Shown here: positions 1 to 64,000 of the stretch, one piece after another
Position numbering within the stretch: position 1 is the stretch's first letter
Layout of the letters: each line of letters starts with the position of its first letter
Source: Oscillospiraceae bacterium
GTDB taxonomy: Bacteria; Bacillota; Clostridia; Oscillospirales; Oscillospiraceae
NCBI GenBank assembly: GCA_017540565.1
Contig: JAFYAU010000008.1
Span: forward strand, 62,001 to 126,000
Length of the DNA: 64,000 nt
Direction of reading: 5' to 3'
Translations under genes and position numbers: made by a program
Notes under the pieces: model-generated
Told to the model about the DNA's origin: nothing
What the model saw: the letters and a program-made list of their open reading frames with translations, nothing else
Database searches by the model: none

Positions 1-185
1 CAGAGAGCGTACTCGAACATATAGCTGGAACGGCGGGTGTCCTTGCCGATCACGATCTTGCACTTTTTGCCCAGACGGGCGCCGTAATACCAGCCGAGGA
101 AGCGGCCAATCTTTATGGCATGTTCGAAGGTGAGCGTCTTGTTGGCTTCTCCGCGGAAGCCGTCGGTTCCGAAATATTTACCCAT
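1..185 (-). CDS. glmM: phosphoglucosamine mutase, N-terminal part (cut by window edge)
   Basis: Only about 61 N-terminal residues are present; the rest lies beyond base 1. They begin [15 protein letters not shown] and contain [11 protein letters not shown], the typical GlmM opening with the substrate-binding FGTDGFRG segment. The complete enzyme isomerises glucosamine-6-phosphate to glucosamine-1-phosphate in the cytoplasm for UDP-GlcNAc synthesis; its catalytic serine would lie further in, outside the window. The ATG overlaps the stop of the upstream acetyltransferase gene (TGATG), so the two are translationally coupled. It is the third gene of an operon starting with nagB and is therefore placed under the glmS ribozyme in the nagB leader. 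The alpha-D-phosphohexomutase family also includes phosphomannomutases, but the opening and the neighbours favour GlmM. Confidence 0.9.
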
Positions 186-847
186 CAGTCTTCTCCTTTT
201 TCCACGATGACTCCATTATCCTTGAAGATGCAGTTTGCCGGGACGACGCCGCGGACGCAGGATGTGGGATAGATATTGCTGTGCCGTCCCACGACCGAAC
301 CGGGATTGAGAACGGAGTTGCAGCCCACCTCGACATAGTCGCCGAGCATGGCGCCCACCTTTTTGATGCCGGTGGCAATCTGCTCCGAACCGTCGCGGAT
401 CACGACGAGTTTTTTATCCGACTTCACATTGGAAGTGATGGAACCGGCGCCCATATGGGAACGGTATCCGAGAATGGAGTCCCCGACGTAATTGTAGTGC
501 GGCGTCTGGACGTTGTCGAACAGGATCACGTTCTTGAGTTCCACGCTGTTCCCGACTACGCAGTTGGCTCCGACAAGGGCGGAACTGCGGATGAACGCAC
601 AGTGGCGGACCTCCGTCTCCGGACCGATGATACACGGGGCGCCGAGATATGCGGACGGATAGACGACGGCCGTCTTGTGTACCCATACGTGTTCGGAGAT
701 CTCCCGGTAGTCTTCTCCCAGGGTCGGACCGAGGGAAAGGATCAGATCCTTGATGCCCTTCAGTGCCTCCCACGGATAAGTGAAACCGGACAGGTAGTCC
801 TTTGCCAGCGTGTGGTCGAGGTCGTACAGATCGGCAATGGTATACAT
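185..847 (-). CDS. left-handed beta-helix acyltransferase, GlmU C-terminal-like
   Basis: A 220-residue hexapeptide-repeat protein. Isoleucine-patch repeats run from about residue 55 to 205. His117 in [12 protein letters not shown] matches the catalytic His of the GlmU acetyltransferase domain, followed by GAGSITSN, which matches the GlmU GAGTITCN segment. The N-terminal uridylyltransferase domain of full GlmU is absent; only about 50 helical residues precede the helix. Databases often name such proteins UDP-N-acetylglucosamine pyrophosphorylase-related. Lying between nagB (3-nt gap) and glmM (TGATG overlap), the likely role is acetylation of glucosamine-1-phosphate. That acetyl-CoA-dependent reaction is inferred from the fold, the His and the context. 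Confidence 0.8.
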
Positions 848-850
848 GAC

Positions 851-1642
851 TTACAGTCTCTCTTTCTTTTCGATGTCAAGAAAGTACTTGTAGGTATCTA
901 CGGTGAGCTCGCCGCAGGCCGCTTCGTCGCAGGCGATGATGGCTCCGTTGTGCATCTGGAGAGCAGAGCACGTCCATTTCTGGCTGACGCTTCCCTCCAC
1001 AGTAGCTGCAAGTGCTCTGGCCTTGTTGTGGCCGTTGATCAGGATCAGCACCTCTTTGGAATCCGTTACGGTGCCGACGCCGACGGAGAGCGCCTGCGCG
1101 GGGACCTTCTCGGGATCGTTCCCGAAGAAACGGGAGTTTACGATGCGGGTATCCGTCGTCAGACTGCGCAGCCCGGTGCGGGAGGTCAGACTGGTATAGG
1201 GCTCGTTGAAGGCGATGTGGCCGTCCACGCCGATGCCGCCCAGGAAAAGGTCGATGCCGCCGTAGGAATTGATCTTCTCCTCATAGCGTGCGCATTCCGC
1301 TTCGGGATCGTCCGTCATGCCGTTGAGGATATTGATGTTCTCGGGCTTCATATCGACCAGATGGTCAAAGAAATTGTCGTGCATGAAATACCAGTAGCTC
1401 TGGTCGTGCTCGTGCGGCAGACCGACGTACTCGTCCATGTTGAAGGTCACCACGTTGGCAAAGGACAGCTCGCCGGCGCGGTTCTGCCGGACCAGCTCCT
1501 GATAGACCCCGATTGGGCTGGAACCAGTGGGGAGCCCAAGCACGAAAGGCCGGTCCTCCTTGTGATTCCTGATTTTGGCGGCGATATAGTCGGCCGCCCA
1601 TTTGCACATTTTCTCGTAATTGTCCTGAATGACTACTCTCAT
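851..1642 (-). CDS. nagB: glucosamine-6-phosphate deaminase/isomerase
   Basis: 263 residues, normal length. Family motifs are [12 protein letters not shown] (phosphate loop), NMDEYVGL and [14 protein letters not shown], which holds the catalytic Asp and His of the NagB family. Start ATG has AAGGAG 8 nt upstream. NagB interconverts glucosamine-6-phosphate and fructose-6-phosphate plus ammonia and is normally catabolic. Here it opens an operon with a GlmU-type acetyltransferase and glmM, both biosynthetic, and its leader carries a glmS ribozyme. No nagA or sugar transporter gene is visible. I infer that this NagB may run in the aminating direction and supply glucosamine-6-phosphate in place of, or beside, GlmS. 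Confidence 0.95.
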
Positions 1643-1694
1643 ATACGTTACTCCTTCGGCTTGAGCCGCTGATGACTTGTTCTGGGCATCGGGA

Positions 1695-1820
1695 GAAGCT
1701 CTGTTACAGTGTTGATTCTGCTTTTTTCAACTCTCTTACGACCTGCCCCGGCCGCGGCAGCATCCGCCGAATCTTTCGATAACTGCCGTCCTCGTCAACC
1801 TTTCCGGTCCCGGCGCTAAC
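1695..1820 (-). ncRNA. glmS glucosamine-6-phosphate activated ribozyme (in nagB leader)
   Basis: On the minus strand the leader reads A/GCGCCGGGACC, GGAAA, then GGTTGACGAGGA, CGGCAG, TTATCGA, a short loop, TTCGGCGGATG and CTGCCG, followed by a CGGCC/GGTCG stem and a GTTG/CAAC stem. This is the glmS ribozyme order: cleavage site A/GCGCC, P1, GUUGACGAGG, UUAUCGA, UCGGCGGRUG, then the P3/P4 stems. Cleavage is predicted between 1817 and 1816. P1 is very short, closed by a GGAAA loop. Cleavage needs glucosamine-6-phosphate and leads to mRNA decay. The unusual point is that the downstream gene is nagB, not glmS. The distal boundary is approximate. Confidence 0.93.
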
Positions 1821-1913
1821 AGCCTCTCTGTCCGCTGTTCCCCCTTTCCACGGAGAGACGGTTTTACAGATCCCTGCGCGCGGGAAGGGAAAAGCCCCCG
1901 GCGCGGCAGGAAG

Positions 1914-1933
1914 GGTCCGCACGGATGCGGACC
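1914..1933 (-). other. 5'-terminal hairpin of the nagB leader
   Basis: A perfect 8-bp stem (GGTCCGCA paired with TGCGGACC) with a 4-nt loop. It begins about 5 nt after the predicted transcription start, so it would cap the 5' end of the leader. No U-tract follows, so it is not an intrinsic terminator. A role in RNA stability is an inference. Between it and the ribozyme (1821-1913) I see nothing identifiable. Confidence 0.5.
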
Positions 1934-1944
1934 ATAACTATTAG

Positions 1945-1973
1945 ATTATACTGCAGCCGCCGTGGATTCGCAA
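1945..1973 (-). promoter_or_regulatory. sigma-A promoter of the nagB operon
   Basis: Minus strand TTGCGA, 17-nt spacer, TATAAT. Transcription would start near 1938 and give a leader of about 295 nt that contains the 5' hairpin and the glmS ribozyme before the nagB start at 1642. Confidence 0.75.
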
Positions 1974-2018
1974 GAAATTTCACGCGCAGGGTACGGCCGG
2001 GAAAACGTGGCGCACGGC

Positions 2019-2046
2019 TTGCAAAAGGCCGGAAGTATGATAAAAT
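2019..2046 (+). promoter_or_regulatory. promoter of the PNPOx-family gene
   Basis: TTGCAA, 16-nt spacer, TAAAAT, followed by AGGAGG at 2065-2070 and the ATG at 2080. It diverges from the nagB promoter. Confidence 0.6.
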
Positions 2047-2079
2047 ATATACAAATACAATTTCAGGAGGTAATCACCC

Positions 2080-2472
2080 ATGCAGGAAGTATATGATTTT
2101 CTGAAGAAAGCCGGAACCTACTATCTGGCCACCGTCGAAGGGGATCAGCCCCGCGTGCGTCCTTTCGGCACCGTCAACATCTTTGAAGGCAAGCTGTACA
2201 TCCAGACCGGAAAAGTAAAGCCCTGCTCCAAGCAGATGCTGGCCAACCCCAAGATCGAGATCTGCGCTTTCACCGGGGGCGAGTGGCTCCGCATCGCGGC
2301 CAAGGCCATCGAGGACGACCGCGTGGAAGCCAAGGAGTCCATGCTGGAAGCCTATCCCAACCTGAAGGCCATGTACTCCGCCACAGACGACAACACCCAG
2401 GTGCTGTATCTGAAGGACGCCGTAGCGACGTTCTCCTCCTTCACCGCTCCCTCCCGCGAGGTCAGGTTCTGA
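2080..2472 (+). CDS. pyridoxamine 5'-phosphate oxidase family flavoprotein
   Basis: 130 residues with the compact split-barrel pattern of small PNPOx-like proteins: TYYLATVEGDQPRVRPFG near the N-terminus, GKLYIQTGKVKP and then MLANPKIEICAF. These are the flavin-binding strands seen in NimA-like and general FMN-binding split-barrel proteins. The family reduces or binds flavin-linked substrates in the cytoplasm; the substrate here is not predictable. The start is supported by AGGAGG 9 nt before the ATG. It is monocistronic, with its own promoter and a strong terminator, and is unrelated to prs downstream. Confidence 0.85.
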   Translation: MQEVYDFLKKAGTYYLATVEGDQPRVRPFGTVNIFEGKLYIQTGKVKPCSKQMLANPKIEICAFTGGEWLRIAAKAIEDDRVEAKESMLEAYPNLKAMYSATDDNTQVLYLKDAVATFSSFTAPSREVRF

Positions 2473-2489
2473 TCCGCACAGACAGCGAC

Positions 2490-2532
2490 AAAAAGGACGT
2501 GTCTCCATTTGATGGAGACGCGTCCTTTTTTT
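2490..2532 (+). terminator. rho-independent terminator
   Basis: A long stem (AAAAGGACG/GTCTCCA arm against TGGAGAC/CGTCCTTTT) with a TTTGA loop, ending in a run of seven T. It terminates the PNPOx-family transcript. Confidence 0.9.
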
Positions 2533-2573
2533 GCCGGTTTTTTGGGGAACCATCTTTTTTTTCGGGGGCAATC

Positions 2574-2582
2574 TGTTATAAT
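2574..2582 (+). promoter_or_regulatory. extended -10 promoter of prs
   Basis: TGTTATAAT, an extended -10 (TGn plus TATAAT) just after the upstream terminator. No good -35 box is visible. The prs ATG lies 44 nt downstream. Confidence 0.5.
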
Positions 2583-2625
2583 GATAACACAGAAATACAA
2601 GGTCTTCGGAAAGGAAGAGAAGCCC

Positions 2626-3573
2626 ATGAATGAGATAAAGATTTTTGCCGGCAACGCGAATCTTCCGCTGGCAAGGGACATCTGCGAGAAACTGGACGTG
2701 CCCATGGGAAACTCCGTGGTGACGGAGTTCGCCGACGGGGAGGTTTCCGTCTCCATTTACGAGACGGTGCGCGGCAAGGACGTTTTCATCGTGCAGTCCA
2801 CCTGCAAGCCGGTGAATGACCATCTGATGGAACTGCTGGTGATGATCGACGCCATGAAACGCGCCTCCGCCGGCAGGATCACCGCGGTCATCCCCTATTT
2901 CGGCTACGCCAGACAGGACAGAAAGGCGAAATCCCGAGATCCCATCTCCGCCAAACTCGTGGCGAACCTGATCACGGCCGCCGGGGCCGACCGGGTGCTG
3001 ACCATGGACCTGCACGCCAACCAGATCCAGGGCTTCTTCGACATTCCCGTGGACAATCTTCTGGGCAGCCCGCTGTTCGTCGAGGAATACCGGCAGCTCA
3101 TCGCCGGCCACGAGGACGAGTTCATGGTGGCGTCTCCCGATGTGGGATCCATCGCCAGAGCGCGGAAATTCGCTATGAAGCTGGGCCTGGGACTCGCGGT
3201 CGTGGACAAGCGCCGTGAAAAGGCCAACCAGAGCGAGGTCATGAACATCATCGGCAATGTGTCCGGGAAAAAGCTCATCCTGCTGGACGACATGGTGGAT
3301 ACCGCCGGCAGCCTCTGCGGGGCGGCCAAGGCCCTCGTCGAGGTCGGCGGCGCGAAGGATGTCTATGCCTGCGCCAGCCACGGCGTTCTGTCCGGCCCCG
3401 CCATCGACAGGATCAACGACAGCTACTTCGACGAACTGCTCCTGATCGACACGATTCCGTTCCCCGAGGGAAAGGAATGCTCCAAGATCCGCTACATCTC
3501 CGCGGCAGGCATGTTTGCCGACGCCATCCGGAGAGTGCATGAGGAGCAGTCCATGGCGACGCTGTTCGACTGA
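2626..3573 (+). CDS. prs: ribose-phosphate pyrophosphokinase
   Basis: 315 residues from the ATG at 2626, the usual PRPP synthetase length; the reading frame is open further upstream, but GGAAAGGAAGAGA just before 2626 fixes the start. Visible motifs are FADGEVSVSI, YFGYARQDRK (ATP loop), TMDLHANQIQGFF (catalytic His region), DKRREKANQ (flexible loop) and LLDDMVDTAGS, the PRPP-binding loop. It makes PRPP from ribose-5-phosphate and ATP for nucleotide, His and Trp synthesis. Its stop overlaps the start of pth (TGATG), so the two form a coupled pair, a common Firmicute arrangement. Confidence 0.97.
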   Translation: MNEIKIFAGNANLPLARDICEKLDVPMGNSVVTEFADGEVSVSIYETVRGKDVFIVQSTCKPVNDHLMELLVMIDAMKRASAGRITAVIPYFGYARQDRKAKSRDPISAKLVANLITAAGADRVLTMDLHANQIQGFFDIPVDNLLGSPLFVEEYRQLIAGHEDEFMVASPDVGSIARARKFAMKLGLGLAVVDKRREKANQSEVMNIIGNVSGKKLILLDDMVDTAGSLCGAAKALVEVGGAKDVYACASHGVLSGPAIDRINDSYFDELLLIDTIPFPEGKECSKIRYISAAGMFADAIRRVHEEQSMATLFD

Positions 3574-4166
3574 TGGGACTGTTTTCGCGGGCGGGAGGAG
3601 TCTCCTGGATTGTCGTGTTTCTCGGCAATCCCGGACGGAAATATGAGGACTCGCGGCACAACGTCGGATTCCGAACGGGCGACGCGCTGGCGGAAAAGCT
3701 GGGGGTAAAGATCAACCGCAGCCGCTTCCGCGCGCTGACGGCGCAGGGAAAGATCGGCGGGCAGACGGTGCTCCTGATGAAACCGCAGACGTACATGAAT
3801 CTCAGCGGCGACGCCGCGGGGGAAGCCATGCGCTTCTACAAGGTCCCGCTGGACCACGTGCTGACGGTGTCGGACGACGTATCTCTCCCCGTGGGAAAGC
3901 TGAGGGTCCGCCGCGGCGGATCCGCCGGAGGCCACAACGGGCTGAAGGATATCATCGCCAAATGCGGAGGAGACGGGTTTCCCCGGGTGAAGATCGGCGT
4001 CGGGGAGAAGCCGCATCCGGATTACGACATGGCCGACTGGGTGCTGTCCTCTTTCTCCGGAGAGGACAGGGAGACGATCACGCAGGCGGAGGAACAGGCC
4101 GCGGACGCAGTCCGGTGCCTGATCGAGAAGGGCACGGACGAGGCAATGAACCGGTACAACGGGTGA
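3573..4166 (+). CDS. pth: peptidyl-tRNA hydrolase
   Basis: 197 residues. Family signatures are FLGNPGRKYEDSRHNVGF, containing the catalytic His and the essential Asn, then KPQTYMNLSG, SDDVSLPVGKLR and GGSAGGHNGLKDI. The enzyme cleaves peptidyl-tRNA released from stalled ribosomes. The start ATG overlaps the prs stop. An alternative start would remove the first ten or so residues, because Pth proteins usually begin just before the conserved VVFLGNPG strand. No clear terminator follows, but the next gene has its own promoter. Confidence 0.96.
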   Translation: MGLFSRAGGVSWIVVFLGNPGRKYEDSRHNVGFRTGDALAEKLGVKINRSRFRALTAQGKIGGQTVLLMKPQTYMNLSGDAAGEAMRFYKVPLDHVLTVSDDVSLPVGKLRVRRGGSAGGHNGLKDIIAKCGGDGFPRVKIGVGEKPHPDYDMADWVLSSFSGEDRETITQAEEQAADAVRCLIEKGTDEAMNRYNG

Positions 4167-4234
4167 ATCTGCCTGCCTTTCCGCGTTCGTGAAAATGCAC
4201 AAAACACGGCGGGGGTTTTCTACGCTCCCGTGAA

Positions 4235-4264
4235 TTGCCCCGCGGCGGCGGGGCGATGTATAAT
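4235..4264 (+). promoter_or_regulatory. promoter of the first URO-D family gene
   Basis: TTGCCC, 18-nt spacer, TATAAT preceded by TG. A GCCCCGC/GCGGGGC inverted repeat lies inside the spacer. Confidence 0.55.
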
Positions 4265-4329
4265 CAAAAGGCTGGAATGCGGCTCAAAGAGAAAAGATAA
4301 AGACAGTATTGACAAGGAGGATGATCGAT

Positions 4330-5364
4330 TTGCTGACTGCGAAAGAAAACATGCGGGAATGCATCAAGGGCGGGAATCCCGACCGCTTCGTAAACCAGTT
4401 TGAAGGACTCGCCTTTCTGTTCCACCCGTTTCTGCTGGTGAATCCCACCGCGAAAAAGGGCGAGATGAACGTGGAGAATCTCTGGGGCGTCTACTATTCC
4501 TATCCGGAGAACGTTCCCGCGGGCTTCCCCGTGCATACGCCGGACAAGATCTGCGTCAAGGACATCGAGCACTGGCGCGACTACGTCAAGATCCCGTCCC
4601 TGGACTTCCCCGACGAGCTGTGGGGCGTCTGCAAGCAGATGTATGACGATGTGGACGGCACGAAGGCCTACAAGGCGACCTTCATCGCCCCCGGCCTGTT
4701 CGAGCAGTGCCACCATCTGTGCGAGATCTCCAACGCCCTGGAGTATCTGATGATCTATGAAGACGAGATGCACGACCTCATCAAGACGCTGACCGAGTGG
4801 GAGCTGAAGCTTGCCGAGGGCATCTGCAGCCACCTGCATCCGGACGCCATCTTCCACCATGACGACTGGGGCAGCGAGACCAACAGCTTCATGCGTCCCA
4901 GCATGTTCGAGGACTACTTCCTGGACGCCTACAAGCAGATCTACGGCTATTATCATGACCACGGCGTGGAACTGGTCTTCCATCATTCCGACAGCTACTG
5001 CGCCAACCTGGTGCCCGACATGATCGAGATGGGTATCGACGTATGGCAGGGCTGCATGAGGACGAACCACACGGCGGACCTGGTCAAGCAGTACGGCGGC
5101 CAGATCTCCTTCATGGGAGACATCGACAACAAGCTTGTGGACTTCACCGGCTGGACCCAGGCGGACTGCGACAAGGCGGCCAGGGACTCCATGGAAGCCT
5201 GCGGCATGAAGTACTTCATCCCCTGTATCACGCAGGGCGGTCCGGGCAGCCTGTATCCGGGATCCTACAAAGGCCTGTGGGACGCCATCGACAACTACAA
5301 CAAGGAGAAGTTCGGCATCGAAGATCCCGATTCCGCCCGTCTTCCCATTTCCATCATGTTCTGA
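4330..5364 (+). CDS. uroporphyrinogen decarboxylase-domain (MtaA/CmuA-type) protein
   Basis: About 344 residues. It is like the URO-D superfamily methyltransferases of anaerobes rather than true HemE, lacking the HemE N-terminal signature. Segments such as IFHHDDWGSETNSFMRPS, ELVFHHSDSYCANLVPDMIEMG, ISFMGDID and the C-terminal CITQGGPGSLYPGSY match the (beta/alpha)8 barrel of corrinoid-dependent methyltransferases. The His and Cys residues (HHSDSYC) could bind zinc. AAGGAGG at 4314-4320 favours the TTG at 4330, since the ATG at 4321 touches the ribosome binding site. This start gives MLTAKENMREC, which aligns with the second copy at 8578. Substrate unknown; no corrinoid protein gene is nearby. 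Confidence 0.8.
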   Translation: MLTAKENMRECIKGGNPDRFVNQFEGLAFLFHPFLLVNPTAKKGEMNVENLWGVYYSYPENVPAGFPVHTPDKICVKDIEHWRDYVKIPSLDFPDELWGVCKQMYDDVDGTKAYKATFIAPGLFEQCHHLCEISNALEYLMIYEDEMHDLIKTLTEWELKLAEGICSHLHPDAIFHHDDWGSETNSFMRPSMFEDYFLDAYKQIYGYYHDHGVELVFHHSDSYCANLVPDMIEMGIDVWQGCMRTNHTADLVKQYGGQISFMGDIDNKLVDFTGWTQADCDKAARDSMEACGMKYFIPCITQGGPGSLYPGSYKGLWDAIDNYNKEKFGIEDPDSARLPISIMF

Positions 5365-5381
5365 TCTGTACAGAAAAGCAC

Positions 5382-5411
5382 CAGGGGGCACTCCGTGAGG
5401 AGCGCCCCCTG
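5382..5411. terminator. hairpin between convergent genes
   Basis: A CAGGGGGC-CTCC / GGAG-GCCCCCTG stem with one mismatch and a 4-nt loop. The T-tract is poor on both strands, so it is a weak or bidirectional terminator. Confidence 0.55.
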
Positions 5412-5445
5412 ATCGTTATGCCTTTCCGGTATGGACGCACAGATG

Positions 5446-6975
5446 TCAGTTGCGGCCGAGCTGTTCACCCAGAACGTAGCCGAAGGTAAGAGCTGTGCCG
5501 TGGCTGTTGCCCGGGATCAGCATGGGATAGTCCACACCGTAGCGGCCGCCGGCGGCATTGCCCACGGCATACAGGCCGGGGATCGCTGCGCCGTTCTCGT
5601 CGCGTACGCCCATGTCCGTGCCGACCTTCAGCCCGCCTACGACAGCCAGGACCGCCGGCCCGAACTTCAGTCCGTAGAACGGAGGCTTTTCAAGCGGGAA
5701 GAGCAGTTCCCTGCGCTTGCCGAACTGCGTGTCCCTTCCTGCGTGCGCGTCGGTGTTGTAGCGCTTCAGCGTGGTGGCAAAGGTGTCGGCGGGGATGCCC
5801 ATGGCTTCCGCCAGCGCTTCCGGCGTATCGGCCGTGACGACCTTTCCGGAACGCAGGCCGCCCTCCAGCATCTTTTCACCGATCTCCGGAGTAAAGCCGG
5901 GCTCGTCAGGCGCATGATCCAGATCCCAGAAGATACCGCCCCCGTATCGGATGGAGGCCGGCACCGTCTCACGCCAGTTACCGTCGATGATCGACCAGGC
6001 GGACGTCATGTTTCTCCGGAGCATGGCGATGCTCTTGCCCTGAATGTAGTTGTCCTCGTTCATGAACCGCTTTCCGTTCCCGTCCACGAACAGGAAGCAG
6101 TAGTTGGCGAAGAAATAGGCCTGGGGATGAAGGACCATGGGGAAGGGACCGTCCTCCAGCGCGCCGCCGGCCCAAAGGCCGAGACGGTGGCCGTCACCGG
6201 TGTTGCATCCTTTCGGCGTGTAAAGGTTCACGCCGCAGCGAACGGCAAGAGGGGCCAGATCTTCGCACATTTCCGGCGAACCGCCGATGTCCCCGGTGGC
6301 GAGGACGACGCCTTTTCCTGCCAGAACGCGTATGTATCCTTCGTCCGTCCGGGCGACAGCTCCGCGGATGCGGCCGTCCTCACGGACGAGCTCCACCGCG
6401 GGGGTGCGGAAGAGAAAACGCACGCCCAGTTTCTCGGCTTCCGTGACCATGGCGTAGACCGCGTCTGCGGCGCCGGGGCGCATGCCCTTCTTCGCCATGG
6501 GACCGTCAAAGAAGCGATGGGAACCGAATACCTCGTAATAGGTGTTCCCCGCATACAGACAGGCCTGAAGCTCCGGCCTGGCGCCGTACTCCGGCCGGGT
6601 GACGATATCGATCAGCCAGTCCATGGCGTCACGGCTGCGGTTCAGATACAGCCACACCAGCTCCTCGTCGCACCGGTTGCCGCACCGTGCGATCCACTCC
6701 CGCGCAATCTTTTCCGGGTCGTTCCGGTAACCGCGGGCGTCCATGTAGGCGGAGCCGATGACGCCGATGTTGCCGCCTCTGGCGGACCAGCTGCCGGCTT
6801 TTTCCAGCACGGTGACGGAGAGCCCGCTCTGTGCGGCGCGCAGGGCGCAGGCCGTGCCGGCGATGCCGGCGCCGAGAACGGCCACGTCGCAGCGAAGCTC
6901 TTTCACGATCTGATCTCGGGGAACAGGGTCGGGCTGTTTCGTCCATGCGCCCCAGCGCGGGTCGATGTTTGACAT
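5446..6975 (-). CDS. FAD-dependent fumarate reductase/urocanate reductase-like flavoprotein
   Basis: 509 residues from the ATG at 6975, chosen because AGGAGG lies 8 nt upstream; the frame stays open for another 29 codons. The N-terminal Rossmann motif is DVAVLGAGIAGTACALRAA. The FAD_binding_2 pattern follows: VVLATGDIGG in the middle and GLYAVGNAAGGRYG with TALTFGYVLG at the end. This is the soluble flavocytochrome-c/fumarate reductase flavoprotein superfamily, which reduces activated C=C bonds. There is no signal peptide, FMN-binding domain or heme motif, so electrons must come from a partner. It sits alone between convergent and divergent genes with its own -10 (TATACT, 7002-7007). Confidence 0.75.
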   Translation of the reverse strand: MSNIDPRWGAWTKQPDPVPRDQIVKELRCDVAVLGAGIAGTACALRAAQSGLSVTVLEKAGSWSARGGNIGVIGSAYMDARGYRNDPEKIAREWIARCGNRCDEELVWLYLNRSRDAMDWLIDIVTRPEYGARPELQACLYAGNTYYEVFGSHRFFDGPMAKKGMRPGAADAVYAMVTEAEKLGVRFLFRTPAVELVREDGRIRGAVARTDEGYIRVLAGKGVVLATGDIGGSPEMCEDLAPLAVRCGVNLYTPKGCNTGDGHRLGLWAGGALEDGPFPMVLHPQAYFFANYCFLFVDGNGKRFMNEDNYIQGKSIAMLRRNMTSAWSIIDGNWRETVPASIRYGGGIFWDLDHAPDEPGFTPEIGEKMLEGGLRSGKVVTADTPEALAEAMGIPADTFATTLKRYNTDAHAGRDTQFGKRRELLFPLEKPPFYGLKFGPAVLAVVGGLKVGTDMGVRDENGAAIPGLYAVGNAAGGRYGVDYPMLIPGNSHGTALTFGYVLGEQLGRN

Positions 6976-7016
6976 GCGGATCGCCTCCTGCATTTTTTCA
7001 CAGTATATCACGGAAA

Positions 7017-7042
7017 CGGCTCCGGGAGAACTCCCGGAGCCG
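7017..7042 (-). terminator. hairpin after the M18 aminopeptidase gene
   Basis: A perfect 12-bp stem (CGGCTCCGGGAG against CTCCCGGAGCCG) with a 2-nt loop, followed on the minus strand by TTTCC. The U-tract is short. A TATACT -10 for the flavoprotein gene begins 10 nt further on. Confidence 0.65.
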
Positions 7043-7061
7043 AAGTTGTTTTGAAACGGCA

Positions 7062-8360
7062 TCAGCCAAGGGTGAAGGAGGCTCCGTCTCCTCGGTAATC
7101 CGCGGAGAAGAATGCCGACATGGCCTTCACCATATAGCCGGCGTCCATGGCGCCGGCAGTCTCCCAGCAGGAATGCATGGCCAGCTGGGGGAGCCCGACA
7201 TCGACGGTCGGTACGGATACGCGGCCGGCGGAGATGTTCCCAAGCGTGGAGCCGCCGGGACTGTCGGCTCGGTTGGCAAAGGACTGGAAAGGAACGCCGG
7301 CCGTCTCGCAGACAGAGCGGAAAACGGCGGCGGAATAGGCGTCGGTGGCATATTTCTGATTGGCGGCGTACTTGATCACGACGCCCTTGTTCATATGGCA
7401 GCAGTTGTCCGGATCGTATTTCTCCGGATGAGCGGGATGGATCGCGTGCGCATTGTCAGCAGACACCATGAAACTGGCGCTGAGGGCGCGCTCCAGCGCC
7501 CCGGCGTCCGTGCAGGCCGAGGCCGTGATCCTGACCAGCACGTCCCTGAGGAAGGTGGATGCTGCCCCCTGCCGCGTGGTGCTTCCCACTTCCTCATTGT
7601 CCAGGATGCAGCACAGGGGGACCATGGTTCTGTTCGAGGCGTCCAGAAAGCCACGGAGAGTGGTATAGGCGCACATGAGATCATCCAGGCGGGGACTGCA
7701 GACGTATTCCCGGTCCAGGCCGAGGAGAGCGCCCGGCTGACGCAGGTACAGGAACAGATCGGCGGAGAGGATGTCCTCCTGACGGACGCCGAGAGTTTCT
7801 GCAATCAGCGCGTACAGTTTTCCCCTTGCCATCTCGGAGCCCATAAGGGGCTGCATGTCGGTCTGGGCATTGTAGCTCGCGCTGTCGTTTGCCGTGCGGT
7901 TGACATGGATGGCTAGGCTGGGGATCACCATGAGATCCCGGTCGATGTTTACGAGGACCGTCTTCGCTCCGGACCCGCTGCGGATCATGACGCGCCCCGC
8001 CACGGACAGCGGACGGTCGAACCAGGGGGCAAGGAGCATGCCTCCGTATTTTTCCACGTTGGCGCAGACGTAGGCACCCGCTTTTTCTGTTTCAGGGTTT
8101 TCCTTGAGTTTGAACACGGGGCTGTCGCCGTGGGTGGCGGACATGAGGAAACCGCGCCACGGTCCCGCGGGCATACGGAAGGCGATCACGGACGTGCCGT
8201 TGCGTGTGACGTAGTAGCTTTCACCGGGTTCCAGAGCCCAGGCATCCGTTTCGGAGAGGGGACGGAATCCGTGCCGTGACAGCAGCTCCGACACCGCTTC
8301 CGCGACATGGAAGGGGCTGACGCATCCGGATATAAACTGCAGAAGGTCTTCGCTGATCAT
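7062..8360 (-). CDS. M18 family aminopeptidase (aspartyl aminopeptidase-like)
   Basis: 432 residues from the ATG at 8360 (a GTG 3 codons upstream is possible). The co-catalytic zinc pattern of M18 is visible in order: ATHGDSP (His), RLDDLMCAY (bridging Asp), LDNEEVGS (catalytic and ligand Glu), SADNAHA (Asp) and LAMHSCWE (terminal His). The family is cytoplasmic and removes N-terminal residues, often acidic ones, from peptides. It has no obvious partner gene; a strong hairpin follows it and it is transcribed away from the second URO-D gene. Confidence 0.9.
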   Translation of the reverse strand: MISEDLLQFISGCVSPFHVAEAVSELLSRHGFRPLSETDAWALEPGESYYVTRNGTSVIAFRMPAGPWRGFLMSATHGDSPVFKLKENPETEKAGAYVCANVEKYGGMLLAPWFDRPLSVAGRVMIRSGSGAKTVLVNIDRDLMVIPSLAIHVNRTANDSASYNAQTDMQPLMGSEMARGKLYALIAETLGVRQEDILSADLFLYLRQPGALLGLDREYVCSPRLDDLMCAYTTLRGFLDASNRTMVPLCCILDNEEVGSTTRQGAASTFLRDVLVRITASACTDAGALERALSASFMVSADNAHAIHPAHPEKYDPDNCCHMNKGVVIKYAANQKYATDAYSAAVFRSVCETAGVPFQSFANRADSPGGSTLGNISAGRVSVPTVDVGLPQLAMHSCWETAGAMDAGYMVKAMSAFFSADYRGDGASFTLG

Positions 8361-8475
8361 TTGCACCACTTCTTATCTGTAGGAATTGCGGCATCCCGCA
8401 GACCGGCGGGATGACAGGACGATTATACTCCAGAAAACAGCGGCCGTCCATCGTCAAAACCCGCGGATGAAGCGG

Positions 8476-8504
8476 TTTCCAGAACGCCCGGCCGGGTGTA
8501 TAAT
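8476..8504 (+). promoter_or_regulatory. promoter of the second URO-D family gene
   Basis: TTTCCA, 17-nt spacer, TATAAT with TG directly before it. It resembles the promoter of the first URO-D gene at 4235-4264. Confidence 0.65.
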
Positions 8505-8577
8505 GACATTTGTCAAAGATCGGAACCGGGCGGGGCGGCCTCGTCTCTGTCAGGAACGGAAACTGGGAGGAATGAAA

Positions 8578-9579
8578 ATGGCGCAGATTACGGCCAGAGA
8601 GAATTATCTGAGGATCCTGCGGGGAGAGATCCCCGAGTATCTGCCCACCATGATGGAACCCTGCAAGGAGGGGGCGAAGGATCATCTGCTGACGCCCATT
8701 GCGGCGCCCGACGGTCCCGTTTACAGCCCGTGGGGCGTTCGCTTCGTCGGGAGTCCGGACAATAATTTCGGCGCCATGCCCGAACCGGGGTTCATCATTC
8801 TGGACGACATCACCCGGTGGCGGGACGTGATCCGGAATCCGGACATGTCCGGATTCGACTGGGAGGCGCATTACAAGGATCCTGAGGTGTTCGGGGAGAA
8901 GGACAGGGTGAACAAGGTGATCATGACCGGCGGCGGCGACTATTTCCAGACGCTGGTGAGCTTCATGGGTTTCGAGAACGCGCTGCTGGCCATGTACGAG
9001 GAACCGGAGGAGGTCATGGCTCTGTTTGACTATTTGTCCGAGTACTTCCTTCTCGTGGTGAAGAACGCCATCTATTATACAAAACCCGACGTTTACATGC
9101 TGGCGGACGATACCGCCGCCCAGCAGGCGCCGTTCTTCTCACCGTCCATGTACCGGGAACTCCTTGAGCCGTTTTACCGGAGGCACACCGAACTTGCCCT
9201 CGACGCGGGGATGCTGATCGATCATCACAACTGCGGCCGGTGCGAGGATTTCATCGGCGAATGGCTGGACATGGGGATCTGCAGCTGGAATCCGGCGCAG
9301 ACCTGCAATGATCTGAAGGGCATCAAGGAGAAGTACGGTGACCGGCTCACCATGCAGGGATGCTGGGACAACACCGGATACATCAGCAGCCTGGAATGCT
9401 CCGACGAGGAACTGACGGAGGCGCTCTACGACTATGTGGACACGTTCGCCCCGGGGGGACGCTTCGTGTTCATGGCCGGCCTGCACGGGGACCGGAACGA
9501 CGAGAGGTTCATACGCAAGCAGAAACTGATCGACGATTTCTACCGGGATTACGCGAAAGACTGGTATAAAACTCACTGA
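8578..9579 (+). CDS. uroporphyrinogen decarboxylase-domain (MtaA/CmuA-type) protein, second copy
   Basis: 333 residues. GGGAGG at 8565-8570 fits the ATG at 8578 better than the ATG at 8572. The start MAQITARENYLRILRG aligns with the first copy. Barrel motifs are VYMLADDTAAQQAPFFSP, MLIDHHNCGRCEDFIGEWLD (a possible His/Cys zinc site), SWNPAQTCNDLKG and LTMQGCWDNTGY. The family includes MtaA, MtbA, CmuA and O-demethylase methyltransferases that move methyl groups between a corrinoid and a thiol. Neither copy has a corrinoid protein or activase gene beside it, so the methyl acceptor is unknown. It is only a distant paralogue of the 4330 gene. Confidence 0.8.
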   Translation: MAQITARENYLRILRGEIPEYLPTMMEPCKEGAKDHLLTPIAAPDGPVYSPWGVRFVGSPDNNFGAMPEPGFIILDDITRWRDVIRNPDMSGFDWEAHYKDPEVFGEKDRVNKVIMTGGGDYFQTLVSFMGFENALLAMYEEPEEVMALFDYLSEYFLLVVKNAIYYTKPDVYMLADDTAAQQAPFFSPSMYRELLEPFYRRHTELALDAGMLIDHHNCGRCEDFIGEWLDMGICSWNPAQTCNDLKGIKEKYGDRLTMQGCWDNTGYISSLECSDEELTEALYDYVDTFAPGGRFVFMAGLHGDRNDERFIRKQKLIDDFYRDYAKDWYKTH

Positions 9580-9591
9580 ATAACGGAAGAA

Positions 9592-9634
9592 AAGGGACCG
9601 GCCCCCGCGCCTCTGACGCGGGGGCCGGTCCCTT
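9592..9634. terminator. bidirectional terminator
   Basis: An 18-bp GC-rich stem (AAGGGACCGGCCCCCGCG paired with its complement) and a 7-nt loop, located between the convergent URO-D and MATE genes. Confidence 0.8.
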
Positions 9635-9647
9635 ATGAAGATCGCCG

Positions 9648-11012
9648 TCAGGCGACCAGGCTCTTTCTTACTTTCCAGCGTCCGGACAGGTAGTAGGCCC
9701 CGCCGACGAAGATGAAGACGTTGCCGGCCAGCGCATTGCCCAGCCACAGGCCGAAAAGACCCATGCCTAGAACGACCTGAAGCAGCAGCGCGAACCCGAT
9801 CCGGCAGATGATGCCGTCTGTGATGCCCCCGATAAAGGACAGGGTGGAGAAGCCGATGCCGTTGATGAAGGCGAAGGCCACGGCCCTGGTGGCAAAGCCG
9901 AAGGCGTCGATGCAGGCGACGGGCACGTACATATGGCACATCTTCAGGACCTCGGGGTCGGAATTGAACAGGCCGAAGATCTGTTCGGGGAAAGCGATGA
10001 CCAGAAGAGAAATCAGGGCGGAGAAGGCGCATCCGATCACCAGGATGCATCCCAGCGTGACAGTGACGCGGCGGTGCTTCCCGGCGGCGAAATTCTGGCC
10101 CACCATGGTGGATCCGGCGGCGTTCAGCGCGTGCCCGCCGATACCGGCCACCATGCTGATCTTGCTTCCCACGGCGCCCACGGCAGACGCCGTCAGGCCG
10201 TACATGTTGACCCAGGAATGGATGATCATCATGGAAACGGTGACCGCGACGCTCTGGATCATGATGGGGACGCCGAGCTTGAACAGAAGCCTGGTCTCCT
10301 TCCCGTCGGGACGGAAGCTGGCCGGCTTCCAGTCGAAGCCGATCGCCTCCCGCCGCATGTACATGAAAATCAGCGAGCAGAGGCAGGAGATGAACTGACT
10401 GATCACGGTGGCAAGGGCGGCGCCGAAACAGCCCATGCCCATGGGACCGACGAAGATGATGTCCAGGATCACGTTCAGGATCGAGGAGATCATGATGAAG
10501 ATCATGGGATGCCGGCTGTCCCCCATGCCGCGCAGCGTGGCGCTGACCCCGTTGTAGATGCACATGATGAAGTTTCCGACAGAGCAGACCCTCACGTAGT
10601 CCATGGCGCCGTCGAAGGCTTCAGCCGGGATATGCATGGCCGTCAGCAGCTGACGGGCAAAAACGAAGGGGATGATCATGAACGCGATGCCCATGAAGAA
10701 GGTGTAGGTCATCATCGTGCCGATGGTGGAGCTCAGCCGGCCGCGGTTTCCCGCTCCGATGTGCTGTGAAATGATGATCTGCCCGGCGGAACAGAAGCCG
10801 ATGCACGTCAGCAGGAAGATCATGATGATGTTGCTGGCATTGGAGGCTGCCGTCAGGCCGGGACTTCCCAGATAGCGGCCGACGATGATCGTATCCGCAA
10901 GGGAGTAGGCCTGCTGCAGCACATTCGAGGCAATGAAGGGAAGCGAGAAGATGATCAGCTGCTTCATGGGATTGCCCACGGTATAGTCTTTGATGATGGA
11001 TCGTTCGCTCAA
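9648..11012 (-). CDS. MATE family multidrug/metabolite efflux transporter
   Basis: 454 residues with about 12 hydrophobic segments in the MATE two-bundle layout. The start PMKQLIIFSLPFIASNVLQQ and AYSLADTIIVGRYLG are the typical DinF/NorM-like opening; the second half repeats the pattern (TLSFIGGITDGI). There is no ATG near the N-terminus. AGAGGG 8 nt before a TTG at 11012 gives MSERSIIKDYTVGNPMKQ, the likely start. It exports cationic or organic substrates against a Na+ or H+ gradient. Its long leader and palindrome-bearing upstream promoter suggest induction. Substrate not predictable. Confidence 0.88.
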   Translation of the reverse strand: MSERSIIKDYTVGNPMKQLIIFSLPFIASNVLQQAYSLADTIIVGRYLGSPGLTAASNASNIIMIFLLTCIGFCSAGQIIISQHIGAGNRGRLSSTIGTMMTYTFFMGIAFMIIPFVFARQLLTAMHIPAEAFDGAMDYVRVCSVGNFIMCIYNGVSATLRGMGDSRHPMIFIMISSILNVILDIIFVGPMGMGCFGAALATVISQFISCLCSLIFMYMRREAIGFDWKPASFRPDGKETRLLFKLGVPIMIQSVAVTVSMMIIHSWVNMYGLTASAVGAVGSKISMVAGIGGHALNAAGSTMVGQNFAAGKHRRVTVTLGCILVIGCAFSALISLLVIAFPEQIFGLFNSDPEVLKMCHMYVPVACIDAFGFATRAVAFAFINGIGFSTLSFIGGITDGIICRIGFALLLQVVLGMGLFGLWLGNALAGNVFIFVGGAYYLSGRWKVRKSLVA

Positions 11013-11045
11013 CGGTAAAGCCCTCTTTATCTTTTTATCCTGACC

Positions 11046-11074
11046 ATTGTACTCCCGTTTTCGTCCGCAGGCAA
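11046..11074 (-). promoter_or_regulatory. proximal promoter of the MATE gene
   Basis: Minus strand TTGCCT, 17-nt spacer, TACAAT, 34 nt before the TTG start. It lies downstream of the long leader and could give basal expression independent of the distal promoter. Confidence 0.5.
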
Positions 11075-11094
11075 CAGGAAGAGAAAGAAAAGGA

Positions 11095-11214
11095 CAGCAG
11101 CCCGGTTTCCGCCGGGCTGCTGCCAATCAGGAAAAAAAGAGGAATGTGCGGCCGCAGGCCGCGATCCGGGAAAGGAGAATGGGAATCGGCTGTACGGCAT
11201 GGGACGGATCGCGG
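11095..11214 (-). promoter_or_regulatory. structured leader, possible attenuator upstream of MATE gene
   Basis: Three elements lie in order on the minus strand. First, a 9-bp inverted repeat CCGCGATCC (11214-11206) / GGATCGCGG (11167-11159). Second, a GCGGCC/GGCCGC stem (11162-11148) followed 9 nt later by seven T. Third, an 11-bp stem CAGCAGCCCGG/CCGGGCTGCTG (11122-11095) followed by a T-rich run. The first two share bases 11159-11162, so they cannot form together, as in an antiterminator/terminator switch. I do not recognise a known riboswitch. The gap 11013-11348 holds only this leader, two promoters and a terminator. Confidence 0.45.
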
Positions 11215-11271
11215 CTGGGCGCGGTGGCTGCCCGCCGCGCCGCCGTTTCGGCCTGGTTACGTTACATCCCC

Positions 11272-11300
11272 ATTATAGTTAGCAATAGCTAACTTGTCAA
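11272..11300 (-). promoter_or_regulatory. consensus promoter with palindromic operator
   Basis: Minus strand TTGACA, 17-nt spacer, TATAAT: a perfect consensus promoter. The spacer is almost entirely the inverted repeat AGTTAGC-TATT-GCTAACT (11277-11294), a typical site for a MarR/TetR-type repressor. It points at the MATE gene through a leader of about 250 nt. No regulator gene is adjacent. Confidence 0.75.
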
Positions 11301-11310
11301 GAGGTTTTTC

Positions 11311-11342
11311 ATAAAAAAAGAACCGCCCGCGGAAACGGGCGG
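11311..11342 (-). terminator. terminator of the PLP decarboxylase transcript
   Basis: CCGCCCG/CGGGCGG stem with a 6-nt loop, followed on the minus strand by TTCTTTTTTT. It ends the scfA-scfB-decarboxylase transcript just before the MATE promoter. Confidence 0.88.
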
Positions 11343-11348
11343 TATCTG

Positions 11349-12668
11349 TCAGCGGACGACAGGGATCCTGCGGATCCCGAAATGCCGGAACAGCGGAAGC
11401 AGATCCTCGTGGAGCCGTTCCCCCGGCATGACGAGAGGAACGGCGGGAGGACAGGCTGCGGATATATCTGCGCATACCCGGCCGGCGGCCTCTTCGGCAC
11501 GGACGGTCTCCCGCCGGCGGAGCAGAGCTTCCCTCATCGTCATGGCGCGTTCCGGCCGGATCGGCGGGAAAAGCACCTGCGGAGGGGAAAGCGGGGCGGA
11601 GCCGAGGGCGTCCCGCAGTGTGAGATGATCCTCCGCCGTGTTTCCCGGGGAGACCATGAGCACCACATGCTCCGGGTCGGCATACTCCGGTTCCACGCTG
11701 CCTTCTCTGAGACGGCGGGCCGCAGCGGCGCCGTCCGTACGGAGCGTGATCCTGAGAGGGTCGGAGGGGCGGACGCTCCAGCCCTCCTTCGTCAGGACGG
11801 CCTTCGTGCGTTCCGTCTGCTCTCCGGCCTGACACAGCCGTTCCGGGAAGTCCGCAGCCAGTGCCGCATTGGCCAGGTCCAGAGAGGCCAGGATCAGATA
11901 GGAGGGACTGCTGCTTCCGAACAGGGACAGAGCGGAGGAAACGTCTCCGATCATGGCTTCCGGGCAGCGGCCGGACAGGTGAAGATACGCCCCGCCCGTC
12001 AGAACGGGCAGCGTCTTGTGGGCCGAATCGCAGCAGATGTCCGCACCGAGATCCATCGGATGCAGCGGTTCCGGCAGAAAATGCAGGTAGGCCCCGTGGG
12101 CGTTGTCCACCGCAAGACGCGTTCCGCGTCGGTGGCAGACATCCGCCAGGGCGGAGACGTCCTGCATCGCCCCCAGATAATCCGGGCTGGTGATCCACAC
12201 GGCGGCGGGCGGCTCCGGCAGCTCCGCCAGCGCGCGGTCCAGCGCGTCGGGAGAGAGAGGACAGGACACGGGGGAAACGGAGGCTTCCGGATACAGCCAG
12301 ATCACGTCGGCGTCCAGGAGCGCGGCGGCGGAGACGAAACTCCGGTGTACGTTGCGGGCGGCGAGGATCCTCTCTGAGGAACCGTCAGGCCGGTGGGAAA
12401 GAAGCAGCTTGACCATGGCGCGTACGCACAGGGACGAGCCTTCCGCGGAATAGAAGGTGGCTGCCGTCCCGAACAGGCCGGCGGCGGTGCGCTGGCTTTC
12501 GGCGATGATCCCCTCCGGGGCGTAAAGATCGTCGGCTCCGCCCACCTCCGTCAGATCCAGCGGCTCCGGACCGAGCAGCTGAACGCCCTTGTGTCCCGGC
12601 ACGTGGAAGCGGGAGGGGGAGAAGCGCGCGTAGGAGGAGACGAAGTCATAGATGGGTGTGGAAATCAT
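11349..12668 (-). CDS. Orn/Lys/Arg decarboxylase family PLP enzyme (SpeA/YaaO-type)
   Basis: 439 residues from the ATG at 12668, which has AAAGGAGGT 7 nt upstream. N-terminal RFHVPGHKG is the signature of the fold III-type Orn/Lys/Arg decarboxylase family. DNAHGAYLHFLP follows, and CDSAHKTLPVLTGGAYLH carries the PLP lysine. The C-terminus has the family's PGE(R)LHEDLL motif. The length matches the short Gram-positive forms (YaaO/SpeA-like, lacking the N-terminal response-regulator-like domain). It produces a polyamine precursor from a basic amino acid. The gene follows scfB by 31 nt on the same transcript. Substrate specificity cannot be assigned from sequence alone. Confidence 0.85.
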   Translation of the reverse strand: MISTPIYDFVSSYARFSPSRFHVPGHKGVQLLGPEPLDLTEVGGADDLYAPEGIIAESQRTAAGLFGTAATFYSAEGSSLCVRAMVKLLLSHRPDGSSERILAARNVHRSFVSAAALLDADVIWLYPEASVSPVSCPLSPDALDRALAELPEPPAAVWITSPDYLGAMQDVSALADVCHRRGTRLAVDNAHGAYLHFLPEPLHPMDLGADICCDSAHKTLPVLTGGAYLHLSGRCPEAMIGDVSSALSLFGSSSPSYLILASLDLANAALAADFPERLCQAGEQTERTKAVLTKEGWSVRPSDPLRITLRTDGAAAARRLREGSVEPEYADPEHVVLMVSPGNTAEDHLTLRDALGSAPLSPPQVLFPPIRPERAMTMREALLRRRETVRAEEAAGRVCADISAACPPAVPLVMPGERLHEDLLPLFRHFGIRRIPVVR

Positions 12669-12699
12669 AGGGACCTCCTTTCCCCGAAACAGGGCGGAT

Positions 12700-14100
12700 T
12701 CAGCCGGCGTCATCTTCGCCGGCCCCGCCGAAGGCCCGGGCGACGTTCATCATCACGGCGCACTCGATCCGTTTCCGGAACAGCTCGCAGCCAGGGGGAT
12801 AGATCCCCTGGATGGAGCCGGACGCGTGCATGGAATTGGCGGCGCAGCCGCCGGAGCAGAAGAATCTGGCCCAGCAGTCCCGGCATTCCGGACGGGAGTA
12901 GGCGTTGCAGGCGCGGAACTCCTCACGCAGGGTGCGGTTGGTCACACCTTCAAAGACGCTGCCGAGACGGTACCGCTCGTCCCCCACGAACTGGTGACAG
13001 GGGTACAGATCGCCCCACGGCGTGACAGCCATGTATTCCGTGCCGCTGCCGCAGCCGGAGACCCGCTTGTAGATGCAGGGCCCTTCGGAAAGATCCAGCA
13101 TGTAATGGTAGAAAGTGATGGGATGACCTTCTCTTTCCCTGCGCAGCATGTCGAAGGTGAGCTTTTCGTATTCCTTTTTCACGGTCTCAATATCCTCCGG
13201 CGTCAGGGCGGAGGGGGAATCGGGAGAACAAACCACCGGCTCCATGCTCAGTTCGGTAAAGCCGAGATCTGCCATGTGGAACACGTCTTCGGTGAAATCC
13301 GGATTCCAGTGGGTGAAAGTGCCCCGCATGTAGTAGCTCCGGCTGCCGCGCGCCTTTACCAGCTTCTGGAAGAGAGGGACGATGCGGTCATAGCTGCCGC
13401 GGCCGGCGTGATCCACCCGGAAACGGTCGTGGACTTCTTTCCGTCCGTCCAGGGACAGAACGACGTTGTCCATCTCCCGGTTGCAGAAGTCGATCACATC
13501 GTCGTCGATCAGCATGCCGTTGGTGGTCAGCGTGAAGCGGAAATGCTTTCCGGCCTCTTCTTCGATGCTGCGGGCGTAGGCCACCAGCTGCTTCACCACG
13601 CCGAAATTCATCAGGGGTTCGCCCCCGAAGAAGTCCACCTCCAGATTGCGGCGCGTCCCGGAATTCGCGACGAGGAAGTCCAGCGCCTGCCGGCCGACGT
13701 CAAAGCTCATCAGGGCCCGGTCGCCGTGAAACTCCCCCTGGGAGGCGAAGCAGTAGCTGCAGGTCAGGTTGCACGAGTGGGCAACGTGCAGGCACAGGGC
13801 CTTGATCACGTCCCCGCTCCGCTCTTTCAGCGTGCCGGCAATCGGTTCGAAAGTGTCCGGAGTAAAAAGACGGCCCTGCCTTTTCAGATCCTCTATGTCC
13901 TCCAGACACTCGTCCAGTTCCTGTTCCGTTACGTCCGGACGCCCGGCGTAGCGGGCCAGCAGCGTCTTCTTTATCTCCTCGGGCGGCGTAGTCTCATACA
14001 GGGCGATCGCGTCGTACGCCACGTCGTCCACCGCGTGCACGGAACCGCTGCACACGTCCAGCACGATATTGTATCCGCCCAGCCTGTACTGATGGATCAT
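12700..14100 (-). CDS. scfB: SCIFF peptide maturase (radical SAM/SPASM thioether enzyme)
   Basis: 466 residues from the ATG at 14100. Cys110, Cys114 and Cys117 (CNLTCSYCF) bind the radical SAM [4Fe-4S] cluster. FFGGEPLMNF follows. The C-terminal SPASM region has Cys-rich segments CGSGTEYMAVTPWGDLYPC and CRDCWARFFCSGGCAANS for two auxiliary clusters. The N-terminus (about residues 1-95) is a RiPP recognition-like domain. It forms thioether crosslinks between Cys and partner residues of the SCIFF peptide. The substrate gene scfA is directly upstream, so the assignment rests on both sequence and context. A weak hairpin between scfA and scfB probably lowers scfB relative to the peptide. Confidence 0.95.
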   Translation of the reverse strand: MIHQYRLGGYNIVLDVCSGSVHAVDDVAYDAIALYETTPPEEIKKTLLARYAGRPDVTEQELDECLEDIEDLKRQGRLFTPDTFEPIAGTLKERSGDVIKALCLHVAHSCNLTCSYCFASQGEFHGDRALMSFDVGRQALDFLVANSGTRRNLEVDFFGGEPLMNFGVVKQLVAYARSIEEEAGKHFRFTLTTNGMLIDDDVIDFCNREMDNVVLSLDGRKEVHDRFRVDHAGRGSYDRIVPLFQKLVKARGSRSYYMRGTFTHWNPDFTEDVFHMADLGFTELSMEPVVCSPDSPSALTPEDIETVKKEYEKLTFDMLRREREGHPITFYHYMLDLSEGPCIYKRVSGCGSGTEYMAVTPWGDLYPCHQFVGDERYRLGSVFEGVTNRTLREEFRACNAYSRPECRDCWARFFCSGGCAANSMHASGSIQGIYPPGCELFRKRIECAVMMNVARAFGGAGEDDAG

Positions 14101-14121
14101 GAAAAAACCCCCTGACGCCAG

Positions 14122-14152
14122 AAATGCCGTCCGGAAGATCCAGACGGCATTT
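14122..14152 (-). terminator. attenuating hairpin between scfA and scfB
   Basis: A 10-bp stem AAATGCCGTC/GACGGCATTT with an 11-nt loop and only three T afterwards. It is weak as a terminator; more likely it sets the peptide-to-enzyme ratio. Confidence 0.6.
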
Positions 14153-14167
14153 TTGGAATGAATTGAC

Positions 14168-14317
14168 TTACCTGTTGGCTTTGTTCTCGCACTTCTGGTT
14201 GGCCACACCGCAGCTTGTCTTGCAGGCGGACTGGCAGGAGGTCTGGCACTCGCCGCAGCCGCCCTTGGCGGCGGTGGCGCACAGAGAACGGGTCTCAAGG
14301 GTCTTGATTCTTTTCAT
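14168..14317 (-). CDS. scfA: SCIFF precursor peptide (six cysteines in forty-five residues)
   Basis: 49 residues starting MKRIKTLETRSLCA; the core is CGECQTSCQSACKTSC followed by GVANQKCENKANR. This spacing, with CxxCxxxCxxxCxxxC, is diagnostic of the SCIFF ribosomal peptide family that is nearly universal in Clostridia. There are seven Cys in total, one (Cys13) in the leader-like part. Cys residues in the core become thioether-linked by ScfB. The biological role is unknown; the peptide is ancestral in Clostridia. It is followed by a hairpin and scfB, and it has its own consensus-like promoter. Confidence 0.95.
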   Translation of the reverse strand: MKRIKTLETRSLCATAAKGGCGECQTSCQSACKTSCGVANQKCENKANR

Positions 14318-14360
14318 TTCTGCTATCATCCTTTGGAAAGATTCTTCTTAAGTACTGAAA

Positions 14361-14389
14361 ATAGTAGCATAGGAGCCGGCGCAAGTCAA
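14361..14389 (-). promoter_or_regulatory. promoter of scfA-scfB
   Basis: Minus strand TTGACT, 17-nt spacer, TACTAT, with the scfA start 44 nt downstream. Confidence 0.65.
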
Positions 14390-14471
14390 GGAAAAACAGC
14401 CGTCCGGGGAGGGAAACGGGTCGGCAGGGGCGGAAAGAGCGCGCACGGGCGGCGGAAGTCCGCGGTTTTTC

Positions 14472-14500
14472 TTGACAATGCGGAAGGATGCCCGTAAAAT
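14472..14500 (+). promoter_or_regulatory. promoter of the thrS T-box transcript
   Basis: TTGACA, 17-nt spacer, TAAAAT, immediately before the T-box leader. Confidence 0.85.
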
Positions 14501-14506
14501 AAGGCA

Positions 14507-14742
14507 GTTACGTGGAAATCGTGGATGAGGACAGTATCCTTCCCGGATGCTGCAGAGAGGAGCCGGACGGTGCGAGGCTCCGCGAAAGGGAAGGGGAGAC
14601 CACCTCGGAGAGGTCCTTAATCGGGCCCGGAGACGCCGTTACCGTCAGAAAGAGCGGCCGCCTGTCAAAGGCGGCAATTTGGGTGGAACCGCGAGCAATC
14701 GTCCCAATTCGCCGGAACCGGCGGATGGGGCTTTTTTATTTT
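14507..14742 (+). ncRNA. T-box riboswitch (Thr) upstream of thrS
   Basis: The leader shows stem I with GGATGAGGACAGTA, a likely specifier ACC (Thr) in GAGACCACCTC near 14599-14604, the T-box core GGGTGGAACCGCGAG at 14691-14705, and a terminator GTCCC...CGCCGG/CCGGCG...GGGGC followed by TTTTTTATTTT. Uncharged tRNA-Thr would pair with the TGGN bulge and stabilise the antiterminator, turning thrS on. Stem I boundaries are approximate. Confidence 0.95.
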
Positions 14743-14769
14743 CCTGTGAAAACCGAAAGGAGATCAGTT

Positions 14770-16656
14770 ATGGATAAGGAACTGTATCTGAGCGTTTACC
14801 GGCATTCCCTGGCTCATATTCTTGCCAAGGCGGTGATCGAGCTGTACGGCAGCGAGGTCCAGTACGCGATCGGGCCTCAGATCAAGGACGGCGGATATTA
14901 CGATTTCGTCCTGCCCGGAGGCCGCGCCTTCGCCGAGGGTGAACTGCAGGCCATCGAGGACAAGATGCGGGAGATCATCAAGCGGCGGGAGCTGTGGATC
15001 CGCCGCGAGGTAAGCAAGCAGCAGGCGCTGGAGCTGTTCGCCGGCCAGAAGTTCAAGACCGAACTGATCGAGGAACTGCCGGAGGACGAGATCATCACCG
15101 TGTACGATACCGGCGACGACTACGTCGACCTGTGCCGGGGCCCCCACGTGGAGAATTCCCAGGAGCTGATGAACGCCGCGTTCAAGGTCTACGCGGCCTC
15201 CATGGCCTACTGGCGCGGGGACGAGAAGAAGGACAGGATGCAGCGCGTGTATTTCTATGCCTTCCCCAGCCGTGACGAGCTCAAGCAGCACCTCCGCATG
15301 ATCGAGGAGGCCAGAGAGCGCGATCACAAGAAGATCGGCGCCCAGCTGGATCTGTTCATGTTCGACGAGACGGCGCCGGGCATGCCTTACTGGCTGCCGC
15401 GGGGATGGATCCTGTATCAGACGCTGCTCAAGTACAGCCGGGAGTTGCAGGCGGCGCACGGTTACACGGAGATCTCCGCTCCGCTGATCAACAACAAGAA
15501 GCTGTGGCTCATCAGCGGACACTGGGCTCATTACCTGAACAACATGTTCATCGTGCCCGGCGTGGCGGGTTATCTGCAGGCCGACGTCAACATCGAGAAC
15601 GTGGCCCAGGAGCTCAGCGGGGCCGACGGCGAGGCGCTCAGCGTGAAGCTGGAGAAGGGCTCGGTCGTCTACAACCGCGAGGACATGGAGACCATGGCCG
15701 CCAAGCCCATGAACTGCCCCAACGCCATGACCACCTACAAGCGCACCCGGCACTCCTACAAGGAACTGCCCATCCGCTACAGCGAGTATGACGTGCTGCA
15801 CCGCAAGGAGAAGTCCGGTCAGATGAACGGCCTGTTCCGCGTGCAGGAGTTCCGGCAGGACGACGACCATACCTTCGTCATGGAATCCCAGATCAAGGAC
15901 GAGATCGCGGACATCATCGCCATCGCCGACGAGATCTACGGCACTTTCGGCGTTACCTACCGCGCGGAGCTGTCCACACGTCCGGACGACTTCATGGGAG
16001 ACATCGAGGTCTGGAACCGGGCGGAAGCCGGCCTGCGTGAGATCCTGGATGAGAAGTACGGTCCCGACGGCTATGAGGTGAATGAAGGCGACGGCGCCTT
16101 CTACGGGCCGAAGATCGACCTTCAGATCAAGGACGCCCTCGGGCGCGAGTGGCAGTGCGGGACCATCCAGCTGGACTTCCAGCTGCCCCACAACTTCGGC
16201 CTGACCTACATCACCCCCGAGGGGACGGAGGCCATGCCCGTAGTCATCCACCGTGCCATCTACGGCTCTCTGGAGAGGTTCATCGGCATCATCATCGAGA
16301 ACTTCAAGGGGGAGTTTCCGTTCTGGCTGAATCCGTATCAGGTGGCTGTCGTGCCCATCCGCGTGGAGCACAACGAGTACGCCAGGAAGGTTGAGGAAGC
16401 TCTGACCGCCGCCGGCATTCGCGTGGAGACGGACTATGCGGACAAGAACATGAAGACGAAGATCAAGGAGTTCAAGCAGAGGAAAGATCCGTATATCCTC
16501 GTGCTCGGCGACCGGGAAGCGGAGGAGAACACCGTGTCCGTCAACATCCGCGGCGCCGGAAAGCAGGTCCAGGGAGTTCCGCTCGACAGATTCGTGGAGA
16601 TCTGCCGGAGACTCAACGAGACCCGGTGCCTGGATCTGGACGTCAATATGGAATAA
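14770..16656 (+). CDS. thrS: threonine--tRNA ligase, TGS-less form
   Basis: 628 residues from the ATG at 14770 (AAAGGAG upstream). The N-terminal TGS domain of classical ThrRS is missing: the protein starts directly with the editing domain (YRHSLAHILAKAV, HxxxH, and DLCRGPH). The class II core follows, with zinc Cys in KPMNCPNAM, motif 2 FRVQEFRQDDDHTF and motif 3 VIHRAIYGSLERF, then the anticodon-binding domain from about residue 530. An insertion of about 35 residues lies between motif 1 and KPMNCP compared with E. coli. It charges tRNA-Thr and is T-box regulated. A strong terminator follows. Confidence 0.97.
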   Translation: MDKELYLSVYRHSLAHILAKAVIELYGSEVQYAIGPQIKDGGYYDFVLPGGRAFAEGELQAIEDKMREIIKRRELWIRREVSKQQALELFAGQKFKTELIEELPEDEIITVYDTGDDYVDLCRGPHVENSQELMNAAFKVYAASMAYWRGDEKKDRMQRVYFYAFPSRDELKQHLRMIEEARERDHKKIGAQLDLFMFDETAPGMPYWLPRGWILYQTLLKYSRELQAAHGYTEISAPLINNKKLWLISGHWAHYLNNMFIVPGVAGYLQADVNIENVAQELSGADGEALSVKLEKGSVVYNREDMETMAAKPMNCPNAMTTYKRTRHSYKELPIRYSEYDVLHRKEKSGQMNGLFRVQEFRQDDDHTFVMESQIKDEIADIIAIADEIYGTFGVTYRAELSTRPDDFMGDIEVWNRAEAGLREILDEKYGPDGYEVNEGDGAFYGPKIDLQIKDALGREWQCGTIQLDFQLPHNFGLTYITPEGTEAMPVVIHRAIYGSLERFIGIIIENFKGEFPFWLNPYQVAVVPIRVEHNEYARKVEEALTAAGIRVETDYADKNMKTKIKEFKQRKDPYILVLGDREAEENTVSVNIRGAGKQVQGVPLDRFVEICRRLNETRCLDLDVNME

Positions 16657-16684
16657 CGCCCGGAACGGGCAAAATGAACAGAGA

Positions 16685-16727
16685 AACGGCGGAGCCGGAA
16701 AGGACAGATCTTTCCGGCTCCGCCGTT
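16685..16727. terminator. bidirectional terminator between thrS and the DUF1445 gene
   Basis: An 18-bp stem AACGGCGGAGCCGGAAAG with its complement and a 7-nt loop. Confidence 0.85.
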
Positions 16728-16745
16728 GTCATGTCAGGGCAGACC

Positions 16746-17564
16746 TTACTTTTTCAGATTCTCCAGATAGTCGTTGAGTTCGCTGTTCTTCACGTCGGTG
16801 ATGAACATATGCCCAGGCGCATGCGTGATGACGATGGGAGGCTTCGCATTCTCCACCGCGGCCTGAGGCGTGACGCCGCATGGCCAGAACACAGGGATCT
16901 CGCCGTCATAAATGTCCACCGGGTCGCCGTAGTCCGGCTTCATGACGTCCGCGATGCCAATCACGGCCGGGTCTCCCATGTGGACGGGGGCGCCGTGCAC
17001 GTTCGGCATGGCGGCAGTGATGCGCCGTGCGATCTCCGCCTTCTCCGGCGTCATCGGCCGCATGCTGACTACCATGGGGCCTTCGAAGGGACCCGCCTTC
17101 ACGGTGGCGATGTTCGTCTTGTACATGGGGACGTTGCGTCCCATGGTGATGTGGCGCACCTCGACGCCGGCGGCGATCAGGGCTTCCTCGAAGGAGAAGC
17201 TGCATCCGATCAGAAAGCCGACATAGCCGTCCTTCCAGTAGCCGGAGGCGTCGGTGATCTCGCGGGTGAAGACGCCGTTCTCATAGATGCGGTAGCGGGG
17301 AATGTCCGTGGTGATGTCGCCGCCCTCGCCCATGGCGTGGGTGGCCGGCGAGCCTTTCACGATCTCGAGCACGGGACAGGGAAAGGGGTTCAGTTCGGCA
17401 TACCGCTGGAAATCCGCGGCGTATTCCGGGGGCAGGATCACCAGGTTTGCCTGTGCATATCCGGCGCACATGCCGGCGGTCGGGAAGTCGATGACGCCCT
17501 GACGGATCACGGCGCGCACCTCGGCGGGGCTTTTGTGGATATACGGGGTGATGTCGAATGCCAT
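16746..17564 (-). CDS. DUF1445 / YcsI-type putative hydro-lyase (D-glutamate cyclase family)
   Basis: 272 residues, typical family length. It starts MAFDITPYIHKSPAEVRA with AAGGAGG 11 nt upstream; conserved segments are AGYAQANLVILP, DIPRYRIYENG, GFLIGCSFSFEEAL, MYKTNIAT and FWPCGVTPQAA. The family is annotated as putative hydro-lyase, and vertebrate D-glutamate cyclase (DGLUCY) carries this domain, converting D-glutamate to 5-oxo-D-proline. It is the last gene of a minus-strand run with a DapF-fold racemase and an amino acid ABC importer, which suggests a role in use of an imported amino acid after racemisation. The reaction here is an inference. Confidence 0.85.
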   Translation of the reverse strand: MAFDITPYIHKSPAEVRAVIRQGVIDFPTAGMCAGYAQANLVILPPEYAADFQRYAELNPFPCPVLEIVKGSPATHAMGEGGDITTDIPRYRIYENGVFTREITDASGYWKDGYVGFLIGCSFSFEEALIAAGVEVRHITMGRNVPMYKTNIATVKAGPFEGPMVVSMRPMTPEKAEIARRITAAMPNVHGAPVHMGDPAVIGIADVMKPDYGDPVDIYDGEIPVFWPCGVTPQAAVENAKPPIVITHAPGHMFITDVKNSELNDYLENLKK

Positions 17565-17597
17565 GGATGGTTCCTCCTTGTCGCAGAATTGAAGTGT

Positions 17598-18377
17598 TCA
17601 TACGAACGCCCGCCGGATGAGGCGGATGGTATTTGCAATAGTGACGGCGCCGCCGGGTTCCGCGGCGGCCGAAAGGACGCCCCCTGGCTCCATGAGGCGG
17701 AGAGACACCGCAGACTGTTTCCGCCTGGCCAGAAGAGCGCCTGCGGCGGCCGTGCCGCTGGCACAGGATCTTTCGCGGAAAAGGGTCCGGACGGCCGGCA
17801 CGTAGACCAGGGGCGTCAGCCTGGTGAGGGACGGATCCGTGAGCATGATGCCCATGGCATCGGCGTTCAGCGCCGAGCACCAGTCCCGGATGACGCTCTC
17901 CGCCCGCTCCATGCCGAAAGATTCCGGCAGGACGGCGTGGCAGATGCCCGGCATGAAGACGACGGGGACCGGATCGACGGCCCCGGGGAGGGAAATCTCG
18001 CGGATCTCCGTGACGGGGGGCATGGCGACGGCGCCGGAAAAGAAGTCCTCCCCGATCCGGTCCAGCGTGACGCCGACCGGATCGGCAGCGCCGGAGACAG
18101 CGATGCGCAGGCGGACAGAATCCCCCACGGGGATGCCGGTCCTGACGGCGGTCATGGCGGCCGTGCACAGGGAAGCGTTTCCGCAGAATTCCCCGCCGGC
18201 CATCTGCAGACGCGCGTCGCAGCGCGCGGAGCCGGGAAGCACGAAGCCTGCCTGCTCGCAGGAGGGCTCCGCCCGCATGACGGCCCCGGCAACGGCCGGA
18301 TCGCAGGCGCCGCCTTCCGGCAGCGGGATCAGCGCGGTGACGTTCCCGGAGGGATCGAAAAGCCAGTACTCTGTCAT
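17598..18377 (-). CDS. DapF-fold cofactor-independent amino acid racemase/epimerase (CntK-like)
   Basis: 259 residues. Two catalytic-thiol motifs of the diaminopimelate epimerase fold are present: GGEFCGNASLC (Cys65) and ERSCASGTAAAGA (Cys205). Sequence around them differs from true DapF (CGNGARC, CGTGA) and is closer to the histidine racemase CntK/DapF-like branch with GGEFCGNA. PLP-independent racemisation by a Cys pair is therefore likely. It starts 10 nt after the ABC ATPase and precedes the DUF1445 gene by 33 nt, so it belongs to the import operon. Candidate substrates are glutamate, histidine or a related polar amino acid; I cannot choose from sequence. Confidence 0.75.
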   Translation of the reverse strand: MTEYWLFDPSGNVTALIPLPEGGACDPAVAGAVMRAEPSCEQAGFVLPGSARCDARLQMAGGEFCGNASLCTAAMTAVRTGIPVGDSVRLRIAVSGAADPVGVTLDRIGEDFFSGAVAMPPVTEIREISLPGAVDPVPVVFMPGICHAVLPESFGMERAESVIRDWCSALNADAMGIMLTDPSLTRLTPLVYVPAVRTLFRERSCASGTAAAGALLARRKQSAVSLRLMEPGGVLSAAAEPGGAVTIANTIRLIRRAFV

Positions 18378-18387
18378 CGGACCGGCC

Positions 18388-19149
18388 TCACTGACTGTAG
18401 TTTTTCAGGAACTGACGGGTCCGTTCGTGGGACGGATTACCCAGCACGACCTCCGGAGAGCCCTCCTCGACGATCACTCCGCCGCTCATGAAGATCACGC
18501 GGTCGCTGACCGCCCTGGCGAAGGGCATCTCGTGGGTGACGATCACCATGGTCATGTTTTCCTCGGCCAGTTCCCGGATGACCCGGAGGACCTCTCCGGT
18601 CAGTTCGGGATCCAGTGCGGAGGTGGGTTCATCGAAGAACAGGATGTCCGGCTTTCCTGCCAGCGCACGCGCGATGGCGACGCGCTGCTGCTGTCCGCCG
18701 GACAGCTGGTAGGGGTAGGCGTGTTCCTTTCCCTCCAGCCCCATTTTGCGAAGGAGGGCCATGGCGGTCTCCTCCGCCTCCGCCCGATCCCGCTTCTGGA
18801 CCGTGACAGGAGCGTCCGTAACGTTTTTCAGAACGTCGTAATGGGGGAACAGGTTGAACTGCTGGAATACCAGACCGAACAGGCCTTTCATCCGCCGGAT
18901 CTCGGCTTTTCCCGCGTAGACGGCTCTGTCATGACCCGCCGGCGTGGAGGCGGCGGTCTCCCCGTCGAACAGAATCTCTCCGCTGTCGATGGTCTCGAGG
19001 AAAGTGGCGCATCGCAGCAGCGTGCTCTTTCCGCTTCCGGAAGGGCCGATGACGCTCACGACCTCGCCTTTGTCGACGCACAGGGAGATGTCTTCCAGGA
19101 CCTTCAGATCGCCGAAGGCCTTCTGAATGTGATTCATTTCCAGTACCAT
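18388..19149 (-). CDS. polar amino acid ABC transporter ATPase (GlnQ/HisP family)
   Basis: 253 residues with Walker [11 protein letters not shown]-loop, signature [16 protein letters not shown], Walker [13 protein letters not shown] and H-loop VTHEM. The start [21 protein letters not shown] is typical of the family. It drives uptake together with the permease (11-nt gap) and lipoprotein encoded upstream. The short spacing to the racemase gene suggests one transcript. Confidence 0.95.
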
Positions 19150-19160
19150 GGCGATCCCCC

Positions 19161-19808
19161 CTACTTGTAATAGCTGAAGGCCTTCTCCAGCCGTTCCATA
19201 CCGAAGGTGACCAGGTAGTTGGCCACGAAATAGAAGACGCCGGCGATGACGAAGGGCATGAAGCTGGTCTTCGCGGCGGAGATCTGCTTGGCGATGGAAA
19301 AGAGTTCCGAATACGCGAGCGTGAAGGCGAGGGACGTATCCTTCACCAGCGTGATGACCTCGTTGGTCACGGCCGGGAGGATGCGCTTGAACACCTGGGG
19401 AAAAATGATCTTGAGGAAGGTCTGGCTGCGGGTGTAGCCCAGCACGTCGGCCGCCTCATACTGTCCCACGGGCATCGATTCGATGCCGGAACGGTAGATC
19501 TCGCAGAAATACGCGGCATAGTTCAGGACGAAACCCAGGATGATGGCGGGGAAACGCCAGCCCTTGATGGACCATCCGAACAGGTAGTACGGGCCGAAAT
19601 ACCAGACCAGGAGCTGGAGCATCAGCGGGGTTCCGCGCATGATGTCGATATATACCTTGATGACGCCTCTCACCACGGCGAAACGGGATTTGCGCACGAG
19701 CGCCACCAGAACGCCCAGGATCAGGGAGCCGAACAGGGTGAGGAAAAAGATGGCAAAGGAGCGGCCCATGCCCGGAAGCATGGCGGCCAGCATCTGCTGA
19801 ATCGTCAT
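19161..19808 (-). CDS. polar amino acid ABC transporter permease (HisM/GlnP family)
   Basis: 215 residues with about five membrane segments and the EAA loop [21 protein letters not shown], which contacts the ATPase. [14 protein letters not shown] is the family's N-terminal signature. It is the only permease gene in the operon, so the transporter probably uses a homodimer. An attenuating hairpin lies between it and the binding-protein gene. Confidence 0.95.
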
Positions 19809-19822
19809 ATGATCACGACCTG

Positions 19823-19856
19823 TAAAAAAAGAAGGCTGTTGCGGGACGCAGCAGCC
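19823..19856 (-). terminator. attenuator between binding-protein and permease genes
   Basis: A 10-bp stem (one G-U) GGCTGCTGCG/CGCAACAGCC with a 3-nt loop, followed on the minus strand by TTCTTTTTTT. It probably ends most transcripts after the binding-protein gene and lets some read through, a common way to overproduce the binding protein. Confidence 0.85.
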
Positions 19857-19871
19857 TTTTTGTAGGATTGC

Positions 19872-20681
19872 TTACTTCAGGCAGAGGAAATCGTAGATAT
19901 CGGGATACTTCTGCCCGATGGCGTCGTAGGTGCCGTCGCCGACCAGAGCCAGCAGGGCGGCGTTGACCTTGTCGCAGAGTTCCTGATCGGTCAGGCGGAA
20001 GCCGATGCCGTACTGTTCGGAACCGAGGACCTCGTCGAGGAAGTGGTAGCCGGATACATTGGACATCAGATAGTTGCCGCTTGTGACGTCAATGGCGATG
20101 GCGTCGATGGCGCCCGCCTGCAGATCGTTGAACGCGATGGTGTAGGTTTCGAAGACCTTCAGGTCGGCGAAGGAATCCGCAAGCTCGCCCTGGCCCTCCT
20201 CGTGATCCTGAAGAAGATCGTAGGCGCTGGTGGCGGTCTGGACGCCGACGACCTTGCCGGCCAGATCGGACAGGGACTTGATGTCGCTGCTGTCGGCGAC
20301 CATGATCATCTGCGTATTGTCGGAGTAGGCGAGGGACCAGACGTACTCGTCCTCCCTGCCGTTGATGGTGAAGCCGGACCAGATGCAGTCGCAGGAGCCG
20401 GAATTCAGTTCGGCGTCCTTGGCATCCCAGTTCACGGGGACGGGCTCATAGGTCCACCCGTAATACTTGCAGACGGCCTGGCAGAGTTCCACGTCGAATC
20501 CGGTATACTTGCCGTCGTCCCCGAGATAGGTATAGGGAGGATAGTCCAGATCAAATCCGTGCTTGAACACGAAGGGGGCGTCGTCGGCGGGAGCCGGGGT
20601 CTCTTCCTTCTTTGCGCTGCCGCAGGCGCACAGGGCGACGATCATCAGGGCCGCCAGCAGCAGAGCGATCACTTTTTTCAT
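19872..20681 (-). CDS. amino acid ABC transporter substrate-binding lipoprotein
   Basis: 269 residues from the ATG at 20681 (GAGGAGA upstream). The N-terminus MKKVIALLLAALMIVALCAC is a lipoprotein signal peptide, with the lipidated Cys probably Cys20. The mature part is the SBP_bac_3 fold: FKHGFDLDYPPYTYLGDDGKYTGFDVELC, then DCIWSGFTINGRED, VGVQTATSAYDLL and GIGFRLTDQELCDKVNAALLAL. It binds a polar amino acid outside the membrane and delivers it to the permease. A TATACT -10 lies at 20709-20714. Confidence 0.95.
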   Translation of the reverse strand: MKKVIALLLAALMIVALCACGSAKKEETPAPADDAPFVFKHGFDLDYPPYTYLGDDGKYTGFDVELCQAVCKYYGWTYEPVPVNWDAKDAELNSGSCDCIWSGFTINGREDEYVWSLAYSDNTQMIMVADSSDIKSLSDLAGKVVGVQTATSAYDLLQDHEEGQGELADSFADLKVFETYTIAFNDLQAGAIDAIAIDVTSGNYLMSNVSGYHFLDEVLGSEQYGIGFRLTDQELCDKVNAALLALVGDGTYDAIGQKYPDIYDFLCLK

Positions 20682-20831
20682 GCTGATCTCCTCTTTTCGG
20701 TTTGGTAGAGTATACGAAATACCCATAAAGTTTACCACAGGAGAGGGGCCGTGTAAAGAATCCGCCTGCATATTTTGCGGAAGAAACTGAATAAAAATCC
20801 GTTCACTGCGGAGAGACGCGGGACGGCAGGA

Positions 20832-22205
20832 TCACTTATCCGGTGCGGGAAGGGAGGAGGGAACGTCCAGATGCCGCATGCGGTAAATGAACATGCAGAG
20901 GAACGCGATGCCGGCGGCGATCCAGGAAGCCACGTAGATCCATATGATGCATTCCATGGTGCCGATCCCGGGGAGGATCAGGAAGACGCCCGCCACGCGG
21001 AGCAGGCAGGTGCAGGTGAGCGTGAGGATCATGGGACGCAGGGTGTCGCCCGTGCCGCAGCAGGAGCCTGACATCGCCTCATGAAGGGCGTAGAAAACAT
21101 AGAACGGCGCCATCATCCGCATGAAGCGGACGATCATGGGAGACAGGGTGGCGTGGTCGGCCGGAGCCAGAAACAGCTTTCCCAGAGGCCCGGGGATCAG
21201 GAAGAGGGCCAGGCTGATCAGCGCGACGGTCCCTATGGAGAGTGCGGCACCGATTATGGTGCCCCGCAGGATCCGGTCCTTCCGTCCGGCGCCCAGATTC
21301 TGCGAGGTATAGGTGGACAGGGCGGGCGACATGCTGTCCGCTACCAGCCAGATCAGCATATCCAGCTTCCCGCATACGGCCCAGGCGGCGATGGCGTCCG
21401 TGCCCATGCGGTTGATGCTGGCGTGGACGATGGAGTTCGCCACAGGAAACAGGATGCTCTGCAGGGCCAGTGGGAGTCCGACGAGGAGCATCCGCTTCAT
21501 ATGATCCCGGTTGAAGGAGACGCGGAACAGAGGTCCTTCGCCGGGGCAGGTGCGGACAAGGGATCGCATGGCGAGAAGGACGCTGACCAGCTGGGCGAAC
21601 ACGGTAGCCGCGGCGGCGCCGGCGGCTCCGGTATGCAGAAGGCCGACCAGTACGAGGTCGCCCGCGATGTTGAGCACGCAGCAGACGATCAGAATGTAGA
21701 GGGGGCTGCGGGAATTCCCGAAGGCCCTCAGGATGCCCGCGAGCATATTGTACATCGTCATGGTCCACAGGCCTCCGAAATAGATGCGCACGTAGGCCAG
21801 CGTCATGGGCCGGATCTCCTCCGGCACGGACATGATCTCAAGAAGCGCCGGGGCGGACAGGCAGCCGATCACGGAGAACAGGATACCGAGGACGAGTCCG
21901 ATGGTAAAGGCGGTGCGCACGGCGAGGGACAGTTCCCCCTCGACCTTCGATCCGAACAGCCGGGAGATCACGATCGTGGCTCCGGCAGAAAGGCCGGCGA
22001 GGAAATTCAGAGGGAACTTGAACATCGTGTAGACGGAGTCGATGGCGGCCAGGCCTTCCTTCCCGGCGAACCGGCCGACGATGACCGCGTCCACGGCGGT
22101 ATACAGCTGCTGGATCAGGCTTCCCGCCAGAATGGGAAGGATGAACGTGAGAAGGACCTTCCAGATCGTGCCCTGGCTGAGGTCGAGGGTCTTTTTCTGT
22201 GACAT
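20832..22205 (-). CDS. MATE family efflux transporter (second)
   Basis: 457 residues from the ATG at 22205. Twelve hydrophobic segments; the opening TIWKVLLTFILPILAGSLIQQLYTAVDAVIVGRFAGKEGLAAI is a classic MATE (NorM/VmrA-like) signature. It has its own promoter, with a palindrome overlapping the -35. A gap of about 150 nt separates it from the ABC operon, which is probably transcribed separately. Substrate unknown. Confidence 0.9.
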   Translation of the reverse strand: MSQKKTLDLSQGTIWKVLLTFILPILAGSLIQQLYTAVDAVIVGRFAGKEGLAAIDSVYTMFKFPLNFLAGLSAGATIVISRLFGSKVEGELSLAVRTAFTIGLVLGILFSVIGCLSAPALLEIMSVPEEIRPMTLAYVRIYFGGLWTMTMYNMLAGILRAFGNSRSPLYILIVCCVLNIAGDLVLVGLLHTGAAGAAAATVFAQLVSVLLAMRSLVRTCPGEGPLFRVSFNRDHMKRMLLVGLPLALQSILFPVANSIVHASINRMGTDAIAAWAVCGKLDMLIWLVADSMSPALSTYTSQNLGAGRKDRILRGTIIGAALSIGTVALISLALFLIPGPLGKLFLAPADHATLSPMIVRFMRMMAPFYVFYALHEAMSGSCCGTGDTLRPMILTLTCTCLLRVAGVFLILPGIGTMECIIWIYVASWIAAGIAFLCMFIYRMRHLDVPSSLPAPDK

Positions 22206-22245
22206 GGGAAGAATACCTTTCGTATCATGTAAGGGTGATGACAGC

Positions 22246-22282
22246 AGTATATCATAAAGTGAACGGTTGAGCAAGTACTCAA
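22246..22282 (-). promoter_or_regulatory. promoter with palindromic operator for the second MATE gene
   Basis: Minus strand TTGCTC (22274-22269), 17-nt spacer, TATACT (22251-22246). The imperfect palindrome TTGAGCAAGTACTCAA (22267-22282) covers the -35 box, a plausible repressor site. A TATAAT at 22294-22299 on the plus strand may serve rmuC but lacks a good -35. Confidence 0.6.
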
Positions 22283-22412
22283 TTAAAATAATGTATAATG
22301 GCGGAAACTGTCCCGCAGATCGGACAGATCAGGGGGTATGATGAGGTAAACTGGGAAAGTATGGGGTCGGAAGCCCCTTCCCGGGAATCCTTTGAAAAGC
22401 GGAGGGATCGGA

Positions 22413-23762
22413 ATGATCTACGTTGTACTGGCGATGACGGCGCTGTGCGCCGCGCTGCTGCTCGTACTGCTGCTGGGGCAGAAAAGAAGGATCGGCGACG
22501 AGGTGCATGCCGCGGTCGCCCGCAGCATGGGAGAACTGGGAGGCAGCGTGAAGGATATGACGGAGAGCGGGATGCTGGCGCTGACGCAGGTCGGGAGGAC
22601 GCTGGAGAGAGGGCAGCAGAGAGCAGCGGACTATCAGGCGGAGGGCCTGCGTTCCTTCGAGGAACGCACCGGCGTCCTGCTGAAGGGGCAGACGGCGGTC
22701 GTGGAGAAGCTGAGGGACGGCCTGACCGGCCAGATCGACCGCATGGACAGGGAACTGACGGAGGACCAGCGGCAGCTGAACGAGACGGTCAGAGAACGGC
22801 TGGCGGTCATGCAGACGGCGCTGGAGCAGGGAGTGCGGTCCCTTCGGGAGGAGACCGGGAGGAAACTGGACGAGATCCGCGGTACTGTGGACGAAAAGCT
22901 GCAGACCACGCTGGAAAAGAGGATCACGGAGTCTTTCCGGACGGTCAGCGAACAGCTAGAGCAGGTATACCGGGGCCTCGGGGAGATGCAGACGCTGGCG
23001 GAGGACGTGGGTGGCCTGAAGAAGGTGCTTGCCGGCGTCAAGACCCGCGGGATCCTGGGGGAGGTGCAGCTGGGAGCCATCCTTGAGGAGATCCTTTCCC
23101 CGGAGCAGTACGACACCAACGTGGCGACCGTCCCGGGAAGCGCGGAGCGGGTGGAGTACGCCGTCCGACTGCCCGGCCGGGACGGCACGGTCTACCTTCC
23201 CATCGACGCCAAATTCCCCGGGGAGCGCTACGCGCAGCTGGCGGAGGCCCGGGAGAGCGGAGACAGGAATGCGGAGACGGAGGCCAGAAAGGCCCTGATG
23301 AACGTTCTGCGGGCGGAGGCCAGGGACATCCATGAAAAATACGTCGAGGTGCCTTATACCACGGGCTTCGGCGTCATGTTCCTGCCCTTTGAAGGGCTGT
23401 ACGCGGAGGCGGTGAACAGCGGCCTGATCGAAGAACTGCAGCGGGACTGGCGGATCAGCGTGGCCGGTCCCAGCACCATGGCGGCTCTGCTGAACAGCCT
23501 GCAGATGGGTTTCCGGACCCTGGCGATCCGGAAACGCTCCGGTGAGGTATGGGAGGTGCTGGGAGCCGTAAAGACGGAATTCGAGAAGTTTGGGGACGTG
23601 ATGGTCAGCATGCAGCGCCATCTGAACCAGACCTCCAGCGATCTGGAGGACCTGATGGGCCGGCGGACCCGGGCCATCGCCAGAAAGCTCAGAAACGTGC
23701 AGCAGCTGGACGACGACCGCGCCTCCGATCTGCTGCCGGAGTGGGAAGAGGAAGGAAAGTAA
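22413..23762 (+). CDS. rmuC: RmuC family DNA recombination protein
   Basis: 449 residues; GGAGG 7 nt before the ATG at 22413. An N-terminal membrane anchor (MIYVVLAMTALCAALLLVLLL) is followed by a coiled-coil of about 150 residues and the RmuC nuclease-like domain: GLKKVLAGVKTRGILGEVQLGAILEEIL, LPIDAKFPGERY, EKYVEVPYTTGFGVMFLPFEGLYAE and VAGPSTMAALLNSLQMGF. The family limits inversions at inverted repeats. The gene stands alone between divergent MATE and convergent flavodoxin genes. Confidence 0.95.
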   Translation: MIYVVLAMTALCAALLLVLLLGQKRRIGDEVHAAVARSMGELGGSVKDMTESGMLALTQVGRTLERGQQRAADYQAEGLRSFEERTGVLLKGQTAVVEKLRDGLTGQIDRMDRELTEDQRQLNETVRERLAVMQTALEQGVRSLREETGRKLDEIRGTVDEKLQTTLEKRITESFRTVSEQLEQVYRGLGEMQTLAEDVGGLKKVLAGVKTRGILGEVQLGAILEEILSPEQYDTNVATVPGSAERVEYAVRLPGRDGTVYLPIDAKFPGERYAQLAEARESGDRNAETEARKALMNVLRAEARDIHEKYVEVPYTTGFGVMFLPFEGLYAEAVNSGLIEELQRDWRISVAGPSTMAALLNSLQMGFRTLAIRKRSGEVWEVLGAVKTEFEKFGDVMVSMQRHLNQTSSDLEDLMGRRTRAIARKLRNVQQLDDDRASDLLPEWEEEGK

Positions 23763-23773
23763 GGGAAACAAGT

Positions 23774-23808
23774 AAAACCGGCGCTGCCCGTTGGGCAGCG
23801 CCGGTTTT
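23774..23808 (+). terminator. terminator of rmuC
   Basis: A 16-bp stem AAAACCGGCGCTGCCC/GGGCAGCGCCGGTTTT with a 3-nt loop. Confidence 0.9.
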
Positions 23809-23875
23809 CAGAGAGAAAAAAGAGAGAGGAGAGAGTATATTCGAAAAAAGAGGTATCGGTAAATCCTGTTTTTTC

Positions 23876-23905
23876 GATGATCATGGATTGGATGATCACG
23901 GTTTG
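23876..23905. repeat. two tandem 15-bp imperfect repeats in an AT-richer gap
   Basis: GATGATCATGGATTG followed directly by GATGATCACGGTTTG. The gap 23809-23974 also holds an unbroken purine tract (23810-23835). No gene, known RNA or clear promoter is visible here. Confidence 0.5.
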
Positions 23906-23974
23906 GATTATAGGGGAGAATTGTGACGGAATTAGAGACAGTTTTTGAATGAATTGTAAACGTTTGCGGGAAAA

Positions 23975-24030
23975 CCCCGCGGGCCGGAGACCTTCCGTAA
24001 GGGAAGATTCCAGGTCTGCGGGGCCTGTTT
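23975..24030 (-). terminator. terminator of the flavodoxin gene
   Basis: On the minus strand GCCCCGCAGACC pairs with GGTCTCC...GCGGGG around an inner TTCC/GGAA hairpin, followed by TTTTCC. Confidence 0.65.
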
Positions 24031-24050
24031 TTGATCAATATGACAGACGC

Positions 24051-24533
24051 TCAGTCCAGTCCGAGGGTGTCGAGCCAGGCGGAGATCCTGGCGGGGGTGG
24101 CGCGGTTGAGAAGCGCGTAGGAGCGCAGATCGGCGCCGGGGGCGTACTTTCTGAAGTCGGCGTTCGCCTCTCCGGGGGAGCCGCCGCCGGAGGTGCAGAA
24201 GGGGATGACGGTCTTGCCCTTCAGGTCGTAGCTCTTCAGGAAGGTGCGGATGATGGTGGGCGCCGTTTCGCACCAGACGGGGAAACCGACGAAGATGACG
24301 TCGTAGCCCATCACGTCCACATCCATGGGGAGCATCTCCTGAAAGAAGCCGGGGGTATGCATCTCCACGACGCTGCGGCACTTGAAATTCGGCCAGTAAA
24401 GGTCGTCGGCCGTGTAGGGGACGGTGGGACGGATTTCACTGATGTCAGCACCGGCCGCTTCGGCCACCTGCTGCGCCAGGCGGGCGGTCTTTCCCCGTTC
24501 GGCGGAAAAATATACGACAAGTTTTCTGCTCAT
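24051..24533 (-). CDS. flavodoxin family protein
   Basis: 160 residues. The N-terminal FMN phosphate loop is modified (VVYFSAERGKTARLAQQVAE), while DVIFVGFPVWCETAPTIIRTFL and VIPFCTSGGGSPG are the aromatic and ribityl loops of the long-chain flavodoxin-like 'flavodoxin_4' group. It probably carries electrons or reduces a small quinone-like substrate. It is monocistronic and ends at a hairpin. Confidence 0.88.
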   Translation of the reverse strand: MSRKLVVYFSAERGKTARLAQQVAEAAGADISEIRPTVPYTADDLYWPNFKCRSVVEMHTPGFFQEMLPMDVDVMGYDVIFVGFPVWCETAPTIIRTFLKSYDLKGKTVIPFCTSGGGSPGEANADFRKYAPGADLRSYALLNRATPARISAWLDTLGLD

Positions 24534-24572
24534 GTTTCTGTCTCCTTTATCTGAAATCTGATGATTCTCCGT

Positions 24573-25814
24573 TTATGCTTCGGCCCATGTGCCGTCAGTA
24601 AAGATTGCGGCCCGGGACCCGTCGGCCCGTACGCCCGTAATGGAAAGGTCGTCGGAGCCGACCATGAAGTCCACGTGGATCACGGAGTCGTTGACGCCCA
24701 TGGCCTGGGCCTGTTCGGCCGTCATGCCGTCCCCGCCGGGGAGGACCTCCTTGAATCCCATGCCCAGCGCCACGTGGCAGCACGCGTTCTCGTCGAACAG
24801 GGTGTTGTTGAACAGGAAGCCGCACCGGTTGACGGGGCTCTCCTTGGGTACGAGCGCCACCTCGCCCAGCATGCAGGACGTCTCGTCCATGGCGATTATC
24901 TGCTCTAGCAGATCCTGCCCTTTCTCCGCACGGCAGGAGACGGCCTTTCCGTCCGCGAACGTAACGGAGAACCCGTCAATCAGCTGGCCGTTCCAGCTCA
25001 AAGGCTTTGTGGCTACCAGCGTGCCCTCGCACACGCCCGCCTTCGGTGAGGTGAAGACCTCCTCGGTGGGCATGTTGGGAACGTACCACGCGCCGTTTTC
25101 ATTGTTTGTGGCGCCGGCTCCCTCCCAGCGGGCGCCGGGGATCAGGCCAACGGTGAAATCCGTTCCGTTGGCGCTGCGGTACTCCAGGGAGACGAAGCCC
25201 TGGCTGTTGAGCCAGCCGGCCCGCCGGGTCATATCGTCGGTGTGTTCCTTCCAGACGGCGACGGGGTCGTTGCCCTCCGTTACCCTGACGGTGGTCAGCA
25301 CCGCGTCCCACAGCCTGTCCATGGCCTCGTCCTCCGTCAGTTCCGGAAAGCACTTTTGCGCCCAGCGGGGGGAGGGAAGCGCTGCAATGACCCACTGATG
25401 CCGTCCGTCAATGGCGTTGCGGTAGGGCTTGATGACTTTTCCTCTGGCCCGGGATACGGCGCTGAGCTTCTCGGGGGAGATGCCGGCCAGTGCGTCCGGA
25501 TCGTCGGATTCGATGTAAATGCGGCAGGGAAGATCCTCCGTCATCTGCCTGAGCTTTGCTTCCTCCCACGGATAGACCCGGCTCAGTTCCTCGGTATCCG
25601 CCCAGATGTAGTTCAGCCGGGCCGTGCCGTCGCATGACCACTCCATGCTGACACGGCTGGCACCTGCCCGGTAGCAGGCCTCCGCCACGAGGCACGCGAA
25701 GGTGTGCTCCTCCACGGAGGCATAGAGCAGGACCTTCTGTCCGGGCTGCACGTTGGCCCCGGTACACACGATCAGCTCCGCATATTTTCTAAGTAATTCC
25801 TCTGACGGTCTCAT
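24573..25814 (-). CDS. M29 family aminopeptidase (AmpS/PepS-type)
   Basis: 413 residues from the ATG at 25814 (CAGGAGA upstream). The start MRPSEELLRKYAELIVCTGANVQPGQKVLL is typical of M29. Metal-site segments are NMPTEEVFTSPK (Glu), GEVALVP (Glu), ENACCHVALGMGF (His) and DSVIHVDFMVGS (His, Asp), in family order. It is a dinuclear-metal aminopeptidase in the cytoplasm. It is part of a loose minus-strand series (nyn, nudix, M29, flavodoxin) with 27-40 nt gaps. Confidence 0.93.
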   Translation of the reverse strand: MRPSEELLRKYAELIVCTGANVQPGQKVLLYASVEEHTFACLVAEACYRAGASRVSMEWSCDGTARLNYIWADTEELSRVYPWEEAKLRQMTEDLPCRIYIESDDPDALAGISPEKLSAVSRARGKVIKPYRNAIDGRHQWVIAALPSPRWAQKCFPELTEDEAMDRLWDAVLTTVRVTEGNDPVAVWKEHTDDMTRRAGWLNSQGFVSLEYRSANGTDFTVGLIPGARWEGAGATNNENGAWYVPNMPTEEVFTSPKAGVCEGTLVATKPLSWNGQLIDGFSVTFADGKAVSCRAEKGQDLLEQIIAMDETSCMLGEVALVPKESPVNRCGFLFNNTLFDENACCHVALGMGFKEVLPGGDGMTAEQAQAMGVNDSVIHVDFMVGSDDLSITGVRADGSRAAIFTDGTWAEA

Positions 25815-25851
25815 GTTCTGAAATCTCCTGTAAACAAAGATATTGAATGTC

Positions 25852-26337
25852 CTACCCGGCCGGCAGGGGCAGCGGCTCGCCGTCAAGTGCGGCGGAGACC
25901 AGCCGGTCACGCACATAGACCAGCTTCAGGGAGAAAAAGGGACGGTCCTCCTCCAGCAGGCGGAGGAACAGACGGTCTCCCTCCCAGAGAGGAAGGCCGT
26001 AAACCCCGGCGCGGTCGATCCAGACCAGCTCGCCCTCGTCGCATTCCCGCGGTTCGCCGGAGAAGCCCTCTCCGGTATACAGGAAGCTGAGTTCGTCGAT
26101 GTCGTCGATGACGAAGGTGAGCAGGCCGCGCAGGCGGAGCGAACCGCCCTGCAGGCCGGTCTCCTCCAGGATCTCCCGGCGGACGCAGTCCTCGGGGGAT
26201 TCCCCGTGTTCCAGATGGCCGCCGACGCCGATGTATTTGTCCCTGTTGATGTCGTTTTCCTTTTTTGTGCGATGAAGCATCAGCCAGCGGCCGTCCCGCT
26301 CCAGATAGCAAAGGGTGGTAACGGTCCGTCGATCCAT
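25852..26337 (-). CDS. Nudix hydrolase (MutT/8-oxo-dGTPase-like)
   Basis: 161 residues. The Nudix box is complete: GGHLEHGESPEDCVRREILEET then GL, with the RE..EE metal ligands. LMLHRTKKENDINRDKYIGVGG before the box resembles the YjhB/MTH1-like branch that acts on oxidised nucleotides. The start ATG follows CAAGGAGG by 10 nt. Exact substrate unknown. Confidence 0.92.
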   Translation of the reverse strand: MDRRTVTTLCYLERDGRWLMLHRTKKENDINRDKYIGVGGHLEHGESPEDCVRREILEETGLQGGSLRLRGLLTFVIDDIDELSFLYTGEGFSGEPRECDEGELVWIDRAGVYGLPLWEGDRLFLRLLEEDRPFFSLKLVYVRDRLVSAALDGEPLPLPAG

Positions 26338-26364
26338 GTCACGCCGCCTCCTTGTGCACCGCGC

Positions 26365-27297
26365 TCATTTCTGTCTGGCGTCCGCTTCCAGCACGGGCTT
26401 GATCAGGTTGTACAGCTCCAGTCCGCGCTTCTGGCCGAATTCCTTGATGATGGAACGGTACGTCATCTGCTTGATGTTCTTGTCCGAATAGTGGCCGATG
26501 GTGACGGCCACGGCCTTCATGGTAGTGGCGTTGTCGACCTGGTTCTCGCTCAGCACCTGCATCAGGCGGTTGTTCAGCCGGGTCTTTCTGTCCGGCTGGG
26601 CGGGAGCCTGCCTGGAAGCGGTCCTGCGCTGCTGCCGGCTCTGCCCGGAAGGCCTGGGCGCCTCCGCGGGAACGGCCTCCGGCGCCTGCGCTTCCGCAGG
26701 GGCCGGCGTTTCCCCGGCGTCCGGAACTTCTTCGGCAGCAGGTGCGGGAGCGGGAGCAGGGACGGGCGCGGGGGCAGGCGCCAGAGCGGAGACGGGAGCC
26801 TTCGCGAGAGCTTCCGTTTTCGGAGCCTCCTCCGGTTCCGCGGGCGTCTCCGCGGCGGGAGCGGGGGAGGCCGTACGGGAAGCCGTCCGTGTGCTGCGGG
26901 ACGTCCGCTTTGCCGGCACGGCGGCGGGCGTCCGGGGCTCAAGCCCGTCCAGCGTGGACTGCCGGACGACCTCGATGCCGGCCTCCGACTGCCAGAACTG
27001 GGGAGTATTGGCAAAATCCCGGTCCTTGCTTACGATCACGTACCGGCAGTCGGGCCCTTCCGTGCCGATAAGGAAACCGAGATAGCTGACCAGCTGCATG
27101 TCCAGCGACTGACGCCCGGGCTGTACCTTGTGGACGAAGAACGCGGCCTTGAGACCGCGGAGCAGGTCCAGACTCAGCCGGTTGGCATTCTGGGAATAGA
27201 ACAGATGGATGGCGCATCCGGCCGGGCAGGACTCCATGCCCTGCAGTCCGGCTTCGTGCACATTCTCATAGTCGATAAGATAAATGGTCCTTTTCAT
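26365..27297 (-). CDS. NYN/PIN-like domain protein with Pro-Ala-rich linker
   Basis: 310 residues from the ATG at 27297. Residues 1-115 form a NYN-type PIN-like domain: TIYLIDYENVHEAGL (first metal Asp), DMQLVSYLGFLIG (Asp) and YVIVSKDRDF (Asp). Residues about 130-235 are a low-complexity linker of Ala, Pro and Glu. The C-terminal 70 residues (NNRLMQVLSENQVDNATTMK to IKPVLEA) form a small helical domain. NYN domains are RNA endonucleases of the PIN fold, and a role in RNA turnover is plausible. The linker is unusually long and biased, and in other frames it creates long spurious open frames. Confidence 0.8.
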   Translation of the reverse strand: MKRTIYLIDYENVHEAGLQGMESCPAGCAIHLFYSQNANRLSLDLLRGLKAAFFVHKVQPGRQSLDMQLVSYLGFLIGTEGPDCRYVIVSKDRDFANTPQFWQSEAGIEVVRQSTLDGLEPRTPAAVPAKRTSRSTRTASRTASPAPAAETPAEPEEAPKTEALAKAPVSALAPAPAPVPAPAPAPAAEEVPDAGETPAPAEAQAPEAVPAEAPRPSGQSRQQRRTASRQAPAQPDRKTRLNNRLMQVLSENQVDNATTMKAVAVTIGHYSDKNIKQMTYRSIIKEFGQKRGLELYNLIKPVLEADARQK

Positions 27298-27395
27298 ACA
27301 GACCTCCTGTGTTGGGGATATGCCAAGTATACACGCGGGAGCGCGAAAATACCAGCATTCTTTCTTCGGACCCCGCCGGAGCCTCCGCATGAGAA

Positions 27396-27432
27396 CGCCC
27401 GGACGCCGGTTCGGGAAACGGGCGTCCGGGCG
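27396..27432. terminator. hairpin after the crotonase gene
   Basis: A 12-bp stem CGCCCGGACGCC/GGCGTCCGGGCG with a 13-nt loop and no T-tract. It separates the crotonase transcript from the NYN gene. Confidence 0.5.
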
Positions 27433-27471
27433 GGAATGCTGAAGGGGAACGGAGGGGCCGTGCCCGCGGCG

Positions 27472-28266
27472 TCAGTCGCCGTTGAATACGGGCTTTTCCT
27501 TGGCGCGGAAGGCCTTGACCGCGTTGCGGAAATCGTTGGAATCCATCAGGGACATGCTCAGGTCGTACTCTTTCAGATAAGCGGCCTCGTCCCCGAAATT
27601 GCGCTGGATGCGCAGCTGCTGCTTCAGGCCCTTCACGGCCAGGGGAGCCTTCGCGCAGAGCTGGTCCACCAGGGCCTTGATCTCGCCGTCGAACTCCGCC
27701 AGGGGGAAGACCTTGTTCACAAAGCCCCATTTCTGGGCCTCCTCGGGCTTCATCCGCTCGCAGAACAGGATCAGCTCCATGAAGCGGTGATAGGGGATGT
27801 GCTTGTGCAGGGTCATGGCGCCGCCGCAGCCGGGCACCAGGCCGATGTTGAACTCGGGCAGGACGAACTTCGCATTGTCGGCGCAGTAGACGAGGTCGCA
27901 GCACATGGCGAACTCGAAGCCGGCTCCGGCGCAGGCGCCCTTGACGGCGGCCACGATGATCTTGTCGCTGGCGTACAGCGCGTCGCGGATCTCCTTGCCT
28001 ACCTTCCACTGCACGATGCGGTCGTCGGTGGTCCGGATGTCATCCAGCATCTCCATGGACAGGCCGGCGGAGAAGCTGCGCTCGCCGTCGCCCCGCAGAA
28101 CGATCACGCGGCAGGTGGGATCGTCCTGCACGGCCAGAACGGCCTCCAGGATCGTCTGCCGCATCTCGACGGTGAAACTGTTCATGGCGTCCGGGTTGCT
28201 GATGGTGAGATACATGGCGCCGGGCTGATCCGCGGGGCGCTCCACCAGTACTTTTGCTTCAGACAT
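27472..28266 (-). CDS. enoyl-CoA hydratase/isomerase (crotonase) family protein
   Basis: 264 residues. The oxyanion-hole segments are RSFSAGLSMEML and KGACAGAGFEFAMCCDLVYC; EFNIGLVPGCGG carries the Glu at the usual hydratase position. The SAGLSMEML segment differs from classical ECH (SAGADIKEM). Crotonases hydrate, isomerise or decarboxylate acyl-CoAs; no acyl-CoA dehydrogenase, thiolase or ligase is adjacent, so the role is open. TAAGGAGG precedes the ATG. Confidence 0.88.
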   Translation of the reverse strand: MSEAKVLVERPADQPGAMYLTISNPDAMNSFTVEMRQTILEAVLAVQDDPTCRVIVLRGDGERSFSAGLSMEMLDDIRTTDDRIVQWKVGKEIRDALYASDKIIVAAVKGACAGAGFEFAMCCDLVYCADNAKFVLPEFNIGLVPGCGGAMTLHKHIPYHRFMELILFCERMKPEEAQKWGFVNKVFPLAEFDGEIKALVDQLCAKAPLAVKGLKQQLRIQRNFGDEAAYLKEYDLSMSLMDSNDFRNAVKAFRAKEKPVFNGD

Positions 28267-28323
28267 ATGAAAAACCTCCTTAAGAATACAAGATGGATAA
28301 TTCTCCGACGGGAACGAGAGGGT

Positions 28324-29736
28324 TCAGAGCTCCGCCTGCGCGGCTTTGGCCTTCGCGGTGATGCCCTTGGTCTTCCAGCGGCCGGCGCGGTAGTAGATCA
28401 GCGTGGCCGCCGCGATGCAGAACACGGCGAGCACCAGCGCCCAGAAGCAGCTGCGGGGATCTCCCGCGGGGTACTTCTCGCTCCTGGTCAGATAGGCGAT
28501 CAGATAGGCGGCGGGGATGCGCACCGCGGTCTGGGCGACCAGGGAGATCCACATGACGCCCAGGGAGTCTCCGGCGCCGCGGATCACGCCGCCGAAGCTC
28601 TGTCCGATGGAGATCAGGAGATAGGTCGGGATCATGGCGATGATCATGCTGTATCCCATGTCGATCAGTTCCTGCGTCGTGGTGAACAGGCCGATCATCC
28701 TTTTCCCGAACAGGACCATCAGGATCACCATGACGACGGACAGGGAAAGGGACATGAAGAACACGGTGTAGGTTCCCTTCTTCACGCGGTCCAGCCGGCC
28801 GGCGCCGACGTTCTGACCGGTGAAGGTGGAGGCGCTCATGTTGAAGGTGGTGCCGGGGATCATGGCGAAACTGTCCACGCGGAGCATGGCGGTGATGGCG
28901 GCGGTGACCATGTATCCCATCGTGTTGTTCAGCCGCTGCACGATGATGGTGGACAGCCACATGATGGCCTGGGCGACGCCGTTGGGAAGGCCCAGACGGC
29001 ATACGGTCTTCAGCACGTCCTTCCGCAGCAGCAGGCTGCGGGCCGTCAGATGGAAATAGCGGCGGCTCAGAAGGACCTTGGTCAGGCAGGCGACGGCGGA
29101 GAGAGTCTGGCCGATGATGGTGGCCAGCGCGGCTCCGGCGATGCCCAGATGCAGCCCGGAGACGAACCAAACGTCCAGGATGATGTTCAGGACGGTGGTC
29201 CCCAGCAGGACGAGGAGCGGGAACATCGACTCGCCCATGCCCCTGAGGATGCCGGCCATGATGTTGTAGAAGCCGTTGCCGGCCAGGGCGGCCAGGCAGA
29301 TGAACAGATAGGTCCTCGCCATGTCATAGCTTTCCGGAGGAGCCTTGGTGGCGGTCAGGATCCAGTCCAGGCCGAACAGGCCGAGGGCGGTCAGCACGAC
29401 GGACACGATCGCGATCAGCGTGATGCTGTTGCCCACGCTCTGCTCCAGCTTGTCGTACTCTCCGGCTCCGAAATACTGGGAGACCATGACCATGATGCCG
29501 GAGCCGATTGCGATGAACAGGACGAGGAACAGGTTCAGAGTGGGAGAGGCGACGCCGATGGCGCTCAGGGCGCGGTCGCCCACGAACCGTCCGACGACGA
29601 TGCTGTCGACCGTGCCGTACAGCAGCTGGGCGACGTTTCCGATCAGCAGGGGGAAGGAGAATTTCAGCAGGCACTTCAGAGGGGACCCGACGGTCATGTC
29701 CTGGGCCCCGAACAGGGCTTTGAATTTACCGGACAC
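28324..29736 (-). CDS. MATE family efflux transporter (third, tandem copy A)
   Basis: About 470 residues. GGGAGG sits 7 nt before a GTG at 29736 and only 1 nt before the ATG at 29742, so the GTG is preferred (MSGKFKALFGAQD). The start KCLLKFSFPLLIGNVAQLLYGTVDSIVVGRFVGD is nearly the same as in the next gene. The two are tandem paralogues separated by about 47 nt. MATE proteins export drugs or metabolites by Na+ or H+ antiport. It is probably co-transcribed with the upstream copy. Confidence 0.9.
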   Translation of the reverse strand: MSGKFKALFGAQDMTVGSPLKCLLKFSFPLLIGNVAQLLYGTVDSIVVGRFVGDRALSAIGVASPTLNLFLVLFIAIGSGIMVMVSQYFGAGEYDKLEQSVGNSITLIAIVSVVLTALGLFGLDWILTATKAPPESYDMARTYLFICLAALAGNGFYNIMAGILRGMGESMFPLLVLLGTTVLNIILDVWFVSGLHLGIAGAALATIIGQTLSAVACLTKVLLSRRYFHLTARSLLLRKDVLKTVCRLGLPNGVAQAIMWLSTIIVQRLNNTMGYMVTAAITAMLRVDSFAMIPGTTFNMSASTFTGQNVGAGRLDRVKKGTYTVFFMSLSLSVVMVILMVLFGKRMIGLFTTTQELIDMGYSMIIAMIPTYLLISIGQSFGGVIRGAGDSLGVMWISLVAQTAVRIPAAYLIAYLTRSEKYPAGDPRSCFWALVLAVFCIAAATLIYYRAGRWKTKGITAKAKAAQAEL

Positions 29737-29783
29737 AGGCATTCCTCCCGTCTAGTATTGATGGGTCGCCGGGAACGGTCCCG

Positions 29784-31187
29784 TCATTCCTCGCGGGACC
29801 GCGCGGAGACGACGGCCTTGGATTTCCATTTGCCTTTGGCGAAAACGATCAGGGTGAGGATGGTCTGGATCAGCATGCAGATGTCCATGACCACGAAATT
29901 GGAATAGGGATGGCCGTTGGGGAAGGTGGCGCTCACCGTAAGATGGACGGCGAGGATGGTCAGCGGAATGCGGACGAACACGTTGCCGACCATGGAGATC
30001 CACATGGGGGCGATGGCGTCGCCGGCACCGCGCATGATGCCTCCGAACACTTCGGAGACGGCGATCATCAGATAGGCGGGCGCCAGGATGCGGATGAAGC
30101 GCATGCCCATGTCGATCACCTCGTCCGTCTTGGTGAACAGGCCGAAGACCCGGTGTCCGATCAGCAGGAGCACCACGACCATCACGGCGGCGAAGCACAG
30201 GGCGAGGAGAAGGCTCTGCCTCGCGCCTTTCTTCACGCGGTCGGGCAGGCCGGCGCCCGTGTTCTGCCCGGTGAAGGTGCTGGCGGCGGCCCCGAAGGTC
30301 TGGCAGGGAATCACGGCGAAGCTGTCCACCTTCATCAGGGAGGTGAAGGTCGCCGCGACCAGGACGCCCATCCGGTTCATCAGGCCCTGAACCACGATGC
30401 CGGCGAGGAAGATCATCCCCTGCGTCATGCCGCTGGGGATGCCCAGGCGGCAGATGTTCCGCACGATGGGCTTCCGGAGCTTCAGATGCTTTGCCCGTAT
30501 ATGGATGATGTCCCGCTTGCGCAGGACCTTGAGCACGAGAATGACGGCGCTCGCGGTCTTGGCGATCGTGGTGGCCCATGCGGCGCCGGCCACGCCCATC
30601 CGCAGCCCGGCTACGAACCAGATGTCCAGGACCGTGTTCAGCAGCGTGCAGAACAGCAGGATCAGCAGCGGGAAAACGCTGTCCCCCATGCCGCGCAGCA
30701 CGCCGGACATGATGTTGTAGAAACCGTCGCCGAACATTCCGACGAAGCAGATGATCAGGTAGATCCGGGCCATCTCGTAGCTCTCCGCCGGCGTGTTGAT
30801 CAGCCGGAGGGCCGGAGCGCTCAGCAGGATCCCGAAGGCCGTCAGAAAGACGGAGGCACCGGCGATCAGCGTGATGCTGTTGCCGATGGAGGCTTCCAGC
30901 AGCCCGTACTCCCGCGCTCCGAAATACTGGGAGACGAGGATGCACACGCCGGCGCCGATGGACATGAACACCACGACGAACAGGATAAGGATCGGGGAGG
31001 CCGATCCCAGAGCCGCCAGGGCGGCGTCGCCCACATAGCGTCCGATGACGATGCTGTCGACGGTATTGTACAGCAGCTGCGCCACGTTGCCGATGAGCAG
31101 GGGGATGGCGAACATGATAATGCAGCGAAGCGTGTTCCCTTTTGTCAGATCCTGTCCCTGGAACAGGCGTTTGAATGCTTGAAGCAA
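29784..31187 (-). CDS. MATE family efflux transporter (fourth, tandem copy B)
   Basis: 467 residues if the TTG at 31187 is used (GGAG 8 nt upstream, MLQAFKRLFQGQDLTKGN, aligning with copy A); a GTG at 31196 is the alternative. RCIIMFAIPLLIGNVAQLLYNTVDSIVIGRYVGD matches copy A closely. The two pumps may form a heterologous pair or have diverged in substrate. The promoter directly upstream is good and carries a small palindrome. Confidence 0.9.
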   Translation of the reverse strand: MLQAFKRLFQGQDLTKGNTLRCIIMFAIPLLIGNVAQLLYNTVDSIVIGRYVGDAALAALGSASPILILFVVVFMSIGAGVCILVSQYFGAREYGLLEASIGNSITLIAGASVFLTAFGILLSAPALRLINTPAESYEMARIYLIICFVGMFGDGFYNIMSGVLRGMGDSVFPLLILLFCTLLNTVLDIWFVAGLRMGVAGAAWATTIAKTASAVILVLKVLRKRDIIHIRAKHLKLRKPIVRNICRLGIPSGMTQGMIFLAGIVVQGLMNRMGVLVAATFTSLMKVDSFAVIPCQTFGAAASTFTGQNTGAGLPDRVKKGARQSLLLALCFAAVMVVVLLLIGHRVFGLFTKTDEVIDMGMRFIRILAPAYLMIAVSEVFGGIMRGAGDAIAPMWISMVGNVFVRIPLTILAVHLTVSATFPNGHPYSNFVVMDICMLIQTILTLIVFAKGKWKSKAVVSARSREE

Positions 31188-31223
31188 AGATGTCACTCCG
31201 AATCTGTCTGGTCTGTTATAACA

Positions 31224-31260
31224 AATAATTATTATACCACAGCCGGCGGGGAAAAGGCAA
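31224..31260 (-). promoter_or_regulatory. promoter of the tandem MATE genes
   Basis: Minus strand TTGCCT (31260-31255), 18-nt spacer, TATAAT (31236-31231). The perfect palindrome AATAATTATT (31224-31233) overlaps the -10 box and could be an operator. Confidence 0.65.
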
Positions 31261-31265
31261 ACGGA

Positions 31266-31844
31266 TCAGCGGCGGCGCCGCCGGGGACCGCGGTACAGGA
31301 AGCTGCCGATGACGAGCCCGCACACGCCGCCCAGGATGTGGGTCAGCTGGGAGACGTTGTCCTTGACGAGAAGGCCGTCGACGATCTCGCCGCCGAGATA
31401 CAGGACCACGACCAGAATCATGGTCAGCGGGATGGAATCCGGGCCGTTGCCCGTCATGGACAGCAGCACGATCAGCATGAACACGATGCCCGATGCCCCG
31501 AGCAGGGCCGTTCCGGGAAACAGGATGAAATGGGCGACTCCCGTGACGAAGGCGGTAATGACGATGGCCAGCAGGATGGCGCGGCTCCCGAACCTCTCCT
31601 CCAGCGGAGGCCCGACCACCAGCATCAGCAGGATGTTGCCGATGTAATGGGACAGGCTGGCGTGTCCCAGCACGTGGAGGAAGAAGCGGGGATACGTCAG
31701 AAAGGACGACAGGGAGGAGCGGTACACGCAGAACACCCTGGACGTGGAGACGCCTCCGGTGAGCTTGTCCAGACCGAGCACCGCAAGGCTGAGCAGGGCA
31801 AAGGTCAGGATGACGGGAGAATTGTAGCGGAGCCGTTTTTTCAT
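31266..31844 (-). CDS. rhomboid family intramembrane serine protease
   Basis: 192 residues from the ATG at 31844 (AAGGAGG upstream). Six hydrophobic segments. The catalytic dyad is present: Ser118 in LLGASGIVF and His169 in LTHILGG. GHASLSHYIGN (His/Asn of the second segment) completes the rhomboid fingerprint. The C-terminus ends in a basic RRRRR tail on the cytoplasmic side. It cleaves transmembrane substrates; the target is unknown. It is divergent from the glycyl radical enzyme gene. Confidence 0.93.
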   Translation of the reverse strand: MKKRLRYNSPVILTFALLSLAVLGLDKLTGGVSTSRVFCVYRSSLSSFLTYPRFFLHVLGHASLSHYIGNILLMLVVGPPLEERFGSRAILLAIVITAFVTGVAHFILFPGTALLGASGIVFMLIVLLSMTGNGPDSIPLTMILVVVLYLGGEIVDGLLVKDNVSQLTHILGGVCGLVIGSFLYRGPRRRRR

Positions 31845-31951
31845 GAAGACCTCCTTCCGCGGGGCCGCCGGCGGACGCGCGGCGGGACCGGTGGCGGAAA
31901 CGGGAATAATATGATAGTATGTGGACAGAAAAAGTATAGCGGATTCACACG

Positions 31952-31973
31952 GGGAATGCAATCAGGCATTCCC
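31952..31973 (+). other. hairpin just before the glycyl radical enzyme RBS
   Basis: GGGAATGC, 6-nt loop, GCATTCCC. The 8-bp stem ends 2 nt before AAAGGAGAGG. It may influence translation. The region 31845-31951 contains AT-rich -10-like sequences on both strands but no clear -35. Confidence 0.45.
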
Positions 31974-31991
31974 GGAAAGGAGAGGAAGCCA

Positions 31992-34391
31992 GTGTATCAG
32001 TTTCCCCCTGTAACGGAACGCGTAGGCAGACTAAGAAAACGTTACCGCGAAGAACTGCCCAGTTTTGACAGCGAGCGGGTGCGCCTGCTGACGGAGTACT
32101 ATCAGGAGAGCCCTTACGAAGTGCCGGTCATCCGCCGGGCGAAGGCCCTTCACCGGATCCTGTCGGGAGTCCCGGTCCGCATCGAGCCGGAGGAGCTGCT
32201 GGTGGGGAACACGGGCAAGTACTACAAGGGAAGCATGCTGTTCCCGGAGTACACGGATATCGACTGGATCCCCCGGGAACTGGGCAACGGAAGATTCGAC
32301 GGCCGTACGCCGGCGGAGGGCAGATGCCACATGCATCCCGAGGACCGGGAGTATCTGTGCAGCGTCGCTCCCTACTGGCACGATCACTCCGTGCATGCCA
32401 TGACCAGAGTGGAGATGCCGGAGGAGACGGGCGCCGTCTGTGCCTCAGGCGTGCTGCCGTACGGTCCCCGCAGCCGGAATGAGGTGCACGGTCATTACAA
32501 CGCCAATTACCGGAAAGTCGTGGAGAAGGGGTTTGCCGCCATACGAGAGGAAGCCCTGGCAAAAAGACGGGAACTCGAGAACAGCTTCGGCGGGGATGAC
32601 GCCGAAAAATGGTATTTCTACCGGGCGGTGGAGATCTGCAGCGACGCTGCCATCGTGTTCGCACGGCGGTACGCGGAGGAAGCCCGCAGGCAGATGGCTT
32701 CCGCGGACAGTGCCCGCCGGAGGGAACTGGAGGAGATCGCCGAACGCATGGACCGTGTCATCGCGGAACCGTGCCGGGATTACAAGGACGCTCTGCAGGC
32801 GGTGCTGCTGTATCACATCATCCTGGCGTACGAGGGGAATCTGCTGGGGCTGACCATCGGCCGCCTGGATCAGCATGTCGGAGACTACCTCCGGAGAGAT
32901 CTGGCCTCCGGAGCGATCACGGGGACGGAGGCACAGGAATACATGGACTGCTTCTGTCTGAAAGTGGCGGAGATCATCATCAGCGGACCGGTGGAATTCA
33001 TGACGGTGGCCGGCGCATACAGCGACAACATGCGCCTGACGCTCGGCGGCAGGAAGAAGGACGGGACGGATGCCTCCAACGAGGCCACGTTCCTGATCCT
33101 GAATACCATGGCCAGGCTGCGGCTGCACGATCCGAATACGAGCCTGTGCGTACATGAAGATACGCCGGACCTGCTGTGGGAGGTCGCGGTGGAGACGAAC
33201 CGGCGGTGCGGAGGGAACCCGACCTTCGACAACACGGACAAGCTCATAGAGATACTGCTCGGCCGCGGCCTGTCTCTGGAGGATGCCCGGAATATCTGCA
33301 TCATCGGCTGCGTGGAACTGTCCGGCAGCGGGTGTGACTACGCCAATGTGTCCGGTCCTTTCAGCAAGACGTTCTTCACGATCCCGCAGGTCGTCCTGCA
33401 GGCGATCAACGACGGGAAGAGACCGGGGAGCGATATCCAGAGCGGCCTGCATACGGGTTATCTGTACGAGATGGAGAGCTTTGAGGAAGTCCGCCGGGCT
33501 TTTGCCGGTCAGCTGAAATATTTCATGGACTGGTACCACAGGCTGGGGCTGATGACGGAATGCATAGGCAACCGGCTCGTACCGGTGCCCATAGCCTCCG
33601 CCACGATGGACGGATGCATGGAATCCGGAAAGGACATGATGCTGGGCGGGGCCAGATACAACTCCTGCGGATGCGCCGTCCTGGGCATCGGGACCTGCAT
33701 CGACAGCCTGGCTGCCATCCGGTATCTGGTCTACGACCGGAAGATCTGCACGGCAAGGGAACTGTACGACGCCGTGATGGCCGACTGGGAGGGACGCGAG
33801 GATCTGAGGCAGGCGGCGAGGAATGCCCCGACTTTCGGGAACTCCGATCCCTACGTGGACGAACTGGCCAGCTGGGTTTCGGATATGTTCACGGACCGGG
33901 TCAACGGATATACCGGGCCGAGGGGCGGCTTCCAGGCGGGCATCTACTCCGCAGGCGTACACGTCGCGACAGGCTACGGCGTCAGCGCCACGCCGAACGG
34001 GCGCAGGTCGGGGGAACCGCTGTCCGACGGAGCCTCCCCTACCCAGGGCGGAGACCGCTGCGGGCCCACCGGCATAGCCGGCAGCATCCTGGCGCTGCAC
34101 CCGGAGAAGTACCGGAACGGGCTCCAGTTCAACATGAAGTTCCATCCCACCTGCCTGCAGGGGGAGGAGGGCGTGAACAAGCTGAGGAGCTTTGTGCAGA
34201 CCTTCTTCTCCATGGGAGGCACGCAGGTGCAGTACAACATCGTCAGTTCGGATACGCTGAGAAAAGCGCAGGCGGATCCGGAGAGCTACAAGGATCTGGT
34301 GGTGCGGGTCGCGGGCTTTTCCGCCTATTTCGTGGAACTGGTGCCTGGCCTGCAGAACGATCTGATCAGCAGGACGGAAGTCATGATATAA
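31992..34391 (+). CDS. glycyl radical enzyme, GCVE-type (dehydratase/lyase branch)
   Basis: 799 residues from a GTG at 31992 (AAAGGAGAGG 6 nt upstream); the open frame continues far upstream without support. The thiyl Cys is Cys440 in IIGCVELSG, with Glu442 as the base found in dehydratases such as glycerol, propanediol and choline GREs. The glycyl radical loop RVAGFSAYF near the C-terminus carries Gly775. It is therefore not pyruvate formate-lyase, which has a CC active site. Other conserved parts: GRLDQHVGDYL, FDNTDKLIEILLGRGLS and GGARYNSCGC. No radical SAM activase gene is adjacent. The substrate may be a diol, amine, sulfonate or hydroxy acid; not assignable. Confidence 0.9.
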   Translation: MYQFPPVTERVGRLRKRYREELPSFDSERVRLLTEYYQESPYEVPVIRRAKALHRILSGVPVRIEPEELLVGNTGKYYKGSMLFPEYTDIDWIPRELGNGRFDGRTPAEGRCHMHPEDREYLCSVAPYWHDHSVHAMTRVEMPEETGAVCASGVLPYGPRSRNEVHGHYNANYRKVVEKGFAAIREEALAKRRELENSFGGDDAEKWYFYRAVEICSDAAIVFARRYAEEARRQMASADSARRRELEEIAERMDRVIAEPCRDYKDALQAVLLYHIILAYEGNLLGLTIGRLDQHVGDYLRRDLASGAITGTEAQEYMDCFCLKVAEIIISGPVEFMTVAGAYSDNMRLTLGGRKKDGTDASNEATFLILNTMARLRLHDPNTSLCVHEDTPDLLWEVAVETNRRCGGNPTFDNTDKLIEILLGRGLSLEDARNICIIGCVELSGSGCDYANVSGPFSKTFFTIPQVVLQAINDGKRPGSDIQSGLHTGYLYEMESFEEVRRAFAGQLKYFMDWYHRLGLMTECIGNRLVPVPIASATMDGCMESGKDMMLGGARYNSCGCAVLGIGTCIDSLAAIRYLVYDRKICTARELYDAVMADWEGREDLRQAARNAPTFGNSDPYVDELASWVSDMFTDRVNGYTGPRGGFQAGIYSAGVHVATGYGVSATPNGRRSGEPLSDGASPTQGGDRCGPTGIAGSILALHPEKYRNGLQFNMKFHPTCLQGEEGVNKLRSFVQTFFSMGGTQVQYNIVSSDTLRKAQADPESYKDLVVRVAGFSAYFVELVPGLQNDLISRTEVMI

Positions 34392-34488
34392 CAACCGGAA
34401 AGTTGTAAAGCACGAAAAGTCTTTGCCTTTCCGTAGTCCGCCCGCAGGTGGTATACTGATAACAGAACAAGAGATGGAGGACGGTTCT

Positions 34489-35298
34489 ATGTCAAAGGTG
34501 TTCGTGATCGATATCGCCCGCTGCAGCGGCTGCTACAACTGCCAGCTGGCGTGCAAGGATGAAAACTGCTTCAACGACTGGATGCCCTATGCCAGGCCGC
34601 AGCCTGCCATCGGGCAGTTCTGGTGCAAAGTGGAGGAGCATCCGGAGGGGACGATCCCGAAGGTGAAGATCCACTACGTCTCCCGGCTGTGCGCTCACTG
34701 CGACGAGCCGGCCTGCCGCGAAGCGTGCCCCGCGGGAGCCGTCACGAAGAGGGAGGACGGGCTGGTGCTCATCGATCCGGCCGCCTGCACCGGCTGCGGG
34801 GCCTGCATGGAGGCCTGCCCCTATGACGCCATCTACAAGAACGAGGAGCTGGGGATCTGCCAGAAATGCACCGGCTGTGCGCATCTGCTGGATCACGGTT
34901 CCAAGCTGCCCCGTTGCGTGGAGGCCTGCCCGACGGACGCCATGCGCTTCGGGGAGAAGGAGGAGTTCGCCGAGGAACTGAAGCACGCGATGGTGCTGCA
35001 TCCCGAGGGAGGTCCCAACGTCTACTACCTGAACATGCCCGGCCGTTTCCTGGCCGGCACGCTGTACGACGCCGGAGAGCAGGAGGTGCTGATCGGCGCC
35101 AGAGTGACCTGCGAGGGAGAGGGACTGAAGCTGGAGACGGTCACCGACGACTTCGGCGATTACTGGTTCAGGGATCTTCCGGACAACGGCACCTTTACCG
35201 TCACGGCGGAGATGGAGGGCTACCGGCCGCTCGTCTTCACCGGAGTGACCACGGACGTGAGCCGCAATCTCGGGGATACCCCCATGGAAAAACTGTAA
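34489..35298 (+). CDS. 4Fe-4S subunit like transhydroxylase/DMSO reductase beta subunit, with C-terminal CnaB-like domain
   Basis: 269 residues from the ATG at 34489. Cys sets for four [4Fe-4S] clusters: 12/15/18/22, 68/71/76/80, 100/103/106/110 and 124/127/143/147. Residues about 188-269 form a prealbumin/CnaB-like beta domain (ETVTDDFGDYWFRDLPDNG, FTVTAEMEGY). This layout, including NVYYLNMPGRFLAGTLYDAG, recalls the small subunit of pyrogallol-phloroglucinol transhydroxylase. That subunit works with a molybdopterin partner, but none is encoded here. Upstream (97-nt gap) is the glycyl radical enzyme. It has its own TATACT -10 (34452-34457). Confidence 0.8.
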   Translation: MSKVFVIDIARCSGCYNCQLACKDENCFNDWMPYARPQPAIGQFWCKVEEHPEGTIPKVKIHYVSRLCAHCDEPACREACPAGAVTKREDGLVLIDPAACTGCGACMEACPYDAIYKNEELGICQKCTGCAHLLDHGSKLPRCVEACPTDAMRFGEKEEFAEELKHAMVLHPEGGPNVYYLNMPGRFLAGTLYDAGEQEVLIGARVTCEGEGLKLETVTDDFGDYWFRDLPDNGTFTVTAEMEGYRPLVFTGVTTDVSRNLGDTPMEKL

Positions 35299-35378
35299 GA
35301 ACGCTGTACGCGGACCGGAGGAGAAAGCCGGACGGCATCCGGACTGCGGTTCGCGGAAAACCCGGGAAACATACGGAT

Positions 35379-35412
35379 GCGCCCCGGACGGCTTTGCTGC
35401 CGTCCGGGGCGC
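35379..35412. terminator. terminator between convergent genes
   Basis: A perfect 14-bp stem GCGCCCCGGACGGC/GCCGTCCGGGGCGC with a 6-nt loop and a short GTTTCT tail on the plus strand. Confidence 0.75.
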
Positions 35413-35441
35413 GTTTCTGTCTCCGGTGCAGGAAAGGACAG

Positions 35442-37436
35442 TTACATCCTTCCGAGATCCCTGGCCGTATAGTAGGCGGCGCGTGTCGCCTCGTGGATGT
35501 TCTTCGGCATCACGCAGTCGCCGATCTGGTGGAATTCCGGGACGACGCCGCGCAGGGCGGCGGCCTCCTCCCAGAGGGGACGCTGGCCGACGGCGTAGAT
35601 CACGGTGTCCGCGGGAAAGACCGTTTCGCCGCTGGCGGCGGCGGGATAGAAGGTGCCGGTGCCGAAACGGAAGCCGGGATGGGGCTCCGCGCCGGTATAG
35701 CGGCAGCGGACGCCTTCGTCCGTGATCCCGAGCGCCATGGTGGCGGGGCTGACGGCGACGCCGTATTTCTTCAGCTGGCCGGTGAGGGCGAGGCCGTGCA
35801 GCACATTGCCGCCGTCGTTCAGATCCGGCATCATCTCCACGACCGTGACCCGGCGGCCGAGGGAGGCCAGCCATACGGACAGTTCCAGGCCGACAAGGCC
35901 GCCGCCCAGGATCACGACGCGGGAGCCGGCTTTTTCGGGATCTGCGTAGATCTCCTCCGCTCCGAACACCTCCGGACGGTCGATGCCCGGAATATCGGGC
36001 TTCACGGGACGCGCTCCGAGCGCGCAGATGACGGCGTCGGGGGCCTCCCGGCGGATCAGATCCGCGGTCACGGCGGTATTCAGCCGTACCTCGATGTTCT
36101 TCCTGCGGCCGATCAGGCGGGTCTGCAGGGCGATGTACTGGCCGAGCTTCTCCTTGAACGGGACCTTCTCCTCGCACAGCAGCGCGCCGCCGAGGCGGGC
36201 GCCTTTCTCGCAGAGGATCACGTCGTGGCCCTCGTCCGCGGCGGTGATGGCTGCCTGCATGCCGGCCATGCCTCCGCCTGCGATCAGGACGCGCTTCTTT
36301 ACCCTAGCAGGAGGAGCGCTGTACATCTCATATTCGTGGCCGATCTCCGGGTTGATGGCGCAGGGGATAACGGCCGACTGCATATGCGTGCTGAAACAGT
36401 AGAGGCACCGCATGCATTTTCTCACTTCATCGTCCCGCCCGGTCTGCAGCTTGATGGGGAGATCCGGGTCGCAGATCAGGCCGCGGGCCATCTCCACCAC
36501 GTCCGCCTGGCCGGAGGCGACGATCTCTTCCAGCAGGTCCGGTTCGCTCAGCGCGCCCACGGTGGCCACCGGTGACTGGCGCACGTGCTTTCTGATCTCG
36601 GCGGCGTATTTCACGTTGGCGCCGTCGGCGAGGAACATGCTCGGATGTGTGACGGTGAAGACCTCGGCCACCTCGTGGCTGCCGGTGGAGACGTGGATCA
36701 GGTCGGCGTGGCCGTCCAGCTGCATGGCCTGTGCGATCCCCTCTTCGATGTGGTAGCCGCCCTCGTAGACTTCGTCGCCGACCATGCGCATCTCGACGGG
36801 GAATCCATTTCCGCACAGTTGGTGGATGCGGTCGCAGATCGCCACCGCCAGCCTGGCGCGGTTCTCGATGCTGCCGCCCCAGCGGTCCTTCCTGTTGTTG
36901 CTGCGGTCCATGAACTGGGTGATCAGCCATCCGTGGCCGCCGTGGACGGTCACCATGCCGAAGCCCAGGCGCTTGGCGTACAGCGCGGCGCGGGCGTGCC
37001 GCTCGATCGATTCCAGGATCTGTTCCTCCGTCATGGCGCGGATCTCGTCCCCGAAGGGACTGACACCGTCCGTGGGACCGTAGAGCGGCGCGCCGAGGGA
37101 GGCGGAATAGTAGGAGCAGTTGCCGGCATCCAGGATCTCTATGCTGGCGACGGCGCCGTGGCGTGTGATGCTGTGCGCGATATCCGACAGTTTCTGGTTC
37201 TCGTCATCGTTCCACAGGTTGATCTGCAGCCCGCGGGCCCTGCCGTTCTCGTTGGGGCAGGCGTCCCCGATGCAGACGCTGGCGGCGCCGCCGACGGCCT
37301 TGCGCTCATAGTAGGCGCAGCTGTACCGCTCCGGTTCGATGGCGACTCCCGTGGGGGAGTTGAAGATGCGGTTCCGGAAGAACTGGCGGCCCAGGACGAT
37401 GGGCTCGAACAGATGGGGATACTTGAACTCGGACAT
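35442..37436 (-). CDS. NADH:flavin oxidoreductase with FAD/NAD domain (FadH/BaiCD-like), copy 1
   Basis: 664 residues. Residues about 1-350 form the OYE-type FMN barrel: GVAIEPERYSCAYYERKAVGG, TVHGGHGWLITQFMDRSNNR and VATVGAL. The [4Fe-4S] site is CMRCLYCFSTHMQ with a later Cys. Then the FAD and NAD Rossmann units: VLIAGGGMAGMQAA and VVILGGGLVGLELS. The architecture is that of 2,4-dienoyl-CoA reductase, BaiCD/BaiH and related enone reductases. Gut members reduce bile acids, bilirubin and plant enones; the substrate here is unknown. RBS AAGGAGG. A paralogue of identical length lies at 41389. Confidence 0.9.
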   Translation of the reverse strand: MSEFKYPHLFEPIVLGRQFFRNRIFNSPTGVAIEPERYSCAYYERKAVGGAASVCIGDACPNENGRARGLQINLWNDDENQKLSDIAHSITRHGAVASIEILDAGNCSYYSASLGAPLYGPTDGVSPFGDEIRAMTEEQILESIERHARAALYAKRLGFGMVTVHGGHGWLITQFMDRSNNRKDRWGGSIENRARLAVAICDRIHQLCGNGFPVEMRMVGDEVYEGGYHIEEGIAQAMQLDGHADLIHVSTGSHEVAEVFTVTHPSMFLADGANVKYAAEIRKHVRQSPVATVGALSEPDLLEEIVASGQADVVEMARGLICDPDLPIKLQTGRDDEVRKCMRCLYCFSTHMQSAVIPCAINPEIGHEYEMYSAPPARVKKRVLIAGGGMAGMQAAITAADEGHDVILCEKGARLGGALLCEEKVPFKEKLGQYIALQTRLIGRRKNIEVRLNTAVTADLIRREAPDAVICALGARPVKPDIPGIDRPEVFGAEEIYADPEKAGSRVVILGGGLVGLELSVWLASLGRRVTVVEMMPDLNDGGNVLHGLALTGQLKKYGVAVSPATMALGITDEGVRCRYTGAEPHPGFRFGTGTFYPAAASGETVFPADTVIYAVGQRPLWEEAAALRGVVPEFHQIGDCVMPKNIHEATRAAYYTARDLGRM

Positions 37437-37452
37437 GGGGGATCCTCCTTAT

Positions 37453-38091
37453 TCATTCGTTTTCGGACGGAGCCGGGACCGGCAGATGGTTTTTGGAGAA
37501 TTCGCAGCCGCAGTAGTCCTGACGGTACAGACCGTACTGCTTCGACAGGACGGTGCTCCGCTTGAAGCCCTCTTTCTTCTTGAAATCCGACGGGAGCCAG
37601 GCGACGCCGTACCGTTCCCCCATCTCCCGCCCGATGCGGTTGATCCGCAGGGCGTCCTTGTGGGGGCTGACGGTGAGCGTGGCGGCGTAGTAGTCGAAGC
37701 CGCCGAGAGCCGCGAGCCGGGCGGCCTCCCCGAGACGCAGTTCGAAGCACCGGGTGCACCGCGCACCGCCCTCCGGCTCGTTTTCCAGTCCGGCTGCCGC
37801 CCGGAGGAAGGGGCCGTGGTCGTAAGGGGCGACCTGAAGGGAGACCGGATGGGGATAATCGGCGCTGGCCAGAAGGAGTTTCACGGCGCCGGTCCGGCGC
37901 GCATACTCCTCCGCCGTGTCCATATTCGGGTTGTAGTAGAACAGCGTGATCCGGAAATACCGGGCCAGATACTCCAGCACGTAGCTGCTGCAGGGCCCGC
38001 AGCAGCTGTGGAGGAACAGGGAGGGGACCTCCCCGGCCTGCCGGTGCTTCTCGATGATGCCGTCCATCTCCCGCTGATAGTTTTCTTTCAC
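37453..38091 (-). CDS. queH: epoxyqueuosine reductase QueH
   Basis: 212 residues from a GTG at 38091 (GGAGGG 7 nt upstream). The family's metal and cluster Cys motifs are all visible: LHSCCGPCSSYVLEYL, ARCTRCFELRLGEAA and QDYCGCEFSK, plus SDFKKKEGFKRS and SKQYGLYRQDYCGC. QueH reduces epoxyqueuosine to queuosine in tRNA, the last step of Q modification, and replaces QueG in many Firmicutes. It follows a P-loop gene and a terminator, and precedes the flavin oxidoreductase by 16 nt. Confidence 0.95.
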   Translation of the reverse strand: MKENYQREMDGIIEKHRQAGEVPSLFLHSCCGPCSSYVLEYLARYFRITLFYYNPNMDTAEEYARRTGAVKLLLASADYPHPVSLQVAPYDHGPFLRAAAGLENEPEGGARCTRCFELRLGEAARLAALGGFDYYAATLTVSPHKDALRINRIGREMGERYGVAWLPSDFKKKEGFKRSTVLSKQYGLYRQDYCGCEFSKNHLPVPAPSENE

Positions 38092-38110
38092 AGGAATTCC
38101 CTCCGTACGG

Positions 38111-38140
38111 AAAAGCCCGCCATGGGACACATGGCGGGCT
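38111..38140 (-). terminator. terminator of the P-loop protein gene
   Basis: AGCCCGCCATG/CATGGCGGGCT stem with a 5-nt loop, followed on the minus strand by TTTTCC. Confidence 0.85.
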
Positions 38141-38157
38141 CTGCGTTCACAGATTGA

Positions 38158-38568
38158 TCAGAAGAGGGCCTTGATCTTGTCGGACGCCAGGGCGACGTCG
38201 GCGCTCAGGGTCATGGTGAAGTTGACGCCTTCCTTTTCGGAGAAAGCCACGCACCAGTTCACGAAATCTTCCGCATCCGCGTCGTAGGAGCGGTCAACGA
38301 TCTTGAACAGATTATCTATGAAGATATGGGTGATGTCATAGTTGCCGGCGTGCATGCCGCACACGAAGCCTTTCAGCGCGTCGTAGTTCGTCAGCCGGTA
38401 GTCGGAAGCGGCGACCAGCCGCACGGTATAGGGCAGGTCATAGGTGAGCTGGGGCTTGCGCTCGATGCAGACCACGTTGCCCGGTTCGGCCTCCGCTGCC
38501 GCTTTGACCAGATCCACCAGCTGCTTGGTCTTGCCGGACCCCTTCAGGCCCATGATAACTTTAACCAT
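38158..38568 (-). CDS. small P-loop ATP/GTP-binding protein
   Basis: 136 residues from the ATG at 38568. MVKVIMGLKGSGKTKQLVDLV is a Walker A loop at the N-terminus; ITHIFIDNLFKIV may be Walker B. Orthologues in Clostridia are short conserved proteins of about this length, often misnamed twitching motility protein PilT. Function unknown. It has a good promoter and a terminator, so it is monocistronic. Confidence 0.8.
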   Translation of the reverse strand: MVKVIMGLKGSGKTKQLVDLVKAAAEAEPGNVVCIERKPQLTYDLPYTVRLVAASDYRLTNYDALKGFVCGMHAGNYDITHIFIDNLFKIVDRSYDADAEDFVNWCVAFSEKEGVNFTMTLSADVALASDKIKALF

Positions 38569-38606
38569 AATAATGCACTCCCTTATCGTTGGTATTCGCT
38601 GCACTC

Positions 38607-38635
38607 ATTCTAACATACGGCCGCTGTTCTGGCAA
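38607..38635 (-). promoter_or_regulatory. promoter of the P-loop protein gene
   Basis: Minus strand TTGCCA, 17-nt spacer, TAGAAT. Confidence 0.65.
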
Positions 38636-38662
38636 GAGACGGAAAAGGAAAAAGCGGAACCG

Positions 38663-39292
38663 TCACGCCAGAAGGCGGGGGGTCAGGACGACGACGCCGG
38701 ACGGAGTCTCCCCCGTGACCGTCAGTTCGCAGGAATCGGAGAAGCGGACCTGCTCCGCGGGGAACAGCGCCGTGAAATCCTCCACGGGGCCGATGACGTC
38801 GAATCCGAAGGAGCGTCCGCGAAAATGCATGGGGACGATGATCCGCGGGTCCAGGGTTTCGCAGACCGCCCTGGCCTCCGCCGGCCCGATGGTGAAGAAG
38901 CCGCCCACCGGGATCATCAGCACGTCCGGCTTCCCGATGGCGGCCGCCTGCTCCGCGGAGAGCAGATGTCCGAGGTCTCCGAGATGGACGGCGCGCAGGC
39001 CGGAGGGGAGGTCGAAGATATGGATGCGGTTGGAGCCACGCAGGGTCCCGCCGGCGTCGTCGTGCCAGCAGTCGACCGTCTTTACGGAGAAGGCCTTTTC
39101 GGGAGAGCCGCTCAGGGCCACTGCCTCCGTATAGTTGTGGTCGCCGTGGTCGTGGCTGCAGAAAACGCCGTCGGCCGAGGCGGACAGATCGAGCAGGCCC
39201 GGAACGAAACCGGGGGCGTAGGGGTCGCATATGACGGACCGGCCGTCCTCCTCTATCTGGAAGCAGGCGTGTCCGTGCCAGATCAGTTTCAT
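38663..39292 (-). CDS. MBL-fold metal-dependent hydrolase (UlaG-like)
   Basis: 209 residues. It starts MKLIWHGHACFQIEEDG; the metal motif is CSHDHGDHNY (HxHxDH type) and later IIVPMHFRGRSF supplies a His. This is the short YtkL/UlaG-like branch of metallo-beta-lactamase fold hydrolases. Substrate unknown. The gene starts 16 nt after the DUF3810 gene and is probably co-transcribed with it. Confidence 0.9.
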   Translation of the reverse strand: MKLIWHGHACFQIEEDGRSVICDPYAPGFVPGLLDLSASADGVFCSHDHGDHNYTEAVALSGSPEKAFSVKTVDCWHDDAGGTLRGSNRIHIFDLPSGLRAVHLGDLGHLLSAEQAAAIGKPDVLMIPVGGFFTIGPAEARAVCETLDPRIIVPMHFRGRSFGFDVIGPVEDFTALFPAEQVRFSDSCELTVTGETPSGVVVLTPRLLA

Positions 39293-39308
39293 GGTCTTGT
39301 CCTCCTTG

Positions 39309-40439
39309 TCAGATTCTTTTCGGGAGTCTCACCGGGGAACGGGAGCTCTCCTGCATCCACAGGATCAGAAGGTCCACGCATTCCCCGTAGCTTTTCAGGC
39401 CGGAGGGCTGTGTGTTCACCTTCAGGAAAGCGTCGTAGACTTTGTCGCTCACTTTGGAAACGGTGCCCTCCATCTCCCGCCAGTAGCGGGAATTGTAGTT
39501 CCAGTCGGCCTCGAGCTCCGGGCAGAAGTCCTTCAGGATCGCGGCCCGGGCTTCGGGATCGGCGCTGTTCAGGGCGTTGGTCAGATGGATCAGCCCGCAC
39601 AGGTAGCCGGAATACTGGAAGCGGATGTCGTCGCTCTCCAGACAGGCGGCGATGCCGAGGAAATTGCACTCGGCCTCCAGATGCACCCCGCGCTGGTGGG
39701 CGATCTCATGGGCCACGGTGTTCGGAATGGACCACGCCGGCTGATGCGTGTTGATATACGTCTCCCCGGAGAAGGGGAAGAAGATGCCCGTGAAACCCGT
39801 CCGGCTCATGAGCGAGGAGAAATGCACGCCCTTGGGCCGGGTGGTCTGGCCCGCAAGACAGGGGAATTCCTCCGTGAGGGGATCGTACAGTCCCGGACAG
39901 ACGTCCATGGCGTCGTCGAGGGTAAAGGCGACGTTGCCCTCCCCGTCCCGGGGAACCAGAGGGGCCAGCCGGTTGGCCTTCGCGAGGAAGAGCCTGGAGG
40001 CGCGCTCCAGCTCCTCCGGATAGGCGCCGTCCGTCTTCAGTTCCGCCTGTTCGGCGAAGGAATCGTCGTAATACCCGGCGTTCCACAGCCAGCAGTAGCC
40101 GTTCCAGATGACGCCGGCGGCGCAGACCAGGACGAGGAAATACTTCAGCAGGGTCAGGAGCCTCGGTCCGGGGCCGAGGATCAGCCGCCGGACGAGCCGG
40201 ACCAGGAACAGAAGCACGGCGGCGCAGACCAGGACGATATAGAACTCCATGAAGGAAAAGGGAACGGAGGAGAAGGCCCGGCCCATGGCGTCGAGGACGG
40301 GACGGGAGAACTGGCGCTGCACGCGGGACAACACCGAGGTGTGCTCCGCCAGAAGATAGAACACCGCGATCAGCGCGGCGGGAAGAAAGGCCGCGGCGAG
40401 ATAGCCGCCCAGCCGGCGCTTTTTCCTTTTCAGCTGCAT
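39309..40439 (-). CDS. DUF3810 membrane-anchored putative zinc metalloprotease
   Basis: 376 residues. Three hydrophobic segments occupy the first 125 residues, followed by an extracellular or membrane-proximal domain with NTVAHEIAHQRG, the HExxH zinc motif of gluzincins, and a downstream ECNFLGIAAC Glu. GETYINTHQPAWSIP precedes it. The family is common in Firmicutes and Bacteroidetes and uncharacterised. RBS GGAAGGAGG. Confidence 0.9.
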   Translation of the reverse strand: MQLKRKKRRLGGYLAAAFLPAALIAVFYLLAEHTSVLSRVQRQFSRPVLDAMGRAFSSVPFSFMEFYIVLVCAAVLLFLVRLVRRLILGPGPRLLTLLKYFLVLVCAAGVIWNGYCWLWNAGYYDDSFAEQAELKTDGAYPEELERASRLFLAKANRLAPLVPRDGEGNVAFTLDDAMDVCPGLYDPLTEEFPCLAGQTTRPKGVHFSSLMSRTGFTGIFFPFSGETYINTHQPAWSIPNTVAHEIAHQRGVHLEAECNFLGIAACLESDDIRFQYSGYLCGLIHLTNALNSADPEARAAILKDFCPELEADWNYNSRYWREMEGTVSKVSDKVYDAFLKVNTQPSGLKSYGECVDLLILWMQESSRSPVRLPKRI

Positions 40440-40473
40440 GCCGTCCCTCCTTCCTTCCGTCTCTGAAGCGAAC

Positions 40474-40499
40474 GACCCGTCTGCGGGGGCAGACGGGTC
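40474..40499 (-). terminator. hairpin after the small helical protein gene
   Basis: An 11-bp stem GACCCGTCTGC/GCAGACGGGTC with a 4-nt loop; the T-tract is poor. Confidence 0.55.
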
Positions 40500-40512
40500 G
40501 GTGGAATAGCTG

Positions 40513-40764
40513 TCAGTCCTTGTCCTTGCCGGTGATCTTCTTGATCAGGCCGGAAATGCCCCCCTCTTTGTCTTCCGGGAAGAGCTTTTCCTTGATTCCG
40601 TCAACGATCTTTTTCACAGCTTCGTCCGGAAGGTCCACGCCCAGCGCGTCCTCCACGGCCTTGATGGGATTCTCCTTGAATTTGTTCAGGAAGCTGTCGT
40701 CGGCTTTCGCCTTCTCGACGAATTCCTCGATCTTGCCTTTGATGTCGAGATTCGGAAGTTCCAT
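40513..40764 (-). CDS. small helical protein, Nif11/NHLP leader-like (uncertain)
   Basis: 83 residues, charged and mostly helical, no Cys. DDSFLNKFKENPIKAVEDAL and GVDLPDEAVKKIVDGIKEKL loosely resemble the Nif11 or nitrile-hydratase-leader pattern (FL...NP..A....G.DLP). There is no double-Gly and no modification enzyme nearby, so it may simply be a small cytoplasmic protein. It starts 5 nt after the DUF1508 gene and shares its promoter. RBS AAAGGAG. Confidence 0.7.
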   Translation of the reverse strand: MELPNLDIKGKIEEFVEKAKADDSFLNKFKENPIKAVEDALGVDLPDEAVKKIVDGIKEKLFPEDKEGGISGLIKKITGKDKD

Positions 40765-40769
40765 GGATA

Positions 40770-41144
40770 TTACTCCTTTGCGTCCACGACGGGGGCATCC
40801 TCCGCGTTCTTCTTCACGGAGGCGATGCCGTTCTTGCAGCCGGCCATGGCCTTGTAGCCTTCGCTGACCGCGATGATCTGGCCGTTGGTGGCCTTCAGGC
40901 GGAAACGGAACTCTCCGGCCTTGTCGGTGTAGATCTCGAACTTGGGGTGCTTTTCCTTGGCGAAGCCCTCTACGGTCTGGTCCTCCACTGCGGCGACGGG
41001 AGCGTTTCTGCGGACGCTCGCGATGCCCTTCTTGCAGGAAGCTTCGGACTTGTACACTTCAGAGGTGGCGATCACTTCGCCGTTGTTGGCTTTCAAGTCA
41101 AACTTGATGCCCGTCTTCGTGTTGCGGATTACAAATTTGCCCAT
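40770..41144 (-). CDS. YegP family protein with two DUF1508 repeats
   Basis: 124 residues with two similar halves: GKFVIRNTKTGIKFDLKANN...VIATSEVYKSEASCKKGIASV and FEIYTDKAGEFRFRLKATN...IIAVSEGYKAMAGCKNGIASV. This is the tandem DUF1508 (YegP) fold; function unknown, small and cytoplasmic. It is transcribed from a near-consensus promoter with a palindrome on the -10 box and is followed by the 83-residue gene. Confidence 0.93.
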   Translation of the reverse strand: MGKFVIRNTKTGIKFDLKANNGEVIATSEVYKSEASCKKGIASVRRNAPVAAVEDQTVEGFAKEKHPKFEIYTDKAGEFRFRLKATNGQIIAVSEGYKAMAGCKNGIASVKKNAEDAPVVDAKE

Positions 41145-41201
41145 ACATATCTCTCCTTGCAGTGAATTTCAGATTACGGGAACCAGCCCCGGGATTTATA
41201 T

Positions 41202-41234
41202 TTGGATTATAATCCAATCCCGCATCCTTTGCAA
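41202..41234 (-). promoter_or_regulatory. promoter with palindromic -10 for the DUF1508 gene
   Basis: Minus strand TTGCAA (41234-41229), 17-nt spacer, TATAAT (41211-41206). The -10 is centred in the perfect 16-bp palindrome TTGGATTATAATCCAA (41202-41217), a likely operator. The gap 41145-41388 otherwise holds only the leader of the divergent flavin oxidoreductase gene. Confidence 0.7.
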
Positions 41235-41388
41235 TGAGGGATTGGAAAAAAAGAACCGATTTCGGTGCGGGGAAAAGAGACGGCGGACGGGAAAAGAATC
41301 CGTTGAAAAAGGAGGGCGGTTGTGGGAAAATGGAACTGCGGCGCAGGGCCGCGGAAGAAATTCGGGAGAACAACGGGGAGGGACCGAC

Positions 41389-43383
41389 ATGTCCGCAAAA
41401 TATCCGCACGTGTACGAGCCGTTCGAGATCCGGGGCGTACTCTTCAAGAACCGCCTGCAGCAGGCGCCTCCGGGCTGCTTTTTCGCCGGGGACGAACGGG
41501 GCTTCGTCACCCAGCGCTTCGTAGATACCTTCCGCCAGTACGCCCGCGGAGGCGTCGCGATCTGCGAAGTGGGCAACTGCAGCATAGACATCACCGAGAG
41601 CAGCGACGAGCCCGGACAGCTCCGGCTCGACGATCCGGACTGCGTGCAGCCCCTGAAGCTGTTTGCGGAGATGTGCGAGGTCTACGGCGCCCACGGCTGC
41701 CTGGAGCTGACGCACAACGGGAAGGACACGGCCCCGGAGAACATCGGCCGGGCGCCTTTCAGCTGCAGCTCCTTCATCACGGCGGCGGAGCGGAACCGCT
41801 CCAGGATCCTGGGAAGGGACCCGGTCCCCACCGAGGAGATGACCGTCGAGCATATCCGCGAGACGGTGGAGAAATACGCGACGGCGGCCGAGTACTGCAA
41901 GAAGGCCGGCCTGAAGATGTGCAACATCCACGGCGCCCACGGGAACCTGATCGCGCAGTTCGCGAGCCCCTATTTCAACAAGAGGACGGACGAGTACGGC
42001 GGGAGTCCGGAGAACCGGGCGCGCTTCGCGTGCGAGATTCTGGACGCGGTCCGGGCCAGGGTCGGGGAGAAGTTCGTGATCGAGTACCGCATCTCCGCGG
42101 ACGAGATCCATCCCGACCAGATGCACCTCGAAGACACCATTGAATTCATCAGATATATCAAGGACAAGATAGACATCCTGCACGTGTCCGCAGGCATCCA
42201 CGATCTGTGGGGCGAGCGGCAGTACATGCGCTATCTGCTGAGCAACTACACGATGGACCGGATGCTGAACGTCGGTTTCGCAGAGGCCATCAAGAAGGCG
42301 TATCCGGACCTGTTCGTCTCCGTGGTCGGAGCCATCAAGGACCCCGCCATGGCGGAGGAGATCATCGCGTCCGGAAAGGCGGACATGGTGGCCATGAACC
42401 GTGCGCTGCACGCCGATTACGACATGCCGAAGAAATACGCCGAGGGGCGGGAGTGGGAGCACATGCCCTGCCTGCGCTGCCAGTGCTTCCGCATGGCCAG
42501 CCCGCACACGGCCAAGCTGTGCTCGGTGAACCCGATGTGGGGACGCTTCGCGGACTATCCGGAAGGCCGCCTGCCGCCTGCCGCCGCAAGGAAAAAGGTG
42601 GCCGTCGTCGGGGGAGGACCCGCCGGCGTGGAGGCGGTCAAGTGGCTGCTGCAGCGCGGCCACGACGTAACGCTGTATGAAAAGAGCGGAAGGATCGGCG
42701 GCCACGTGAACGATGCCTGCGGCGCCCCGTTCAAGAACGACCTGCGGGATTATCTCGCGTACATGCAGGGCTTTGCCGCACGGTGCGGCGCCCGGGTCCT
42801 GCTGAACACCGAGGCGACCCCGGAACTGCTGCAGAAGGAGGGGTACGACGCGGTGATCGTCGCCGTCGGCGCGGATCCCCTGTTCCCGCGGGTGCCCGGC
42901 TGGGACCGCCCGAACGTGTTCTGGGCGCCGGATGCCGAAAACGGCCGCGCCCCCTGCGGGCAGCGCGTCGTGATCATCGGCGGCGCCTCCGTCGGCACGG
43001 AGGCCTCCATCACGCTGGCCATGGAGGGAAAAGACTGCACCGTCGTGGAGATGGCGGAGCAGGTGGACCTTCTGAAGAACGGCTCCGCCGGAGACCTGGA
43101 GCGGATGAGCGAACAGTACGGAGTGAAGCGCATGCTGGGCTGGAAGCTGGAGGAGATCCGGGAGTCGTCCGTGACCGTCCGCTCCGCTGCCACGGGCGAG
43201 ACGAGGGAACTTCCCGCGGATACGGTGCTGATGGCTGTGGGCATGCGGCCGCGGAGGAAGGAAGCCCTGCGCTTCGCGCACGTCTGCCCCGAGACGGCCG
43301 TCTCCATCATCGGGGACGCCAGCCAGTCCGGAGACATCAGGGACGCCGTCTTCCACGCCTTCGAGGCCGTGCGGTTCCTGTGA
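41389..43383 (+). CDS. NADH:flavin oxidoreductase with FAD/NAD domain (FadH/BaiCD-like), copy 2
   Basis: 664 residues from the ATG at 41389 (GGGGAGGG upstream). The barrel has ARGGVAICEVGNCSI, IHGAHGNLIAQFASPYFNKR and VVGAIKD. Cluster Cys lie in CLRCQCFRMASPH and LCSVNP. The C-terminal FAD/NAD part has VAVVGGGPAGVEA and VVIIGGASVGTEAS. In the barrel GAHGNLIAQFASP is closer to the classical 2,4-dienoyl-CoA reductase pattern than GGHGWLITQFMDR of copy 1, so the two probably differ in substrate. Alone on its transcript. Confidence 0.9.
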   Translation: MSAKYPHVYEPFEIRGVLFKNRLQQAPPGCFFAGDERGFVTQRFVDTFRQYARGGVAICEVGNCSIDITESSDEPGQLRLDDPDCVQPLKLFAEMCEVYGAHGCLELTHNGKDTAPENIGRAPFSCSSFITAAERNRSRILGRDPVPTEEMTVEHIRETVEKYATAAEYCKKAGLKMCNIHGAHGNLIAQFASPYFNKRTDEYGGSPENRARFACEILDAVRARVGEKFVIEYRISADEIHPDQMHLEDTIEFIRYIKDKIDILHVSAGIHDLWGERQYMRYLLSNYTMDRMLNVGFAEAIKKAYPDLFVSVVGAIKDPAMAEEIIASGKADMVAMNRALHADYDMPKKYAEGREWEHMPCLRCQCFRMASPHTAKLCSVNPMWGRFADYPEGRLPPAAARKKVAVVGGGPAGVEAVKWLLQRGHDVTLYEKSGRIGGHVNDACGAPFKNDLRDYLAYMQGFAARCGARVLLNTEATPELLQKEGYDAVIVAVGADPLFPRVPGWDRPNVFWAPDAENGRAPCGQRVVIIGGASVGTEASITLAMEGKDCTVVEMAEQVDLLKNGSAGDLERMSEQYGVKRMLGWKLEEIRESSVTVRSAATGETRELPADTVLMAVGMRPRRKEALRFAHVCPETAVSIIGDASQSGDIRDAVFHAFEAVRFL

Positions 43384-43437
43384 CCGGGGGGCCGGAGGCC
43401 GGCCCTGCGAATATTTCCCCGGCGCGGAAAAAACTGC

Positions 43438-43466
43438 TTGACATCCAAAATACGCGGTGCTAATAT
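43438..43466 (+). promoter_or_regulatory. promoter of tRNA-Leu
   Basis: TTGACA, 17-nt spacer, TAATAT, 17 nt before the tRNA 5' end. Confidence 0.8.
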
Positions 43467-43483
43467 AAGCAAGCATTCCGCGG

Positions 43484-43571
43484 GCGCGAGTGGTGGAATT
43501 GGCAGACTCGCTAGATTCAGGTTCTAGTGCTCACTACGGGCGTGCGGGTTCAAGTCCCGCCTCGCGCACCA
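43484..43571 (+). tRNA. tRNA-Leu (anticodon CAG)
   Basis: An 88-nt class II tRNA including an encoded CCA. The acceptor GCGCGAG pairs with CTCGCGC; the anticodon stem CTAGA/TCTAG encloses TTCAGGT, giving anticodon CAG. A long variable arm is present (TGCTCACTACGGGCGT), and GGTTCAAGTCC is the T-loop. It reads the CUG codon, abundant in this GC-rich genome. Confidence 0.97.
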
Positions 43572-43572
43572 G

Positions 43573-43609
43573 AAAAACCTCGTCTTTACGACGGGGTTTT
43601 TTCTTTTTT
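43573..43609 (+). terminator. terminator of tRNA-Leu
   Basis: AAAAACC-CGTC/GACG-GGTTTTTT stem-loop followed by a T-rich tail. Confidence 0.85.
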
Positions 43610-43644
43610 CCGGGTCCGCGGAGCGGGCTCGCGGCCGGGCCGCG

Positions 43645-43674
43645 TTGAAAAAGCCCCGCGGGACGTAGTATACT
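43645..43674 (+). promoter_or_regulatory. promoter of the COG1964-type radical SAM gene
   Basis: TTGAAA, 18-nt spacer, TATACT. Confidence 0.6.
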
Positions 43675-43744
43675 GATGCCGCCGCAGGGCGGCACCCGGT
43701 GCCGGGACATCCGGACCGGGAATCCAGCGTCCGGGAGAACGATC

Positions 43745-45031
43745 ATGGACAAGGTAATCAGAAAAACGCGTTCCGTCTGCCCCGTCTGTCTCCGGAACCT
43801 TTCCGCGCGGCTGGTCCGGGAGAAGGACGGACGGATCCTGCTGGTCAGGACCTGCCCGGAGCACGGGGGATTCCGCGTCCCCGTCTGGAGGGGGAGGCTG
43901 GATTTCGACCGGTGGACTCTTGGCGCGGAGGAGCTGGCGAAGGATGCCGGCGCGGGCTGTCCGGGAAACTGCGGTCTGTGCGGGGAGCATGAGTCTGAGA
44001 CCTGCTGCATCCTGCTCGAGGTCACGAAACGGTGCAATCTGAGATGCCGGTTCTGCTTTGCCGACGGAGGGTCCGCGGAGGACGATCCGCCGGCGGAGGC
44101 GTGCAGGGAGGCCATAGAGGACATCGCGCGCAGGTGCGGAAAACCGCTGATCCAGTTCTCCGGCGGCGAACCGACGCTGCGCGACGACCTGCCGGACCTG
44201 ATCCGGTTCGCGAAGCAGGCCGGATGCGGCTATACCCAGGTGAATACCAACGGCCTGCGGCTGGCGCGGGACCGGGCCTACGCGGAAAGGCTGGCAGAGG
44301 CGGGGCTGGACATCGTCTTCCTCCAGTTCGACGGAACGCGGGAGGACATCTACGAAAAACTGCGCGGAGCTCCCCTGCTGGAGACGAAGATGCAGGCCGT
44401 CCGGACCTGCGCGGAGCTGCGCATGGGCGTCACGCTCGTGCCGACGGTGGTCCCGGGCGTCAACGACGGCGACCTGGGGAACATCGTGTCGCTGGCGGCG
44501 GGGATGGTCCCGGGGATCCGGGGCGTCCATTTCCAGCCCGTCTCGTATTTCGGGAGATATCCGGAGAGGCCGGAGGACGGAGACCGGTACACGCTGGACC
44601 AGCTGATGGCGGATCTCAGCCTGCAGACGGGCATAGCCGTCGAAAACTTCCTGCCGTCCCGCTGCGACCATCCGCTGTGCGGGTTCCATGCCGGTTTTCT
44701 GGCCGGCCCTGACGGAAGCCTGACGCCCCTCGGTCCCGTCACGCGGGCGGCCCGTTGCCGGGGCAGCGCGGCGGAGAACAGGGAATACATCGCGGGACGC
44801 TGGCGCCGGGCGCCGGAAGGCCCCGCCCCGGAAAGGGAACTGTCGGAAGAAATGGATTTCGACACCTTCTTCCGTCTGGCGCGCCACAGGAGCCTGACGC
44901 TGTCGGCCATGGCCTTCCAGGACGCGGGAAATCTGAACGTCGAGCGGCTGCGCCGATGCAGCCTGCACGTGTACGACCGGGGAAGAATCGTGCCTTTCTG
45001 CGCGAGATATCTCACCGCGGCCGGACAGTAA
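43745..45031 (+). CDS. radical SAM protein, COG1964/TrsS-like
   Basis: 428 residues from the ATG at 43745. The SAM cluster Cys are 97, 101 and 104 (CNLRCRFCF). Before them are two Cys-rich patches, SVCPVCLRN with RTCPEHGGF and then GCPGNCGLCGEHESETCC. This organisation is that of the MJ0619 / COG1964 group (7,8-dihydro-6-hydroxymethylpterin dimethyltransferase and the so-called TrsS proteins). FSGGEPTLRDDLP and VNTNGLRLA are core barrel motifs. The reaction here is unknown; methyl transfer to a pterin or another heterocycle is the nearest precedent. It has its own promoter and is followed by a terminator-like hairpin, so it may be regulated apart from the nitrogenase-like genes. Confidence 0.8.
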   Translation: MDKVIRKTRSVCPVCLRNLSARLVREKDGRILLVRTCPEHGGFRVPVWRGRLDFDRWTLGAEELAKDAGAGCPGNCGLCGEHESETCCILLEVTKRCNLRCRFCFADGGSAEDDPPAEACREAIEDIARRCGKPLIQFSGGEPTLRDDLPDLIRFAKQAGCGYTQVNTNGLRLARDRAYAERLAEAGLDIVFLQFDGTREDIYEKLRGAPLLETKMQAVRTCAELRMGVTLVPTVVPGVNDGDLGNIVSLAAGMVPGIRGVHFQPVSYFGRYPERPEDGDRYTLDQLMADLSLQTGIAVENFLPSRCDHPLCGFHAGFLAGPDGSLTPLGPVTRAARCRGSAAENREYIAGRWRRAPEGPAPERELSEEMDFDTFFRLARHRSLTLSAMAFQDAGNLNVERLRRCSLHVYDRGRIVPFCARYLTAAGQ

Positions 45032-45037
45032 AACAGG

Positions 45038-45082
45038 GAACGCGGGTCCCGGCGCCGCCGGTGCCCGCGTTCTTGACTTTTC
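45038..45082 (+). terminator. terminator-like hairpin before the nitrogenase-like operon
   Basis: GAACGCGGG/CCCGCGTTC stem with an internal CCGGC/GCCGG, followed by TTGACTTTT. Confidence 0.65.
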
Positions 45083-45100
45083 ACCGCATGAAGGTATGAT
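45073..45100 (+). promoter_or_regulatory. promoter of the nitrogenase-like operon
   Basis: TTGACT, 16-nt spacer, TATGAT, overlapping the T-tract of the preceding terminator. It would start a transcript over the NifHD-NifK-cysK-aminotransferase genes. Confidence 0.65.
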
Positions 45101-45133
45101 GAAGAAAAACGACGCTGCAGGGAGAGAGACCGC

Positions 45134-47332
45134 ATGTCATACGAACGGAAGGAGATCGCGATCTACGGCAAGGGGGGCATCGGGAAGTCCACCGTATGCG
45201 CCAACCTGTCCGTGGCCCTGGCGCAGGCCGGACTGCGGGTGCTTCAGATCGGGTGCGATCCCAAGCACGACTCCACCCGCCTCCTGACGGGCGGCAGGAG
45301 CCTGCCCACGGTGCTGGATTATCTGAGAGACGCGCCGGCGGACCGTACCCGGGCCGAGGACATCCTCGGAACGGGCACGCTGGGCATCGGGTGCATCGAG
45401 GCCGGCGGACCGAAGCCCGGCGTGGGCTGCGCCGGACGCGGCATCATATCCGCCTTCGAGTTCCTGGAGAGGGACCGGGTGAAGGAACGCTACGACGCGG
45501 TGCTGTACGACGTGCTCGGCGACGTGGTGTGCGGAGGATTCGCCGTGCCCATCCGCCGGGAGTACGCGAAAGCCATCTTCCTCGTGACGAGCGGGGAGTT
45601 CATGGCCATCAATGCCGCCAACAACATACTCCGGGGCATCAGGAATTTCGACGGCAGCGAGGGGCGCCGTGTGGCGGGGATCCTGTTCAACGCCCGGAGT
45701 CTTCCCGGCGAGGAGGAGCGGGTGGCACGTTTCGCGAAGGCGGCGGGACTGCCCGTCTGCGCGCGGATACCGAAGAGCGAGGCTTTCCCCGCGGCCGAGG
45801 CGAGAGGCTGCACCGTCATGGAGATGGACGAATACCCGTCCGTCCGGCGGATCTTCACGGAACTGGCCGGGAGGATCGCAGGGGAGCTGCCGCTGTACGA
45901 GGCCAGGCCCATGACGGACGAACAGCTGGAGGCCTGCGTCCTGGAGGGACGGGACCCCGGTCAGACGGCGTCCGCCGAACGGGATGTTTCAGATAACGCG
46001 GCCGAGCGTGTGACGGAGAGAACGGCGGCGCAGGCGGAGACGGAACGTCCGGCCTACCGCCCGCCCCTGTACGGGTGCGCCTTCAACGGGGCGGCCACCA
46101 CGGCGATCCACCTGACGGACGCGCTGGTGATCGCCCACAGTCCGAGGTCCTGCGCCTTCTATACCTGGCAGAACATCTCCTCCCCAGGACGGAGGAACCT
46201 GTTCCACCGCGGGATCCTGATGCCCTCGGCACTGAGCCCGAATCTCACGTGCACGGAGATGGGGCAGACGGAGGCCGTGTTCGGCGGGACGGAGAAGCTC
46301 CGCGCGGCCGTGGAGGAGGCGCTGGCGCGCCGCCCGGGCGCCGTGGTGGTGGTCACCTCCTGCGTCAGCGGCATCATCGGGGACGACGCGGCCGGGATCG
46401 AGGCCCTCTCCACGCCGGAGACGCCCGTGATCGTCCTGAAGACGGACGGGGACATCGCAGGGGATTACATGACCGGGATCGAGATGTGCCTGCACGGCCT
46501 GGCCGATAAGATCGTCGACAGAAACACAGACCTCCGTCCCCTGTCAGTAAACCTGATCGGAGAGACGGGAGTCGCCAACGACCTGGATGTGAATTACGGG
46601 ATCGTCAGGGACCTTCTCGGGCAGATGGGGATCTCCGTGAACTGCCGGTTTCTGGGAGGGGCGACGACGGCGGAGGTGAGGAGGCTCCCGGCGGCGCCTC
46701 TGAACATCCTGGCGTCGGACAGCGAGGACAACCGCCGTCTGCGGACGTGGCTCGAACAGACGTACGGGTGCTCCTTTTTCGACGGCTGCCTTCCCGTGGG
46801 ATTCCGGGAGACCAGCCTGTTCCTGGAGCGGATCGGAGATCTGTTCGGCTGCCGGGAAAAGGCGGAGCCGGTCATCCGGGAGGAACGGCGCCGGTACGAG
46901 GCGGAGATCGCGGGACTGAGGCCGCGTCTCGAGGGAAAGAGGATCCTCATGACCACGATCAACGCGAACATGGACTGGCTGATGGACGCCGCGGAGGACG
47001 CCGGCATGGAGTTCGTGTGGGTCGGCGTGCTGAACTATCTGGGTACGGAGCTCTGCGTGTCGTCGCGGCCGGACCGGTGCCCGGTCGAAGAGATCACGGG
47101 AAGGACTTCCGTGGAGGCCAGGGCAGAAGAACTGGCGCCGGATATCCTCCTGTCCAACTATACGTCCTCCGTGTCCGCGGGGGATGCGGTGACGGACGCG
47201 ATCCCCATGGGACGGCAGGTCGGATTCCGGTCCGGGATCCCGGTCCTGCGCCGGTGGGCGCGGCTGCTGGAGGAGAGAAGAGAGGGGGAATGGGTCCGTG
47301 ACCGGGCGCTGTTTGAAAAGTATTACGGCTGA
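45134..47332 (+). CDS. nitrogenase-like NifH-NifD fusion protein
   Basis: 732 residues. Residues 1-255 are a complete NifH/BchL-type Fe protein: P-loop GKGGIGKST and the two intersubunit-cluster Cys, Cys99 (GVGCAGRGII) and Cys133 (DVVCGGFAVPI). Residues about 256-310 form a charged linker. Residues 311-732 are a NifD-like domain with Cys315 (YGCAFNGA), Cys340 (HSPRSCAF) and Cys410 (TSCVSGIIGDD), equivalent to the NifD P-cluster Cys62, 88 and 154. At the FeMo-co Cys275 position there is Ser528 (LNILAS), and I see no His442 equivalent. It is an ATP-driven reductase of the nitrogenase-like group, not a nitrogenase. A one-chain fusion is unusual. Homology is certain; substrate unknown. RBS GGGAGAGAG. 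Confidence 0.93.
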   Translation: MSYERKEIAIYGKGGIGKSTVCANLSVALAQAGLRVLQIGCDPKHDSTRLLTGGRSLPTVLDYLRDAPADRTRAEDILGTGTLGIGCIEAGGPKPGVGCAGRGIISAFEFLERDRVKERYDAVLYDVLGDVVCGGFAVPIRREYAKAIFLVTSGEFMAINAANNILRGIRNFDGSEGRRVAGILFNARSLPGEEERVARFAKAAGLPVCARIPKSEAFPAAEARGCTVMEMDEYPSVRRIFTELAGRIAGELPLYEARPMTDEQLEACVLEGRDPGQTASAERDVSDNAAERVTERTAAQAETERPAYRPPLYGCAFNGAATTAIHLTDALVIAHSPRSCAFYTWQNISSPGRRNLFHRGILMPSALSPNLTCTEMGQTEAVFGGTEKLRAAVEEALARRPGAVVVVTSCVSGIIGDDAAGIEALSTPETPVIVLKTDGDIAGDYMTGIEMCLHGLADKIVDRNTDLRPLSVNLIGETGVANDLDVNYGIVRDLLGQMGISVNCRFLGGATTAEVRRLPAAPLNILASDSEDNRRLRTWLEQTYGCSFFDGCLPVGFRETSLFLERIGDLFGCREKAEPVIREERRRYEAEIAGLRPRLEGKRILMTTINANMDWLMDAAEDAGMEFVWVGVLNYLGTELCVSSRPDRCPVEEITGRTSVEARAEELAPDILLSNYTSSVSAGDAVTDAIPMGRQVGFRSGIPVLRRWARLLEERREGEWVRDRALFEKYYG

Positions 47333-48557
47333 CAGCCTGACCGGCGCCGTCTTCGCACTGGAGGGGATGAGGAACGCCGTGGTACTGCTGAACGGTCCCA
47401 TGGGCTGCCGGTTCTATCACAGCACGACCTCCCGCTTCCTGATGACGCGGCCCCTTCTGAAACTGCCGGCGGGGCAGGACGGGACGCGCGAGCCGGTGGA
47501 CTACAACACGCTCAACGACTGGTTTTTCCGCCAGGAGCGGGTGCCCTGCACCTGCCTGGACGGCTACGATTACGTCTACGGAACGAAGGAGAAGGTGCGA
47601 GAGGCGCTGACGTTCATCCGGGATTCCGTGGATCTGGACCTTCTGGCCATCGTCAACTCGCCCGGAGCCTGCCTCATCGGGGACGACCTGAAGGAGACCG
47701 CGCGGTCGGTGCTCGGCGGCACGCGGACGGTGATGGTCGAATCCCCCGGCCTGTCCAGCACTTTCGAAGAGGGGTGGAGCCGGGCGGCGACGGCGCTTCT
47801 CGAGCAGACGGGGACCGCCCTGTGGCGGGAGCGAATGCCGGAAAAGAGAAAGGGAAAACGGGTGAATCTGCTGGGCCTTTCCGTCTGGCAGCGGTATTTC
47901 GAAGGGGACCTGGCGGAGCTGAAGCGGCTGTTTGCCCTGTGCGGGGCCGAAGTGACCGCCGCGCTGTGCGCGGACTGCTCGGTGGAGGAACTGGCGCGGA
48001 TGCCCGAAGCCGACCTCAACGTGGTGCTGGATCCCGCGGCGGGCACGGAGGCCGCCCGGTATCTGGAGAGAGTCTGCGGAACGCCCTTTGCCGTCTTTCC
48101 GGGGTTCCCGGTCGGGTTCTCGGCGACGGAACGGATGTTCGAAGAGCTCGGGAAGCTGCTGGGGACCTCCTGCGAAGCCCTGCTCGAGGAGAGCGGACGG
48201 GCCCGCGCGCTGGCCTGGTACAAGATCGAACAGGTGTACGCGACGTCGGGCAAGCCCCGCGGCGTGACCTTCTTCGTGGGAGGGAGCGCGGCGCAGAAGC
48301 GGGCCTACGAGTCCTTCCTCACGAAGTATCTGGGGATGGAGCCGTCGGACCCGGAGCGGGCGGAACTGGTCTTCGGGGACGCCAATCTCATCTCCGAGCT
48401 GATGCTGAAGAACCGCCGGTTCTGCGGGATCGAGATCAGCCTGCCCGGCATGGGGTATATCGATCTGGTCCCGAAGACGCATATGGGGATCCGCGGGGCG
48501 CTGTTCCTCATCGAGCAGGTGCTCAACGGGCTGATGTCCCGCCTGCAGGACGAATGA
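47298..48557 (+). CDS. nitrogenase-like NifK/BchB-type subunit
   Basis: 419 residues from a GTG at 47298, overlapping the fusion gene by 35 nt, so translation is coupled; GGGGG 9 nt upstream. [20 protein letters not shown] then PMGC (Cys37) matches the NifK GSQGC95 site. The first P-cluster Cys position is occupied by Asp12 or its neighbour, and at the third site [10 protein letters not shown] has Cys125 shifted three residues. One certain ligand remains, as in DPOR-type NB proteins where BchB gives one residue. [21 protein letters not shown] and [11 protein letters not shown] follow the subunit fold. It pairs with the NifD part of the fusion to form the catalytic core. Confidence 0.9.
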
Positions 48558-48591
48558 TCCGGGTCGGGGAAACGAAAGGAAAGGGTTGCAA

Positions 48592-49521
<930 letters not shown>

Positions 49522-49560
49522 GGGAACGCGCGCAGATCTGCGGGAAAGAAGGAGAGAACC

Positions 49561-50745
49561 ATGCCTGCCATATCCGAACGAACGAAGACCTTTACGGATT
49601 CCGTCATAAGGAGAATGACCCGCGTGTCGCTGAAATACGGGGCGGTGAACCTGTCCCAGGGATTTCCGGATTTCGATCCGCCAAAGCCGATCCTCGACCG
49701 GCTGGCGGAGGTGACGCGGGAGGATTTTCACCAGTATTCCATCACCTGGGGCGCCCGGAACTTCCGAGAGGCCCTGGCGGACAAGCAGTCCGTCCTGATG
49801 GGGAGAAGGATCGACCCGGAGACGGAGATCACGGTGACCTGCGGCAGCACGGAAGCCATGATGACCGCCATGATGACGGTGGCGGACCCCGGAGACAGGG
49901 TCATCGTCTTTTCCCCCTTCTATGAGAACTACGGAGCGGACGCCATCCTGTGCGGGGCGGAGCCGGTCTACGTCCCTCTGACGCCGCCGGAATTCACCTT
50001 CGATCCGGAGAAACTGGAGGATGCCTTCCGCCTCCGGCCGAAGGCGCTGATCCTCTGCAACCCATCCAACCCGTGCGGAAAGGTGTTCACGGAGGAGGAA
50101 CTGCGCCTGATCGCCGGCCTCGCGGAGAAGTACGACGTCTTCGTGATCACGGACGAGGTCTACGAGCATATCGTGTACGCGCCGAACCGGCATGTGTATT
50201 TCGCCTCCCTGCCGGGCATGTGGGACAGGACGCTCTCCTGCTCCTCGCTGTCCAAGACCTATTCCATCACCGGCTGGCGCCTGGGCTACGTGATCGCGCC
50301 GCCCGCTCTGACGGACGCGGCGCGGAAGGTCCATGACTTCCTGACGGTGGGGGCGGCGGCGCCCCTGCAGGAGGCGGCGGTGACCGGCCTGCGGTTCGGT
50401 CCGGAATACTACCGGCACCTGGCGGAGACGTATACGGGGAAAAGGGAGCTGCTTCTCCGGGGACTGGACGATCTGAAGATCCCTCACACGGAGCCCCAGG
50501 GGGCGTATTACGTGATGCTCGACATTTCCGAATTCGGCTTTGCCGACGATCTGGAGTTCTGCGAGATCCTCGCCAGGGACGTGGGCGTCGGAGCCGTCCC
50601 CGGATCCAGTTTCTTCCGGGAGCCGGTGAACCACCTGATCCGGCTGCATTTCGCCAAGCGGGACGATACGCTGACCGAGGCGCTGAACAGGCTGGAGGGC
50701 ATGCGCCGGAAGATCCCGGCAAGGAAGCCGGGAGCGGGACGCTGA
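49561..50745 (+). CDS. class I/II aminotransferase, methionine/kynurenine type (YbdL-like)
   Basis: 394 residues. AVNLSQGFPDFDPP is the N-terminal signature of the kynurenine/glutamine/methionine transaminase group (YbdL, KAT). The PLP lysine is in SSLSKTYSITGWRLGYV; CNPSNPCGKV and ITDEVYEHIVY are fold I motifs, and the C-terminal Arg is in NHLIRLHF. Such enzymes transaminate sulfur and aromatic amino acids and may have C-S lyase side activity. It is 39 nt after cysK, so it is probably the last gene of the operon. Confidence 0.9.
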   Translation: MPAISERTKTFTDSVIRRMTRVSLKYGAVNLSQGFPDFDPPKPILDRLAEVTREDFHQYSITWGARNFREALADKQSVLMGRRIDPETEITVTCGSTEAMMTAMMTVADPGDRVIVFSPFYENYGADAILCGAEPVYVPLTPPEFTFDPEKLEDAFRLRPKALILCNPSNPCGKVFTEEELRLIAGLAEKYDVFVITDEVYEHIVYAPNRHVYFASLPGMWDRTLSCSSLSKTYSITGWRLGYVIAPPALTDAARKVHDFLTVGAAAPLQEAAVTGLRFGPEYYRHLAETYTGKRELLLRGLDDLKIPHTEPQGAYYVMLDISEFGFADDLEFCEILARDVGVGAVPGSSFFREPVNHLIRLHFAKRDDTLTEALNRLEGMRRKIPARKPGAGR

Positions 50746-50824
50746 GCGGAAGGCCCGGACGGGCGTTTGGAAGAAGACGGCGGCGGAACGGCCGCGGGAT
50801 CATGTCTGAGGAGGTATATATATA

Positions 50825-51334
50825 ATGAGGGGAAAGAGTTTTTCGGCGGCCGGAATGATCGTCAGCGCGCTGATCGTGATCTTCGGCATCCTGTTCATCG
50901 CGGGAGCACTGACGGAAGAGACCTACACGGCAGGAGGAGCCGGGATGTATGATTCCGGCTACGCGTCCTTCGGAGCGGATTTCTACACCTACGTATCCAA
51001 CAACGCCGCCGAGGCGGCGGCCGCCGGCCGCACGGCGGCATCCAACCTGGACGATATCTTCCATCTGGCCAGGACCTTCGGAGGGATCTTCCTGATCGGG
51101 TTCGGGCTCCTGGCCTTCTGCCTGTTCGGCATGAAATGGAGAGAATTCTCCGCTGAGCCGGCGGCAAAGGGACCGGAAGAGACCGCGCCTGCCGGGAACC
51201 GCCCGTGGACTACGCCGGAGCCTGAGCCCGCCGGACGCATCGACGTGGAGGAGAGCTGGATCGCAGGACCCGTTGCCGAAGTCACGGAGACTGTACAGAC
51301 CGCCGGAGAGGAAACGGCGGAACAGGATGGCTGA
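50825..51334 (+). CDS. small membrane protein of unknown function
   Basis: 169 residues with two hydrophobic segments (about 8-28 and 85-104) separated by a Gly/Tyr/Ala-rich loop (GGAGMYDSGYASFG), followed by a long acidic Pro-rich tail. I do not recognise the family. A GAGGAGG lies 9 nt before the ATG, so it is probably expressed. It follows the aminotransferase by 80 nt and could belong to the same transcript; that link is weak. Confidence 0.75.
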   Translation: MRGKSFSAAGMIVSALIVIFGILFIAGALTEETYTAGGAGMYDSGYASFGADFYTYVSNNAAEAAAAGRTAASNLDDIFHLARTFGGIFLIGFGLLAFCLFGMKWREFSAEPAAKGPEETAPAGNRPWTTPEPEPAGRIDVEESWIAGPVAEVTETVQTAGEETAEQDG

Positions 51335-51378
51335 CGAACGGAAAATGCCATATTGATTCCATCGGAAGAGGGCAGATG

Positions 51379-51408
51379 TTGACAGAAAAATCCGGACTGC
51401 TATATACT
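51379..51408 (+). promoter_or_regulatory. promoter of the YibE/F gene
   Basis: TTGACA, 18-nt spacer, TATACT (or 16 nt to TATATA). Confidence 0.75.
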
Positions 51409-51439
51409 CCGGGTAACTGAAGCGGGGGAGCGTGCGGCG

Positions 51440-52663
51440 ATGAAGAAAAAGCCGGAAAAGCTTCATATGGCCAATAAAAAAGCCAGCATCATCGTGCTGG
51501 CTGTTGCCGCGCTGATCTTTTCGGCTGCGGTCTTCCTGATCTATTCGCAGGATTACCTGAACGGCATCGAGGAGCATTTCACGGCGCACGCGGGCGGATT
51601 TCTGGAATTCGAGAGAGGGACCGTCCTGGAGATCCTCAGCGAGGAATTGAAGCCGGACGAAGGGGCGGAAGGCCATCTCCGCGGAAACCAGAAGCTGTCC
51701 GTCGTCATCCGGAGCGGGCGCTACAAGGGCGAGATTATGACGGCGAACAACTTCTTCGGCGCTATTATCGGGGTTCCCCTCGAAGTGGGGGACAGTGTGA
51801 TATTCACCGTCAAGACCCACGACGACGGCAGCCACATTGCCACCGTCCTGGAATTCAACCGTGTCCCGACGCTGGCCGTCTGCCTGCTGTTGTTTTTCGC
51901 GGTGATCGTTCTCGTCGGAGGACGCACGGGGGTGAAATCCCTGATCGGTCTCATATTCACGGCCGTCTGTCTTTTTGCGATCCTGATCCCGCTCCTTATC
52001 AAGGGAGCGCCGACCATCCTGACAACGTTTCTCGTCTGTGCCTATATTGCTGTCGTGAGCTTTACCGTCCTGGGCGGCGTGCACAGGAAGACCGTCAGCG
52101 CTTTTCTCGGGACGATGGCCGGCGTGCTGCTGGCGCTGCTGTTTGCGCTTGCGGCGCAGCACTTTGCCAAGATCGACGGCTACCGGCTGGATACCGCCGA
52201 AGAACTGCTCCAGATGAGATACTATGAGTCGCCCCTCCGTATAAGGGGACTGCTGGCAGCCGGCGTCATTATAAGCGCGCTGGGAGCGGTGATGGATGTG
52301 GCCATGAGCATCTCCTCCTCGCTGGAGGAGGTCCACGCGGCAAATCCGGCCATGACGGGGAAAGAACTGTTCCGTTCGGGAATGAACATAGGGCACGACA
52401 TGGCGGGAACGATGACCAATACGCTGATCCTGGCATTCCTGGGGTGCGAGTTCTCCTTCATCATCTTCCTTTACGCCCAGGGGCTCACATTCAGACGGCT
52501 GCTTTCGTCTCCGTTTGTCGGGATAGAGGCCATCAGCAGCCTTGCCTCCAGCATCGGCATGATACTGGCCATCCCGCTGACGGCCCTGATCGCGTCCGTC
52601 CTGATCGCGGGGAAGGACCGAAAGGGGAAAAACGGCGTGAGGAAAAAGAAAGCGAAGAGATGA
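51440..52663 (+). CDS. YibE/F family membrane protein
   Basis: 407 residues. One N-terminal membrane segment (IIVLAVAALIFSAAVFLIY), an extracytoplasmic domain of about 100 residues, then seven or so hydrophobic segments with the YibE/F signature: VPTLAVCLLLFFAVIVLVGG, VDVAMSISSSL-like VMDVAMSISSSLEEVH and RSGMNIGHDMAGTMTNTLIL. The family is widespread in Firmicutes; its function is unknown. Own promoter and terminator. Confidence 0.93.
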   Translation: MKKKPEKLHMANKKASIIVLAVAALIFSAAVFLIYSQDYLNGIEEHFTAHAGGFLEFERGTVLEILSEELKPDEGAEGHLRGNQKLSVVIRSGRYKGEIMTANNFFGAIIGVPLEVGDSVIFTVKTHDDGSHIATVLEFNRVPTLAVCLLLFFAVIVLVGGRTGVKSLIGLIFTAVCLFAILIPLLIKGAPTILTTFLVCAYIAVVSFTVLGGVHRKTVSAFLGTMAGVLLALLFALAAQHFAKIDGYRLDTAEELLQMRYYESPLRIRGLLAAGVIISALGAVMDVAMSISSSLEEVHAANPAMTGKELFRSGMNIGHDMAGTMTNTLILAFLGCEFSFIIFLYAQGLTFRRLLSSPFVGIEAISSLASSIGMILAIPLTALIASVLIAGKDRKGKNGVRKKKAKR

Positions 52664-52741
52664 TTTGGTCCGGAGTTAACAGGACAGACGGCGTTTGCGG
52701 ATCTGACGAAGGAAAATGCAAAGCGAACGAAGGATGAATAA

Positions 52742-52782
52742 CGCGGGAGAGAAAGGGACCGCCTTTCTCTCCCGCGGGTTTT
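52742..52782 (+). terminator. terminator of the YibE/F gene
   Basis: A 15-bp stem CGCGGGAGAGAAAGG/CCTTTCTCTCCCGCG with a 5-nt loop, then GGTTTTAT. Confidence 0.88.
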
Positions 52783-52792
52783 ATCCGGAGAA

Positions 52793-52826
52793 GACCGGGC
52801 ACGGCGTGACTGCGCCGTGCCCGGTC
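52793..52826 (-). terminator. terminator of the MerR-family gene
   Basis: A 14-bp stem GACCGGGCACGGCG/CGCCGTGCCCGGTC with a 6-nt loop; a short TTCTCC follows on the minus strand. Confidence 0.7.
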
Positions 52827-52871
52827 CCGAAGCTATATTCAGATGGGTGTATGTCTCTGCGTGCAGAGAGG

Positions 52872-53729
52872 TCAGGGAGAGTCAGAGGCCTGCGCCGGCG
52901 GGTTATCTTCCAGACGCATGACCGGGAAACCCATGCGGAAAAGGAGATGATCCGGCTGGCCAGATTCGAGGCTGCTTCGGGAGAGCAGGGGGAGGAGGAT
53001 CTCTCCTCCGAGCGGCCCAAGCGGCAGCAGACGTCGCCGGTAAGCCTCGACTCCGAGCATTTCGGCTTTTTCCAGCAAAGTGGAGTAATCTCCGTCCCAG
53101 AGGAAGGAAAGGATCGTCTGCGGCGGATAGGTGACAATATCCTCGCCGGGGGGGTCCAGCGTCGGTATGCAGAAGGTGTACAGGTAGGGAACGTCCGGAG
53201 AGAAACAGCCGTGAAGGATGTCCGTGCGGTCCGTGGAGATGAAGATGCCCCGGGACTGATCCAGACGTACGCCTCTTTCCACGGCTTCTCCCAGCGTTTT
53301 CTGTCCGAATACCCTCAGATTTTCAGCGCCGCCCTTCATGATGCAGTTCTTCATGAAGTAGTTTCGTGCGGGAGACTCGAGCAGGCTGGGAGAGAAATCG
53401 GAAACGCCCTCCGCCAGCCGACGGAGGATCCAGAGGGTCTTGTTCAGATTAAGGACCCGCGCCTCCATGTCCTCGAGAAGGGGCGTGGCGTCTGACGGGT
53501 TTTCCAGATGCAGACGGATCAGATCCGTCGTGAATCCGAGACTGCGGAGATACAGGACCTGCCGGACGCGGAGAAGATCGTCCACGCTGTAGTACCGGTA
53601 TCCGCTGTCCGGATCCTTGTGAGCGGGGGACAACAGACCGTCTTCCTCCATGCGCAGGATCGTCGCCCGGCTGACGGAGCAGGCTTTTGCCAGCTGGCCG
53701 ATTTTAAATAAATATTCCTCGTTCTTCAT
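52872..53729 (-). CDS. MerR family transcriptional activator (BmrR/Mta-like)
   Basis: 285 residues from the ATG at 53729 (AGGAGG upstream). The N-terminal winged helix is LFKIGQLAKACSVSRATILRME, then GYRYYSVDDLLRVRQVLYLRSLG, followed by a dimerisation coiled-coil of about 40 residues and a C-terminal domain of about 165 residues resembling a GyrI-like effector-binding domain (weakly supported). MerR proteins bind a palindrome in an over-long spacer and untwist it to activate transcription. Such a promoter faces away from this gene at 53814-53844, so it is the likely target. Inducer unknown. Confidence 0.88.
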   Translation of the reverse strand: MKNEEYLFKIGQLAKACSVSRATILRMEEDGLLSPAHKDPDSGYRYYSVDDLLRVRQVLYLRSLGFTTDLIRLHLENPSDATPLLEDMEARVLNLNKTLWILRRLAEGVSDFSPSLLESPARNYFMKNCIMKGGAENLRVFGQKTLGEAVERGVRLDQSRGIFISTDRTDILHGCFSPDVPYLYTFCIPTLDPPGEDIVTYPPQTILSFLWDGDYSTLLEKAEMLGVEAYRRRLLPLGPLGGEILLPLLSRSSLESGQPDHLLFRMGFPVMRLEDNPPAQASDSP

Positions 53730-53813
53730 CGCATACCTCCTGCAGAAGATGTGTGATTGCAAAAAAAGTGAAAAAACTTCGGGGAAAAGTAACCTTTTGT
53801 GTCAATTCGGTAG

Positions 53814-53844
53814 TTGACTTGTCCACTGGTGGACAGGATACAAT
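53814..53844 (+). promoter_or_regulatory. MerR-type promoter with 19-nt spacer and dyad operator
   Basis: TTGACT, 19-nt spacer, TACAAT. The spacer holds the perfect dyad TGTCCAC-TG-GTGGACA (53820-53835). A 19-nt spacer filled by a palindrome is the hallmark of MerR-activated promoters (compare BmrR). It should drive the secreted protein gene at 53984, with a leader of about 130 nt. Confidence 0.82.
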
Positions 53845-53983
53845 GCATAATGTATTACTTTTATTCAGAAAAGTCAATAAAATAAAGAGGAAGAGGACAG
53901 AGATTCGGCTGTTGAAGGGAGGATCTGCGTACGGCTACCGGGTCGCTATTTATTTGCGGAAAAACAGGAGGTTAGAGAACAAA

Positions 53984-55909
53984 ATGAAGAAAAGAGCGAC
54001 AGCGTTACTGCTGATATTGCTCATGGTCGTCAGCCTGATGCCTGCGTTGGGAGCAGGGGCACTGGCGGCAGGAGAAGAAACATACAAGTTGGCTACAGAG
54101 ATGATAGCAGCTGGCGACAAAGTGATTATCGCTAATAGTAACTCTGGAAGCATCTACATCTACTCAAATGGAGGAGACAGTAATAGTAAGACTGTCCAGG
54201 TTTCCGGCGATAGTGTAACGATTGATCCTACCGGAGTAGAGTTCACAGTTGTAGCACAGGATAATAATGCAATTGCTTTTGAGCAGGATGGCAAATATAT
54301 GTGCTTCAGGTCTGGAAAACTGACAATGGATTCGGATCCTTCATACAGGCCTTGGAAATATGACATAGACACTCATCATTTAACATGTGTAGTTAGTAAC
54401 AGCACATACTATTTGAGATATAGTAGTTCTAGTTCCGCTTTTCAAGGGTCTACAAGCACAGGGAATATTTACTTTTTCGTGAAACAGAATGGCTCTGGTA
54501 GTGATGATCCCATTGCCGTGACTGGAGTTTCGCTGGACAAGACGGAACTGAAGTTGGAAGAGGGGGAAACTGCGACTCTCAAGGCATCAGTATCTCCGGG
54601 CAACGCTACATACAAGGCAGTTAGTTGGAGCAGCGATAAAACAACTGTAGCCACGGTAGATGATAACGGGAAGGTTACAGCTGTTGCGGAAGGCACGGCT
54701 ACCATCACGGTCACGACTGAGGATGGCAACAAGACGGCAACCTGCGCCGTGACTGTGACGAAAGCAACAGAAAAGCCTACCTATCAGCTGGTTGACGAAC
54801 CTGAGGACGGCGGGGAGTATCTGATCGTCAGTTCGAACAGTGCAGGAAGCGCCTATGCGCTGAAGAACCCCGGCGGTACTTCTGCTGGCGCGGCTATGGA
54901 CAGCACATCCGTGACAATCGGAGCTGACGGAATTGTAAAGACCGCCGATACAGATGTCATTTGGACAGTTACGAAAAATGGTGCCGGGTTCAATCTGAAG
55001 AATGGTACAGATACGCTGGAAGGGAAGAGCGGCGACGTAAAAATCTTCAACAGCGTCCAATATGCAGATCGGTACTGGACATATACAGAGAATCAGTTGA
55101 AGCATAATGGGGGAAATAACACCTATATCGTCTATTATGACAATGGGTTTAAGGCAACTTACAACTCATCAACTGAAAAAGTCTACTTCTATGAAAAGGT
55201 CAGCGAAAGCACAGATCCCGTCGCCGTGACTGGAGTTGAACTGGATAAAGGAACCATGGCGCTGACAGTCGGCGGAACCGGAACTCTCACAGCGACGGTT
55301 GCTCCGGAAGATGCCGCGAACAAGAATGTGACCTGGAGCAGCAGCGATACGGCCGTAGCTACAGTAGACAATGGCATAGTCACAGCTGTTGCGGCTGGTA
55401 CAGCCACGATCACGGTAACGACTGAGGACGGAAATAAGACAGCTACCTGTGATGTGACCGTTACTGCCCCGCAGGAAATTGAATCTTCCGTCATCGAACT
55501 GATGAAGCTGAAGAACAATTCCTCTGTCTGGCTGATTCAGGTTGAGGCGGAAGCCGGCAAGGGATTCACATATAAAGGAACTGCCATGGTCTGGTCCTCC
55601 CGTTACGAAGCTTATGTTATCGCCGTTGAAAGCGCAACAAAGCCGGAGCCGGTTGCTGCAGACTTCGCGGCAGCGGGTGACGCTGCGGCAGCTGTCGAAT
55701 ATCCGGCAGCCAATGATGCCAACGGAAGCAAAAAGGTAGATATGGCCGATGTTCAGTACATATACAACCTGTACAGCGGCAAGTATGAGACTCTGGAAGC
55801 TGCCGGAGACGTGACAAAAGTCCTGGGTGCAGATATTAACGGCGACGGTGTGATCGACAGCAAAGACGCAACGCCGATCCTCACCGCCCTCAGAGGGGCT
55901 CAGGCTTAA
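53984..55909 (+). CDS. secreted protein with BIG2 Ig-like domains and C-terminal dockerin-like repeats
   Basis: 641 residues; AGGAGG 12 nt before the ATG. Signal peptide MKKRATALLLILLMVVSL to ALAAG. Two copies of a beta domain (about 33-165 and 265-395) alternate with two Ig-like BIG2 domains: VTGVSLDKTELKLEEGETATL and VTGVELDKGTMALTVGGTGTL, each ending TATITVTTEDGNKTATC. The C-terminus has NDANGSKKVDMADVQYIYN and GADINGDGVIDSKDATPIL, a pair of dockerin-type Ca-binding loops. No enzyme domain is recognised. DNA is clearly AT-richer than its neighbours in the first 1.2 kb. It may be attached to the surface or a cohesin. MerR-type promoter upstream. Confidence 0.85.
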   Translation: MKKRATALLLILLMVVSLMPALGAGALAAGEETYKLATEMIAAGDKVIIANSNSGSIYIYSNGGDSNSKTVQVSGDSVTIDPTGVEFTVVAQDNNAIAFEQDGKYMCFRSGKLTMDSDPSYRPWKYDIDTHHLTCVVSNSTYYLRYSSSSSAFQGSTSTGNIYFFVKQNGSGSDDPIAVTGVSLDKTELKLEEGETATLKASVSPGNATYKAVSWSSDKTTVATVDDNGKVTAVAEGTATITVTTEDGNKTATCAVTVTKATEKPTYQLVDEPEDGGEYLIVSSNSAGSAYALKNPGGTSAGAAMDSTSVTIGADGIVKTADTDVIWTVTKNGAGFNLKNGTDTLEGKSGDVKIFNSVQYADRYWTYTENQLKHNGGNNTYIVYYDNGFKATYNSSTEKVYFYEKVSESTDPVAVTGVELDKGTMALTVGGTGTLTATVAPEDAANKNVTWSSSDTAVATVDNGIVTAVAAGTATITVTTEDGNKTATCDVTVTAPQEIESSVIELMKLKNNSSVWLIQVEAEAGKGFTYKGTAMVWSSRYEAYVIAVESATKPEPVAADFAAAGDAAAAVEYPAANDANGSKKVDMADVQYIYNLYSGKYETLEAAGDVTKVLGADINGDGVIDSKDATPILTALRGAQA

Positions 55910-56005
55910 GCCGGAACGGAGGCCTTAGGGCGGACGGATCCAAGCGGCGTACCGGTCTTCATCCGGAACCGCCGGCCGGTCGGAATCAAGCCGGCCGGAA
56001 TGAGG

Positions 56006-56046
56006 GAAACATACAGATTATCAAATTACCATCTTTGGTATGTTTC
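56006..56046 (+). other. inverted repeat in the leader of the large surface protein gene
   Basis: GAAACATAC (56006-56014) and GTATGTTTC (56038-56046), 9 bp with a 23-nt loop, just before the ribosome binding site GGAGG. The gap 55910-56072 shows a CCGGCCGG-rich inverted repeat but no clear promoter, so the gene may be read from the upstream promoter. Confidence 0.5.
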
Positions 56047-56072
56047 ATAGACTATTGGAGGAAAGAGACTAC

Positions 56073-59000
56073 ATGAAGAAAAGACTTTTATCAGTCCTTC
56101 TGATCCTTGTGCTGCTGTTCAGCCTGGTTCCCGGCACAGCTGTCTTTGCGCAGACTGCTGACGGGAAGCCGGCGGAGATCTCCGTGCCGGCGGAACAGCA
56201 GGCGGAAGGGGACGGTGCCTCCCTGCGGGCGGCGAAGACAAAAACCGTCCTGACGTTCACGTCGGACATCCATAACAGCAGCAACAATACTGCCGCAAAC
56301 CGGCTTGACAAGTGGCTGGATTTTGTCGCCGAAGAATACGGCGGCATCGATGCCATGGGATTCTGCGGTGACATGGGTCAAGCCTCTGGAAGTGGGAGCA
56401 CCTGGTGGGGATACGTTAACAGCGTCATGACGGTCGCCGAGAATGACGTTGACCAGGTAGTGTATACCACCGGCAATCATGAATTCATGAACGGCAGCTT
56501 CACTCCCACGGCAAATGCGCAGACGCGCAAATATATAATAGGTGAAGAGGCAATCAACGCTTCAGACTACCGGATATTCTGTCTGGGCACCGATAACTGG
56601 GACAACTATCGGGATCACTATTCATCCTCCCAGATTTCGGGACTGCGTGATTATCTGAACAGCACGGGCACGGATAAGCCCATAATCATTCTCACTCATT
56701 TTCCGATTCATCACTTTTCCAGCCGGACGACGGACAACGCGGACCAGGTCATCGATGTTCTGAACGCCGCCGCTGATGAGGGGCGGACGATCGTACTGCT
56801 GTGGGGACACAACCACACGATGTCCGATTCCAACTATGACCAGGTGTTCGCACCCGGCTCAAAGGTGGAGTACGCGAGCGGGAAGACCAAGGAGATCAGT
56901 TTCTATCACATGGCGGCCGGGTGCATGAGCGACTCTGAGTACAATAGTGCCAGCGCATCCGTCAAGGGCAAGGGTCTTGTTATCACCATCGACAGCGACA
57001 AAAAGCTGGACTTTGCCTACTATGACGCCAACGGAAACAACGTCACCGAGGACGACAGCGGCAACCCGCCGGACAATCCGGGCGGCGGCGATGATCCCAC
57101 TCCTTCCACCGCCAGCTATTACGAGATCCCCGACGGGGACTACTATATCGAGTCGGACGACCATTACTTCCTGACGACTCAAGCCGGCGATACCTATACG
57201 AACGGCGGCGGCTCGAATCAGGCGGAGTACAACTATGTCGGTCTTAAGGGCGTCGCTGACAGGGAGGCTGGGCAGAAGTGGACGTTCGAGAAGGACGAGG
57301 AAACGGGCGGTTACTACATCTACGTGCCGACCGCGGCCAAAGCCGGTTTCCAGTATCTGAATGCCACCTACGAATCCAACGAATCCGGCGGATATAACGG
57401 GACGCTGAAGGTCGACGAGACTCCGGACATCTGGATCATCGTATCCAACGGGAACGGCGGCCTGATCCTGAAGAGTACCAACGCTTCCAAGACTGCCACG
57501 GAGGACAAGTATCTGTCCCACGGCAACGGAAGCAATTCGGATTCGAATACCTTCACGGTGCGCTCCAACAACAGCAACAACACCGCTACGACGATCGCCT
57601 ACTTTGATGAGACCGGTGCCGAGGTTAAACCGACGGCCGCTGAAGGCGGAGACACCCCGGTCGATCCTACGACAGGCGATACGGTCAGCATCACCCCGAG
57701 CACCAGCAATCCGGAGGAATCGATAAAAATCAACGTCGGGGATACCCTGACCATCAGGGTGACGAACGGTTCTTCGAACAGCGGCTATGATTATACTGCA
57801 ACGCTTAGCAAGAGCGGTATCGCAGAGATTCAGGGAAATGCCACTATCACCATTGCACAAGGCGGCACCGGTACGTTCACCGTGAAAGGCATTGCGGAAG
57901 GCGCTGTCGACATCAACATTCAGAACAACCAGTCCAGCAGTCAGTATGCGAGGAAAGGCGTCATCCACCTGACGGTCGGCGAGGGAGGTTCCACCCCGGT
58001 CGATCCTCCGGCAGGCGATACGGTGACCATCACCCCCAGTACTGACAATCCCGAGGAATCGATCAAGATCAACGTCGGCGATACCCTGACCGTCAACGTG
58101 AAGAACGGTTCTTCCAACAGCGCTTATGATTTCACCGCAACGTCCGGCGACACCGGTATCGCGGCGATTCAGGGCAATGCCACTATCAACATTGCGGCCG
58201 GCGGCACCGGCACAATCACGGTAAAAGGCGTGGCAGCCGGCACCGTCGACATCACCATTCAGAACGAGAATACCTACGGCAGCCAGTACGTAAGAAAAGG
58301 CGTCATCCATCTGACGGTGGCGGACAGCCAGGTGGAGCCTCCCACCCCTGCGGGAGACTTCAGCCTGGAGATCTCCGGTCCCGAGACCGCAGAAGTGAAC
58401 GATGAAGTCGCCTATAAACTGGATCTGTCCAGCGACAACTACGAAAAATTCGCCGCGGCGGACATTACCCTGACCTATGATACGGCCCGCCTGACGGTGA
58501 AGACTCTGCCGACGGGCGCGGAGGATTCCAACGGAACGATCCGCCTGCTCGACTACGGCGAGGACAAGGATGTCGGAAAGGCCATCTACACGTTCACGTT
58601 CACGGCCAAGGCCGACGGCAACGCCACGGTGACCGTGACGAAAGCGGCCTTCCTGCCCGGCGAGCTCGCCGCAACTACCGACATGATCGATGCGACGCTG
58701 ACCGCAGCTTCGATCACGACGGAGATCGGCCATGACTGGGGCGAGGCGGAATGGACCTGGACGGGCAACGACACCGACGGCTATACCGCCGCTACGGTGA
58801 CGTACACCTGCAAGAACGATCCCGACCATATCTATACCGACGCGGCTACCGTGACCAGCCAGACCACACAGCCTACGGCCACGACGGCCGGCAAGACGGT
58901 CTGGACGGCCACGGCCGAGGATCCCAGCGGGAACACCGTCACCGACACCAAGGAAGTGACGCTCCCCGCCACGGGCTATACCTACAAGGATCCCGTATAC

Positions 59001-62000
59001 ACCTGGACAAAGGAAACGGACACCTACAAGGTGACTGCGCTCAAGGAGTGCAACGAGGATTCCGCGCAGAACATCACCGAGACGGTCGACGCAGTCTTCA
59101 GCGTGACCACGGCGGCCACCTGCGAGGCGGCCGGCGCCGGCGTCTGGACGGCGACCTTCACGAACAGTGCGTTCACGGCGCAGAGCAGGGACGAAACGAT
59201 CCCCGCCCTCGGACATGACTGGGGCGCGCCCGTATTCGACTGGGCGGAGGACGGCAGCAGCGTGACGGCTACCCGCACCTGCGCCAACGATGCGGCGCAC
59301 AAAGAGTCCGAGACGGTCCAGACCACGTCCCAGAAGACGAAGGATCCGACCTGCGACCAGAAGGGTGAGACCACCTATACCGCGGTATTCCAGAATGCGG
59401 CCTTCGGAACGCAGACGAAAGTCATCGCGGATATCGACGCCCTCGGACATGACTGGGGCGATGCCACGTACGCGTGGACGGACGGCAATGCCGAGGTCGT
59501 GGCGACCCGGTTCTGCGGAAGGGACAGGACCCATGTGGAGACCGAGATCGCCGAAGCCACGTCCAATGTGACGAAAGAGGCGACCTGCGAAGAAAAGGGA
59601 GAGACGACCTGGACGGCGACCTTCACGAACGAAGCCTTCGTGACCCAGACGAAGACGGAAGCCAACATCCCGGCTCTCGGCCACAGCTGGGGAGAACCCA
59701 CGTATGTGTGGGCAGACGACAACAGCACCGTGACGGCGACCCGCGTGTGCGCCCATGACGCTGAGCACGTGCAGACCGAAGTGGCAGAGACCACGTCCAA
59801 GGTGACGAAGGAAGCGACCTGCGAGATCGCAGGCGAAACAACCTGGACGGCCACGTTCAGGAACGAAGCCTTTACGGCCCAGACGAAGACGGAGGCCAAC
59901 CTGCCCGCCATCGGCCACGACTGGGACGAGCCGACCTACGGATGGTTTGCGGACAACAGCAAGGTAACGGCGGTCCGCGTCTGCAAGAACAACTCCTTAC
60001 ACATCGATATGGAAGTCGCGCAGACCACGGCCGAGGTGACGAAGCCCGCCACCTGCGAGGCCGGCGGCGAGACGACATATACCGCTGTCTTCGAGAACGA
60101 AGCCTTTACGACCCAGACGAAGACGGAAGCCAACCTGGCTCCGCTGGGTCACGAATGGGGAGAGCCCGTCTGGACCTGGGAGGAGGATTACTCCGGCGCG
60201 ACGGCGACCTGGACCTGCGCTCACGACAGCAGCCACGTCCACACGGACGAGGCGACGGTGAAATCCGTGAAGGTGGATCCGACACCCGAGGAGGACGGGA
60301 GCATCACCTACACGGCCACGGCGACAGGACCGGCCGACGAAACGGTCACCGACGTCAAGGTCGTGACGGTCCCGGCTTCCGGCTACACCTATGCGGAGCC
60401 CACCTATGAGTGGCTCGCCATCAGGGATGAAACCGGAAAGGTCATCGGTTACAAAGTCATCGCCGAGAGCGTGTGCAACGAGGACGAGAACAGGAACATC
60501 ACCGAGGTCGCGGAAGCGGTCTACGCCGTAACAGCGGAACCCGGCTGCGAGACCGAGGGCGAAGGGACCTGGACGGCGGCCTTCAAGAACACCGCGTTCA
60601 CGACTCAGACTAAGAAAGAAGCCATCCCCGTTGCCGGCCATGTATGGGGCGAAGCCGCCTACAAGTGGGCCGAGGACAACAGCAGCGTGACTGCGACCCG
60701 CGTGTGCGCCAACGACGCCTCCCACGCGGAGACCGAGACGGCGAAGACGACGGCCGAGATCACGAAGGCGGCGACCTGCGAGGAGGCCGGAGAGACGACC
60801 TACACGGCCGAATTCGAAAATGAAACTTTCGAGAAGCAGACCAAGACGGTCGCGGACGTCCCGGCCATCGGCCATAAGTGGGGAGAGCCGTCCTGGACGT
60901 GGGCAGAGGATTACAGCACCGCAACGGCGACCTTCGTCTGCGGGAACGACGAAACCCACAAGGAGACGGTCGAAGCCGTTATCACCGGACCTGCGGATGC
61001 CGTTTACACGGCCACGGTCACCGGCCCCGACGGCAAGCAGTACACCGACACCTCCGCGGTCTTCGAGCTGACCTACGACGCCAACGGCGGCACCGGAGAG
61101 ATGGAGAAGCAGACCGGAACGGTCCTGGCCGTGAGCGAGAACGCTTTCGTCAACGAGGGCAGCGAGTTCACCGGCTGGAACACGGCGGCCGACGGCAGCG
61201 GCACCGCCTACGCGGCGGGCGACACCGTCACCCTGACGGCGGACCTGACCCTGTACGCGCAGTGGAACCTCCTCGGCCAGAAGCCGGAGTTCCGCTCCCA
61301 GTCCCTGGTCCTGTCCGGGCAGATCGGACTGAACTTCTACCTCAATCTGCCCGCCATCAGCGGCGTGGACTACGAAGAGAGCTACATGGAGTTCACGATC
61401 GGCGGCAAGGGCGGCACCACGACCTACGCCAACTTTGACAGAAACAACACCAACAGCAGCGGCAAGTACTACGGCTTCACCTGCTACGTCAATTCGATCC
61501 AGATGGCCGACGTCATCACGGCGACCTTCCATTACGGAAACGGCCAGACGGTGACGAAGGAATACTCCGTGGCGCAGTACATCAGGTTCTTCGACGAGCA
61601 TGCCGATTCGTTCAACGCCAAGACGATCCGGCTGACGCACGCCATCGCGGACTTCGGTCACTACGCGCAGATCTACCTGTCCTCCATCAACGACTGGACG
61701 ATCGGCAAGGATTACGCGGAGATGAGCCTGTACTATGCCAAGAGCTACGACTTCGAGGCGCTCAAACCCGAGGTGCAGCAGTACGCGTTCGCCAAGGATC
61801 TGGGCAGCTCCAAGGTGACGAAGGCCACCTACAAGCTCCACCTGGATTCCTCCACGACGGTAGACGTGTTCCTGACGGTTCCGAAGGGCACGGCCCTGAC
61901 GGCGTCGACGACCTACGACGGCAAGACGTACAAAGCGGAGCTGCAGAGCGACGGCCGGTATATGATCCGGATCCCGGACATCTCTGCCCACAAGCTGGGC

Positions 62001-62171
62001 GAGACCATCACCATCCGCGGCAACGCCGGCGGCTCCTTCACGGTAGCCGTATCGGCCCTGTCGTACGTGAGATCCGTCCTGAACAACGCGAACGCCGCCG
62101 CAGCAGAGAAGAACGGCCTGGCTGCATTCTACGAATACTACAGAGCGGTTCAGAACTATCGCGGGCAGTAA
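56073..62171 (+). CDS. giant secreted metallophosphoesterase surface protein with tandem repeats
   Basis: 2032 residues; GGAGG before the ATG at 56073. Signal peptide MKKRLLSVLLILVLLFSLVP to VFA. A calcineurin-like metallophosphoesterase domain spans about 57-330: TSDIHNSS (Asp65, His67), GDMG (Asp100), TGNHEF (Asn135, His136), LTHFPIHHF and LWGHNHT. It is followed by a beta domain, two tandem Ig-like repeats (113 residues each, about 536-750), a cohesin-like domain (SLEISGPETAEVNDEVAYKL), about ten 75-residue repeats, one Listeria-Bacteroides (InlB) repeat (LTYDANGGTGE to TLYAQW) and a C-terminal domain of about 300 residues. There is no LPXTG. It may degrade extracellular phosphoesters while bound to the surface. 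Confidence 0.88.
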   Translation: MKKRLLSVLLILVLLFSLVPGTAVFAQTADGKPAEISVPAEQQAEGDGASLRAAKTKTVLTFTSDIHNSSNNTAANRLDKWLDFVAEEYGGIDAMGFCGDMGQASGSGSTWWGYVNSVMTVAENDVDQVVYTTGNHEFMNGSFTPTANAQTRKYIIGEEAINASDYRIFCLGTDNWDNYRDHYSSSQISGLRDYLNSTGTDKPIIILTHFPIHHFSSRTTDNADQVIDVLNAAADEGRTIVLLWGHNHTMSDSNYDQVFAPGSKVEYASGKTKEISFYHMAAGCMSDSEYNSASASVKGKGLVITIDSDKKLDFAYYDANGNNVTEDDSGNPPDNPGGGDDPTPSTASYYEIPDGDYYIESDDHYFLTTQAGDTYTNGGGSNQAEYNYVGLKGVADREAGQKWTFEKDEETGGYYIYVPTAAKAGFQYLNATYESNESGGYNGTLKVDETPDIWIIVSNGNGGLILKSTNASKTATEDKYLSHGNGSNSDSNTFTVRSNNSNNTATTIAYFDETGAEVKPTAAEGGDTPVDPTTGDTVSITPSTSNPEESIKINVGDTLTIRVTNGSSNSGYDYTATLSKSGIAEIQGNATITIAQGGTGTFTVKGIAEGAVDINIQNNQSSSQYARKGVIHLTVGEGGSTPVDPPAGDTVTITPSTDNPEESIKINVGDTLTVNVKNGSSNSAYDFTATSGDTGIAAIQGNATINIAAGGTGTITVKGVAAGTVDITIQNENTYGSQYVRKGVIHLTVADSQVEPPTPAGDFSLEISGPETAEVNDEVAYKLDLSSDNYEKFAAADITLTYDTARLTVKTLPTGAEDSNGTIRLLDYGEDKDVGKAIYTFTFTAKADGNATVTVTKAAFLPGELAATTDMIDATLTAASITTEIGHDWGEAEWTWTGNDTDGYTAATVTYTCKNDPDHIYTDAATVTSQTTQPTATTAGKTVWTATAEDPSGNTVTDTKEVTLPATGYTYKDPVYTWTKETDTYKVTALKECNEDSAQNITETVDAVFSVTTAATCEAAGAGVWTATFTNSAFTAQSRDETIPALGHDWGAPVFDWAEDGSSVTATRTCANDAAHKESETVQTTSQKTKDPTCDQKGETTYTAVFQNAAFGTQTKVIADIDALGHDWGDATYAWTDGNAEVVATRFCGRDRTHVETEIAEATSNVTKEATCEEKGETTWTATFTNEAFVTQTKTEANIPALGHSWGEPTYVWADDNSTVTATRVCAHDAEHVQTEVAETTSKVTKEATCEIAGETTWTATFRNEAFTAQTKTEANLPAIGHDWDEPTYGWFADNSKVTAVRVCKNNSLHIDMEVAQTTAEVTKPATCEAGGETTYTAVFENEAFTTQTKTEANLAPLGHEWGEPVWTWEEDYSGATATWTCAHDSSHVHTDEATVKSVKVDPTPEEDGSITYTATATGPADETVTDVKVVTVPASGYTYAEPTYEWLAIRDETGKVIGYKVIAESVCNEDENRNITEVAEAVYAVTAEPGCETEGEGTWTAAFKNTAFTTQTKKEAIPVAGHVWGEAAYKWAEDNSSVTATRVCANDASHAETETAKTTAEITKAATCEEAGETTYTAEFENETFEKQTKTVADVPAIGHKWGEPSWTWAEDYSTATATFVCGNDETHKETVEAVITGPADAVYTATVTGPDGKQYTDTSAVFELTYDANGGTGEMEKQTGTVLAVSENAFVNEGSEFTGWNTAADGSGTAYAAGDTVTLTADLTLYAQWNLLGQKPEFRSQSLVLSGQIGLNFYLNLPAISGVDYEESYMEFTIGGKGGTTTYANFDRNNTNSSGKYYGFTCYVNSIQMADVITATFHYGNGQTVTKEYSVAQYIRFFDEHADSFNAKTIRLTHAIADFGHYAQIYLSSINDWTIGKDYAEMSLYYAKSYDFEALKPEVQQYAFAKDLGSSKVTKATYKLHLDSSTTVDVFLTVPKGTALTASTTYDGKTYKAELQSDGRYMIRIPDISAHKLGETITIRGNAGGSFTVAVSALSYVRSVLNNANAAAAEKNGLAAFYEYYRAVQNYRGQ
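57678..58325 (+). repeat. two tandem 339-nt repeats (Ig-like domains) in the surface protein gene
   Basis: The segment starting GATACGGTCAGCATC recurs 339 nt later as GATACGGTGACCATC. Each encodes a 113-residue unit beginning DTVSITPSTSNPEESIKIN or DTVTITPSTDNPEESIKIN and ending near GVIHLTV. Confidence 0.85.
58728..61062 (+). repeat. about ten tandem repeats of roughly 75 codons in the surface protein gene
   Basis: Units start with GHDWGEPTY-like motifs (eight of type GHxW, two of type GYTY) and follow the pattern WADDNSTVTATRVC, xCE, GETTWTATF, NEAF then TQTKTEA. The paired Cys of each unit could form disulfides. Units are diverged in DNA but clearly homologous, giving material for slippage and length variation. 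Confidence 0.85.
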
Positions 62172-62180
62172 CGATTCTGC

Positions 62181-62207
62181 CGGGACCGGCGAAAACCGCC
62201 GGTCCCG
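62181..62207 (+). terminator. hairpin after the surface protein gene
   Basis: An 11-bp stem CGGGACCGGCG/CGCCGGTCCCG with a 5-nt loop and no T-tract. Confidence 0.5.
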
Positions 62208-62253
62208 GGCATGTGAACAGAATGCAAAACTGCAAATTTATTCAAAAAAGCAC

Positions 62254-62281
62254 TTGACTTGCAGCTTATAACTGTTGTAAA
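62254..62281 (+). promoter_or_regulatory. promoter of the small peptide gene
   Basis: TTGACT, 16-nt spacer, TGTAAA. A 70-nt leader separates it from the ATG at 62355. Confidence 0.55.
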
Positions 62282-62354
62282 CTGCACTGTGTATCCATAT
62301 CGGGGAACATGACCCCGGTTCGGATGACCACGGAAGAAAGGGGGACTACCTGTC

Positions 62355-62462
62355 ATGGAGAAGTACGAAGCGCTTGAGATGGAAGTCATCGCTTTTGCCT
62401 GTGAGGATGTGATCACCGCCAGTGATGGTGGCGACACCGAGACTCCGGAGATCGAGGACTAA
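62355..62462 (+). CDS. 35-residue putative RiPP precursor peptide
   Basis: The sequence starts MEKYEALEMEVIAFACEDVI and ends TASDGGDTETPEIED, with a single Cys at 16. The pattern (KYE..EMEV..F..EDVI..S) resembles short peptides found in front of PqqD-like, S24/S26 peptidase and ABC exporter genes in Clostridia. It is too short for ordinary annotation. Two hairpins follow it before the pqqD-like gene, giving a high peptide-to-enzyme ratio. No modification enzyme is visible before the window ends, so calling it a RiPP is an inference. An RBS (GAAAGGGG) lies 10 nt upstream. Confidence 0.75.
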   Translation: MEKYEALEMEVIAFACEDVITASDGGDTETPEIED

Positions 62463-62479
62463 CATTTACGGATGTGACG

Positions 62480-62509
62480 GCAGGGCGGAAAGAGCCCTTT
62501 CTGCCCTGC
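62480..62509 (+). other. first hairpin after the peptide gene
   Basis: GCAGGGC/GCCCTGC with an inner GAAAG/CTTTC stem and a 4-nt loop. No T-tract. Confidence 0.5.
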
Positions 62510-62541
62510 AGTGACGCCGTAAGAAAGATTCATGGAACGGT

Positions 62542-62574
62542 CGGCAGACAGTCGTTGGGCTGTCTGCCGCTTTT
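62542..62574 (+). terminator. attenuating terminator between peptide and pqqD-like gene
   Basis: A 10-bp stem CGGCAGACAG/CTGTCTGCCG with an 8-nt loop, followed by CTTTTGC. It probably permits partial read-through into the export and processing genes. Confidence 0.75.
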
Positions 62575-62643
62575 GCATACGGAAAAGGAAGGGGAAGGCA
62601 CTGCCTGCCCTCCCGATCCCGCAAGGAAAGGACAGACACGGAT

Positions 62644-62904
62644 ATGAAACTGAAAGCGGATTTTCTCGTTCACGAGGCCGGGGAACAGACGATCCTCGTT
62701 CCCACCGGCGGAGCGGAGTTCTCCGGCGTGGTGCAGGGGAACCGGACGCTGCGCGCCATCCTGGAGCTTCTGCAGAAGGATACCACGGAGGAGCGGATCG
62801 CCGGAGACCTCGCGGCGCGCTTCGACGCGCCGGAGGACGCGATCCGGAAGGATGTGCACAGAGCGGTGGAAGAACTCCGGAAGATCGGTGCTCTGGATGA
62901 GTGA
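62644..62904 (+). CDS. PqqD family RiPP recognition protein
   Basis: 86 residues. The start LKADFLVHEAGEQTILVPTG and the following segment FSGVVQGNRTLRAILELLQ match the PqqD fold (three strands and helices that bind a leader peptide). Stand-alone PqqD proteins deliver precursor peptides to modifying enzymes. It overlaps the next gene by 8 nt (ATGAGTGA), so the two are coupled. Confidence 0.88.
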   Translation: MKLKADFLVHEAGEQTILVPTGGAEFSGVVQGNRTLRAILELLQKDTTEERIAGDLAARFDAPEDAIRKDVHRAVEELRKIGALDE

Positions 62905-63340
62905 CGGCATTTCCCTGGAGGAATACCTGGAGACGAACGGCAGACTCACCTACTCCAACGTGGGGATCAGCATGCTTCCCCTGCTGCGCCAGGGAAGAGA
63001 TCTGTTCATCCTGGAGAAGAAGGGAGCCGGCCGCTGCGCCGTCGGGGACGTGGTCCTCTACCGGCGGCCGCCGGATCAGTATGTCCTGCACCGAGTGATC
63101 GAGGTGCGCCCGGAGGATTATGTGATCCTGGGCGACAACTGTTTCAGCAGGGAGTACGGCATCACGGACGGGGACATCCTCGGAGTGATGACAGGCTTCG
63201 TGCGCGGCGGGAAGGCCCACAGCGTGGACGAGCGCGGATACCGGCTGTATTCCGGGTTCTGGATGAAGACCGAGAGACCGCGCGTTTTCCTGAAAAAGGC
63301 GGTCCGGAAGGCACGCCGCCTCCTGAAGAAAAGGAACTGA
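62897..63340 (+). CDS. S24/S26 family peptidase (signal peptidase-like)
   Basis: 147 residues from the ATG at 62897. Conserved parts are the catalytic Ser region GISMLPLLRQG (SM motif), AVGDVVLYRRPPDQYVLHRVIE (the region with the usual Lys or Arg partner) and ILGDNC. This is the LexA/signal peptidase fold. The basic C-terminus KKAVRKARRLLKKRN may contact the membrane. In this cluster it is a candidate leader peptidase for the 35-residue peptide. It overlaps pqqD by 8 nt and is followed by the exporter after 4 nt. Confidence 0.88.
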   Translation: MSDGISLEEYLETNGRLTYSNVGISMLPLLRQGRDLFILEKKGAGRCAVGDVVLYRRPPDQYVLHRVIEVRPEDYVILGDNCFSREYGITDGDILGVMTGFVRGGKAHSVDERGYRLYSGFWMKTERPRVFLKKAVRKARRLLKKRN

Positions 63341-63344
63341 GAGA

Positions 63345-64000
63345 ATGAAAACGGGTACGCTGCGCTGGCTTTACGCCGTGCCGGGAAGGAAAAAACTGTA
63401 TATTCTGGCTCTTATGGCGGCGCAGGCCTGCTACGGGGTATCCGGCGTTCTCTACGCCCTGCTGCTGCGGCGCATCGTGGATACGGCCGTCGGCGGGGAC
63501 CGGCCGGGATTCTGGCGGTACCTGCTGCTGACCGCCCTCCTCGTGCTGGCTCAGCTGGCCGTGCGCGCCCTGATCCGCTGGATGAACGAGAAGACGAAGT
63601 CCGTCATGGAGAACGCCTTCAAGGGCCGGCTGACGGAGACGCTCCTGTGCCGGGAGTATTCCGCCGTCAGCGCCGTTCACTCCGGAGAGTGGATGAACCG
63701 GCTGACCAGCGATACGGTGGTCGTCGCCGAGGGATACGCGGAGATCCTGCCGGGACTGGCGGGCATGGCCGCGAAGATAATCAGCGCGCTGGCGATCATC
63801 CTTGCGCTGGAGCCGCTGTTCGCCCTCGTGCTGATCCCGGGCGGAGCGGTCTTTCTTCTGCTGACCTGGTTTTTCCGGAAGAAGCTCAAGAGGCTGCACC
63901 GGTCGGTGCAGGAGGCGGACGGTCGGCTGCGCGTGTTCCTGCAGGAGCGCATCGGCAACCTGATGATGATACGGTCCTACGCGGCGGAAGAGGAGACGCA
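63345..64000 (+). CDS. ABC exporter, transmembrane part (cut by window end)
   Basis: 218 residues are visible, starting MKTGTLRWLYAVPGRKKLYI. At least four membrane segments are seen. The long loops match an ABC_membrane (type I exporter) domain: SVMENAFKGRLTETLLCREY and GEWMNRLTSDTVVVAEGYAEI. There is no N-terminal C39 peptidase domain, which fits with a separate S24/S26 peptidase. The nucleotide-binding part lies beyond base 64000. It very likely exports the 35-residue peptide. An RBS-like GGAACTGAGAGA precedes the ATG. Confidence 0.88.
   Translation, partial: MKTGTLRWLYAVPGRKKLYILALMAAQACYGVSGVLYALLLRRIVDTAVGGDRPGFWRYLLLTALLVLAQLAVRALIRWMNEKTKSVMENAFKGRLTETLLCREYSAVSAVHSGEWMNRLTSDTVVVAEGYAEILPGLAGMAAKIISALAIILALEPLFALVLIPGGAVFLLLTWFFRKKLKRLHRSVQEADGRLRVFLQERIGNLMMIRSYAAEEET

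Follow-up and report, generated by a model that had tools for sequence, protein, structure and literature searches.

A conserved nitrogenase-like enzyme of Clostridia with its Fe protein fused to a component-1 subunit, and its association with cobalamin synthesis

Electron delivery in nitrogenase-type enzymes is understood to rely on a separate Fe protein that docks and is released again and again. The window analyzed here, a 64,000-nucleotide stretch of DNA from an Oscillospiraceae bacterium, contains a gene in which an Fe protein and a NifD-like subunit appear to share one chain (HD), followed by a gene for a second, NifK-like subunit (K). This locus raises the question of whether such a fusion is real and, if so, what kind of enzyme the two genes (together, HDK) encode. 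The features of the locus on which the analysis is based are as follows.

45134..47332, plus strand: HD, a NifH-like Fe protein fused to a NifD/NifE-like alpha-type component-1 protein, 732 aa (single open frame; Pfam PF00142 and PF00148; conserved in 39 aligned sequences)
45152..45946, plus strand: Fe-protein domain of HD, aa 7-271, with P-loop GKGGIGKS and [4Fe-4S] cysteines C99 and C133 (Pfam; invariance in 39/39; VIA-align)
45947..46066, plus strand: predicted disordered linker, aa 272-311, Ala/Glu/Pro-rich, of variable length in the family (pLDDT; homologue alignment)
46067..47329, plus strand: D domain, aa 312-732, whose only invariant cysteines are C315, C340, and C410, at P-cluster-type positions, with no FeMo-cofactor Cys (HMM alignments to solved NifE/NifD; invariance; VIA-align)
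47298..48557, plus strand: K, a NifK/BchB-like partner subunit, 419 aa, GTG start, with C37 as its only invariant Cys (Pfam; HMMER alignment; invariance; model)
47298..47332, plus strand: HD/K overlap, 35 nt, of the same length in 32/40 related loci in which a K gene was found

Among the open reading frames of the window, HD is an uninterrupted frame of 732 codons (45134-47332). A Pfam search places Fer4_NifH (PF00142) at residues 7-269 (E 9e-87) and Oxidored_nitro (PF00148) at residues 315-712 (E 4e-66), which bears out the initial annotation of a single 732-residue protein carrying an Fe protein and a NifD-like subunit. In the first domain, the P-loop and both cluster cysteines (K13, K18, C99, and C133) are invariant in 39/39 sequences, and comparison of the predicted model with the A. 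vinelandii Fe protein gives a VIA-align Z of 34. With the NCBIfam profiles, this domain scores 292.8 bits for NifH and 289.6 bits for CfbC. For the second domain, the best NCBIfam profile score is that of NifE, and the predicted model is tied between MarD, NifD, NifE, and BchB (VIA-align Z ~24), such that the closest of the four is not separable. The label “NifD” was therefore loose, given the NifE score and the missing FeMo-cofactor Cys, while the assignment to a nitrogenase-like component-1 subunit holds. The linker between the two domains is predicted to be disordered (pLDDT ~32 around residues 277-312). It does exist, as had been noted, but the 55 residues originally given for it were too many: the homologue alignment yields ~36-41 residues in the window and 36-92 (median ~43) across the family. 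Upstream of HD, a weak sigma-70-like promoter match lies 34 nt before the start (45073..45100, plus strand; 1 found vs 0.3 expected), which weakly suggests that HD may begin a transcription unit of its own.

A frame of this kind could also arise if an assembly or sequencing error had joined two separate genes, and a frameshift near the linker had been an explicit concern. To cover relatives of the window, we scanned one genome per species among named records, which yielded 42 related loci, and the genes of these GC-rich loci were called with a codon-trained caller. The NifH and D domains lie in one frame in 35/42 loci. Of the remaining loci, two run off a contig end, one is interrupted by an N gap where D begins, and one (L063) carries two indels, the first in the Fe-protein domain and the second in K. 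Two loci, L053 and L057, carry the two domains in different frames, which is what an artifact would predict; their frame break falls in the linker, neither has a separate D start, and both look like single indels. The same full-length fusion is present in five further genomes of the window's own family (three genera in all), and more divergent carriers belong to further families in the class and phylum, a few of these genomes consisting of only one to three contigs. Carriers include Lachnospiraceae and Oscillospiraceae from the rumen or gut, as well as the cultured Acetitomaculum ruminis DSM 5522. In the class-wide search, the D profile separates carriers (at least 344 bits) from all other matches, which score at most 120 bits and are unfused frames of ordinary length. 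Moreover, the fused Fe-protein domains group together with support 100/99 in a maximum-likelihood tree built from 39 fused and 14 unfused sequences. The fusion is thus present in relatives within Clostridia, where it had been proposed to look for it, and since the fused domains form one clade, the results are consistent with a single origin of the fusion among the sampled sequences. With the single-frame fusion shared by 35/42 loci and by genomes of several other families, a frameshift artifact is ruled out as the explanation of the family, and we regard the joining of two separate genes by error as extremely improbable for the window itself. Viral contigs yielded no sequence related to HDK, and the matches of a plasmid search were all <60% identical, the best being ordinary nif genes.

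The K gene completes the component-1 pair. It matches PF00148 (Pfam, E 4e-45), and its predicted model is closest to BchB (Z 32), with a fit along the whole length. The 35-nt overlap with HD that had been described is exactly of that length, and its recurrence in 32/40 loci suggests translational coupling of the two genes.

The type of metal cluster bound by this pair can be approached through the invariant cysteines. Across the 39 aligned sequences, these are residues 41, 87, 99, and 133 in H, 315, 340, and 410 in D, and 37 in K. HMM alignments to solved structures place D C315, C340, and C410 at the three P-cluster-type cysteines of NifE/NifD, and a HMMER alignment to 3aet_B pairs K C37 with BchB residue 36, although this stretch alone is not significant. 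BchB residue 36 is the Asp that serves as a ligand of the single [4Fe-4S] cluster in DPOR. An Asp ligand of the DPOR cluster is also mentioned in PMC3464626. The four invariant cysteines, three from D and one from K, match the ligand set of a single [4Fe-4S] cluster of the DPOR type and point to a putative cluster of this kind.

By contrast with this agreement, the hallmarks of a nitrogenase are incomplete. Where the N2-fixing enzyme has six P-cluster cysteines (three per subunit), D has three invariant ones and K a single one. At the position of the FeMo-cofactor Cys275 (window residue 528), the residues common in the family alignment are Ser, Ala, Tyr, Val, Thr, or Asn, and Cys is not one of them. 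The sequence alignments end before the His442 position, and the window reads RQVGFRSG around residue 698, with no His. NifB gave no match over the cut-off in the 32 genomes searched (a few counted twice), and one genome (G573) has a single partial match below it. With no FeMo-cofactor Cys, no NifB over the cut-off in the genomes searched, and an incomplete set of P-cluster cysteines, HDK is very unlikely to be a nitrogenase. The features expected of the wider superfamily (group IV) are present, namely a NifH-type Fe protein with a P-loop and two [4Fe-4S] cysteines, together with two component-1 type (PF00148) subunits, D and K, whose folds match too. Altogether, the architecture and cluster type of HDK are well supported, and these features indicate that it is probably an enzyme of DPOR/CfbCD construction and probably not a methylthio-alkane reductase.

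None of the characterized relatives coincides with HDK. DPOR (BchL/BchN/BchB) shares with it an Fe protein and two related subunits with one [4Fe-4S]-type ligand set, three plus one, and a subunit that the K model resembles most (BchB); it differs in that BchL is separate, that BchB has Asp36 where K has Cys37, and that the carriers of HDK are fermentative Clostridia. Scores against the DPOR equivalogs are below the cut-offs (K vs BchB, 64 bits, cut-off 490; H vs BchL, 198 bits, cut-off 345). The same applies to CfbCD, the Ni-sirohydrochlorin a,c-diamide reductive cyclase (CfbC, 289.6 bits, cut-off 402; CfbD TIGR03282, 27 bits, cut-off 268). CfbC scores near NifH on the H domain and HDK is suspected of acting in a cobalamin-related tetrapyrrole pathway, but CfbD is a single component-1 type and CfbC is separate (PMC3464626, PMC7242693), whereas HDK has two component-1 types and a fused Fe protein. 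The methylthio-alkane reductase MarHDK is likewise a group IV nitrogenase-like enzyme, and its chains match the K and D profiles. It has a separate Fe protein and nitrogenase metalloclusters (PMC12552129), while HDK lacks the Cys and the NifB for those. Finally, Mo-nitrogenase NifHDK has an Fe protein 40-45% identical to that of HDK, and the D domain aligns with both NifD and NifE; it differs in that the FeMo-cofactor Cys and NifB are absent from HDK and H is fused. The Fe protein and catalytic subunits are indeed separate in the characterized systems, as the initial annotation had it, and the covalent Fe protein of HDK is real.

The implication that the fusion had gone unrecorded does not stand. 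Dos Santos et al. (2012; PMC3464626) mentioned fused NifHD/E, that is, nifH and nifE-like sequences in one frame followed by a nifN-like gene, as “data not shown” and filtered them from their trees. No function, ligands, distribution, or context was given for those fusions, which include archaeal and deltaproteobacterial cases and which we liken to HDK by their described layout. In the literature searched, looking for a fused NifH-NifD enzyme led only to work on archaeal genomics, with no study of the fused family found, and the search for a nitrogenase-like corrinoid reductase returned nothing specific. HDK is therefore a real, conserved, and uncharacterized variant of the nitrogenase-like enzymes whose architecture was already recorded; relative to the literature searched, the fused family, its cluster ligands, its one-clade distribution, the conserved overlap, and the B12 association are new.

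The B12 association emerges from comparison across genomes. As a marker of de novo corrin synthesis we used CbiJ, which occurs in 29/30 carriers and in 74/283 genomes of the class (26%). Within the window's own family, CbiJ is found in 70/200 genomes, comprising 6/6 carriers vs 64/194 non-carriers (Fisher p 0.0016). These counts are not independent across related genomes: when genera are counted, the association within the family is weak (p 0.10), and by family 6/7 carrier families are positive, with p 0.009 at a background of 0.35 and 0.06 at a background of 0.5. CbiJ is common in some carrier families. A CbiF-like methyltransferase is likewise present in 29/30 carriers, one carrier (G1156) having neither this gene nor CbiJ, and B12-binding domains occur in 28/30. 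The single-contig genome of the carrier G954 encodes recognizable enzymes for most of the anaerobic cobalamin pathway and an adenosyltransferase. Taken together, a tetrapyrrole or corrinoid role of HDK is moderately supported. We also considered HDK as a replacement of CbiJ, the precorrin-6A reductase, for which DPOR chemistry would fit; this is ruled out by the presence of CbiJ in 29/30 carriers. No function had been proposed for the locus in the initial annotation, and the B12 evidence comes from the present analysis.

Neighboring genes provide a more scattered picture. In the window, HDK is flanked by the following two genes.

43676..45031, plus strand: radical SAM protein, TrsS family, upstream of HD (NCBIfam NF045646, 498 bits, cut-off 490)
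48586..49521, plus strand: cysteine synthase CysK, 29 nt after K (NCBIfam TIGR01139, over cut-off)

No TrsS homologue is clustered beside HDK in the other loci, so it is not a conserved partner. The order K-CysK recurs in the nearest relative (L027), and cysK lies near HDK in only four loci (the window, L027, L049, and L054), so that CysK is probably a local neighbor. Both genes are thus ruled out as conserved partners, being local among ~40 loci, and no conserved operon partner beyond K was found among these. At most loci, no B12 gene lies close to HDK. In a few, the surroundings of HDK do hint at cobalamin. In L045, CbiG follows 26 nt after K, and HDK faces HemL, CbiF, HemA-CbiH, HemC, CobS, and CobT, encoded in the opposite direction, with a cobalamin riboswitch. 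In L117, whose genome is nearly closed, HDK belongs to an operon headed by a cobalamin riboswitch, whose genes (two of ECF transporter type, an SLH/alpha-toroid protein, a DUF4430 protein, HD, K, and an ECF substrate-binding component) are on one strand with gaps of at most 19 nt. A third locus, L120, has both a cobalamin riboswitch and a DUF4430-like gene (the latter a reading by eye) 2 kb downstream of HDK. No cobalamin riboswitch was found in the window, and among the window and the ~40 loci searched only these three have one near HDK; by our own estimate, three in ~0.6 Mb of flanks may be about the chance level for B12-making genomes.

Based on these results, our preferred reading is that HDK is a two-gene group IV ATP-driven reductase with a tethered Fe protein; a cobalamin-pathway tetrapyrrole is its most likely substrate, and taking Co(II) to Co(I) its most economical step. 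We assign this reading a probability of about 0.5. Two HD and two K chains would form a tetramer, (HD)2K2, whose H domains, both tethered, would make up a single Fe-protein dimer that serves one half at a time. Since H and D are present at 1:1 in one chain and a dimer for each catalytic half needs 2:1, only one H2 dimer would be available per tetramer, although larger assemblies are possible. The “different mode of electron delivery” put forward in the initial annotation is to this extent a reasonable deduction from the 1:1 ratio. Upon ATP hydrolysis, electrons from ferredoxin would pass to the H cluster, then to the [4Fe-4S] cluster of D/K, and finally to a substrate bound as protochlorophyllide is in DPOR. 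We consider the step from Co(II) to Co(I) first. That step, which synthesis and uptake share, would convert a Co(II) corrinoid to its Co(I) form ahead of adenosylation; the main alternative step would be reduction of the macrocycle itself. A step common to both routes would explain why HDK is found in an uptake-type operon (L117) and beside a synthesis cluster (L045). The review PMC7242693 names no dedicated enzyme for taking the corrinoid from Co(II) to Co(I), a conversion that it says apparently occurs via free flavin. Free flavin or flavodoxin may suffice for this reduction, which counts against HDK as a Co(II) reductase. The fully specified form of the proposal, in which HDK is a self-contained cob(II)-corrinoid reductase that spends ATP to make Co(I) for adenosylation and delivers electrons one half at a time via its covalent Fe protein, is accordingly one that we advance only tentatively.

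An idea of this type has a precedent. For separate NflHD proteins encoded beside a cobyrinic acid diamide synthase gene, cobalamin reduction had been speculated (PMC3464626). Methanogen proteins of this kind later turned out to make F430 (CfbCD, also covered in PMC7242693). HDK could reduce a ring and not the cobalt, acting like CfbCD or DPOR on a sirohydrochlorin- or corrin-type macrocycle of B12 producers to give a modified tetrapyrrole. The nearly equal CfbC and NifH scores (289.6 vs 292.8 bits), the resemblance of K to BchB, the sirohydrochlorin-type precursors made by carriers, and the adjoining CbiG in L045 all speak for such a reaction. However, no additional tetrapyrrole genes travel with HDK, and the L117 operon resembles uptake rather than synthesis, such that we find a macrocycle reductase possible but rather unlikely.

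The remaining alternatives move the substrate away from the tetrapyrrole itself. HDK may be a reductive activator that passes low-potential electrons to a protein partner, i.e., a corrinoid protein or another metalloenzyme, with no free small molecule involved. This would suit the B12-binding domains in 28/30 carriers and the DUF3786, CobW, and small metal-binding proteins that adjoin HDK in some loci. L114 and L115 have a Cys-rich small protein (PF04071) directly upstream, and L119 has a DUF3786 gene that overlaps HD and a CobW GTPase after K. Yet no methyltransferase or corrinoid protein is consistently adjacent, and the association extends to genes of synthesis as well as use; such a role appears unlikely to us. 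The neighboring cysteine synthase suggests instead a sulfur-compound reductase like methylthio-alkane reductase, supplying thiol or sulfide to CysK, which directly follows K in the window and L027 and is near HDK in L049 and L054. Four Lachnospiraceae-type loci also have a rhodanese-containing, sulfite-reductase-like oxidoreductase close to HDK, which would fit as well; these sulfur-related neighbors weigh against the B12 reading. Against this, cysK is near HDK in four loci only, and the published sulfhydrylase association concerns sequences that keep Cys275 (PMC3464626), which HDK lacks. NifB is also absent, while Mar enzymes use nitrogenase metalloclusters (PMC12552129). We consequently hold a sulfur substrate to be improbable.

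Whatever its substrate, an Fe protein tethered at 1:1 with the alpha subunit constitutes a natural experiment on whether release is needed for electron delivery and whether the two halves alternate. If HDK acts in the B12 pathway, it would extend nitrogenase-like chemistry to a third tetrapyrrole class, after chlorophylls and F430, and may account for how gut and rumen bacteria get from Co(II) to Co(I) in anaerobic B12 synthesis. If it is a cob(II)-corrinoid reductase, the nitrogenase superfamily would gain a new reaction, and a step for which free flavin is usually invoked would have an enzyme dedicated to it.

Within the HD linker, which joins the Fe-protein and D domains of the fused protein, locus L057 carries an 18-nt tandem repeat (L057:5400-5470); it is also within this linker that the reading frame of L057 is broken. 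Slippage at the repeat may be a source of the variation in HD linker length.

Genes noted in the surroundings of HDK (the fused protein with its NifK/BchB-like partner, K) are as follows.

Window 41365-43383: old-yellow-enzyme/Fe-S flavoenzyme, similar to BaiCD and long-form bilirubin reductase, scoring far under the cut-offs of both models
Window 43676-45031: radical SAM protein, TrsS-type, scoring barely above the NCBIfam TrsS model cut-off
L041:3305-5908: 867-aa protein with CoA-disulfide-reductase-like flavoprotein, rhodanese and sulfite-reductase domains in one chain
L119:5824-6429: DUF3786 gene, overlapping the start of HD

The radical SAM gene stands on its own, with no obvious trs cluster around it; the TrsS family also includes selenocysteine members. 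The 867-aa protein type is found close to HDK in four loci, in some of which a LysR regulator lies between the two. In L119, a CobW-family GTPase gene follows K, and the genome of this locus is the sole carrier without CbiJ among the 30 checked.

Only one carrier, G573 (the genome of L055), has a strong, though partial, NifB-like match (C104:34780-35565; 225 bits versus a cut-off of 344), and this genome may hold a second nitrogenase-like system unrelated to HDK. In two relatives of the window's organism, unfused NifH-like genes contain in-frame TAA stops (G105:C82:9548-10444 and G079:C100:2745-3509) and are perhaps pseudogenes.

Downstream in the window lie two large genes.

Window 53753-55909: large gene
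Window 56040-62171: large gene

By eye, the former appears to encode a secreted protein that bears Ig-like repeats and, at its C-terminus, a dockerin-like repeat. These putative features suggest that the organism may possess a cellulosome-type surface system.
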